This document shows, piece by piece, positions 1-36,800 of a DNA stretch of 36,800 nt. How positions within the stretch are numbered: position 1 is the stretch's first letter; each line of letters starts with the position of its first letter. The translations under genes and the position numbers were made by a program. Under the pieces are notes generated by a model that searched no databases, had not been told where the DNA came from, and saw only the letters and a list, made by a program, of their open reading frames with translations. Location: contig NZ_BSOB01000017.1 of the NCBI RefSeq assembly GCF_030160295.1, positions 177,239 to 214,038 on the forward strand. Reading direction: 5' to 3'. This DNA comes from Dyella acidisoli (lineage in GTDB: Bacteria; Pseudomonadota; Gammaproteobacteria; Xanthomonadales; Rhodanobacteraceae).

Positions 1-2
1 GC

Positions 3-521
3 ACGATCAGCTCGGACGCGTGGAACTTTGGTGACGGCAGCACCTCTACGTCGGCGAACCCGAGCCACACCTACGCGGCTGCGGGTACCTACACGGTGAC
101 GTTGAAGGTGACGGATAACACCGGTGCCACCAACACCAAGACCGGTTCGGTGACGGTCACTGCACCGACTGGTCGTACGTTCTCCAACAACACTGCCGTT
201 GCCATCGGCGACGATGCGACGGTCACCAGTCCCATCACGGTGAGTGGCATTTCGGGTGACACCAAGTCGACGATCCAGGTCCACGTCAACATCACAAGCA
301 ACATGTCAGGTGATCTCGGGATCACGATCACCGCACCGGATGGTTCTTCGGCCACCTTGAAGAGTCCGGACTTTACGACCACCGGTAGCCTCAACACGAC
401 CTACTCGGTGACGGCGACGGGCGTACCGGCCAACGGCACATGGACGCTGACCGTGACCGACTACGACTTCTTCGGCAACGGTGATAGCAGTAAGTTGAAC
501 AGCTGGAACGTTTCGCTCTGA
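3..521 (+). CDS. C-terminal part of a secreted PKD / P-domain protein (5' end outside the window)
   Basis: The reading frame is open from the window edge, so only the C-terminus is visible. It begins inside a PKD domain (WNFGDGST, then the SHTYAAAGTYTVTL strand pattern typical of PKD ends) and continues into a proprotein-convertase-type P domain (TFSNNTAVAIGDDATVTSPI, ending NGDSSKLNSWNVSL). These beta-sandwich modules are common at the C-termini of exported bacterial proteases. The visible protein is almost identical to the end of the protein at 5874-7994: over the last ~140 residues I count about four substitutions, while the DNA carries many more, mostly synonymous differences. The catalytic or binding domain is not in the window, so its activity cannot be stated. 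The 3' flank holds a hairpin (532-549) and a terminator (590-627) that are also shared with the other copy. Confidence 0.9.
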   Translation, partial: TISSDAWNFGDGSTSTSANPSHTYAAAGTYTVTLKVTDNTGATNTKTGSVTVTAPTGRTFSNNTAVAIGDDATVTSPITVSGISGDTKSTIQVHVNITSNMSGDLGITITAPDGSSATLKSPDFTTTGSLNTTYSVTATGVPANGTWTLTVTDYDFFGNGDSSKLNSWNVSL

Positions 522-531
522 CGGAAAGCCG

Positions 532-549
532 GCGCGCAGGGATGCGCGC
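532..549 (+). promoter_or_regulatory. Hairpin with AGGGAT loop just after the stop codon (RsmA/CsrA-like site)
   Basis: A perfect six-base-pair stem GCGCGC/GCGCGC encloses the loop AGGGAT, starting ten bases after the stop codon. RsmA/CsrA dimers bind ANGGAN hexaloops on stems, so this is a formal match to such a site (inference). The same hairpin follows the stop at 8005-8022 and, in a variant, at 8692-8709. Confidence 0.55.
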
Positions 550-589
550 TGATGCAAAGCTTTCACATGACTGCGCTAAGCAGTTCTGA

Positions 590-627
590 GCCGGTGCGCG
601 ACGGAAAGTGCACCGGCCGGTTTTATT
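590..627 (+). terminator. Rho-independent terminator of the first PKD/P-domain gene
   Basis: GCCGGTGC (590-597) pairs with GCACCGGC (610-617), followed by a T-rich run (TTTTATTT, 621-628). It lies about 70 bases after the stop codon, like the related terminator at 8059-8092. Confidence 0.75.
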
Positions 628-644
628 TATGGGTGAAAAAGCGA

Positions 645-673
645 TTGACACTCATAAACGATCTATTGCAAAA
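645..673 (+). promoter_or_regulatory. Possible sigma-70 promoter for the TonB receptor gene
   Basis: A perfect -35 hexamer TTGACA occurs at 645-650. No good -10 hexamer is found at the ideal distance (TGCAAA or TCTATT are the nearest), so this is only a weak candidate. It lies between the terminator at 590-627 and the receptor gene. Confidence 0.25.
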
Positions 674-821
674 CCACTGGAATTCATGATCGCGATCACT
701 GATTGCAGGTTGTCCATTTCGCCGCGTAATGTGCCAATATCACCTACAAGGAGCCACGGGGGATATTAGAAAACGCAAGAGAAGACAACAGTCTCTCTCT
801 TCGCACGCGAATGGTGTACGC

Positions 822-3800
822 ATGCGATTGGGCTTCATTAAACCTCGTCACGCAGCCGCATGGTTCGCATGTGGGGTCGCGCTGCTGGCTTTATTCGCTT
901 CGAACTGGCCATCTCCGGCATGGTCTCAGACGACAGCCACCGAGATTCGGTCATTTGCTGTTCCGGCGGGAAATCTTTCTACGGCGCTTGATGTGCTGGC
1001 TGCTCAAGGCCAATTGCAGATCATGTATTCGCCCGAACTGGTTCACGGCTTAACCAGTCGCGCCGTGGTGGGGCGCTTCACGGCAGAAGCAGCATTGACG
1101 CAACTTCTGGCTGATTCGGGACTAACGTGGCAGATGGTCGGTCCGTCCACGCTTCTGCTACAGCGCATGGAAGCGTCAACTGAAAACGTCGATGCAGCGA
1201 AAATAAAGGGCGGCGCGCGCGCGGCCAAAACGCTCGGTACGATGACCATTAGTGGATCGCTGATCGACAATCCACGTATTCAGACGGCAACTCCTGTCTA
1301 TACCCTCACCGCGGAAGTCATTAACGCGCGGGGATTCAATAGCGTTGCGGAAGCATTGCAGTACTGCATTTTCGCCACCGGCTCCGTGCAAGGTCCTCAA
1401 CACTTTGCCGCCTTCACCCAGGGAGCTCAGACCGTCAACATCGGCAATCTTGGCCCGTCGCTGACGCTCATCCTGATGGATGGCAAGCCGCTTGCTGAAT
1501 TTGGAATGCTCTATGACGGCTCCTACAGCTTTACCAATCTGTCGAACATACCTCTTTCGCTTGTCGATCATATCGACATCATGCCGGCCGGAGCCTCATC
1601 GATCTACGGTTCGCAAGCGGTTGCCGCCGTTATCAACATCGTCACAAAACAACGCATGGATGGCGGTCAACTATCCGTGCAGAGCGGCGGCTATACGGCC
1701 GGCGGCGGCGCCAGCCAGCGCATAAGTGCAGCATATGGACATACGTTCAACGCGTTGAGCATCTTGGCGAGTATCGAGTTCAATAGCGCGTCACCGATTT
1801 GGGGCTATCAGCGCGCGTTGACGGCGAGCACCTGGTCCAATCCTAATGGTCTGGCCACGCCATCCTTGCAGTCCGCAATCGTGGACTACGGGTCTGCAGC
1901 CTCATATACAGGCCAAGCAAAGGGATTCATCACCCCGCCATCCGGTTGCGCTGGCAGCTTGTATGGCGCAACTACGCAATTGTCCACGTACAACACCAGC
2001 CCAGGAATTTACGGCCAATACTGCGGATCACGGTACGCCGATGGCTACGCGACCCTTAGCAATCGGATTCGAAGCATCGGAGGGTCGTTCAAGCTTCAGT
2101 ACCGCGTCAACGAAGACCTGTGGCTCTATGCCGATGCGATGATGAGTTGGCAACGCCAGAGCTGGTATGCGGGCGCGCCCCTATGGGCGTCGACGTATTT
2201 GCCGTCCAGGCTTATTGAAGATGCCGATACCGGGAATATCCTGGTTTTCGAGCGGACTTTTGCGCCGGAGGAAGAGCCGGGCGGCGTCGTAGGCCAGATG
2301 AGTCGCCAACAGGATCTGCTCTACCAGCTTGATCTGGGCGCCAACGGCCAATTCGGCGCTTCGAATTGGATCTGGGATATCTATTACCTGCGGTCGGGCG
2401 ATCGCACGACATTGATCAGAAACGATCTCATGACCGCCCCGATCAACGCGTTCTTCCAGCGTATGTTTGGACCGCCCGTGGGTATCGATCCCAGTACAGG
2501 ACTGCTTACCTACCATCCCGACTACGCAGCATTCTTTCGATCGATCACGCCGGCGCAGTTTGCGAGTTTCACTCAGGACATCGGTGAATTCAGTCAGACC
2601 TGGATCAACGACACGCGCGCAACCATTTCCAATGCAGAGTGGTTTGAGCTTCCCGGGGGTAACGCCGGTTTTGCTGCGCTTGTCGAGCGTGGTGGCGAAG
2701 CGTGGTATGCGCCCGTCGATCCTCTCTTCAGCAGTGGTGCCGTCTATCTGCATACCGTGGACGGAGGAGGGGGGCAGCGGGCGCATTCAGCGGCCGCATT
2801 CGAGTTCAATGCGCCGGTATGGCGACAAGTTACACTCGATCTGTCAGGCCGCTATGACTATTACTCGCCGCAGGCTGCAGCCAGCAATCACAAATTCACG
2901 TACAAGCTAGGTATTGAATATAGACCCACGGATTCGTTGCTGCTCCGCGGAAATTATACCACGGTTTTCAAAGCGCCTGATTTGCCAAGTATCTATTTGG
3001 GGCCAAGTGCCGGCTTCGCCAGTGTTACCGATCTCTATCTGTGTACCGTCACACATACTTCCAATTGCGGTACAAACGCCACCCAGGTTGTTCCGGTTAC
3101 GCTGCTGGGCAGTCGTAAACTGCAGCCGCTTTCGGCCAAAACGTGGACGGCTGGTCTTGTCTGGTCGCCGAACGACAGCCTAAGTTTTGGGCTCGATTAT
3201 TTTCACATTGACGCGCAAGACGAGATCGCTTCGCAAGATCCCAATCTGCTTGTGCAGGAGGAGTCGCAATGCTTGCTAGGTCAGCGCGACCCGAACTCCT
3301 TGGCGTGCCAAGTGTTGACCAATCCAACAAACGGCCAGGTACAACGAGCGAGTCCAGATGGACGCGGCGAAATTACAGGCGTGACGTCTTACGACGCCAA
3401 CCTGGCTCATGAAACCACCGAGTCAGTTGTTGCCAACGTCACATGGGGATTTCCGTTGCCGCGCGTGGGCAAATTTGCCATGCACTTCGACTACAACGAC
3501 ATCCTCAAGCACGACTATCAACAGTCCCCTGGCCAACCCGTGGTCAACCTATTGGACGATCCAACCCTGAACGTTGATTTCAAGAGCGTAGTGGAAGGGA
3601 GTATGAGTTGGACAAGTCTCGACGACCGGTGGAGCAGCACTTTGTACGGTCGCCGCCTCGGCTCTTCCCCCGATTACGCTTCGATAAGCGGCCTTGGCTA
3701 TCCGGGGAGCGCCCATCTTACGCCCTGGATCACGTTCAACTGGAGCCTGACTTTTACGCCTGCGAGTCCTCTGAAGTTTTCCCTTGTGATCAAAAACATC

Positions 3801-3929
3801 GCCAACAAGGGGCCGCCGAGGGATCCGACGTTCACCGCGTTTCCCTATTTCAACTTTGATAACTATAACGACTATGGTCGTGAAATCATGCTGCAAATGG
3901 ATCTAAAGCTGACGAGTCACCCCGGCTGA
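822..3929 (+). CDS. TonB-dependent outer-membrane receptor with N-terminal STN domain
   Basis: This is an outer-membrane beta-barrel receptor driven by TonB. From the ATG at 822 the protein opens with a signal peptide (hydrophobic core AAAWFACGVALLALFA, cleavage near PAWSQ), which is why I prefer this start over the in-frame ATG at 729 that would add 31 charged residues; neither has a strong ribosome-binding site. An STN domain follows (about residues 42-105, FAVPAGNLSTALDVLAAQGQ), then the plug (LILMDGKPL, YGSQAVAAVINIVTK) and a long barrel. STN domains often signal to FecR-type anti-sigma factors, but no fecI/fecR pair lies beside this gene. The last strand ends in QMDLKL with an extra TSHPG, lacking the usual terminal aromatic residue. 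The substrate is unknown. It converges on the pseudo-kinase gene with an 18 bp gap. Confidence 0.92.
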   Translation: MRLGFIKPRHAAAWFACGVALLALFASNWPSPAWSQTTATEIRSFAVPAGNLSTALDVLAAQGQLQIMYSPELVHGLTSRAVVGRFTAEAALTQLLADSGLTWQMVGPSTLLLQRMEASTENVDAAKIKGGARAAKTLGTMTISGSLIDNPRIQTATPVYTLTAEVINARGFNSVAEALQYCIFATGSVQGPQHFAAFTQGAQTVNIGNLGPSLTLILMDGKPLAEFGMLYDGSYSFTNLSNIPLSLVDHIDIMPAGASSIYGSQAVAAVINIVTKQRMDGGQLSVQSGGYTAGGGASQRISAAYGHTFNALSILASIEFNSASPIWGYQRALTASTWSNPNGLATPSLQSAIVDYGSAASYTGQAKGFITPPSGCAGSLYGATTQLSTYNTSPGIYGQYCGSRYADGYATLSNRIRSIGGSFKLQYRVNEDLWLYADAMMSWQRQSWYAGAPLWASTYLPSRLIEDADTGNILVFERTFAPEEEPGGVVGQMSRQQDLLYQLDLGANGQFGASNWIWDIYYLRSGDRTTLIRNDLMTAPINAFFQRMFGPPVGIDPSTGLLTYHPDYAAFFRSITPAQFASFTQDIGEFSQTWINDTRATISNAEWFELPGGNAGFAALVERGGEAWYAPVDPLFSSGAVYLHTVDGGGGQRAHSAAAFEFNAPVWRQVTLDLSGRYDYYSPQAAASNHKFTYKLGIEYRPTDSLLLRGNYTTVFKAPDLPSIYLGPSAGFASVTDLYLCTVTHTSNCGTNATQVVPVTLLGSRKLQPLSAKTWTAGLVWSPNDSLSFGLDYFHIDAQDEIASQDPNLLVQEESQCLLGQRDPNSLACQVLTNPTNGQVQRASPDGRGEITGVTSYDANLAHETTESVVANVTWGFPLPRVGKFAMHFDYNDILKHDYQQSPGQPVVNLLDDPTLNVDFKSVVEGSMSWTSLDDRWSSTLYGRRLGSSPDYASISGLGYPGSAHLTPWITFNWSLTFTPASPLKFSLVIKNIANKGPPRDPTFTAFPYFNFDNYNDYGREIMLQMDLKLTSHPG

Positions 3930-3947
3930 AGTCTCTATTGGGAGGGC

Positions 3948-5459
3948 TCATCCGTTCTCGTGAATCGGTAGCGAAAAGCTGAAGCATCTATCGCCATTAC
4001 CGCTACGTGAAGTCCACATGCGGCCCGCATGTGATTCGATGATCGATCGACAGGCGGCAAGATTTACCTCCAGGCCATCCATGTCAGCAAGGTGATCCGG
4101 TTGGACGGCGGCGTTTGCGTAGCCTGTTCTCGTGCTTCTTTCGATTATGTTTACGAAAACCTCCTTCGATCGGTGTTGTGTATGAATGATGAGTTGCTTC
4201 GTATCAGCATTTGAAGCTTCGATGGAGTCCATGCCGAGTTGAATCACTCTCATCAAAACATGCTGCATTTGTGGAGGATTGCCCCAGGTCGGAGGCATGT
4301 GATCGGTCAGGTTTAGTTGCAGAGAAATATCTCTCTCCCGCAACTTGGCCGTGAAGAGATCGCAGGCATTGACAATGATCTCATTGAGATCAAGCACGCT
4401 TTGGCCGCCCCATGTGCGCTGATGCACGGATGCCGCGTGTGCCATGATGGCTGCGGCTGACGTGGCGTCCTGAATAATTCCTTCGTTAGCGAAGAGGGCC
4501 CGGTCCAGATGCGGAGACTTGGGGGATAGCCAGCGGTGGCAGGCGCGTGCACGAGTGATCACGGCGCTCAGAAGCCGGTTCACTTCTTGTGCGAGCGATG
4601 TTGAAAGATCCGTCGAAGTAATCATCTTAAGGGCATGCGACAACCGCGACTGCGCAACCTGAAGATGCTTTTGCAAGCGTAACTTGTCGTCGACGTCGAT
4701 GGTCACCACACACCAGTAGATGATGTTGCCGTCCTGGTCGCACATGGAGTTGCCGTAAAAATCACACCATCGATACGAACGGTCGGCAGCCCGAAGACGG
4801 AAGGTCCCCTTGTAGCCGTTGTCCGATGCTGTCGACTTGCGCCATGCCTCGGTGAATGCGAAGGCATCATCAGCATGTATATCAGCGGCCCACAAAAAGC
4901 GTCGGTAGTCATCTTGCGAAAGACCGCTGTAACCACAAGCGTGTTGGTTTGCGTACTCAATTTGTCCGTTTGGAAGAGCCGCCATGACAGGGACGGGGAG
5001 CGCCTCAAGGAGAGATCGAAAACTTCCAGCGTCGCTGCTCAACTCATCAGTAATCTTTCCATAGCTACGGATGTTTTCGAGCAAACCATGCCATTGAACA
5101 GTATGGCCAAGATGATCGCAGACCGGTGCGGCTTTTGTATGGAACCAATGATACGTGCCGTCAAATCGCAGAAGCCTGTGCACGATGCTTATGGATTGGC
5201 CGTTGCGACAACCGCGGTTCCAATGCCCGATGAAGAAGTTGTAATCGTCGACATGAATGCACTCATTCCATGCCCTTAACGTGGCATCCCGCAGGGGCTG
5301 GCCGACGAATGATAGAAGATGCCGATTGGCTTGAATGTTCTCGCCGGAAGCATCGGCTACAAACACAAGGCCGGGAATGCTGTCGAATACGCGGAGAAGA
5401 TCTGAGCCATTCGATGATGCGACGTCGACGATTTCTTGCTCACCCATGTTCGACTGCAT
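3948..5459 (-). CDS. PAS-PAS histidine-kinase homologue, probably catalytically dead
   Basis: The 503-residue soluble protein has two PAS domains (about residues 15-130 and 145-265; second has the PAC-like end WCDFYGNSMCDQDGNIIYWC), then a region aligning with the HisKA/HATPase core of PAS kinases. The H-box, normally LAHEVNQPLAAIV, reads LAQEVNRLLSAVI: the phospho-accepting His is Gln291 (CAA, 4587-4589). The N-box Asn residues are replaced (VLMRVIQLGMDSIEA), and no DxGxG motif remains (NIIERSTRTG), although the end CRSIIESHAGRMW is clearly kinase-like. The reading frame is intact, so selection seems to keep the protein as a PAS sensor or scaffold without kinase activity (inference). Start: ATG at 5459, or the in-frame ATG four codons later, which is better spaced from an AAGGGGA sequence. 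Convergent with the TonB receptor; no response-regulator partner adjoins. Confidence 0.88.
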   Translation of the reverse strand: MQSNMGEQEIVDVASSNGSDLLRVFDSIPGLVFVADASGENIQANRHLLSFVGQPLRDATLRAWNECIHVDDYNFFIGHWNRGCRNGQSISIVHRLLRFDGTYHWFHTKAAPVCDHLGHTVQWHGLLENIRSYGKITDELSSDAGSFRSLLEALPVPVMAALPNGQIEYANQHACGYSGLSQDDYRRFLWAADIHADDAFAFTEAWRKSTASDNGYKGTFRLRAADRSYRWCDFYGNSMCDQDGNIIYWCVVTIDVDDKLRLQKHLQVAQSRLSHALKMITSTDLSTSLAQEVNRLLSAVITRARACHRWLSPKSPHLDRALFANEGIIQDATSAAAIMAHAASVHQRTWGGQSVLDLNEIIVNACDLFTAKLRERDISLQLNLTDHMPPTWGNPPQMQHVLMRVIQLGMDSIEASNADTKQLIIHTQHRSKEVFVNIIERSTRTGYANAAVQPDHLADMDGLEVNLAACRSIIESHAGRMWTSRSGNGDRCFSFSLPIHENG

Positions 5460-5735
5460 ATCCCCTTGCCCTTGGCTTGTAAGTGCCGCCGGTCAATCTA
5501 TAAGTTTCTAGGCGACGTCTCACTAAGACGCGGTTCGAACAGGAAAAGCCTACCCTCGAACCATTCACGGTTAAGAAGCAGATGCGTCTGACGATTTGTT
5601 CAGTTTGAGCTGGGCGTTTTATCCCGCACAAAGATATCGGATCTTCATGTCTTAGTAGAAATGATCACATAGGCTTTTTTTTTTGGTCACCGTTTAAATA
5701 TATGGCGACGCTGCTACGCGATCGGGGAAGGGGAT
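5460..5735. other. Intergenic region between divergent genes (5460-5735)
   Basis: AT-rich stretch between the pseudo-kinase gene (minus) and the PKD/P-domain gene (plus). It must hold both promoters. A T-run followed by GGTCACCGTTTAAATATATGG (5674-5704) is the most promoter-like part for the plus strand, but no convincing -35/-10 pair could be assigned. Confidence 0.4.
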
Positions 5736-5841
5736 TGCGCAGGGATGCGTAGCGCGTTGGAGCCGTCGTCCGGAGCGATACGAAAGGAGGGTTGCACTTC
5801 GGTGCAAAAGAGTTACGGGCACACGTGCTCGTGGGGCCCGT
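5736..5841 (+). promoter_or_regulatory. Structured 5' leader with three hairpins upstream of the PKD/P-domain gene
   Basis: Three stem-loops lie in the 140 bases before the chosen ATG. The first, TGCGC/GCGTA (5736-5740/5747-5751), has the loop AGGGAT, matching the hairpins found after the stop codons of the related genes. The second is TTGCAC-TTCG-GTGCAA (5792-5807), a classical stable UUCG tetraloop. The third is ACGGGC/GCCCGT (5815-5820/5836-5841) with an inner CACG/CGTG pair. AAGGAGG at 5784-5790 precedes the second hairpin with no suitably placed start. This suggests post-transcriptional control; it does not match any riboswitch consensus I know. Confidence 0.5.
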
Positions 5842-5873
5842 TTGTCAAAAATAAAGCTTTGGGGAATTTCTTT

Positions 5874-7994
5874 ATGTCTAATCGCAAGTTTTCTTCGAGG
5901 AGCCGCCTGTTAATGGCAGCGGTTTCAGCTTTGCTCAGCGTGACCATGGGGAGTGCAGCGGTTCACGCAGACGATGGTGCATCCACGAATCCTTATGCGG
6001 TGAAGAAGGTCAATATTCTGCAAGACCCGTATTCGCCGCTTGTTGGACATGCCTACCGTCACGGTGTTTTACCGACCGTTGAAGGGGTCCGACTGTCACG
6101 ACAGTGGAAGGCCGCCAATTTCGTGGCCGGCACGACGGCCGCAGCGACGGGTCCCGATACGTTGTCCTATCTCGGTGGCGACCCTAATGCGGGTGGTGCC
6201 GGCGTGATGGACGGTACCGTGAAAGTCTACGTGGTGTTCTATGGCAACCAGTGGGGTACCCAGAGTACCGATGCCAATGGCAATCTGACCTTCTCCGGCG
6301 ATCCGGATGGTACGGCGCCTGTCACGCAAAAGTTTTTCAAAGACATCGGTACTGGCGGTGAACTGTGGTCGGCGGGGTTGACGCAATGGTGCGACGGCCC
6401 GAACGTGTCGGCGGGCGCAACCAGTTGCCCGAACAATGCCAGCTTCGTCCCGTACCAGACCGGTGGCGTTCTGGCCGGTGTGTGGTATGACAACTCTGCG
6501 GCGTCTCCGGCGGAGGCTACCGCGCTTCAACTCGCGCAAGAGGCCGATGCAGCCGCGAAACACTTCGGCAATACGACGGCAGCATCGAACCGGTATGCCT
6601 ATTACGTGATCCTCTCGCCGCACGGCACCAATCCAGATGACTATAAAGCCCAGACTTCCGGCGACCAAGGTTACTGCGCGTGGCACGACTGGGACGGTGA
6701 TGGTGCGCTTGGCGGTGCCGCCCCGGGCCTTGATGGCAGTGGAGGAGGTACGGGTTCTCCTGATGGCGCCGTTGCTTTCAGCAACCAACCGTACAACGTG
6801 GACAACGGTGCGACCTGCGGCGTGAATTTCGTGAATTCGGGCGCAGCAGGAACGCTGGATGGTTACACCATGACGCTAGGACACGAATGGCAGGAGATGA
6901 TGTCCGATACGTTCCCCTATGCTTCTTCGCCAACGGCTACCACCTTCTCTGGCGGTGGTTGGTACAACCAAAAAAATGGTGAAAACGGTGACGAATGTGC
7001 CTGGCGCTATTCGTTCGAGCAAGGCGGAGCGGCCAATGTCCAATTCGGCAACGACACGTTCGCAGAGCAGTCCATCTGGTCGAACGATACGAACGAGTGC
7101 GATATCTCGCACCCGATCGTGAACCATAGTGCGGGTAGTAAGCCGGTCGCCAACTTCGGTGACACGGTAAGCGGCCTGACGGTGAACTTCACAAACAGTT
7201 CCACCGATACGGGCGGCACGATCAGTTCGTATGCATGGAACTTCGGTGATAACACCACCTCCACCGTAGCAAGCCCGAGCCACACTTATGCCGCAGCCGG
7301 TACGTATACCGTGACGTTGACGGTAACCGACAACACTGGTGCAACCAACACCAAGACCGCATCCGTGACGGTAAGCAGCGGCGGTACCACCACGGGCAAT
7401 CCGGTAGCCAACTTCACCGATACGGTAAGCGGCTTGACGGCGACCTTCACCAACAGCTCCACCGATACGGGCGGTACCATCAACGCGTATGCATGGAACT
7501 TTGGTGACGGCAGCACTTCCACCGTAGCAAGCCCGAGCCACGCCTATGCCGCAGCCGGCACGTACTCGGTCTCGCTGAAGGTGACGGATAACACCGGTGC
7601 GACCAACACCAAGACCGGTTCGGTGACGGTCACAGCGCCGACAGGCCGTACGTTCTCCAACAACACCGCGGTCGCCATTGGCGACGATGCGACTGTGACC
7701 AGTCCCATCACGGTGAGCGGCATTTCGGGTGACACCAAGTCGACGATCCAGGTGCACGTCAACATCACCAGCAACATGTCGGGGGATCTCGGGATCACGA
7801 TCACGGCGCCGGATGGTTCTTCGGCCACCTTGAAGAGTCCCGACTTCACGACCACGGGTAGCCTCAATACGACCTACTCGGTGCCGGCGACGGGCGTACT
7901 GGCCAACGGCACATGGACGGTGACCGTAACCGACTACGACTTCTTCGGTAATGGCGACAGCAGCACCTTGAACAGCTGGAACGTTTCACTTTGA
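5874..7994 (+). CDS. Secreted protein with putative HExxE metallopeptidase-like domain, two PKD domains and a P domain
   Basis: The start at 5874 is preceded by GGGGA at an eight-base spacing and gives a signal peptide (MSNRKFSSRSRLLMAAVSAL, cleavage near VHA-DD); the frame stays open upstream to 5745. The ~706-residue product has an N-terminal domain of about 420 residues containing VYVVFYGNQWG, GYCAWHDWDGDG and LGHEWQEMMSDTFP (His337, Glu338, Glu341), followed by GWYNQKNGENGDECAW. A His-Glu pair followed by a GWY...GDxCAW segment recurs in a family of exported proteins of uncertain function; a zinc-peptidase role is a guess from the motif. Two PKD domains (about 7135-7380 and 7399-7640) and a P domain (about 7650-7991) follow. 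The C-terminal module is nearly identical to that at 3-521. Expected to be exported, probably by Sec plus type II secretion. Expression may be controlled through the leader hairpins. Confidence 0.92.
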   Translation: MSNRKFSSRSRLLMAAVSALLSVTMGSAAVHADDGASTNPYAVKKVNILQDPYSPLVGHAYRHGVLPTVEGVRLSRQWKAANFVAGTTAAATGPDTLSYLGGDPNAGGAGVMDGTVKVYVVFYGNQWGTQSTDANGNLTFSGDPDGTAPVTQKFFKDIGTGGELWSAGLTQWCDGPNVSAGATSCPNNASFVPYQTGGVLAGVWYDNSAASPAEATALQLAQEADAAAKHFGNTTAASNRYAYYVILSPHGTNPDDYKAQTSGDQGYCAWHDWDGDGALGGAAPGLDGSGGGTGSPDGAVAFSNQPYNVDNGATCGVNFVNSGAAGTLDGYTMTLGHEWQEMMSDTFPYASSPTATTFSGGGWYNQKNGENGDECAWRYSFEQGGAANVQFGNDTFAEQSIWSNDTNECDISHPIVNHSAGSKPVANFGDTVSGLTVNFTNSSTDTGGTISSYAWNFGDNTTSTVASPSHTYAAAGTYTVTLTVTDNTGATNTKTASVTVSSGGTTTGNPVANFTDTVSGLTATFTNSSTDTGGTINAYAWNFGDGSTSTVASPSHAYAAAGTYSVSLKVTDNTGATNTKTGSVTVTAPTGRTFSNNTAVAIGDDATVTSPITVSGISGDTKSTIQVHVNITSNMSGDLGITITAPDGSSATLKSPDFTTTGSLNTTYSVPATGVLANGTWTVTVTDYDFFGNGDSSTLNSWNVSL

Positions 7995-8004
7995 TGAAAT
8001 ATCC

Positions 8005-8022
8005 GCGCGCAGGGATGCGCGC
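8005..8022 (+). promoter_or_regulatory. Hairpin with AGGGAT loop just after the stop codon (RsmA/CsrA-like site)
   Basis: GCGCGC (8005-8010) and GCGCGC (8017-8022) enclose AGGGAT, ten bases after the stop codon, at exactly the same spacing as 532-549. The loop with its closing bases (CAGGGATG) contains the CARGGAUG core of the published CsrA SELEX consensus. Confidence 0.55.
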
Positions 8023-8058
8023 GTGCAAATCACTCACTTGACTGTGCAAAGCAGGCTT

Positions 8059-8092
8059 GACCGGTGTCGCGTAAAGCGCACCGGTCATTTTT
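8059..8092 (+). terminator. Rho-independent terminator of the PKD/P-domain gene
   Basis: GACCGGTG (8059-8066) pairs with CACCGGTC (8079-8086), followed by ATTTTT. It is homologous in place and stem sequence (CCGGTG/CACCGG) to the terminator at 590-627. Confidence 0.85.
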
Positions 8093-8300
8093 GTTCATAG
8101 GTAAAGAGCGGGAGCATCCCTGGCAACCGTTGCTCCATACAGCCGGCTCGCGTTTGTCGCGCTGCCCCGATGGCAGGTTCCGGTAGGAATTCTCCGATTC
8201 AAAAGGGCATAGGCGGAAAGTAGCTTTCCCACATCATCGGCGGTGACATTTGTCGCAACTCCATTTGGGTGGCCCACCTCGATGAGAAAGGAGGGCCTTC

Positions 8301-8549
8301 ATGTCTGCCACGCCATCACCGAATACTTCGCCTGCGGGATACCTGGTGCATGAGCAACAGATGGCGTCCATTGGCAAGGTGATTCTCAAGCTTTCGCCCG
8401 AATGTCAGCGCGTCTTTCTGCTCAAGCGGGTGTATGGCATGAGTTGCAAACAGATCGCCGTACTTTCCGGCATACCTGTAAGCAGGGTAGAAAAAGATCT
8501 CGCCAAAGCGCTCGCCTTGTTGAAGGGTTGCATAGCCGATCAAGAGTGA
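8301..8549 (+). CDS. Stand-alone sigma-70 region 4 protein (82 aa)
   Basis: The ATG at 8301 has a near-perfect Shine-Dalgarno sequence (AAGGAGG, 8287-8293), so this short gene is well supported. Residues ~28-78 form a sigma-70 region 4 helix-turn-helix (LSPECQRVFLLKRVYGMSCKQIA, then VSRVEKDLAKALALL), closest in style to FecI-type ECF sigma factors, whose equivalent reads LPxRCREVFLLxRxxGLSYxEIA...VSxxVEKHxAKAL. Region 2, needed for -10 recognition and core binding, is absent, and the 200 bases upstream show no remnant of it. It could be a decayed ECF sigma factor or a functional small regulator that binds -35 DNA or the RNA polymerase beta flap; the strong ribosome-binding site favours the latter. 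It converges on the S53 peptidase gene. Confidence 0.75.
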   Translation: MSATPSPNTSPAGYLVHEQQMASIGKVILKLSPECQRVFLLKRVYGMSCKQIAVLSGIPVSRVEKDLAKALALLKGCIADQE

Positions 8550-8638
8550 AGCTTTCTTCCATTCGCGCCGGTCCTTCTGTTGTGCACGTATATTCCAGTC
8601 AAGACAGCGGTGCCGTGCCGATATGGGATCTTTCGAGG

Positions 8639-8671
8639 ATAAAAAAGCGCCAGGCCCTGAGGGTCTGGCGC
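8639..8671 (-). terminator. Rho-independent terminator of the S53 peptidase gene
   Basis: Read on the minus strand, GCGCCAG (8671-8665) and CTGGCGC (8653-8647), with an inner CCC/GGG pair, are followed by TTTTTT (8646-8641). It may also stop transcription arriving from the sigma-region-4 gene. Confidence 0.85.
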
Positions 8672-8691
8672 TGGAATCGTTTCAGATGCAG

Positions 8692-8709
8692 GCGCACATC
8701 CCTGTGCGC
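8692..8709 (-). promoter_or_regulatory. Hairpin with AGGGAT loop after the S53 peptidase stop codon (best RsmA/CsrA match)
   Basis: On the minus strand, GCGCAC-AGGGAT-GTGCGC begins eight bases after the stop codon; the stem can extend with GCAG/CTGC around a bulge. GCACAGGGATGT matches the CsrA SELEX consensus RUACARGGAUGU at 11 of 12 positions. The stem sequence differs from the copies at 532 and 8005 while base-pairing and loop are kept. Confidence 0.6.
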
Positions 8710-8717
8710 TGCAGCCT

Positions 8718-11285
8718 TTAGAACGTCAGGCTCCAGTTATTGAGTGTGCCGTGGTCGCCGTTCCCATACACATCGAAGTCAACGATTTCGAGCTGCCATG
8801 TGCCGTTCGCCGGTGACGAGGATGCGTTCACGGTCCAGGTCTTGTTGATGTTGCCGTCATTGTTGAAGTCAGGTTCTTGCAGAAGCTGTGCAGAACCGTT
8901 CGGTGCAATGAGCTCGATCAACAAATCGCCGGAGTGGCTGTGCGTGATGTTGGCGTGCACTTGCAACGTTGTCGGCGCGTTGCCCGACTCGCCGCTTACC
9001 GCGATGCTGCTGACGACAACGGCGTTGTCGCCGATCGAGCTCGGTGTGTTGTTGCTGAATACACCGCCGTTACTACTGCTTTTCACCGTCACCGACTCGG
9101 TCTTGGTATTGCTGACCCCAGTGTTGTCGGTCACCTTCAGTGACACCGAGTAGGTACCGGCCGCCGCATAGGTGTGGCTAGGGCTGGTCGCAGAAGACGT
9201 GCTGCCGTCGCCAAAGTTCCACGAGGAAGCTTTGATGGTACCTCCCGTATCGGTGGAGGTATTGGCGAAGTTCGCCGTCAGGCCGCTGACCGTATCGCCG
9301 AAATTAGCGACGGGATGACCGGACGGTGTCGGTGTCGGAGTAGGGGTGGGTGTTGGAGTGGGTGTCGGTGTCGGTGTTGGAGTGGGGGTGGGTGTCGGAG
9401 TAGGTGTTGGCGTTGGCGTCGGCGCACCACCCCAGTATTTGGTGACGTAAGCGCTGAACTTGCTGATGTCCAAACTGCCCCAGCCGGTATCCATGTCATA
9501 ACCGACGCCGGCGTTGTAACCGTAGGTGGTGCCATTGGAAGTAATGCCGTTGTTGCCTACGGTGACATCATGCAGCGGTGTGTTATCTGCCGAGAAGTAC
9601 TTGTACATGTTCGGGGTTGGCAGACCCAGTGAGTTGCTATTGGCTGCCTCGATACGAGACCAGATGCCCACGAAGATCGGTGAGGCGAGACTGGTCCCCC
9701 CCACTTGCGCGCCCATACCCTCATACACAATGTTCACGCCCGAAGCATTGTCTGCGTCGAATGCGATGTCGGGTACTTCGCGTTTGCTGGGTTTGTTGCT
9801 CAGGTAGCTCGACTGCCAAGTAGGTGCGGTTTCGAAGCCGCTGACGCCACCAGTGGCGGCCCAGAGGCGCTCATTGCCATCGTTGTTCATGCCTTGGGTC
9901 GAAAGACCCGAGTTCCAGCCGGTTTCACCCACGTAGGTGGTACTGCTGGTCGTCGACGTGGATAGTGCCGTGCCGCCGACTACCACGACGTCCGGTGATG
10001 CACCCGGCTCGGACACGCCATATTGGCTGAGCGTAATTTGCGGGACACCTTGGCCATTGGCAACGTAGCCCGGACCATTGCCCGAGGAATCAAACGACCA
10101 CCCATACACACCCGCGTCGCCACTGGCAACCGAGAAGACCTGTCCCTGAGTCACGGCCTGAGCGAAGATCTTATCGTCGGCTGACTCCACACCTCCGTTG
10201 GCGGCGGCTGTTTCGTCCGAACCCAGCGACACGTTGATGACCTTGGCGGTATCGTCCGTCACGGCCTGGTTATAGGCCGCCGTAATATCGGAGCTCTGCG
10301 AGCTGGACGCGGCGTACAAGATCATCTGTTTCACGCCGCCGGAAACGCTATCGATGGTTTGGCTGTCCAGATCCCACTCGACGGTACCGTCCTGATAGCC
10401 CGCACCACTGCCAGGAACCGAAACGGTCTTCAGATTGACCTTCGACAGACTGTTGTTGGTGGTGAAGGTATTCAGGTCACTGGTGGCCTGGGTCATGTCG
10501 CCCCAGGTGATGATACCCACGACCGTGGTCGATGCCGTCGGTGTGGTGCCCACATCGTAAATGGTGGGAATATCAAGCGGACTGTGAGCCACTTCCTGTC
10601 CACCCGTAGCGGCCTGCGGCACAGCGGCATTGACACCCTTGACCGGCTTTATGGCAGGGGTCGACAGCACGTGAACGGTGGCATAGTCCTGCAGGCCGAG
10701 GACCGCATCAACGGTGCTGCCCAGCGATTGCGGCACGATAACGTCAGAGCCATTGGCATAGTGCTTCTCGCCCTTGTACATGAAGCTCTTCATGTTGGCG
10801 TTGAAGGCCGCATTGACGGTAGCTGCATTGCCGTCGGCAGACACCAGCGTGTTGTTCGGTGACACCTGGATGTTGGTGAAGCCGTATTTCTGCAAATGCG
10901 CTACCACGGACTGAACTTGCGCGTCCGTAGGCGAGTATTGGGCTTTGAATTGGGCAGGTGTCAGGAAGTGATGATAGTCAGGGCTTCCTAGCTCGTTCAC
11001 TGATTGCTCAAAGCTTTTCAGCTGGTCTGCGTTGCGTAACTGGAGACTTACCATCACATGCAGTGGTTTGCTTTGTTCCAGCGACGAGATCTGCGTGGCG
11101 TCAATGGAAGGGAAGCCGTTTGCGACGAGCGTCGTCACACTGTCATTGGTCTGGATACTCGCGTGCGTGCGCGTAGAAACCAAGGTGCCTTCGGCGGCAT
11201 GCGCCGACATGGACACTATGGCCAAAGACAGTGCCGTGGATAACAGCGTTTTGCGATTACCCTTCAAACATATCTGAGCTGACAT
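8718..11285 (-). CDS. S53 family (sedolisin / pseudomonalisin-like) serine-carboxyl peptidase with PKD and P domains
   Basis: This is a secreted acid-acting endopeptidase made as a preproenzyme of 855 residues. It has a signal peptide (cleavage near SAHA-AE, residue 30), a pro-kumamolisin activation domain (about 45-185, including SPDYHHFLTPAQF and YSPT), and the S53 catalytic domain (about 215-610). The catalytic Glu303 and Asp307 lie in EWDLD, the oxyanion Asp in NVSLGSDET and the nucleophile Ser532 in GGTSLASP; the C-terminal calcium site is suggested by DMDTGWGSLDI. A proline-threonine linker of 33 residues (622-654) leads to a PKD domain and a C-terminal P domain ending NGDHGTLNNWSLTF. 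The start has GAGGAG at a good spacing (11292-11298). The same PKD/P tail occurs on two neighbouring genes. Probably exported by type II secretion for extracellular protein breakdown. Confidence 0.95.
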   Translation of the reverse strand: MSAQICLKGNRKTLLSTALSLAIVSMSAHAAEGTLVSTRTHASIQTNDSVTTLVANGFPSIDATQISSLEQSKPLHVMVSLQLRNADQLKSFEQSVNELGSPDYHHFLTPAQFKAQYSPTDAQVQSVVAHLQKYGFTNIQVSPNNTLVSADGNAATVNAAFNANMKSFMYKGEKHYANGSDVIVPQSLGSTVDAVLGLQDYATVHVLSTPAIKPVKGVNAAVPQAATGGQEVAHSPLDIPTIYDVGTTPTASTTVVGIITWGDMTQATSDLNTFTTNNSLSKVNLKTVSVPGSGAGYQDGTVEWDLDSQTIDSVSGGVKQMILYAASSSQSSDITAAYNQAVTDDTAKVINVSLGSDETAAANGGVESADDKIFAQAVTQGQVFSVASGDAGVYGWSFDSSGNGPGYVANGQGVPQITLSQYGVSEPGASPDVVVVGGTALSTSTTSSTTYVGETGWNSGLSTQGMNNDGNERLWAATGGVSGFETAPTWQSSYLSNKPSKREVPDIAFDADNASGVNIVYEGMGAQVGGTSLASPIFVGIWSRIEAANSNSLGLPTPNMYKYFSADNTPLHDVTVGNNGITSNGTTYGYNAGVGYDMDTGWGSLDISKFSAYVTKYWGGAPTPTPTPTPTPTPTPTPTPTPTPTPTPTPTPTPSGHPVANFGDTVSGLTANFANTSTDTGGTIKASSWNFGDGSTSSATSPSHTYAAAGTYSVSLKVTDNTGVSNTKTESVTVKSSSNGGVFSNNTPSSIGDNAVVVSSIAVSGESGNAPTTLQVHANITHSHSGDLLIELIAPNGSAQLLQEPDFNNDGNINKTWTVNASSSPANGTWQLEIVDFDVYGNGDHGTLNNWSLTF
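9324..9422 (-). repeat. Proline-threonine coding repeat, (PT)16-P linker
   Basis: A six-base unit encoding Pro-Thr is repeated over 99 bases and encodes (PT)16 followed by P, joining the peptidase domain to the PKD domain. Third-base changes (ACA, ACC, ACT, ACG, CCG, CCA, CCC) break up the DNA repeat while the protein repeat is perfect. Confidence 0.9.
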
Positions 11286-11785
11286 ATGTAACTCCTCGAG
11301 TTCTGGGTAAATGACATGGTCGTGGCCGAAAAAAGCATTGATGGCCGAGAATCGCGTATTAAATGTGTTGCCTCGAACCTATCGGGTGTCGAGCAACTCT
11401 CCCCTTGACGCCAGACTTTCCGACTCCTCGGCAAGCATGGCCTTTCATAGAGCTGCACTTAATAGAACGCTGAGGGGCGAAATGTCCCCCACCGAGCGCG
11501 GCAAGAACTGCGCGCTTTTGTGACGTAAAACTTGGTTCGCGAGTAGAAACTTCGGTGTTAGGAAAAATCTGATAGTAGGCGCGGCCATGCGAATGCTAGT
11601 AATAAGGGAAAAAACGCTTATAAGGTTCGACGCTTCTATTTGAATAGTCTGTCGTGCAAAAAAAATCGTCTTCGCAAGATTTCATGAAGTGATATCTCAG
11701 TAATTCGTGATGATTGGGCCAACCTGTCAAAGGCCTGGGTAGGCTTTTGGGGCGCATGAACGTTTCAATTGGAAAGGACGGAGAA
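11286..11785. other. Intergenic region upstream of the S53 peptidase gene
   Basis: The peptidase promoter must lie here on the minus strand, but no clear -35/-10 pair was found. A weak hairpin (AAAGGCCT/AGGCTTTT, about 11726-11747) could terminate transcription. GC content drops compared with the flanking genes. No convincing gene was seen. Confidence 0.4.
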
Positions 11786-11826
11786 ATGCGACGCGTCATC
11801 GTCCACGTTGTCATGGTTACGTAAAG

Positions 11827-12105
11827 ATGACGGATATAAGCAATGGTCTTCAGTTGAGAGAGTCCGCCATGAAACGCATGACGCGCACGGAGAGAAAGGA
11901 GGGTCTATCTATATTTTTGATATACGCGCTCTTTGTCGCATCGATTTGCTTCTTGCGTGCGTACGGAGTCGTATGGATGGAATCGCAGGAGCGGCTTGTC
12001 GAGGCATGCGCGTTCGGTAATGAAGGATCATCCGTCGACCTTGGCGACATGCTCATCCTAGGTAATAAGGCTGGTGATGGAGCGAAAAGGATGGGGTGCA
12101 AGTAG
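11827..12105 (+). CDS. Possible small membrane protein, unrecognised
   Basis: A 92-codon frame, or 78 codons from the internal ATG at 11869, encodes a basic N-terminus (MKRMTRTERKEG) followed by one hydrophobic segment (LSIFLIYALFVASICF) and a polar tail. It could be a single-pass inner-membrane protein. The 11869 start has only a weak GAGAG upstream. A 12-codon frame (11786-11824) with a better ribosome-binding site (AAGGACGGAG) ends three bases before the 11827 ATG, so coupled translation is possible. I recognise no family, and the region could be non-coding. Confidence 0.35.
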   Translation: MTDISNGLQLRESAMKRMTRTERKEGLSIFLIYALFVASICFLRAYGVVWMESQERLVEACAFGNEGSSVDLGDMLILGNKAGDGAKRMGCK

Positions 12106-12106
12106 A

Positions 12107-12386
12107 CACCTTGTATGCGTAGAGGGATGCGCCATACGCAAGGTAGGCGAGATCGATACGGATATCGCCAAAGGCAGATATGAAATGGAGCTTCGATGTG
12201 TGGCGGCTTGTGGCTGCCATGAAGATAGTTGTCAAACGGAACAAGACGAAGCTGTGAACACTGACGACGGTTCGATTTCCACATAGTCTCCCGTGACCTG
12301 ATTGGGACTGGTCAAGTTACGTTCCAGCGTTTGCTGGAAGGCGCTAAGGTGTATCCCCTGTACCTTGGCGCTGGAGGTGTTTTTTT
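12107..12386 (+). ncRNA. Candidate non-coding RNA with ANGGAT-loop motifs and a terminator
   Basis: No credible gene fills this stretch, yet it has structure. GTAGAGGGATGC (12119-12130) matches the CsrA consensus at 10 of 12 positions and sits in the loop of a GCGTA/TACGC stem. CGAT-ACGGAT-ATCG (12154-12167) is a stem with an exact ANGGAT hexaloop. Two hairpins and a T-run close the region. It could be an RsmY/CsrB-like sponge RNA or the leader of the gene at 12647. No promoter or GacA-type box was identified, and GGA triplets are only moderately enriched. Confidence 0.25.
12322..12386 (+). terminator. Double hairpin followed by seven T residues
   Basis: TTCCAGC-gttt-GCTGGAA (12322-12339) is followed by GCGCTAAGGT/ACCTTGGCGC (12341-12350/12362-12371, one G-T pair) and T7 at 12380-12386. 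An alternative long-range pairing, TCCAGCG (12323-12329) with CGCTGGA (12369-12375), brings the stem closer to the T-run. The two folds exclude each other, so an attenuator-like switch is conceivable. Confidence 0.5.
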
Positions 12387-12646
12387 AACGAAGATCCGTT
12401 CTCTCTTAGACGATCTATGCGTGCCGTCCCATAAATTAACTGCTCATAAATTTGAAAAATAATATCTGCGTATAAGTAGGTAGGCCTTTGTTCGCGTTTT
12501 CTCGTCTTAGTAATTAGGTGAGATCGTAGAAAGGATTCGACTGAAGCTTCGTAATGTGCCTGCACGATTCACACACGACCCGGTGAACGAGGTTGTTGCT
12601 GGCATCGCGATGATTCGAAGGTTGATGACTGATTGCGGAGATAGTT

Positions 12647-13261
12647 GTGGATAGCGGCTCCGATAAATTTTCAGATAAAAATGCGCTTGAGGACGATCAA
12701 ACGCTAGGGCGAAATGTGACGGATTGGCTTGTCTATGGCCTTGCCAGCCGTGCACTTATGGAACGCATAACTGATGAAGAGATCAAGCGATCCATCCAGT
12801 TTCGCTTACCGCTTGCCGCTATTGTTATCGGTGTGGACTTCTTCAAGGAATATATCGTTCAAAATGGATTGTCCAGTGGCGCGAAGTGTTTGCATGCAGT
12901 GATTTCATCTGCAAAGAGCGCGCTTCGCCGAAAGGGCGACATATTGAGCCGTTATAGCAACGACGAATTTGTTGCAATCATGCCGGAAACTCATATCAGC
13001 GGCGCGATAAAAGTGGCGAAGGCTATGCAGGCTAGTTTGGATGACATGGCCATTCGGCACGAAGCAAGCATCTATGGAAAAGTTACGTTGAGCGTGGGCG
13101 CAGCCATGCTTGATCCCAATATGGGCGCGACGCCCATCGAAGGAGTGCGCACAACACTTCTGCTAGAAGCGGACAGGGCGCTGTGCATCGCTAAGCTAGC
13201 GGGTGGAAACCGGGTTATGGTCTCGATTTTAGATCCCGACATGACGCATATCCGCTCGTGA
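12647..13261 (+). CDS. GGDEF-domain protein with degenerate active site (SNDEF)
   Basis: The 204-residue soluble protein is essentially one diguanylate-cyclase-like domain with a short N-terminal extension and no visible sensor domain. Landmarks are VDFFKEYIVQNG (metal-binding Asp region), the loop SRYSNDEFVAIMPET, VTLSVGAAM and LLLEADRALCIAKLAGGNRV, which align with the canonical fold. The signature motif GG(D/E)EF is replaced by SNDEF (Ser104-Asn105-Asp106-Glu107-Phe108): both glycines that contact the GTP guanine and phosphates are lost, so cyclase activity is doubtful; a GTP- or c-di-GMP-binding role is possible. No RxxD inhibitory site is evident before the motif. The start is GTG at 12647 with GGAG six bases upstream. 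The gene stands alone in a low-GC region. Confidence 0.8.
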   Translation: MDSGSDKFSDKNALEDDQTLGRNVTDWLVYGLASRALMERITDEEIKRSIQFRLPLAAIVIGVDFFKEYIVQNGLSSGAKCLHAVISSAKSALRRKGDILSRYSNDEFVAIMPETHISGAIKVAKAMQASLDDMAIRHEASIYGKVTLSVGAAMLDPNMGATPIEGVRTTLLLEADRALCIAKLAGGNRVMVSILDPDMTHIRS

Positions 13262-13608
13262 TGTGATGAATCGTATGTAGCCCGAAAGATGGCAGAGCAG
13301 CGCGTTCCTCATGCCCGGTCATCGTTTGAATTGTTGCGCTATTTATCTATTCAATCGCGACGTCTTTTTCATGCGTGGCTATACATCACGTGTCCATAAA
13401 GGGTGTTCGTTGGAAGAGATGCGTGTATGAAATCGAAGGAAAGAATATTGAAAATGAATATTCGACATCAATGCGTGCGCTCTGCGTAGTCACTGGGGGT
13501 CATGTCTGCGTTTAAGCGTTCGAGTGTTGAGGCGGCGACATATATGTCGCGTAGATATTCGACCTCGCTCTTACTTCGATTGTTGTCATGTCTTCATTGG
13601 GGATTTAC
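13262..13608. other. Intergenic region, low GC, no feature recognised
   Basis: About 350 bases without a credible gene. Apart from a small AATATT-containing inverted repeat near 13443-13461 nothing structured was seen. It should contain the promoter of the small lipoprotein gene. Confidence 0.4.
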
Positions 13609-13758
13609 ATGAAAAGAGCCTCGCCCATCGTTCTATCAATCCTTGTGTGCCTTCTTATTGCAACGCTTAGCGGTTGCGTGATGAGTCCTGTAACGGGTCT
13701 TGTCTGCCCGCCGGGTACGCATCCTGGTCCGTACGGACATCATTGCTGGGCTAATTGA
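13609..13758 (+). CDS. Small lipoprotein, 49 aa
   Basis: ATG at 13609 is preceded by GGGGA at a five-base spacing. The product starts with a lipoprotein signal peptide (KRASPIVLSILVCLLIATLSGC) with lipobox LSGC, so Cys23 would be lipidated. The mature part is only 27 residues, rich in Pro, Gly, His and Cys (VCPPGTHPGPYGHHCWAN). Residue +2 is Val, which would not retain it in the inner membrane, so outer-membrane placement is expected. No function can be assigned. It lies 120 bases upstream of another small exported protein and may share its transcript. Confidence 0.7.
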   Translation: MKRASPIVLSILVCLLIATLSGCVMSPVTGLVCPPGTHPGPYGHHCWAN

Positions 13759-13878
13759 GAGTAAATCCATTTACGAATGGATATTAAGAGAGTCCGTGCA
13801 TCCTATTTCTTTGCAATGCGGATACGAGTCGTATTGCATCGTCGAATTCAAGCTCGTACATCACTAAGGATAATAGCC

Positions 13879-14160
13879 ATGAAACGCATTGCATTCGCAG
13901 CTGTATTGGTCGGCCTGACGCTGGTCGGTTCTGTCGCGCTGGCACAGTACCAACCTGGCCGCGATATTTGGTATAGCCGCCATCCGAATCTCGCCCGCGC
14001 TCAAGATCTCATCAGTCAGGCTTACGGCTCCATCCAGGCGGCACGACAGGCCAACGAATACCAGCTAAACGGCCATGCTGCCAGAGCGGAGCAACTTCTC
14101 GACGCGGCCAATCGCGAACTCAAGTTGGCGGCCGAGACCTCCAATGCCGAGGGGCGGTAA
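13879..14160 (+). CDS. Small periplasmic protein of a conserved proteobacterial family, function unknown
   Basis: I chose the ATG at 13879 because it has AAGGA eight bases upstream and begins a clean signal peptide (KRIAFAAVLVGLTLVGSVALA, cleavage before QYQ); the frame is open upstream to 13777. The mature ~72 residues are helical and hydrophilic (HPNLARAQDLISQAYGSIQA, then GHAARAEQLLDAANRELKLA). The pattern HPNLxxAQ...AxxAN...GGHAARAxxLLxxAxxELxxAA recurs in short exported proteins of Xanthomonas relatives and other proteobacteria, without a known role. Its own terminator follows at 14171-14200. Confidence 0.8.
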   Translation: MKRIAFAAVLVGLTLVGSVALAQYQPGRDIWYSRHPNLARAQDLISQAYGSIQAARQANEYQLNGHAARAEQLLDAANRELKLAAETSNAEGR

Positions 14161-14170
14161 GCGCACGGTG

Positions 14171-14200
14171 AAGGGTCTCTTTTCAGAGGCCCTTTCATTT
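14171..14200 (+). terminator. Rho-independent terminator of the small periplasmic protein gene
   Basis: AAGGGTCTCT and AGAGGCCCTT pair around TTTC with one mismatch, followed by TCATTT. It lies 10 bases after the stop codon at 14160. Confidence 0.8.
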
Positions 14201-14360
14201 CAATGACGTTGAGCAGCCACGCATCGTGGGGTGCCGGTGGAACACTGCATTAGTGCACCTGACCGCGTGGGTCCTACACATGGTATCGAGCGACTTGTGC
14301 GTCAGCGAACTTCGAAAGTGTGCTTTCCATAGATATTGAGTCGCATGGAGAACGATCATC

Positions 14361-14525
14361 ATGAAAAGGAAAAGTTTCGCCTGCACACTTGCCGTCCTGT
14401 GTCGCAATGCAATCTGGAGTCTATGGGCGACATCGACGCTTCACTGGATGGTTATAGCGCCTATGAGTTGTGGATGGGCAGCGTGGGAGCTATTGATTCC
14501 TGAGCGCAGTGACGATCGGAAATAA
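14361..14525 (+). CDS. Possible small protein (54 aa), doubtful
   Basis: A frame from ATG 14361 starts like an exported protein (MKRKSFACTLAVLC) but continues with a Trp-rich stretch that has no clear signal cleavage site. GGAG lies 11 bases upstream, rather far. It may be a frameshifted remnant of a small exported protein. The rest of 14201-14599 shows nothing recognisable. Confidence 0.2.
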   Translation: MKRKSFACTLAVLCRNAIWSLWATSTLHWMVIAPMSCGWAAWELLIPERSDDRK

Positions 14526-14599
14526 AGTTGGTGAGAACGACGCACTTCGAGGATATGTGATTTGTGCGTCACTTAGTATGAAAGTGACGGACGTTACCG

Positions 14600-16603
14600 C
14601 TATGGCTGCGATGCCGTACAAGCAGGCTTTCCGGGGTCGAGTTCACTTGCACCATCCTGCCAAAGGCAACGTAACAGGCTGGCATGCAAGCGAAGAATGC
14701 GGCGCAGTTCGATGATGGCTTGGGGCGTTTCCTGTACGTCGTGCCAGGAGGGCACCGATAGTTCGGAATCCGCGCCGTCGAGATGTGCGCTGACGTAGGG
14801 CACCACGCCGTCGTCGGATTCGGCTAGTGGGCCTTTTGATTTGTAGACGCCGACGATGGTGTGATAGCGCACGTTTGGCGAAATCGGCAGTGTGCTGGAC
14901 GCTTTGATGAAAGGGTCTTCGTTGCTGAGGTTGTCGATGCTGTTGGGAATACGCAGCGGTGTACCAGGCTCGGTGTTCTTGCCCTGCGCGGCGTTGGCGA
15001 TGTTCTTGCCTTCCTCCAGCAGCGTCAGCGGTAGCCGGATCAGGCCGCCAATCCAGCGTGCGAGTTTCCACTGTGCAACCGGCGTGCCGCGATGGGGAGC
15101 GGCAAGGAATACCGCGCGCGTCACTTGCGGCATCGGCTCGAACTGGAAATAAGGCGCTAGACGCTGCCGTAGTTTCTGCTTTTGCTCGCCGGTGAGATTT
15201 GGGCGTTCTTGGATAATGCTCCACAATTTGTCGTCGCTAGAGGAAACTAGCAGGCGCGCAATGACGCCGCCCATGCTGTGGCCGATCAGCACGATGTGAT
15301 TGGACGCCACCGCGCGTCCCGAAGGGTCGAAGTGATGCAAGGTTTCGTCGAGCGCTTTGCGGATCTGCATCAGGTTGACCGGCGCCGGTACATTGGTGGG
15401 GTAATACACCTCCCACACTTGATAGGTGCGTCGCAACTGCTCGTCGCCCATCACTTCGTTGACGACGTTGATCCAGGCCTCGGGGCTGCTGGCCAGGCCA
15501 TGCAGCATGATGACGGTGAGGCGGTTGGGATCGTATGGTTGCATCAACAGGACTTCCGGCTTGGTCAAGCCGCCGCGCCCGAATAGCGAGCGCAGTGACT
15601 CTTGAGCAAAGCCTGATTGCGCCAGCCACACGCCGTAGGGCGCAGTGAAGTTGGCGGCGAGCGGAATGGTTTGCCCGTCCAGCGCGATGGTGCTGTCGAG
15701 GTAAGGGTTGTTGGCGTGCACGCGTACGTCGCGCGTATCGAGTACGCTTTGCAATGTATCGCCTGGGAACTCGAGCACAGCAGTCACCGGTACGTAGTTG
15801 GATTCGCGCCACGGGCCGGCATTCGATGGTGTGGCACCGATAGCAACAAACTCCGAGCCAAATCCGTCACGACGATAGCTATTTCGTAACCCGCTGAAAC
15901 GCAGCCCTTCGGCCGGAATCAGGTCATGCGGAATGCGATCGCCTGAGCCAAGATAGACATCGGAACTGGGCTTGAGCAGGCGCCATCCCGCCACGGATGT
16001 GGTGTCCCACTCGGTGCCAAGCTTCGGCAGTAGTTTGAAGAAGTTTGCAACCGCACGTTGCGTTGCATAGTTGTAGAAATTCAGTACTTGCGATTGGCGC
16101 GTCTCAAAAACGCGCTCGCCGGGGCGGCGTGCGGTAAAGAACAGATATGCATAGGCATAGCGCGCCGACTGCAGATAGGCATCGAGCGCGGTATCGCTGA
16201 TGGTTTCACCCTGTTTGGCCCGATCTGACTGTATGGCGAACGCAAGCCACAGCTCTGCCAGTGCGGATAGGCGCCGCTCATCATCCAGGCCATCGGAGTA
16301 AAGCAAGGTATTGGTGCAGCGTACGAAGTTCGCTGCGCATTCGTCACGGTTGAGCGCGATCACGTTGAGTGATTGCACCGTGCTGTCACTGAGTACGCGT
16401 GCACTCAGTACGTCGCTGCGTCGCTGGGTGGCGTAATCCTTCTGTGCAACATGCCGCACGCCCACCATGGCGCAACCGCTGGCGAGCAGTAGGAGCGTCA
16501 GTGCGATGGTGCGAGAAATCCAGCGTAGCGCACGGTCCTTCACGTTTTCTCTCAGGGTATGCACGCGGAATCCGCGATCATCATTGAATTTTTCATCATT
16601 CAT
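14600..16603 (-). CDS. Lipoprotein alpha/beta hydrolase (lipase/esterase-like)
   Basis: The 667-residue protein has an N-terminal hydrophobic segment with lipobox LASGC (Cys44), so it is probably anchored in the envelope. The 30 residues before the signal sequence are unusually long; a GTG at about 16543 (VKDRALRWIS) could be the true start. The N-terminal 320 residues are not recognisable. The C-terminal half is an alpha/beta hydrolase: MLHGLASSPEAWINVVNE (oxyanion region), nucleophile elbow GHSMGG with Ser443, and probable triad partners Asp in SDDGVVPY and His in PSWHDVQETP. The loop FLAAPHRGTPVA resembles lipases and PGAP1-like hydrolases. Substrate unknown; phospholipid or polyester hydrolysis would fit. 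Single gene with an inverted repeat directly upstream. Confidence 0.88.
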   Translation of the reverse strand: MNDEKFNDDRGFRVHTLRENVKDRALRWISRTIALTLLLLASGCAMVGVRHVAQKDYATQRRSDVLSARVLSDSTVQSLNVIALNRDECAANFVRCTNTLLYSDGLDDERRLSALAELWLAFAIQSDRAKQGETISDTALDAYLQSARYAYAYLFFTARRPGERVFETRQSQVLNFYNYATQRAVANFFKLLPKLGTEWDTTSVAGWRLLKPSSDVYLGSGDRIPHDLIPAEGLRFSGLRNSYRRDGFGSEFVAIGATPSNAGPWRESNYVPVTAVLEFPGDTLQSVLDTRDVRVHANNPYLDSTIALDGQTIPLAANFTAPYGVWLAQSGFAQESLRSLFGRGGLTKPEVLLMQPYDPNRLTVIMLHGLASSPEAWINVVNEVMGDEQLRRTYQVWEVYYPTNVPAPVNLMQIRKALDETLHHFDPSGRAVASNHIVLIGHSMGGVIARLLVSSSDDKLWSIIQERPNLTGEQKQKLRQRLAPYFQFEPMPQVTRAVFLAAPHRGTPVAQWKLARWIGGLIRLPLTLLEEGKNIANAAQGKNTEPGTPLRIPNSIDNLSNEDPFIKASSTLPISPNVRYHTIVGVYKSKGPLAESDDGVVPYVSAHLDGADSELSVPSWHDVQETPQAIIELRRILRLHASLLRCLWQDGASELDPGKPACTASQP

Positions 16604-16625
16604 GAAGTTTTCTCGGCCTTTGTGC

Positions 16626-16704
16626 CGTCATCCCAGCGAAAGCTGGGATCCAGCGACTTGCAGATCCTCAAAGGCACTGGATCCCAGCTTTCGCTGGGAT
16701 GACG
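16626..16704. repeat. REP-like palindromic repeat, 28 bp perfect inverted arms
   Basis: CGTCATCCCAGCGAAAGCTG... (16626-16653) is repeated in inverted form at 16677-16704, with a 23-base spacer. Each arm contains its own palindrome (CCCAGC-GAA-AGCTGGG type). Elements with this ATCCCAGCGAAAGCTGGGAT motif are scattered between genes in many proteobacterial genomes and are thought to be REP/MITE elements. It lies between the divergent genes at 14600-16603 and 16820-17818. Confidence 0.85.
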
Positions 16705-16819
16705 AATCGGCATCGTTGAATACTTGGCAATGCTCACCTCCGCTGGGCTTGTGTCATCAACTATGAAAGGTCTATGACGGTCTATTATCCATACACGGAC
16801 GACGGCAGGGAGACTCAAC

Positions 16820-17818
16820 ATGGTGGTGCGATGGATGTTGCGCGTATTGCTGGTTTTGGCTGTCGTGCTAACCGGCGGCTGGGGCGCGATGGCGCTGTGG
16901 TATCAGGTTCCTGGTGGAGCCGTGGCGCGCTGGTTGGCCAGTGCGGTATGGGTGGCGTTTACCCTGGCGCTGATCGCTATTGGGTGGTCGCGTCGTAGCG
17001 TTTTGCCTTTCGGTCTTTATGCGTTGGCGTTCATGACGCTACTGGCGTGGTGGAGCACGATCTCGCCATCGAATCGTCGGGACTGGGCCGACGATGTTTC
17101 GCGTTCGTTGACCGGGAATGTTGATGGTCATATGGCGACCCTATACAACGTACGCAACTTCCATTGGCGGTCCGACGACGATTACGACATCCGTTGGGAA
17201 ACGCGCCAATACGACCTCGATCGTCTGACCAGTGCCGACCTGATTCTTTCTTCGTGGGGCATGCCAGGCATCGTGCATGCCTTGCTATCGTTTGGCTTCG
17301 ACGATGGAACGCACGTAGTGTTTTCCGTGGAGGTGCGTCGTCAGCGGAATCAGTCTTTTTCGTCCATCGGCGGGTTCTTCAAGCATTTTGAGCGCATCAT
17401 TGTCGCAGCCGACGAGCGGGACGTGATTCGTGTACGGACCAATGTGCGCGGTGAAACCGATCATCTGTATCGTTTGCAGATGAGCAAGCCGGCGATGCAC
17501 GCCTTGTTTGTTTCCTACGTGCAGGAGGCCAATGAACTGGCGACCAAACCGGCGTTCTACAACACGGTGACGTCCAATTGCGTGACCATCGTGTATGGCA
17601 TGGCTAAGCAGATCGATCCGGGACTGCCTTACGATTACCGACTGTTGCTTACGGCCCGATTGCCGAGCTATCTCTACGACGTAGGCGCGTTGGATAGGCA
17701 TTATCCGCTGGATGTGTTGATCAACCAGGGCGATATCACGGCGCGTGCGCGCGCCAGCGGTCCGGATGATGATTTTTCGCGCGCGATTCGCACACCACCC
17801 GAACCGGGCGGGAAATAA
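16820..17818 (+). CDS. DUF4105 (Lnb N-terminal-like) membrane protein
   Basis: The 332-residue protein begins with three hydrophobic segments (about residues 5-25, 33-52 and 58-75), then a ~240-residue periplasmic domain. The run NVRNFHWRSDDDYDIRWETR, then LILSSWG...HALLSFGFDDG, VFSVEVRR and the Cys-containing TVTSNCVTIVYG are marks of DUF4105, the family that includes the N-terminal domain of lacto-N-biosidase-like proteins; the conserved His/Cys pattern suggests a papain-like hydrolase fold, but no activity is established for bacterial members like this one. ATG 16820 has GGGAG seven bases upstream. It is followed by a bidirectional terminator, and converges on the GH27 gene. Confidence 0.85.
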   Translation: MVVRWMLRVLLVLAVVLTGGWGAMALWYQVPGGAVARWLASAVWVAFTLALIAIGWSRRSVLPFGLYALAFMTLLAWWSTISPSNRRDWADDVSRSLTGNVDGHMATLYNVRNFHWRSDDDYDIRWETRQYDLDRLTSADLILSSWGMPGIVHALLSFGFDDGTHVVFSVEVRRQRNQSFSSIGGFFKHFERIIVAADERDVIRVRTNVRGETDHLYRLQMSKPAMHALFVSYVQEANELATKPAFYNTVTSNCVTIVYGMAKQIDPGLPYDYRLLLTARLPSYLYDVGALDRHYPLDVLINQGDITARARASGPDDDFSRAIRTPPEPGGK

Positions 17819-17831
17819 AAGTGCTTAAAAG

Positions 17832-17857
17832 CACGAAAGCCCATACGGGCTTTCGTG
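17832..17857. terminator. Bidirectional terminator between the convergent DUF4105 and GH27 genes
   Basis: CACGAAAGCCC (17832-17842) and GGGCTTTCGTG (17847-17857) form a perfect 11 bp stem with loop ATAC. The plus-strand T-run is weak (GTTCATCT), while on the minus strand it is followed by CTTTTAAGCAC, so it suits both directions. Confidence 0.8.
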
Positions 17858-17912
17858 TTCATCTCCATATTTGTTGCAACAGGAAAACGTCGAGGCTTGC
17901 CTCTATCGTGAG

Positions 17913-19145
17913 TCAAAGTTGGCTGATGCGATACATCGCCGTCGCGTGCGCCGGTAATGACAGCTTGAGGGCGCCGTCACCTTTGGCATCGCTGTGCGCC
18001 CATAGATCACGTGCGTTGTAGCTGCCACCCGACTTGAGGCCGATTTCGGTGGCGGAGACAGATACGTCGTGTGGTGTATCGGTTTCGTTGAACACAGCTA
18101 CCGCGCGGCTACCGTCCTTGAGCGGCTTGACGATCACGTGAATACCATCGGCGTCGCGCACTTGCTTGCCTTGTACGCCAAGAGCGTCCTGGTCCACTGC
18201 AATCACTTCCTTGTTGAGCAGGATCTCCAGCGCATCCGGCTTGATCGTGCGCAGGTCGGTGCCGATCAGCAATGGCGCGGCCATGATCGACCACAGGCTG
18301 AAGTGGGTGCGGTATTCGGTGTTGGTCATGCCACCGTTGCCCACTTCGAGCATGTCGGGATCGTTGTAATGACCAGGCGTGGCGTATTGGTTCAGTACCA
18401 CGTTCTCTTTGAAGTTCTTCAGCATCGAAGCATAGGTGTCGCTGATGTCGCCGGTGGTGCGCCACGAGCCGGCATCGACCGGCGGCTTGCCTCCCCACAA
18501 CCAAGGCTTGTTTTCGCCCCATTCGCACATGCTGTAGAAGATCGGGCGTCCGGTGCTGCGCAGCGCTTCGGCCATGGCCGTGTAGCGTTGCTTGGCATCG
18601 ACCTTCTGGTTGTTGCAGTTGTCGTATTTCAGGTAATCCACATCCCACGAGGCGATGGTGGCGGCGTCCTGCTTTTCATGGTTCAAGCCGCCGGGGAAGC
18701 CGCGGTTTTCCTTCAGGGGTTCGCAGGTGGATGTGCCGGCGCTCGAATACAGGCCGAACTTCAAATCGTGCTGATGGATGTAGTCGGCAAGCGCTTTGAT
18801 GCCACTGGGGAAGCGCTTGGGATTGGGTTGCAGATTGCCATCCTTGTCGCGCTGCCAGTTGGCCCAGCAGTCGTCGATGTTGACATAGCGATAGCCGGCA
18901 TCGCGCAAGCCAAGACTGATGAATTTGTCGGCGATACCGCGAATCATGGCTTCGTTGAATTCATCGCGGCAATGCGTGGAATTCCAGTTGTTGAAACCCA
19001 TCTGCGGTGGCATCGGCGTGGGTGCAGCAGTAGCGCCGCCCGCAAAGACAACAAACACGAGGGAAGCTGCGGCCCGCCGCAGGTTTGCAGGGGAAGCGAT
19101 CATCGTCATCTTTGCACCATTAGGGGAGTTAGGGCGAACGATCAT
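17913..19145 (-). CDS. GH27 alpha-galactosidase, exported
   Basis: The enzyme removes terminal alpha-linked galactose from glycans, by retention of configuration. The 410-residue protein has the GH27 opening PQMGFNNWNSTHC, the DDCW motif (residues 91-94), the nucleophile Asp175 in YLKYDNC and the likely acid/base Asp233 in TTGDISD, followed by a C-terminal beta domain (about residues 320-410). The first ATG (19145) overlaps the stop of the beta-galactosidase gene by ATGA, supporting translational coupling; a signal peptide (NLRRAAASLVFVVFAGGATA) follows either from this start or from the ATG at residue 13. It forms an operon with the upstream GH35 gene and probably acts in the periplasm on oligosaccharides imported by the adjoining TonB receptor. 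Confidence 0.95.
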   Translation of the reverse strand: MIVRPNSPNGAKMTMIASPANLRRAAASLVFVVFAGGATAAPTPMPPQMGFNNWNSTHCRDEFNEAMIRGIADKFISLGLRDAGYRYVNIDDCWANWQRDKDGNLQPNPKRFPSGIKALADYIHQHDLKFGLYSSAGTSTCEPLKENRGFPGGLNHEKQDAATIASWDVDYLKYDNCNNQKVDAKQRYTAMAEALRSTGRPIFYSMCEWGENKPWLWGGKPPVDAGSWRTTGDISDTYASMLKNFKENVVLNQYATPGHYNDPDMLEVGNGGMTNTEYRTHFSLWSIMAAPLLIGTDLRTIKPDALEILLNKEVIAVDQDALGVQGKQVRDADGIHVIVKPLKDGSRAVAVFNETDTPHDVSVSATEIGLKSGGSYNARDLWAHSDAKGDGALKLSLPAHATAMYRISQL

Positions 19146-20998
19146 GGAGTGGATACTTCTTTGACCGCACCCAGCATCGGCTGTTTCACCGTGCGCAGTG
19201 TCGGTTGACCCTCAGTCAACAAATCGAGCACGACCAACTGATTGCCGCTGGGCTTCAGCCAGGCGCCCGGTACATACAACGTGCGCTGTGGTCCGATCTT
19301 CCAGGTGCGGCCTAACGGATGACCGTTGAGCCAGACGACACCTTTGCCGAGGCCGGCTGTATCCAGAAACGTATCAGCATCGGCACTGCCGGAAACAGGT
19401 GCATCGAAGCTTGCGCGATAGGTGCATGGCGCGTGCGTGCATGGACCTTGGGTGTACTTCAAATCATTGTTGATAGCGAATGGCAACGCGTAGATCTGCC
19501 AGTCGAGCAGAGGTTGGTTTTGCAAGCTCACCGAGCCGACGATGCCTTTGCGCTCGTTGACCAGCTTCTCGCCGAAATTGATGCGCCCATCGTTCTGCAC
19601 CAGCAGATCCAGGGTGTCGCCTTTGGCGAGTTTTACCGCCAGCGAATCTTGCTTCAGGCGGCGGTCGAGTGTGCCGATGCGCTTGCCATTTACATAGACA
19701 ATGGCGTAGTCGTGCAAGCCGTCGATATGCAGTGTGCCTGCAGCGGCGGCATCGATGCGCTTGCGATAGAGAATATCGCCGTACGACTCGCCTAGTTCCT
19801 CCATGGTTTTAAGCTCATGCGACGCGACGGGTGTCGGCAGTGAATCCCACAGCGACGCCGATTCGTCCAACTTGATGTTGGCAATCGCTTGGGTGGCGGG
19901 CGTGGCCGGCACAGGTGGCGGTGTGACGCCGGTCGCTTGCGTGATCACTTTGCGCAACGCGTTGTACTTTGGCGTGGGGCGTCCGCTTTCATCCAGAGGG
20001 CTGTCGTAGTCGTAGCTGGTTACGTCTGGCTGATAGCTGTTGTCGTCCCAGTTGGCACCACTCATCCAGCCGAAGGATGTGCCGCCGTGGAACATGTACA
20101 GGCTGACTGAATAGCCCTGTTTCAGCATGCCATCCAATTCGTTCGCTACTTTATCGGTATTGATCACGTAGTGCGGCCCACCCCAGTGATCGAACCAGCC
20201 CACCCAATATTCGCCGACCATGTAGGGGCCGCCGGCTTGCCACTGATGCAAGCGCGGCAGCCTTTCAGGTGCATGGCCAACGCCGAAATTGATCACCTTG
20301 AACAGATCGGGCATGGAGCCCGGCTGTGGTGCGCTATCGGAGGTGTAAAGCAACGATGCGTCGAAGCCGCTGTCGACGATGTCCTGGCGGATCTGCTGCA
20401 GGTAGGCGTCGTTGTCCTTGCCGAAGCTGCCGTATTCGTTTTCGACTTGCACCGCGATGATGTTGCCACCGTGTGTGTATTGCAGCGGCGCCAGCTCCTG
20501 CCCGAGCCGATGCAGCCAGCGTTGTGCTGGCTGCATGAACTTCGGATCGGTGCTGCGTACGTGGGCGTCGCGGTCCTTCAACAGCCACGCGGGGAGGCCG
20601 CCGAAATCCCATTCCGAACATACGTAGGGGCCGGGCCGAAGGATCACGTACAACCCTTCCTGCTGCGCTTCGCGAACGAATTCCGCCACGTCGTTCTGTC
20701 CGCTGAAGTCATACTGGCCTGATATCAGCTCATGTGCATTCCAGAACACATACGTGGTGATGGTGTTCAAACCCATCGCCTTGGCCATGCGCAAACGTGC
20801 ACGCCAGTATTCGCGTGGCACACGCGTGTAATGCATGTCACCAGCGATGATGCGGAACGGCTGGCCGTCGAGCCGCAACTGGCCGCTTTGTGCGACCAGA
20901 CCGTGCTTTGCCATCTTGATCGGTTGCGCGGCAACCGCATGGCAGGTCAGAAGCAGACCAAGCGCGATACCCACCGGCATACTTTTCAATACATTCAT
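19142..20998 (-). CDS. GH35 beta-galactosidase, exported
   Basis: This retaining exo-enzyme cleaves terminal beta-galactose. The 618-residue protein has a signal peptide (MPVGIALGLLLTCHAVA, cleavage near AAA/QPI) and the GH35 barrel: AGDMHYTRVPREYWRARL, GLNTITTYVFWNAHE, RPGPYVCSEWDFGGLPAWLL, acid/base Glu188 in VENEYGSFG and nucleophile Glu263 in VGEYWVGWFDHWGG. The C-terminus has the jelly-roll/galactose-binding-like domains found in the eukaryotic-type GH35 subgroup (GLGKGVVWLNGHPLGRTWKIGP). AAGGAG lies six bases before the ATG. It is the first gene of a two-gene unit with GH27, 36 bases downstream of the TonB receptor gene, so all three are probably cotranscribed. Confidence 0.95.
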   Translation of the reverse strand: MNVLKSMPVGIALGLLLTCHAVAAQPIKMAKHGLVAQSGQLRLDGQPFRIIAGDMHYTRVPREYWRARLRMAKAMGLNTITTYVFWNAHELISGQYDFSGQNDVAEFVREAQQEGLYVILRPGPYVCSEWDFGGLPAWLLKDRDAHVRSTDPKFMQPAQRWLHRLGQELAPLQYTHGGNIIAVQVENEYGSFGKDNDAYLQQIRQDIVDSGFDASLLYTSDSAPQPGSMPDLFKVINFGVGHAPERLPRLHQWQAGGPYMVGEYWVGWFDHWGGPHYVINTDKVANELDGMLKQGYSVSLYMFHGGTSFGWMSGANWDDNSYQPDVTSYDYDSPLDESGRPTPKYNALRKVITQATGVTPPPVPATPATQAIANIKLDESASLWDSLPTPVASHELKTMEELGESYGDILYRKRIDAAAAGTLHIDGLHDYAIVYVNGKRIGTLDRRLKQDSLAVKLAKGDTLDLLVQNDGRINFGEKLVNERKGIVGSVSLQNQPLLDWQIYALPFAINNDLKYTQGPCTHAPCTYRASFDAPVSGSADADTFLDTAGLGKGVVWLNGHPLGRTWKIGPQRTLYVPGAWLKPSGNQLVVLDLLTEGQPTLRTVKQPMLGAVKEVSTP

Positions 20999-21034
20999 TG
21001 AAACTCCTTGCGTTGCGCTGCCAATGCGGCTGCC

Positions 21035-23902
21035 TTAGAAGGTGCCGCGCACGCCCACGGTATACACCGTGCCATCCGCCTCCGCGTAGAGGAAGCGATT
21101 GGGATACACGGAGTAATCGTAAAGATGCGACTGCGTCAGGTTGGTGCCGGACACAAACAGCGAGACGTGATTGCTGAGCTTGTAGCTGGCGCTCAGATCC
21201 AGCTCGCCGTAGTCCGTTCGCGTGGCAGGCTGCGCGCCCGATCCGTATGAAAGGCTCTCCAGATATTTACCGCGCCAGTTATAAGCCAGGCGTACCTGCC
21301 AGCGTCCCTTCTCGTAGTAGCCGCTGAGGTTGGCCGAATCGCCAATGCCTGGAACTGCAAACTTGCCGGACGCGGCAATCGTGCCGGGACTGAGGTTGGC
21401 GCTGCTTTGCACATGCGTGTAATTGAAGGCCATGCCCAGGCCGTCAAACGGTGCGGGCAGAACATGCGTGAACTGATAGTTGAAGGTCAGTTCTTCACCA
21501 TAGATCCTCGCCGAATTCAGATTGATCGGTTCGCTCAGCGACCAGGTCTGGCCGAGGAACGACACCGGTGTGCTGACGATCGTGCTGAAGTTGCTGACAT
21601 GCTTGTAAAAGGTCTCGACGGCCAGATAGCTGGCGTCGTCGATGTACCACTCCAGGCCAGTGTCGAAGTTGGTCGACGTATAAGGCTGAAGATCAGGATT
21701 GCCCTGGCTGATCGTCAACGATTCCGGACGCGTACCGAAGCTCTGGTTGTAATAGAGATTGCTCAGCTGGGGCGGCGTCAGGGTTTTGGAGGCAGAGAAG
21801 CGATAGATCAAATTGTCGAGCAGATTGAGCTTGAAGTTCATCGCCGGTAGCCATTTGTGATAACCACCCGTGGCGGACTGCGGCTGCAACGGCCCATACG
21901 CCACCTGGCTCGCGCTGGTGTCATGGGGATCCACGTAGTAGCTGATGGGCTCCTGGAAAATTGCCTGAGACTCCGAATTCACGTGCAAGTAGCGCACGCC
22001 GACATCCAGGGCCCAGGGCTTTTCCCACATCGTGCCTTCGAACACGGCTTTGGCGAACGCTGCCTTCTCGGTTTCCCGCACCTCGTTGAAGCTGCCAGGA
22101 TTAATCTGGGGCCCCAAACTGCCGTACTGGGCAAGCGCGGCGAGCAAGGCTGCGCGTTTGGCAGGCGTCAATTGATTGTAGGCCGCAGGCGTAGTCAGCC
22201 ACTGAAAATACGCAGGAACGTTGTACTGAATCCATTGCGTCGGTAGCCCAGGCTGTGAAACACCGTTGATCGGCGCCGGGGGCGTGTAAATGTACGCGCC
22301 GACGGCGCTGGCAGGTACCTGCACGGCATAACCGCAGTACGCGTTGCACAGGATGCCGTCTGGCGTGGATACCGATACCGATTTGTTGTAGTCCCGGTTT
22401 TCCTGCACGCCGAATTCAAGGTTGGACAAGATGCCGCTGTCAAAATTCTTGGAGAAATTCAGCTGGTACTGGGTAATGCCTTCGGTGACGTTGTTCGACT
22501 GGCCGCCCGCGCCGCAGCAGTGTGCGTACAGATCGTCCAGGTTGGTGGTGGGAAGAATGTTGGTGTAGCTCGGCGGGGTGTTGTCGCCGTTGTTGGTCCA
22601 GGTCGGATTGACACCGACATTTCGCGTGCCGATCACCGCGAAGTAGCCGTATGGGCTTTGCTTGTTATAGGCTTTTGAGTTGGATACATCCAGGCTGATG
22701 GTGCTGGATGGGTCGATGTTGAAAGCCACGTTCAACCCGTTCTGCAGCATCTTTTCATCGCTGGGGTTGTAGGCGACGACGTAGTCGTTCGACATCACGC
22801 CGGTATTCTTTCGCACATAGTTCAATACGGTGTTGTTGGCATCCGTGGTCAGCGACTGGAAGTCGCCGGAGTTACCGTATTCACCGAACTCATGTTCCAG
22901 CGGATCGATGCGATAGCCCGCATACAAGGTGTCGAACTTGACGGTCAACTGGTCGATCGGGCGCCAATCAATGGCGCCGCTGAAACTCTTGCGGGTGCGC
23001 TCCTCATTGACCACGTTGTTGGCCAGCGTTTCAGGGATGGCGACATGCGTGTAATTGGGATTGCTTAGCCCAGAAAGCTGGGAAATATTCTGGTTGGCAT
23101 ACCAGGAATTGGCTTGCGTATTGATCTGCGTGTCATCGCGCTTGTAGTACTGCACGGCGGCGAGAAAGCCGAAGGTATGGTCCGAATTGGTCCAGCCGGC
23201 CACGCCCGATACCTTGGGCGTGGTCTTGCCAGCCCAGCTTCCGGTCAGGTTGCTGTTGACCCCAGCGGCAGAACCGGACCCGTGAAAGCCGGTAAAGTCC
23301 AGCGGGCGCGCGGTCTGAATATCCACCACGCCGCCGATATCGACTTCGGGGATATCCGCTGACGAGGTCTTGTTGACCTGGGCGAGGCTGATGATGTCCG
23401 AAGGAAGCACGTTGAAGTCGAACGCGCGCGTACCGGAAGCCGTCGCCATTTGGCGGCCGTTGATCGTCACTGCCACGAAATCGGGGCCAAAGCCGCGGAT
23501 GGCAATCTGGCTGGATTCGCCGCCGCTTCTGTTGACCGATACGCCGGGTACGCGCTGCAAGGCGTCGGCGACATTCGGATCGGGGAATTTCCCGTTTTCT
23601 TCCGCGGAAATCGAGTCCACGACGTTGACGGAGTTCTGCTTGATCGACTCGGCGCGTTGGATCGCGGCTAGCTGGCCGGTGACCGTGATCGCGGTGAGAT
23701 TGGTGGCTTTTTTCTTGTTGTCGGTCTTGTTCGTGCCGCTGCTGTCGTCGCTGCTACCTTGGCCAGCCGGCGCGGCCGTAGCCGTGGATGGTGCCGGTGC
23801 GCTGGTTTGTGCGTGTACTTGCATGCTGTAGCCGAACACGCTGGCAAAACCTACTGCTGCCAGCGCCAGGCGCACTGAGTGCGCCATTGGGTTGCGTTGC
23901 AT
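21035..23902 (-). CDS. TonB-dependent receptor for carbohydrate uptake (Xanth/Caul type)
   Basis: An outer-membrane receptor of 955 residues. After the signal peptide (cleavage near VHAQTS) come a Ser/Thr/Ala-rich stretch, a TonB box-like region (LTAITVTG), the plug with ENGKFPDPNVADALQRVPGV, SQIAIRGFG and DIGGVVDIQTARPLDF, and a 22-strand-type barrel ending VGVRGTF with terminal Phe. These plug motifs define the large family of Xanthomonas/Caulobacter receptors for plant- and host-derived glycans. GGAGGGG precedes the start by about six bases. Downstream GH35 and GH27 genes indicate that the cargo carries beta- and alpha-galactosyl ends. The first gene of the operon; its promoter must lie in 23903-24190, but no clear operator was found there. 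Confidence 0.95.
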   Translation of the reverse strand: MQRNPMAHSVRLALAAVGFASVFGYSMQVHAQTSAPAPSTATAAPAGQGSSDDSSGTNKTDNKKKATNLTAITVTGQLAAIQRAESIKQNSVNVVDSISAEENGKFPDPNVADALQRVPGVSVNRSGGESSQIAIRGFGPDFVAVTINGRQMATASGTRAFDFNVLPSDIISLAQVNKTSSADIPEVDIGGVVDIQTARPLDFTGFHGSGSAAGVNSNLTGSWAGKTTPKVSGVAGWTNSDHTFGFLAAVQYYKRDDTQINTQANSWYANQNISQLSGLSNPNYTHVAIPETLANNVVNEERTRKSFSGAIDWRPIDQLTVKFDTLYAGYRIDPLEHEFGEYGNSGDFQSLTTDANNTVLNYVRKNTGVMSNDYVVAYNPSDEKMLQNGLNVAFNIDPSSTISLDVSNSKAYNKQSPYGYFAVIGTRNVGVNPTWTNNGDNTPPSYTNILPTTNLDDLYAHCCGAGGQSNNVTEGITQYQLNFSKNFDSGILSNLEFGVQENRDYNKSVSVSTPDGILCNAYCGYAVQVPASAVGAYIYTPPAPINGVSQPGLPTQWIQYNVPAYFQWLTTPAAYNQLTPAKRAALLAALAQYGSLGPQINPGSFNEVRETEKAAFAKAVFEGTMWEKPWALDVGVRYLHVNSESQAIFQEPISYYVDPHDTSASQVAYGPLQPQSATGGYHKWLPAMNFKLNLLDNLIYRFSASKTLTPPQLSNLYYNQSFGTRPESLTISQGNPDLQPYTSTNFDTGLEWYIDDASYLAVETFYKHVSNFSTIVSTPVSFLGQTWSLSEPINLNSARIYGEELTFNYQFTHVLPAPFDGLGMAFNYTHVQSSANLSPGTIAASGKFAVPGIGDSANLSGYYEKGRWQVRLAYNWRGKYLESLSYGSGAQPATRTDYGELDLSASYKLSNHVSLFVSGTNLTQSHLYDYSVYPNRFLYAEADGTVYTVGVRGTF

Positions 23903-24190
23903 CGAATACCCCTCCGCGTGGAACTACGTTGCCTAACACGAATGCGATGTCGCTTGACACAGTGCTACTCCCGCCGGCATTGCGCATGTCGACGTCGCAC
24001 TCATCCCCACTGGAAAACACCTGGTCCTAAAGACCGCCCCTTCAATGTTCGCCAGTCACGGCGTGAAACAGCCTTGGTGTTACAGACCCAGAATCAAGGC
24101 TACTTCCAGCCGTTTTTTCAATTGTCGTATTTTAGGATAATAAGAGATTAACGAGCCCCACAAGCTGCGCCGCAGCATTTCGGGACAAGT
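23903..24190. other. Promoter region of the TonB receptor-GH35-GH27 unit
   Basis: About 290 bases upstream of the receptor gene on the minus strand. It contains a CGACGTCG palindrome near 23989-23996 but no copy of the TTGGAACGATCCAA operator found near lacI, which suggests separate control. No promoter could be assigned with confidence. Confidence 0.4.
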
Positions 24191-24215
24191 AAAAGCCCGC
24201 ATTGCGCGGGCTTTT
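24191..24215. terminator. Bidirectional Rho-independent terminator
   Basis: AAAAGCCCGC (24191-24200) and GCGGGCTTTT (24206-24215) form a perfect 10 bp stem with a five-base loop, ending in T4 on both strands. It probably ends the fructokinase-mannose isomerase transcript coming from the right. Confidence 0.85.
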
Positions 24216-24291
24216 CATTGCAAACGTTTACCTTGTACGGCTGTTATTCCTGCTTTTGCGTACTGCTGTCCGGGAAAGTTTGCAGCGCCTG

Positions 24292-24426
24292 CCCCTCTCC
24301 CTTCGGGAGAGGGGTTGGGGTGAGGGTACGATCAGCGCGCAATGGCAAAACTTGCGGGAGAAATGGGCATCACGCTCCGCCCGAACCCTCACTCGCCTCT
24401 CGGCACCCTCTCCCGAAGGGAGAGGG
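24292..24426. repeat. REPIN-like pair of CCCTCTCCC palindromes
   Basis: CCCCTCTCCC-TTC-GGGAGAGGGG (24292-24314), followed by TTGGGGTGAGGG, faces CCCTCTCCC-GAA-GGGAGAGGG (24406-24426) preceded by the inverse ACCCTCACTCGCCTC. Two facing copies of this motif are typical of REP doublets mobilised by RAYT transposases; such CCCTCTCCC palindromes are common in Xanthomonadaceae and Pseudomonas intergenic DNA. Confidence 0.8.
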
Positions 24427-24571
24427 CTCACTCAGTGAGTTATCGAGTCGCTGCACATCAAGAAGTATCGCCTAGCTCAATGGGCAGTTGTGCTTCGCTG
24501 ATTGCAGAAATTTTTTCCGGAAAGCAATGTGCTTTCGCAGGAATGGCGGCCGTGTGGTTACGTTTCACATA

Positions 24572-25780
24572 TCAAGGCTTGCCGCCGTGACGGATCAATG
24601 CGAGCACTTCGTAGCACGCACCCATGGTGTGGTAATCCACCTTGCCGGCAGGACTCTTTTCGTTGCTGTATTTCTTGTTGTCCTGCGTGAGGATGCGATA
24701 CCACGCGCCGTACTTGTGATCGATGAAGTGCGCCCAGGAATAGGCCCATAGTTTCATGTACCAATCGTCGTATTTCGCATCACCGGTGCGTGCGTGCAGC
24801 AGCGCTGCAGCGGCCAGCGATTCGGCTTGTACCCAGAAATATTTGTCCCCGTCGCAGATGCTGCCATCCGGGGCGAAGCCATAGCAGATGCCGCCGTCAA
24901 CCGAATCCCACGCGCGCGCCAGCGCCGTGTCGAACAGGTGCTGTGCCGTGGGCAGAATCCATGCTTCTTCCTGCCCGCGTTCGCGCAGCATCGGTTCCAT
25001 GATCATCAGCAACTTCGCCCATTCGGTCTGATGACCGGGCTGGAAGCCCCAGGGGCGGAACAGATGCTTGGGATCGTCGCGGTGATAATCCCAGTCGATG
25101 CTCCAGTCGACGTGGTAGTGCTCCCACACCAGGCCATTGGCCAGCTTGGCCTGATGCTGCGTCATCGTGCGTGCGAGCGTGAGCGCGCGATCGAGATAGC
25201 GCGGCTCCTTGCTGGCCTGGTAAGCGGCAAGCATCGCTTCGCACATGTGCATGTTGGCGTTCTGGCCGCGATAGGTGCTGAAGTGCCATTCGGGGTCGGC
25301 TTCGTCGCGATACAAATTCGCTTCGGCGTCCCAGAAATGCTTCTCCAGCAACTGCCACGTTTCATCCATCCACGCGGTGACTTCCTTGATACCCGCCTTC
25401 AACGCGGTGGAGTAGGCGAGCAGTACGAAGGCAACGCCATAGCAATGATTGGTGCGGTCTTCCGCTTTGCCGTCGCGGATCGTCCATGCATACCCGCCAG
25501 TGGTGGCATTGCGGTGCACGTTGCGCAGATAGCGCAGGCCGTGGTGCGTGGCGTCGAGATATTCCGGCTTGCCAAACTCGATGGCCGCCATCGCGTAGTT
25601 GAAAACGAAGCGCGTGCTGCTCACCAGGTGGCGATGGCTGGTGTCGTAGACCGTGCCGTCGTCGAGGAAGTAGTGAAAGAAGCCGCCGGCCGGATCAATG
25701 GCGCGGGGATGGTAGAACGCCATGGTTTGCGCGATGTGTTCGCGCAAGAAAGTCTCGGAACGGAAATCCGGCGTGGTCAT
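24572..25780 (-). CDS. AGE-family epimerase/isomerase, probable D-mannose isomerase
   Basis: The 402-residue cytosolic protein belongs to the N-acylglucosamine 2-epimerase (alpha6/alpha6 barrel) superfamily. Likely catalytic residues are the His of GHQTEWAKLL and of VDYHTMGACYE, matching the two essential His of sugar isomerases such as YihS, with Arg in LVSSTRFVFNYAMA. The fructokinase gene overlaps by 4 bp, so the most sensible role is mannose to fructose, feeding fructose 6-phosphate; an epimerase acting on N-acyl sugars or cellobiose/mannobiose is the alternative. Mannose would come from the GH92 enzyme nearby. The start codon (25780) lies within the ATGA overlap with the upstream gene. 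Confidence 0.9.
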   Translation of the reverse strand: MTTPDFRSETFLREHIAQTMAFYHPRAIDPAGGFFHYFLDDGTVYDTSHRHLVSSTRFVFNYAMAAIEFGKPEYLDATHHGLRYLRNVHRNATTGGYAWTIRDGKAEDRTNHCYGVAFVLLAYSTALKAGIKEVTAWMDETWQLLEKHFWDAEANLYRDEADPEWHFSTYRGQNANMHMCEAMLAAYQASKEPRYLDRALTLARTMTQHQAKLANGLVWEHYHVDWSIDWDYHRDDPKHLFRPWGFQPGHQTEWAKLLMIMEPMLRERGQEEAWILPTAQHLFDTALARAWDSVDGGICYGFAPDGSICDGDKYFWVQAESLAAAALLHARTGDAKYDDWYMKLWAYSWAHFIDHKYGAWYRILTQDNKKYSNEKSPAGKVDYHTMGACYEVLALIRHGGKP

Positions 25781-26757
25781 GCGTAAGTCTCCATGAATTG
25801 TTCTACCTCGGTGGCGTGCGGCATCGCGGCGAACGAACCGTGCCGCGTCACAGCCACGGCGCCGCAGGCGCTGGCAAAGCGCAACGCAGCGTGCAAGCGC
25901 GGCAGCGTGGCGACCCAGGCATCGAGATGGGCAGCAGTAAGACCCTGCTCGGCGAACTGATACAGCAGGCCCCCCACGAAGGCGTCGCCCGCACCGGTGC
26001 TGTCGACCATCGGCACGTCATAGCAAGGCAGCTCGCCATGGGCGTCCGGGTGGAACCAACGCAACGGCTTCGATCCGTCGGTCACGATCAGCAGGCGCGC
26101 GTTGCCGGTCCACAAGCGTTCTAGCAGGGCTTCTTCGCCTTCGTCGTTCGCCAGCCAGTCGAATTCCTCGGCACTGAGCTTCACCACATCGGCCAACAGC
26201 AATGCAGGCCATACGTGCGGACGAGGTTCGCTACCGCGCGGCCACAGTGCCGGACGCAGGTTGAGATCGAAGCTCACCAGCGCGCCGGCCTGGCGCGCGC
26301 GGCGCATGCCGGTGAGGGTGACATCAGCGAGATCTGGATCAGTCATGCTGTTGGAGCAGATGTGGAACACCGCCGTGTCGTTGAACGTCTGCGGACGGAA
26401 GTGCTCGATGCGGAACAGCAAGTCGGCGGAAGGTGGACGGTAGAACGCAAAGCTGCGCTCGCCGCGCGGGTCTAGAGTTACGAACGCGAGCGCCGTGTTG
26501 GCTTCACCGGTGCGCACGACGTCGCCGGTATCGACACCGGCCTGCTGGAAGCTATGCAGCAGGAAGTCGCCGAAACGGTCGGTGCCCAGCATGCCCGCAA
26601 AACGCGCATGACTGCCGAGTTTGGCAATGGCGACCGCCACATTGGCGGGTGCGCCGCCGGCGAAAGGTACGAAGTGGCGCGCAAAGCCGTGGCCATCGCT
26701 GCCTTCGCCGTGCATATCGATCAAAGCCTCGCCGAAGCAGAGGATGGAACGTTTCAT
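25777..26757 (-). CDS. Fructokinase, PfkB (ribokinase-like) family
   Basis: The enzyme phosphorylates fructose at C6 with ATP in the cytosol. The PfkB marks are ILCFGEALIDMHGEG, the Gly-rich PFAGGAPANVAVAIAKLG, and the C-terminal signature DSTGAGDAFVGGLLYQF with catalytic Asp in GAGDAF. I start at ATG 26757 (MKRSILCFGE); the frame could extend to a TTG at 26769, which is less likely. The stop overlaps the start of the mannose isomerase gene (ATGA), so the two are translated together, matching a mannose-fructose-fructose 6-phosphate route. A strong hairpin (26873-26899) separates it from the permease gene upstream. Confidence 0.93.
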   Translation of the reverse strand: MKRSILCFGEALIDMHGEGSDGHGFARHFVPFAGGAPANVAVAIAKLGSHARFAGMLGTDRFGDFLLHSFQQAGVDTGDVVRTGEANTALAFVTLDPRGERSFAFYRPPSADLLFRIEHFRPQTFNDTAVFHICSNSMTDPDLADVTLTGMRRARQAGALVSFDLNLRPALWPRGSEPRPHVWPALLLADVVKLSAEEFDWLANDEGEEALLERLWTGNARLLIVTDGSKPLRWFHPDAHGELPCYDVPMVDSTGAGDAFVGGLLYQFAEQGLTAAHLDAWVATLPRLHAALRFASACGAVAVTRHGSFAAMPHATEVEQFMETYA

Positions 26758-26872
26758 CAAAGACCCCAAGAGAAAACGAATGAGAGATTTTTGTTGTTCT
26801 CCCCACGGGGAGATGCGTGTGTATCGGCTGTGCGTTCAGTGAGCATCGCGACAAGCTTGGTCGTTCACGTCA

Positions 26873-26899
26873 GCCCTCTCCTCCTAAAGAGGAGAGGGC
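26873..26899. terminator. Perfect hairpin between permease and fructokinase genes
   Basis: GCCCTCTCCTC (26873-26883), loop CTAAA, GAGGAGAGGGC (26889-26899). It lies 9 bases after the permease stop on the minus strand. There is no T-run, so it may be a REP-derived transcript-stabilising or attenuating stem rather than a true terminator. Confidence 0.55.
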
Positions 26900-26908
26900 A
26901 CTTGAGCT

Positions 26909-28231
26909 TTACTGCGCAGCGACGGGTGCGCTGCGAATAGCCGAACCGCGCAAGCCGTAAAACACGATGTAGCCGTAGCAAAGCGCCGGCAGCACGAACG
27001 CGTGCTGGATGCCGATGCTGTCCGCCAGTACACCTTGCAGCCATGGCACCAGTGCGCCACCGACGATCGCCATGATCAACAGGCTCGACGCCTTGCCGGT
27101 GAGCGGGCCCATGCGCTCGATGCCGAGCGAGAAGATGGTGGGGAACATGATCGAGTTGAACAGGCCGATCGCTACGATGCTGTACATCGCGACGTTGCCG
27201 CTGGTGGTCATGGTGGTGATCAGCAGCAGGACGTTGACAGCGGAGAATGCAGCTAGCAGCTTGCGCGGCGACATCGTCGCCAGTAGCGCGGAGCCAATGA
27301 AGCGGCCGACCATGGCACCGCCCCAATAGAACGACACGTAATGTGCGGCCTGCTGTTCGCTCATGTGCCCGATGTTCGGACCGGAGAGGTAATTGACCAG
27401 GAAGCTGCCGATCGATACTTCTGCACCCACGTAGAAGAAGATACCAAGCACGCCGAACAGCACATGGGGATAGCGCAGCGCATCGAGCAGCGTGTGATGA
27501 CCGACATCGGCCTTCTCGGTGCTTTCGTCCAGCGTGGGCAGGCGGAACAGCCACACGAAGATCGCCAGCAGCACCAGCACTATGGCCAGGCCGATGTAAG
27601 GCGTCTGCACCGATTGCGCTTCTTGAGCGCGGTAAAGAATCTGCTCGCTTGCAGAAAGGTTGGCAATTTCAGCCGCGCTCTTCACCTTGGTGGACAGGAT
27701 CAACAGGCTGCCGAACAGCGGCGCGATCGTTGTGCCGAACGAATTGAGCGCCTGTGCCAGCGTGAGGCGGCTGGAGCTGGTTCTTTCAGGTCCAAGTAGC
27801 GCCACATACGGATTGGCTGCCACCTGCAGCACCGTGATGCCGGTGGCGAGCACGAACAACGCGCCGAGAAATGCTGGATACAACCGCAAGCCAGCCGCAG
27901 GCCAGAAACCCAGTGCACCGATGCCGGCGATGATCAGGCCCGTCACGATGCTCTTCTTGTAACCCAGATGCGCCACCACGCGGCCCGCAGGCAGCGACAT
28001 CAGGAAATACGCACCGAAGAAGGTGAACTGCACCAACATCGCCTGCGCGTAATTCAACTCGAACACCGCCTTCAAATGCGGAATCAGAATGTCATTGAGG
28101 CAGGTAAGAAAACCCCACATGAAGAACACCGTCGTGATGACAGTGAGCGCCATGGGGTAGTACGTGTAGCGGGTATCGTTGGAGGCCGTCGACAATCCCG
28201 AGGACGGCGGAGTAGCTGCGGTAAAAGCCAT
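26909..28231 (-). CDS. Sugar:proton symporter of the FucP/GluP branch of the MFS
   Basis: The 440-residue inner-membrane protein shows about 12 hydrophobic segments and the marks of the fucose/glucose-galactose permease group: FFMWGFLTCLNDILIPHLK in helix 1, FFGAYFLMSLPAGRV in helix 2, VLQVAANPYVALLGP in helix 4, LTLAQALNSFGTTIAPLFG in helix 5. It probably carries mannose, galactose or fucose released in the periplasm. It lies between the LacI gene and the fructokinase gene on the same strand, with a 120 bp inverted repeat upstream and a hairpin downstream, so it may be separately expressed. Confidence 0.93.
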   Translation of the reverse strand: MAFTAATPPSSGLSTASNDTRYTYYPMALTVITTVFFMWGFLTCLNDILIPHLKAVFELNYAQAMLVQFTFFGAYFLMSLPAGRVVAHLGYKKSIVTGLIIAGIGALGFWPAAGLRLYPAFLGALFVLATGITVLQVAANPYVALLGPERTSSSRLTLAQALNSFGTTIAPLFGSLLILSTKVKSAAEIANLSASEQILYRAQEAQSVQTPYIGLAIVLVLLAIFVWLFRLPTLDESTEKADVGHHTLLDALRYPHVLFGVLGIFFYVGAEVSIGSFLVNYLSGPNIGHMSEQQAAHYVSFYWGGAMVGRFIGSALLATMSPRKLLAAFSAVNVLLLITTMTTSGNVAMYSIVAIGLFNSIMFPTIFSLGIERMGPLTGKASSLLIMAIVGGALVPWLQGVLADSIGIQHAFVLPALCYGYIVFYGLRGSAIRSAPVAAQ

Positions 28232-28249
28232 GATGAAATCCGATGATCA

Positions 28250-28370
28250 GAGCCTGTTTAGTGTCTCAGCGTGGTTCGCTTAGCCCTTGAGTAGTCGTCA
28301 GGTCGTCGTGCGTGGCGCATGACGGCTACTCAAGGGCTGGGAGGGCTACGTTGAGACATTAAGCAGGCTC
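28250..28370. repeat. Long imperfect inverted repeat between lacI-type gene and permease gene
   Basis: The arms 28250-28299 and 28321-28370 are about 50 bases each, pairing from GAGCCTG/CAGGCTC at the outside to AGCCCTTGAGTAG/CTACTCAAGGGCT (28282-28294/28326-28338) inside. The right arm ends exactly at the regulator's stop codon. It would form a large stem in mRNA and looks like a small non-autonomous element. Confidence 0.8.
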
Positions 28371-29420
28371 TTAGTCGTGAGGCGGACAACTGCTTGCGCG
28401 TACCAGCAATTGCACGGGCGCGATGGTTTGACGAGGTGGAGGAGAAGGATCCCGCACGCGCTGCAAGATCAATTCCGCGGCTTGCCGACCGCGGTCGCGT
28501 GGCGTCACCGCCAGCGTGGTCAGCGGCGGTGCGCTGACTGCGGCTTCGGCGATGTCGTCGAAGCCAGTGAGGGCAAAATCGCTGCCCGGCTGCAGGCCGC
28601 GCTGATGCAATCCCAGCATCAGGCCCAGCGCTACCGCGTCGTTGTAGCAGACCGCAGCGGTTGGTGCGGTTTTGCCGTTGAATAATTGTTCGCTGTGCGC
28701 CACCGCATCCAGGCGGTTGGGAATGCATTCCACGATCCAGCTTTGTTCGATCGGCAGGCCGGCGGCTTTCATCGCTTCGACATAACCCGCGCGACGCTGG
28801 CGGCAGGAACTGGAACCGAGATGACCACCGTAGAACGCGATGCGCTTGTGACCTTGCTCGATCAGATGTTCGGTAGCCAGGCGCGCACCGCGTTGGTTGT
28901 CCAGGAACAGTCGATCCCAGTGATCACACGAGGCGACATCGCCGCTTACTTCGCGATTGAACAGCAGCAGCGGCGTCAGCGAGCCGACTGCAGCAAGAAT
29001 CTGCTGCGCATCGCTGCCTTCGGCGGGCGACAGAATGATGCCGGCTGGGCCGTGTTCCATCAGCGAACCGAGCACAGCCAGTTCGCGTTCGGTCGATTCG
29101 CCAGTGCTACCAAGCAGCGTCACGAAGCCGGTGTCGCCGAGTATCTCGTCGACACCCGCGGCGAATTCCGCGAAGAACGGATTGGCCAGATCGTTGAGCA
29201 CCAGCGCGATGCTCGACGATGTGCGTCGACGCAGATTCGCGGCAGCGCGGTTGTAGACGTAACCCTGGCGGCGCAGTTCTTCCTCCACGCGCGCGCGGGT
29301 GTGTTTGTTGACCAGCGGGCTGCCCCGCAGAACAAGCGAAACCGTAGCGCGGGAGACGTCGCAACCCGCGGCAATATCGCTCAGAGTGACCTTCCGGCCG
29401 ACCGGCGGTGTGTTCCCCAT
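28371..29420 (-). CDS. LacI-family transcriptional regulator of the sugar locus
   Basis: The 349-residue protein has an N-terminal LacI helix-turn-helix (VTLSDIAAGCDVSRATVSLVLRG) with hinge region ANLRRRTSSS, then a periplasmic-binding-protein-like sugar-sensing domain (IALVLNDLANPFFAEFAAGVDE, GIILSPAEG, FNREVSGDVASCD, IAFYGGHLGSSSCRQRRAGY, ALTGFDDIAEAAVSAPPLTTL). It lies divergent to the GH92 gene and upstream of the permease and mannose-metabolism genes. Two copies of a CG-centred palindrome in the divergent region (29439-29454, 29532-29545) are its probable operators, the first 19 bases from its own start, implying autorepression. The inducer may be mannose, fructose or a mannoside. No clear ribosome-binding site is seen. 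Confidence 0.94.
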   Translation of the reverse strand: MGNTPPVGRKVTLSDIAAGCDVSRATVSLVLRGSPLVNKHTRARVEEELRRQGYVYNRAAANLRRRTSSSIALVLNDLANPFFAEFAAGVDEILGDTGFVTLLGSTGESTERELAVLGSLMEHGPAGIILSPAEGSDAQQILAAVGSLTPLLLFNREVSGDVASCDHWDRLFLDNQRGARLATEHLIEQGHKRIAFYGGHLGSSSCRQRRAGYVEAMKAAGLPIEQSWIVECIPNRLDAVAHSEQLFNGKTAPTAAVCYNDAVALGLMLGLHQRGLQPGSDFALTGFDDIAEAAVSAPPLTTLAVTPRDRGRQAAELILQRVRDPSPPPRQTIAPVQLLVRASSCPPHD

Positions 29421-29438
29421 TTATCCCAGAACCTCGCC

Positions 29439-29454
29439 TTTGGAACGATCCAAA
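29439..29454. promoter_or_regulatory. LacI-type operator O1 (TTTGGAACGATCCAAA)
   Basis: A palindrome with a central CG, as LacI-family proteins need, placed 19 bases upstream of the regulator's start codon. Its 14-base core is identical to O2. Regulation by the neighbouring LacI protein is inferred from position. Confidence 0.75.
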
Positions 29455-29531
29455 TGTACCCGAACCTGCAAATTGGTGATCCTGCACTGCAGCATGCCAA
29501 GCCTCCTTCCCCAGTGTTAGCGTCCGGCGCC

Positions 29532-29545
29532 TTGGAACGATCCAA
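29532..29545. promoter_or_regulatory. LacI-type operator O2 (TTGGAACGATCCAA)
   Basis: The second copy lies 92 bases centre-to-centre from O1 and about 110 bases upstream of the GH92 start. The two sites could be bridged by one LacI tetramer, looping the shared promoter region. Confidence 0.75.
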
Positions 29546-29655
29546 ACCGCCCAGCCCCATCTTCGGCCTGTCCCTTCAATGATGACAAGCCGAATATGGG
29601 TTTTTTGCGAACCCCCGGTCCGTTTCGACCAAAGACATTAACAGGCCCCCATCCT

Positions 29656-31986
29656 ATGAACCATCGCCTGCTTCGTTCCTGCCTTTGCGTTTTTTTCGTC
29701 TCCTCGCTAGGTGCTTCGTCCGCGGCCTGGGCCGGCGAGCCGCATGCGGTCGAGGTCGATCCGCGCATTGGCACTGGCGGCGACGGCCATGTGTTTCCCG
29801 GCGCCACGGTGCCGTTCGGCATGATCCAGCTTTCGCCCGACACCGCGATGCCAGATTTCAAACATGCTTACAAATGGGCGGCGGGCTACCAGTACAACGA
29901 CCCCACCATCATGGGCTTTTCGCATACACACTTCTCCGGCTCCGGCCATTCGGACCTGGGCGACGTGTTGGTGATGCCGATTGCCGGCGAGGTGAAGCTG
30001 GAGCCGGGCGATGAGAAAGTGCCGGGCAGCGGCTATCGCTCGCGTTTCGATCACGCCAGCGAAGTGGAGCAGGCCGGTTACTACGCCGTAACCTTGGCCG
30101 ACTACGGGGTGCGTGGGGAACTGACCGCCAATCGCCGCGTAGGCTGGCATCGTTACACCTTCCCGGCCGGCAAGCCGGCGCACCTGCTGCTCGATCTGCG
30201 CCCGAGCATCTACGACTACCCGGGCAAAGTGCTGTGGTCCAACGTGCAGGTGCGTGCGGACGGCACCGTTACCGGTTGCCGCACGACGCGCGGCTGGGCG
30301 CCGGGGCGCGAGCTGTGTTTCGCCATGCGCTTCAATCAGCCGATGACCTCGCGCGAGCTGTACAACCGCGAAACCGATCTGGTCTACAAAGGCTTCAAGG
30401 GGCCGGGCTACCAGTCGCAGGATCAGAACGCGCAGAACGGTCGTGCCATCGTGGGCGTGTTCGACTTCGGCGAACTGAAAGCGCCGTTGCTGGCGAAGGT
30501 GGCGATTTCTTCGGTAAGCGAAGCCAATGCCATCGCCAATCTCGATCAGGACGGCAAGGGCTGGAATTTCGATGCGCAGCGTCACGATGCGCAGGAGGCC
30601 TGGAACAAGGCACTTGCGCCGATCGACGTGGATGGCCCGAAAGCGTTGCGCACGCAGTTCTACACCGCCCTGTATCACGCGCTGATTTCGCCGAGCCTGA
30701 GCATGGACGTAAATGGCGACTATCGCGGCCCTGACTATCAGGTGCATCACGCCGAAGGCTTCGATTTCTACTCGAGCTGGTCGATCTGGGATGTATACCG
30801 CGCCCAGCAGCCGCTCATGATCCTGATGCATCCGGATCGCAGCGTCGATTTTGTGCGCTCGCTGATTGCCTCGCAGCAGGCCAGCCCGTTCGGCATGTTG
30901 CCGGTGTGGGCGTATCAGGGCTTGGAAACCTGGTGCATGACCGGCTATCACTCGGTAGCGATCATCGCCGATGCGTATATCAAGGGCATTCGCGGCTACG
31001 ACACCGACAAGGCGCTGAAGGCGATGGTGTCCACCGCAACGTACGGCGACTACGGCGATCTGGCCGACTACATGAAGCTCGGCTACGTGCCCATCGACAA
31101 GGAAGTAGAGGGCGGCTCCAAAACCCAGGAATACGCCTACGACGACTGGGCCATCGCACAGATGGCCAAGGCCATGGGCAAGCACGACGTCTACGACACG
31201 TTCGAGAAGCGCGCCGGCTACTGGCGCAACGTGTGGGATCCGAAGACCGGGTTCATGCGCGCACGCCTGACCAACGGCAAGTTCCGCGAGCCGTTTGATC
31301 CCGCCAGCGCCGGCTATGGCGACGACTACACCGAAGCCAATGCCTGGCAGTACTCCTGGTATGTGCCTCAGGACGTGGCCGGCCTGATCACCGCGATGGG
31401 CGGCGATGCGGCTTTCACGCATAAGTTGGACGAGTTGTTCGACGCCAAGGTGGATCCGTCCATCTTCAAGAACGTGGAGGACATCACCGGCCTGATCGGT
31501 TGGTATGCACACGGCAACGAGCCCAGCCACCACATCGCCTATCTGTACGACTACGCCGGTGCACCGTGGAAAACGCAGCAGCGGCTGAAGCAGATCATGG
31601 ACAACGAATACGGTCCCGGCCCGGCGGGCTTGATCGGCAACGACGATCTGGGCCAGATGTCCGCCTGGTACATCTTCACCGCGTTGGGCTTCTATCCCGT
31701 CACGCCGGCGAGCGATGAATACGCCATCGGCCGACCGTTCGTGCCGCGCGCGGCGATTCATCTGGAGAATGGTCACACCTTCACCATCACCGCGACGCCG
31801 TTCGATGATGCGCATCCTTACGTGGGCGAAGTCACGTTGAACGGCAAGCCGCTGGATCGCGTGTACCTCAAACACGCCGATATCCTTGCAGGTGGCGAGC
31901 TGCATTTCACGATGCACGCGGAGCCGAACAAGCAGTGGGGGCAGGCGGTCACGGCGCGGCCCACGGCGATGAGTCCCTACAAGTGA
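29656..31986 (+). CDS. GH92 exo-alpha-mannosidase, exported
   Basis: A calcium-dependent inverting enzyme that trims terminal alpha-mannose from N-glycans or fungal mannan. I chose ATG 29656 because it begins a signal peptide (MNHRLLRSCLCVFFVSSLGA, cleavage near AWAGE); the frame is open to 29596. GH92 landmarks: DPRIGTGGDGHVFPGATVPFG, MGFSHTHFSGSGHSDLGDVL, DFYSSWSIWDVYRAQQPLMI, YTEANAWQYSWYVPQDVAGL, HGNEPSHHIAYLYDYAG and GPGPAGLIGNDDLGQMSAWY. The length (776 residues) fits the family. It is divergent from the LacI gene and follows operator O2. Mannose released here is the likely substrate of the permease and isomerase. No ribosome-binding site is obvious before 29656. Confidence 0.95.
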   Translation: MNHRLLRSCLCVFFVSSLGASSAAWAGEPHAVEVDPRIGTGGDGHVFPGATVPFGMIQLSPDTAMPDFKHAYKWAAGYQYNDPTIMGFSHTHFSGSGHSDLGDVLVMPIAGEVKLEPGDEKVPGSGYRSRFDHASEVEQAGYYAVTLADYGVRGELTANRRVGWHRYTFPAGKPAHLLLDLRPSIYDYPGKVLWSNVQVRADGTVTGCRTTRGWAPGRELCFAMRFNQPMTSRELYNRETDLVYKGFKGPGYQSQDQNAQNGRAIVGVFDFGELKAPLLAKVAISSVSEANAIANLDQDGKGWNFDAQRHDAQEAWNKALAPIDVDGPKALRTQFYTALYHALISPSLSMDVNGDYRGPDYQVHHAEGFDFYSSWSIWDVYRAQQPLMILMHPDRSVDFVRSLIASQQASPFGMLPVWAYQGLETWCMTGYHSVAIIADAYIKGIRGYDTDKALKAMVSTATYGDYGDLADYMKLGYVPIDKEVEGGSKTQEYAYDDWAIAQMAKAMGKHDVYDTFEKRAGYWRNVWDPKTGFMRARLTNGKFREPFDPASAGYGDDYTEANAWQYSWYVPQDVAGLITAMGGDAAFTHKLDELFDAKVDPSIFKNVEDITGLIGWYAHGNEPSHHIAYLYDYAGAPWKTQQRLKQIMDNEYGPGPAGLIGNDDLGQMSAWYIFTALGFYPVTPASDEYAIGRPFVPRAAIHLENGHTFTITATPFDDAHPYVGEVTLNGKPLDRVYLKHADILAGGELHFTMHAEPNKQWGQAVTARPTAMSPYK

Positions 31987-32286
31987 TACCTGGCCCTTGA
32001 AGCAGGCTGGCTTGACGTTTCGTTTTGCGATCTCGGAAGTTGTGCAGATATCCATGGTCCTCACAGGTGGGGTTCGCACACGCTCTTCCGTCTGATTTCT
32101 TGATGGGAGCTATTTGCGCGCCTTTCCTCCGAAATTCGAACGAAGGACACGTTGAAGCCCCGAGGTGCGCGCCAACGCCCATGTGAAGTGCTTTCATGTC
32201 AATGAAACCTCTTCACACTGGTCAGTGGCCGCAAAACATGCGCAGAATGCATGCATCATGCCGGAGCGTGCACGGATCAAGGGCCG

Positions 32287-34083
32287 ATGATTCCAGGGGG
32301 AATGCGACAAGTAGCGGCGATGCCCTGGCGCACCGGCGGCCTGTTGCTTGCGGTGCTGGTCATCGTGGCCCTGCCGTACATGATCACGCGCGGCAGCTCC
32401 AAGGAATCCCTGCAAGCTGGTGAACTGGTCACCCGTTCGGCCGAAGTCCAGGCGCTGGTCTATCGCATTGCCGACCAGACGCACGCCGCCGAATCGGCCA
32501 TCCAACATCTGCTGGCGGACGACCCGTACAGTCACGCCGAAACGATTGCGCTGAGTGCCGAGAACAGCATCCCCGGCCAGCTCGACGAATTGCGGCATAT
32601 GACGGCCGACAACGCCGCGCAAGAACATCTGGTGGAACAGCTGAGTGCGGTGGAGAACGGTCGACTGGCGTTGCTGCATCAGGCCATGCAGCGCTACCAG
32701 CACAACGATCGTGCTGGGGCGGAGCAGGCCCTGCGCGATGCCAGTGCACTGTTCCATGTCGACGAGATCGCCGACAAGATCGTCGCCGCTGCAGAATTGG
32801 CGCTGCAGCAGCGTCGTGAGGCGGCGCGCAAGCAATCGGACAACAGTCGCCTGGTGCTGACGCTGACCGCAGCGGCACAGCTTCTGATGCTGATGATCGT
32901 GGTGATTGTTTCCGAGCGGCAGATCGGCCGTCGACTGCAGGCCGAAGTGCGCGAACGGCAGGCTGTGCAGCGCTCGCAAATGATCCTGCAGGCGGTGCGT
33001 GAACCGATCGCACTGCTCGACCACAACCTGCGCACCTTGTTGGTCAATGCGGCTTTCAGCGAGCTGTACGGCGTCTCCGAGGAAAGCCGCGCCGAATACC
33101 TGGAAGACCTCGGCCAGGGCGCATGGGCGGACGAAGTGCTGCTGCAGCGCTTGCGCGACGTGCTTCTACGCGATCGCGAGCTGTGGGATTTCGAACTGAC
33201 CCAGCGCACCATCGACGGCGTCGAACGCCATGTGGTGATCAATGCACGCCGCCTCCAGCAGCAGGACAGCGAGAGCCCGGTACTGCTGTTGACGGTCAGC
33301 GACGTCACTGCGCGGGCACTGGTCGAGCTGCAGGTGAAGGAGCTCAATCACCAGCTCGAAGGCAAGGTGGCACAAATTTCCGACGTGAACCGCGAACTGG
33401 AAGCCTTCAGCTATTCCGTCTCGCACGATCTGCGGGCGCCGCTGCGGCACATCACGGCGTTCGCGCAAAAGCTCGAGGATCACCTGGGCGAAGACGTCGA
33501 CGGCACGTCCCACCATTACCTCAGCGTGATCCGCGACGCCTCGCACCGCATGGCGCAGCTGATCGAGGATCTGCTGGTGTTCTCCCGTCTTGGGCGCGGC
33601 GCGCTGCGCCTGCAGGCGGTGGATATGCGCGCGCTGGTCAATGAAACCTGCGCGTTGGCCGAATCGGAAGCGCCCGGGCGGCGTATCGTGTGGCATGTGG
33701 ATCAGCTGCCGGTGGTGGTCGGCGACGAGAACATGCTCCGCACCGTCTGGCAAAACCTGATCGGCAACGCCGTCAAATACACCGGCCAGCGCGAGATCGC
33801 GCATGTCGACGTCTCCGTGCAGCAGGCCGATGGCGGCGACTACGAATTCACCGTGGCCGACGACGGCACCGGTTTCGATATGCGCTACGTCGAAAAACTT
33901 TTTGGTGTATTTCAACGGCTGCACAAGGCCAGCGAGTTTCCGGGCAACGGTATCGGCCTGGCCAACGTGCGGCGCATCGTGATGCGTCACGGGGGCAGGG
34001 TCTGGGCCGAAGGCGAACCAGGCCGCGGCGCCCGTTTTCACTTCACGTTGTCGGCCATTGAACCGCCATCGTCATCGTTATGA
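32287..34083 (+). CDS. Membrane sensor histidine kinase of the phytochrome-kinase-like subfamily
   Basis: The protein has a first transmembrane segment (GLLLAVLVIVALPYMI), a ~150-residue helical periplasmic sensor region of CHASE3-like size, a second transmembrane segment (LVLTLTAAAQLLMLMIVVIV), a PAS domain (about residues 235-350; LDHNLRTLLVNAAFSELYG), a HisKA domain with FSYSVSHDLRAPLRHI (intact His) and an HATPase domain with WQNLIGNAVKYT, DDGTGFD and FPGNGIGLANV. The sequence FQRLH...GxGIGLANVRRIVMRHGG is typical of kinases paired with Rcp1-like regulators. The start is uncertain: ATG 32251, 32287 (near AAGGG) and 32302 are in frame. The stop overlaps the regulator gene's start (ATGA). 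The signal sensed is unknown. Confidence 0.93.
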   Translation: MIPGGMRQVAAMPWRTGGLLLAVLVIVALPYMITRGSSKESLQAGELVTRSAEVQALVYRIADQTHAAESAIQHLLADDPYSHAETIALSAENSIPGQLDELRHMTADNAAQEHLVEQLSAVENGRLALLHQAMQRYQHNDRAGAEQALRDASALFHVDEIADKIVAAAELALQQRREAARKQSDNSRLVLTLTAAAQLLMLMIVVIVSERQIGRRLQAEVRERQAVQRSQMILQAVREPIALLDHNLRTLLVNAAFSELYGVSEESRAEYLEDLGQGAWADEVLLQRLRDVLLRDRELWDFELTQRTIDGVERHVVINARRLQQQDSESPVLLLTVSDVTARALVELQVKELNHQLEGKVAQISDVNRELEAFSYSVSHDLRAPLRHITAFAQKLEDHLGEDVDGTSHHYLSVIRDASHRMAQLIEDLLVFSRLGRGALRLQAVDMRALVNETCALAESEAPGRRIVWHVDQLPVVVGDENMLRTVWQNLIGNAVKYTGQREIAHVDVSVQQADGGDYEFTVADDGTGFDMRYVEKLFGVFQRLHKASEFPGNGIGLANVRRIVMRHGGRVWAEGEPGRGARFHFTLSAIEPPSSSL

Positions 34084-34526
34084 AGCACACGCCTCTACGC
34101 CCCATCCTGCTAGTCGAAGACAGCCCCGTCGATGCCGAGATGACGGTCGACGCCCTGCGCCAGGCCCATCTGGCCAATCCAGTGGTCCACGTCGAGGACG
34201 GCGTGGATGGCCTGGACTGGCTCTACGCGCGCGGCAGCTTTGCCGGACGTTCTGAGGGCGATCCGGTCGTCGTGCTGCTCGACATCAAGATGCCGCGCAT
34301 GAACGGGCTGGACGTGCTCAAGCAGATGCGTGCAGACGAACGTTTCCGGCACCTGCCCGTGGTGATCCTTTCCTCTTCACGCGAGGAAAGTGATCTGGCA
34401 CGTAGCTGGGATCTCGGTGTAAACGCTTACGTGATCAAGCCGGTGGATGTGGGGCAGTTTTTTCAGGCGGTACGCACGCTCGGCCAGTTCTGGGCCGTGC
34501 TGAATCAAGCGCCGGAACAGGGGTAG
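34080..34526 (+). CDS. Single-domain response regulator, Rcp1-like
   Basis: The 148-residue protein is a receiver domain without an output domain: LLVEDSPVDAEM (acidic pocket), VVLLDIKMPRMNGLDVL (phospho-accepting Asp in LLDIKMP), ILSSSREESD and the Lys of YVIKPV. The extra loop EDGVDGLDWLYARG is typical of regulators paired with phytochrome-type kinases. Overlapping the kinase gene by 4 bp makes the two a cognate pair. Without an output domain it probably relays phosphate or acts by protein contact, perhaps to the hybrid kinase encoded next. Confidence 0.93.
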   Translation: MKHTPLRPILLVEDSPVDAEMTVDALRQAHLANPVVHVEDGVDGLDWLYARGSFAGRSEGDPVVVLLDIKMPRMNGLDVLKQMRADERFRHLPVVILSSSREESDLARSWDLGVNAYVIKPVDVGQFFQAVRTLGQFWAVLNQAPEQG

Positions 34527-34638
34527 GCAGGGCGGGAAGCGTCAATCGTCAATCGGGAATAGAGAGCGGGGTCCGGCGGGTTTGCGCATGGCTGCCTTTG
34601 GCTATTTACGATGGATGGTTCCCGATTTACGCCCTGCC
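34527..34638. repeat. Imperfect inverted repeat in the gap before the hybrid-kinase gene
   Basis: GGCAGGGC (34527-34534) pairs with GCCCTGCC (34631-34638), and AATCGGGAA (34551-34559) with TTCCCGATT (34619-34627). The short tandem GTCAATC is also repeated. This type of AATCGGGAAT-containing spacer occurs repeatedly in Xanthomonas-related genomes and may be a small repeated element. Confidence 0.55.
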
Positions 34639-34678
34639 GATTGAAATATGATGATTGCGTTCACTTGGAACCCAAGGG

Positions 34679-36262
34679 ATGCCGGATAAGTCCAACCAAC
34701 AACGCGCGTTACCGCGGATACGAGTCCTGCAGGTAGAAGACAGCCCGCTCGACGCGGAACTGGTGCTCACCGAACTCCAGGCCGACGGTATCGACTACGA
34801 AGTGCGCCTGGTCGACGACGAGCCGGCGTTCGTGGAGACGCTCAAGGCATTCAAGCCGCACATCGTGCTTTCGGACCTGAGCATGCCCGGTTTTTCCGGA
34901 CAGCGCGCGCTCGAACTGCTGCGCGATCACAGCACGGACATTCCCTTCATTTACGTATCGGCCACGCTGGGTGAAGAAGCGGCCATCGCTGCGCTGCGTG
35001 AAGGTGCCACCGATTACATCCTCAAACAGAATCCTGCGCGTTTGGCGAGCGCCGTACGCCGCGCCATGCGCGAAGCAGACGAACAGCGTGCGCGTGCACG
35101 TGCGGAAGCGGAGCTGATCCGCATCCAGCGTTTCGAAAGCCTCGCCATGCTCGCCGGCGGCTTGAGCCACGATCTGCGCAATCTGTTGCAGCCGTTGTTG
35201 CTGGCCGGCGACAGCCTGCAGGATTACCAGGACGATCCGCGCCTTGCGCGACTGGGTGTGCTGGTGCGCGATTGTGGGCGGCGCGGGCTGGAAATGGTGC
35301 AGTCCATGCTGTCGTTTGCCCGCGGCGCGCGGCGTGCCGAGCAAGTGAAAGTGCAGGCGCTGGTCGACGCTTTGTCGTTGCTCTTGCAGGGCAGCGTGCC
35401 GCGTACGGTGACGCTGGACATCGAAGTGTCCGATCCACAGCTCACTTTCGAAGGCAATCACACCGAACTGCAGCAGTGCTTGCTCAATCTTTGCCTCAAT
35501 GCGATCCAGGCGATGCCCGCCGGTGGCGTCCTGCGCGTAACCACCGGCAGCGTGAAGCTGGATCAGGGTTTCTTCCTTGAACACGAAGACGCATTGCCTG
35601 GCGAGTACGTGCGCCTGACGGTGACCGACACCGGCGTCGGCATGACGGAAGAAGTGCGCAAGCGGCTGTTCGAACCGTTCTTCACCACCAAGGAAGGCGG
35701 TACGGGTTTAGGCTTGCTGTCGTGCCGTCGCATTGTCTACAGCCACGGCGGCGTGATGCGCTTGGATAGCATCATCAACGAAGGCTGCTGCTTCGATCTC
35801 TATATTCCGCTTGCACGTCCGATCACCGAAATCTCCGATCTGGCGGAAGTCGACACCAATCTGCACGGCAACGCCGAGCACGTGCTGCTGGTGGTGGAAG
35901 AGGCCGGCCAGCTCACGCTGCTGAGCGACACGCTCGATGCATGGGGCTACGAGGTGCACGGAAGCCAGAGCGGCACCGCCGCGCTGCAGTGGATCGAAGC
36001 CTGCGGCCTGCCCGACCTGGTGGTGATGGATGCGGACATGAGCCTTTTCACCAGCGAACGCACGCTGGCGGCGTTGAGCCAATATGGCTATCGCAGCGGC
36101 GTGCTGGTGCTATGCCGCGCGGACGCCCCACCGGACTCGCCGAAACTCCGCATGCCCGATGGCAACCGGCTGCGGCGCTTGAACAAGCCGGTGAGCACGC
36201 GGGCGTTGCTGCACGCGGTGCGCGATGTGTTGCGTGACGGTAGGGAAAAATCGCGGCATTGA
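34679..36262 (+). CDS. Receiver-histidine kinase-receiver hybrid signalling protein
   Basis: The cytosolic protein has an N-terminal receiver (QVEDSPLDAELVL, HIVLSDLSMPGFSG with phospho-accepting Asp, YVSATLGEEAA, YILKQNPARL), a coiled linker (EADEQRARARAEAELIRIQR), a HisKA domain with GGLSHDLRNLLQPL (His present), an HATPase domain (NLCLNAIQAM, TDTGVGM, GGTGLGL) and a second receiver (LVVEEAGQ, VVMDADMSLF, RLNKPVS) with an EE in place of the usual acidic pair. The start is ATG 34679; an in-frame TTG at 34655 would add eight residues. No membrane segment or DNA-binding domain is present. It follows the kinase/regulator pair by ~150 bases and is probably in the same phosphorelay, with input by phosphotransfer rather than by a direct ligand. 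Confidence 0.92.
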   Translation: MPDKSNQQRALPRIRVLQVEDSPLDAELVLTELQADGIDYEVRLVDDEPAFVETLKAFKPHIVLSDLSMPGFSGQRALELLRDHSTDIPFIYVSATLGEEAAIAALREGATDYILKQNPARLASAVRRAMREADEQRARARAEAELIRIQRFESLAMLAGGLSHDLRNLLQPLLLAGDSLQDYQDDPRLARLGVLVRDCGRRGLEMVQSMLSFARGARRAEQVKVQALVDALSLLLQGSVPRTVTLDIEVSDPQLTFEGNHTELQQCLLNLCLNAIQAMPAGGVLRVTTGSVKLDQGFFLEHEDALPGEYVRLTVTDTGVGMTEEVRKRLFEPFFTTKEGGTGLGLLSCRRIVYSHGGVMRLDSIINEGCCFDLYIPLARPITEISDLAEVDTNLHGNAEHVLLVVEEAGQLTLLSDTLDAWGYEVHGSQSGTAALQWIEACGLPDLVVMDADMSLFTSERTLAALSQYGYRSGVLVLCRADAPPDSPKLRMPDGNRLRRLNKPVSTRALLHAVRDVLRDGREKSRH

Positions 36263-36357
36263 TGGCGCCATTCGAACTGGCCCCTCTCCCACCGGCCTGA
36301 TTAGCGTCTCGCCTTAGCTGTGTATGTCGAGGTGTTGGGGCATTGCCTGCGGCGCTT

Positions 36358-36740
36358 CCGGTCGCGAAGCGACCGGGTCACTTTTCTTTGCTGGCCCAAA
36401 GAAAAGTAACCCAAAGAAATGGCCTAAAAGGCTCACAGCATGGGGAAGGTAAAAGCCTGGACGTCTATGGCTAGGTCAAAAGTTGCTCGCCCAAGGTTCG
36501 ACGCCCCCGCTATACCGCGAGGCGTCGAAGCCCTGAGGGCTTAAAGCGTGCCTGCCCAGAGGCTGAGCTTTGCCGAGATCTGCCTTAAGTCCTCAGCGCT
36601 TCGACGCCTCGCGGTATAGCGGGGTGGTGGAAGCTTGGCCCGCCAACGATCAAAGCAAGGCGTCATCCTTCAGGCTTGTAACCCATGCAATGCCATGAGC
36701 TCTTCAGGCCATTTCTTTGGGTTACTTTTCTTTGGGCCAG
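36358..36740. repeat. Large concentric inverted-repeat element (~380 bp)
   Basis: It starts with a hairpin CCGGTCGC-GAA-GCGACCGG (36358-36376) and a GGGT.ACTTTTCTTTG hairpin (36375-36412). The outer arms, 35 perfectly matching bases, are 36391-36425 and 36706-36740; the inner arms, 27 matching bases, are 36505-36531 and 36598-36624. Both pairs have their centre near 36565, so the whole element can fold as one long stem. The CCCAAAGAAAAGTAACCCAA motif is widespread in Xanthomonas-like intergenic DNA. No gene is present. Confidence 0.9.
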
Positions 36741-36800
36741 CCAGTACTGTCCGGTTAATCGGCAAATAAAATCAATTGGTTAGCGTCACCGCTCTCGGTA
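36741..36800. other. Window end, possibly the edge of another element
   Basis: The last 60 bases turn abruptly AT-rich (GGCAAATAAAATCAATTGG). No gene is visible; the sharp change just after the palindromic element could be the end of an insertion sequence continuing outside the window. Confidence 0.25.

Follow-up and report, generated by a model that had tools for sequence, protein, structure and literature searches.

A putative CsrA/RsmA-type hairpin conserved in the 3' untranslated regions of P-domain exoenzyme genes in Dyella

The DNA analysed here (the window) is a stretch of 36,800 nucleotides from the genome of Dyella acidisoli, and it carries three genes whose products have PKD and P-domains. 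Gene 1 occupies positions 1-521 of the forward strand, with its 5' end outside the window, and matched PKD_4 (6.1e-17) and P_proprotein (2.4e-16) in Pfam. Gene 2 (5874-7994, forward strand) encodes two PKD domains and a C-terminal P-domain (Pfam); the ATG at 5874 was chosen as its start by inspection, the mechanical open reading frame beginning at 5745. The N-terminal part of gene 2 (5874-7130) gave no Pfam match, and its relatives outside the family of the source organism came mainly from actinomycetes (Streptomyces, Actinacidiphila and others) with 52-61% identity. Two further members of this catalytic-part family in the same genome (C51 and C54) have an internal stop. Gene 3 (8718-11285, reverse strand) combines a Pro-kumamolisin activation domain with a PKD domain and a P-domain (Pfam). 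The preliminary description of this DNA had spoken of all three PKD/P-domain genes, and Pfam confirmed both domains in each of them, but the genome (5.34 Mb) contains four P-domain matches and hence a fourth such gene (C4). Behind the stop of this fourth gene we found a hairpin of 11 pairs whose AGGGAC loop starts 20 nt from the first stop base, and no terminator was evident past it. The genome has one CsrA/RsmA match (E 1.9e-25) with Arg at residue 44, a position that we take to be important.

Each of the three genes in the window is followed by a GC-rich stem of 6-8 pairs that starts 8-9 nt past the stop codon and carries an AGGGAT hexaloop, closed by C-G in all three cases, with a terminator next. 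Hairpin 2, the main finding, spans 8004-8023 on the forward strand (7 bp, loop 8011-8016) behind the gene 2 stop at 7992-7994, and a terminator follows at 8058-8092. Hairpin 1 (530-551, forward strand, 8 bp, loop 538-543) lies behind the gene 1 stop at 519-521 and ahead of a forward-strand terminator at 590-628, which consists of a stem at 590-617 and a T-rich tail and contains ACGGAA in its loop. Hairpin 3 (8692-8709, reverse strand, 6 bp, loop 8703-8698) lies behind the gene 3 stop at 8720-8718, with a reverse-strand terminator at 8641-8672 whose T run is at the low-coordinate end. The terminators past hairpins 2 and 3 were read from the fold, the latter also from the sequence, and are absent from the terminator consensus scan. 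Folding of the three tails gave hairpin plus terminator with z values of -4.27, -3.86 and -4.22. The hairpin-and-terminator arrangement claimed previously for the three genes is therefore present in both sequence and folds; the sites had been placed correctly, though the pairing extends 1-2 bases further in two cases. Because the 3' tails of genes 1 and 2 are closely similar, the three cases in the window are not three independent ones.

The bare motif AGGGAT occurs in the window at chance level (11 sites vs a shuffle mean of 10.6), whereas the closed form CAGGGATG is enriched, with 6 occurrences vs a shuffle mean of 1.2 and none of 100 shuffles reaching 6. Only 4 of the 11 AGGGAT sites are borne on a stem of at least 4 pairs, and all four of these stems have at least 6 pairs. 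They are the three 3' hairpins and a site in the leader of gene 2 (5741-5746).

The loop was compared with what has been described for CsrA/RsmA binding. SELEX gave the consensus RUACARGGAUGU, GGA lying in the loop of a hairpin for 51 of 55 ligands (PMC7652899), and CANGGANG hexaloops are termed high-affinity CsrA sites in the relevant section of PMC4894983; the hairpin loop fits both. Among 25 distinct hairpins selected for A-N-GGA-N, all four bases occurred at the second and at the sixth loop position, so that conservation covers the CsrA core but not the loop as a whole. The stem covaries: across 33 hairpins, 20 cells were changed on both sides vs a shuffled mean of 5.0 (0/500 shuffles reached the observed value), in a test that leans towards structure since its rows were selected for stems or by model. 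The hairpin thus has the sequence features of the RsmA/CsrA-type target named earlier, and the pattern of loop and compensatory stem changes is as expected of a CsrA/RsmA site. Right past the stem, 9-10 nt after the first GGA, a second one follows in 8/21 genus genes and in none of the four genes of the D. acidisoli genome.

Conservation in related genomes had been proposed as a check, and the hairpin passed it within the genus. The genus has 22 P-domain matches, and 21 of them were examined (one of two in G069 was left out). In a model-free search, all 21 stop codons were followed within 60 nt by a stem-loop of 6 or more pairs that presents GGA in its loop, although the genus members are related and these genes do not amount to 21 independent events. 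At control stops from the D. acidisoli genome, a stem-loop was found in 27/59 and GGA in the loop in 2/59, in a non-random sample drawn from the window and from loci chosen for pattern or model matches. With the stricter definition of an ANGGAN hexaloop on at least 6 pairs, 19/21 genes were positive; the exceptions were G068b, in which a stem mismatch is present and the best stem-loop lies in a different register from the ACGGAT loop, and G075b, with the pentaloop AGGAA. A strict scan detected a terminator past the hairpin in at least 9/21 genes, which is a lower bound since the same scan missed two of the three terminators in the window. We regard the hairpin as a conserved 3'-UTR element of predicted RsmA type.

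Outside the genus the picture was more varied. Among 41 P-domain genes sampled from other genera, 33 had a stem-loop and 19 had GGA in the best one. The GGA loop was mostly present in g23 and g19 and was missing from 7/8 genes in g25, 2/2 in g2 and the single genes sampled in g4 and g18. Retention of the stem with loss of the loop, which the preliminary description had counted against its reading, occurred in three relatives (G179, G197b and G207b) and in none of the 21 genus genes. Four g23 species (G204, G203, G196 and G194; loci L105, L106, L113 and L116) have T's immediately after the GGA hairpin, so the hairpin may itself be a terminator there.

For genome-wide searches, 23 family hairpins, partly the same P-domain hairpins, were used to build a covariance model (R1), and in each genome the 150 top candidates from a permissive prescreen were scored. 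The D. acidisoli genome gave 16 matches at E up to 10, and the four P-domain hairpins took ranks 1-4 with 35.5, 32.9 (hairpin 2), 32.5 (hairpin 1) and 29.6 bits (hairpin 3), followed by a next match of 23.0 bits. Over 16 genus genomes, P-domain 3' hairpins made up all of the top 18 matches (at least 29.6 bits), and R1 matched 19 of the 21 examined P-domain genes at 28 bits or more. Rank 19 (29.1 bits; L216, at G077:C3:591900 in a genus member) is an ACGGAT hairpin a short way upstream of the coding region for a TonB-receptor-like secreted protein, rank 20 (28.2 bits; L217) falls in a stretch without long frames, and rank 21 (28.1 bits) is again a P-domain gene. Since R1 was partly trained on P-domain hairpins, their high rank is expected, and the informative part is the absence of other comparable matches. 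A control model with reversed loop reached at best 26.7 bits in the same 16 genomes and, at E up to 0.5, matched nothing in the D. acidisoli genome. A chance origin of the hairpins is ruled out by the CAGGGATG shuffles, the genome ranking, the reversed-loop model and the control stops. Family-wide, R1 matched at E up to 0.1 in at least 170 of 233 genomes, and the sites inspected (a set of 41 loci and a set of 43 places) included several kinds beside P-domain genes. Some lay downstream of the stop codons of g22 genes that encode PKD/PPC-domain proteins or, in two cases, PKD proteins (Pfam); others concerned a few further genes including a TonB receptor, or lay inside coding sequence, in a recurrent CCGTGGAAGGC element or in intergenic repeats of many copies. 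In the genus, the hairpin has a strong tie to P-domain genes and only a loose one to exported enzymes at large.

The multi-copy repeats raise another explanation, that the hairpin is a remnant of a palindromic repeat family of this order, with two hairpins and ANGGAN/AGGAT loops, which landed behind these genes. When 398 genomes were sampled evenly across the order, 57 had a match, and 35 of these belong to the sister family, which has up to 19 matches per genome, mostly of a near-identical first hairpin. Weak similarity to the TwoAYGGAY RNA was also seen (35.3 and 34.9 bits, and 40.6 bits for L190 of the organism's own family, with a cut-off of 43). However, the D. acidisoli genome has only 4 strong R1 matches among the best 150 candidates scored, all at P-domain genes, and the second hairpin is missing from the tails in the window. 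TwoAYGGAY matched neither the window nor any of the 16 genus genomes, which is a weak test as the positive control genomes gave no match either; Rfam returned no family at gathering score on the window and none of the TwoAYGGAY kind at E up to 10 in 450-8800. We consider an origin from this repeat family very improbable, and a general repeat or REP-type palindrome of the D. acidisoli genome is likewise unsupported by its four strong, exclusively P-domain-associated matches.

In the multi-copy repeat of the sister family (L238, L240-L258, L313-L332; for example G431, G440, G458 and G460; up to 19 matches per genome), the first hairpin is near-constant (GGCGCAC-AGGGAT-GTGCGCC), and the second has an AGGAT or ATGGAT loop on a stem that varies between copies; by script, GGA lies in the loop of the longest second stem in 15/21 copies, and the outer flanks appear complementary by eye. 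This repeat looks like a TwoAYGGAY-type RNA, and its copies are possibly dispersed RsmA decoys, judging from their sequence. Related two-hairpin repeats were found in g19, g25, g5 and g22 (L187-L192, L164, L178 and L179), with R1 match counts of 11 in G140, 10 in G141 and 16 in G228. A further element recurs across several genera with a CCGTGGAAGGC-like start and a CCGG-GCGC-ANGGAN-GCGC-CGG hairpin (L145, L147, L149, L151, L153, L166, L180, L185, L186, L193-L200, L203 and L206), and in some genomes it is readable as the end of a short open reading frame (...DPDWQP*).

The earlier claim had linked the hairpin to exported enzymes and proteases. Relatives of the catalytic part of gene 2 numbered 106 among the matches listed (gene 2 included), of which 54 were tried and 51 had a readable 3' end. 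The relatives ending in a P-domain had a GGA loop in 6/6 cases, a group that overlaps with the P-domain stop set, vs 4/45 of those without a P-domain (G219, G153, G192 and G072:C2, of which G072:C2 has a GGAT tetraloop with a 6-pair stem; G148, with the same hairpin and one mismatch, was excluded from the count) and 0/3 of those without a P-domain in the D. acidisoli genome. A tie to exported proteases in general is thus unsupported, and the link stands for P-domain enzyme genes but not for exoproteases as a whole.

This distribution also bears on whether RsmA is involved at all. The hairpin might instead be a GC-rich stem that acts without RsmA, by shielding the 3' end or aiding termination, and that was inherited together with the P-domain module, the loop being kept for another reason or by descent. 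In favour of this, the hairpin tracks the P-domain and not the catalytic domain (4/45 relatives without a P-domain); genes 1 and 2 have a common 3' tail, the hairpin resembles a terminator itself in several g23 species, and three relatives have the stem without GGA. Nevertheless, spacer, downstream sequence and stems diverge while A-N-GGA-N stays in 19 of the 21 genus genes, reversed-loop hairpins of comparable score were not found, and similar hairpins stand behind PKD/PPC proteins without a P-domain in g22. We therefore hold a purely structural role to be improbable, while the P-domain-linked conservation could partly reflect co-inheritance of a duplicated 3' module.

RsmA-type sites normally lie in leaders, and gene 2 has such a candidate, which was absent from the preliminary description. 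This AGGGAT hairpin (5735-5752, forward strand, loop 5741-5746) has 6 bp including one G-U and lies about 120-140 nt upstream of the ATG at 5874; it scored 17.4 bits with R1 (rank 14 of 16 in the genome) and forms in a 201-nt fold and not in a 101-nt fold (z -0.72). A scan of the 300 nt upstream of the first ATG in the 21 genus genes found an ANGGAN hairpin of at least 4 pairs only in gene 2 and G072, with the limits that in some genes translation starts later than the first ATG and that the leader of gene 1 lies outside the window; among the three P-domain genes of the D. acidisoli genome with an examined leader, it was found only in gene 2. Accordingly, the conserved place is 3', a candidate canonical 5' target having been found in just 2/21 genes.

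We slightly favour the reading that a CsrA/RsmA-type hairpin in the 3' UTR of P-domain exoenzyme mRNAs mainly controls its own message. The GC-rich stem would present the hexaloop A-N-G-G-A-N closed by C-G, and one face of the RsmA dimer would be expected to clamp it. The position of the hairpin after the stop codon excludes a direct block of ribosome entry. RsmA anchored at the tail would instead alter the life-time of the mRNA, or the dimer would reach a second GGA, either the one just past the stem in 8/21 genus genes or the leader hairpin of gene 2. Against this reading stands the single hairpin of each window tail, given that RsmA is a dimer. As a weaker added effect, abundant exoenzyme mRNA or its 3' fragment may take up some RsmA. 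Of the separate steps, binding of RsmA to the hairpin is quite probable from the site pattern, and action in cis on the same mRNA may well apply, although we stop a little short of expecting it. A wider form of the idea, in which 3'-UTR anchors throughout the lineage let the dimer bridge the tail and another GGA of its own mRNA in a closed loop and the pool of exoenzyme mRNAs sets free RsmA, is more speculative and rather unlikely.

The preliminary description had proposed another role, in which the hairpin-terminator tail comes free as a short 3' RNA and captures RsmA in trans, exoenzyme production thereby feeding back on RsmA activity. All three tails in the window do fold as hairpin plus terminator, and 3' placement keeps the translation start free. 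There are precedents as well: RsmU from the comEA 3' UTR binds RsmA in Xanthomonas (PMC7694677), flaA mRNA titrates CsrA in Campylobacter via its leader (PMC4894983), and rsmB homologues had remained unidentified in Xanthomonas according to the part of PMC3937308 that deals with them. However, each tail in the window has a single GGA hairpin, apart from further GGA after the stop and in the terminator loop of gene 1, and there are four such genes in the D. acidisoli genome, whereas RsmU has 3-4 GGA motifs, and attachment to one gene group suits control in cis equally or better. Moreover, multi-GGA candidate RNAs, potentially stronger sponges, occur in at least two genus members (one place in G080, two in G070). 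Action in cis is thus more likely than titration, given one hairpin per tail, few such genes, fixed attachment to one gene group and these candidate RNAs, the last of which in particular lower our rating of titration. The tail architecture and the RsmU precedent leave it some room, and we regard titration of RsmA by these hairpins as improbable, the released 3' RNA with feedback being if anything a shade more so.

The multi-GGA candidates came from searches of the 16 genus genomes with the Rfam RsmY model, which gave 9 sub-threshold places in 8 genomes. Three of these (one in G080 and two in G070) are GGA-rich and are candidate Rsm-type RNAs or repeats. L309 (G080:C92:5130-5231) scored 35.6 bits (E 7.0e-7), below the cut-off, and L309, L334 and L335 (the latter two in G070) have 10, 9 and 9 GGA, several in hairpin loops, together with terminators or T/A-rich stems, which makes them candidate Rsm-type sRNAs of the genus. 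The only sub-threshold place in the D. acidisoli genome has no ANGGA, and the other places seem to be carried by terminator or coding sequence.

If the wider idea of lineage-wide anchors held, the 3' ends of bacterial mRNAs would be places where CsrA acts as a rule, depending on the kind of product encoded. CsrA/RsmA action is described at leaders, in coding regions and by dedicated sponge RNAs in the sections of the papers that treat its targets (PMC7652899, PMC4894983, PMC7694677). The hairpin presented here is a candidate case of 3'-end control, kept at one gene group across species, which is simple and testable, and its model can be used to search for additional 3' sites.

Compared with known systems, the hairpin shares with high-affinity CsrA/RsmA sites a GGA hexaloop that is closed by C-G and carried on a stem; those targets are described in leaders and coding regions in the parts of PMC7652899 and PMC4894983 concerned with them, whereas the element in the window lies after the stop. 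The flaA mRNA of Campylobacter jejuni likewise bears GGA hexaloops and can act as a CsrA antagonist, but it has two adjacent hexaloops in its 5' leader, where CsrA represses translation (PMC4894983). TwoAYGGAY RNA (Rfam RF01731) likewise has ANGGAN-type loops and is a proposed CsrA binder (PMC4333381), but it has two hairpins and a larger fold. In the open-licence PMC literature on CsrA/RsmA 3' and mRNA sites and on Rsm RNAs, none of the matches listed reported RsmA sites after exoenzyme stops, and none of those listed concerned Rsm/Csr work in Rhodanobacteraceae. The closest relative is RsmU (sRX061) of Xanthomonas campestris, which belongs to the same bacterial order and resembles the window element in 3'-UTR location, GGA content and its RsmA partner, which is predicted here. 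RsmU starts 25 bp past the stop codon (PMC7694677), and the window hairpins have the same kind of placement shortly past the stop. RsmU differs in that its host is comEA and not an exoenzyme gene and in having several GGA motifs, a feature that the single hairpins of the window tails do not have; in the sections describing it, it is reported as confined to Xanthomonas, and its RsmA binding survived GGA-to-AAU changes (PMC7694677). The preliminary description had held 3'-end sponge sites at protease genes to be without known precedent, which agrees with our search as far as exoenzyme genes are concerned; RsmA sequestration by a 3' UTR as such is published for RsmU from comEA, and the kind of element is therefore not wholly new. 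What appears new, going by the papers listed, is the placement of a predicted RsmA-type hairpin behind exoenzyme stops, in an order where 3'-UTR ligands of RsmA as such are known.
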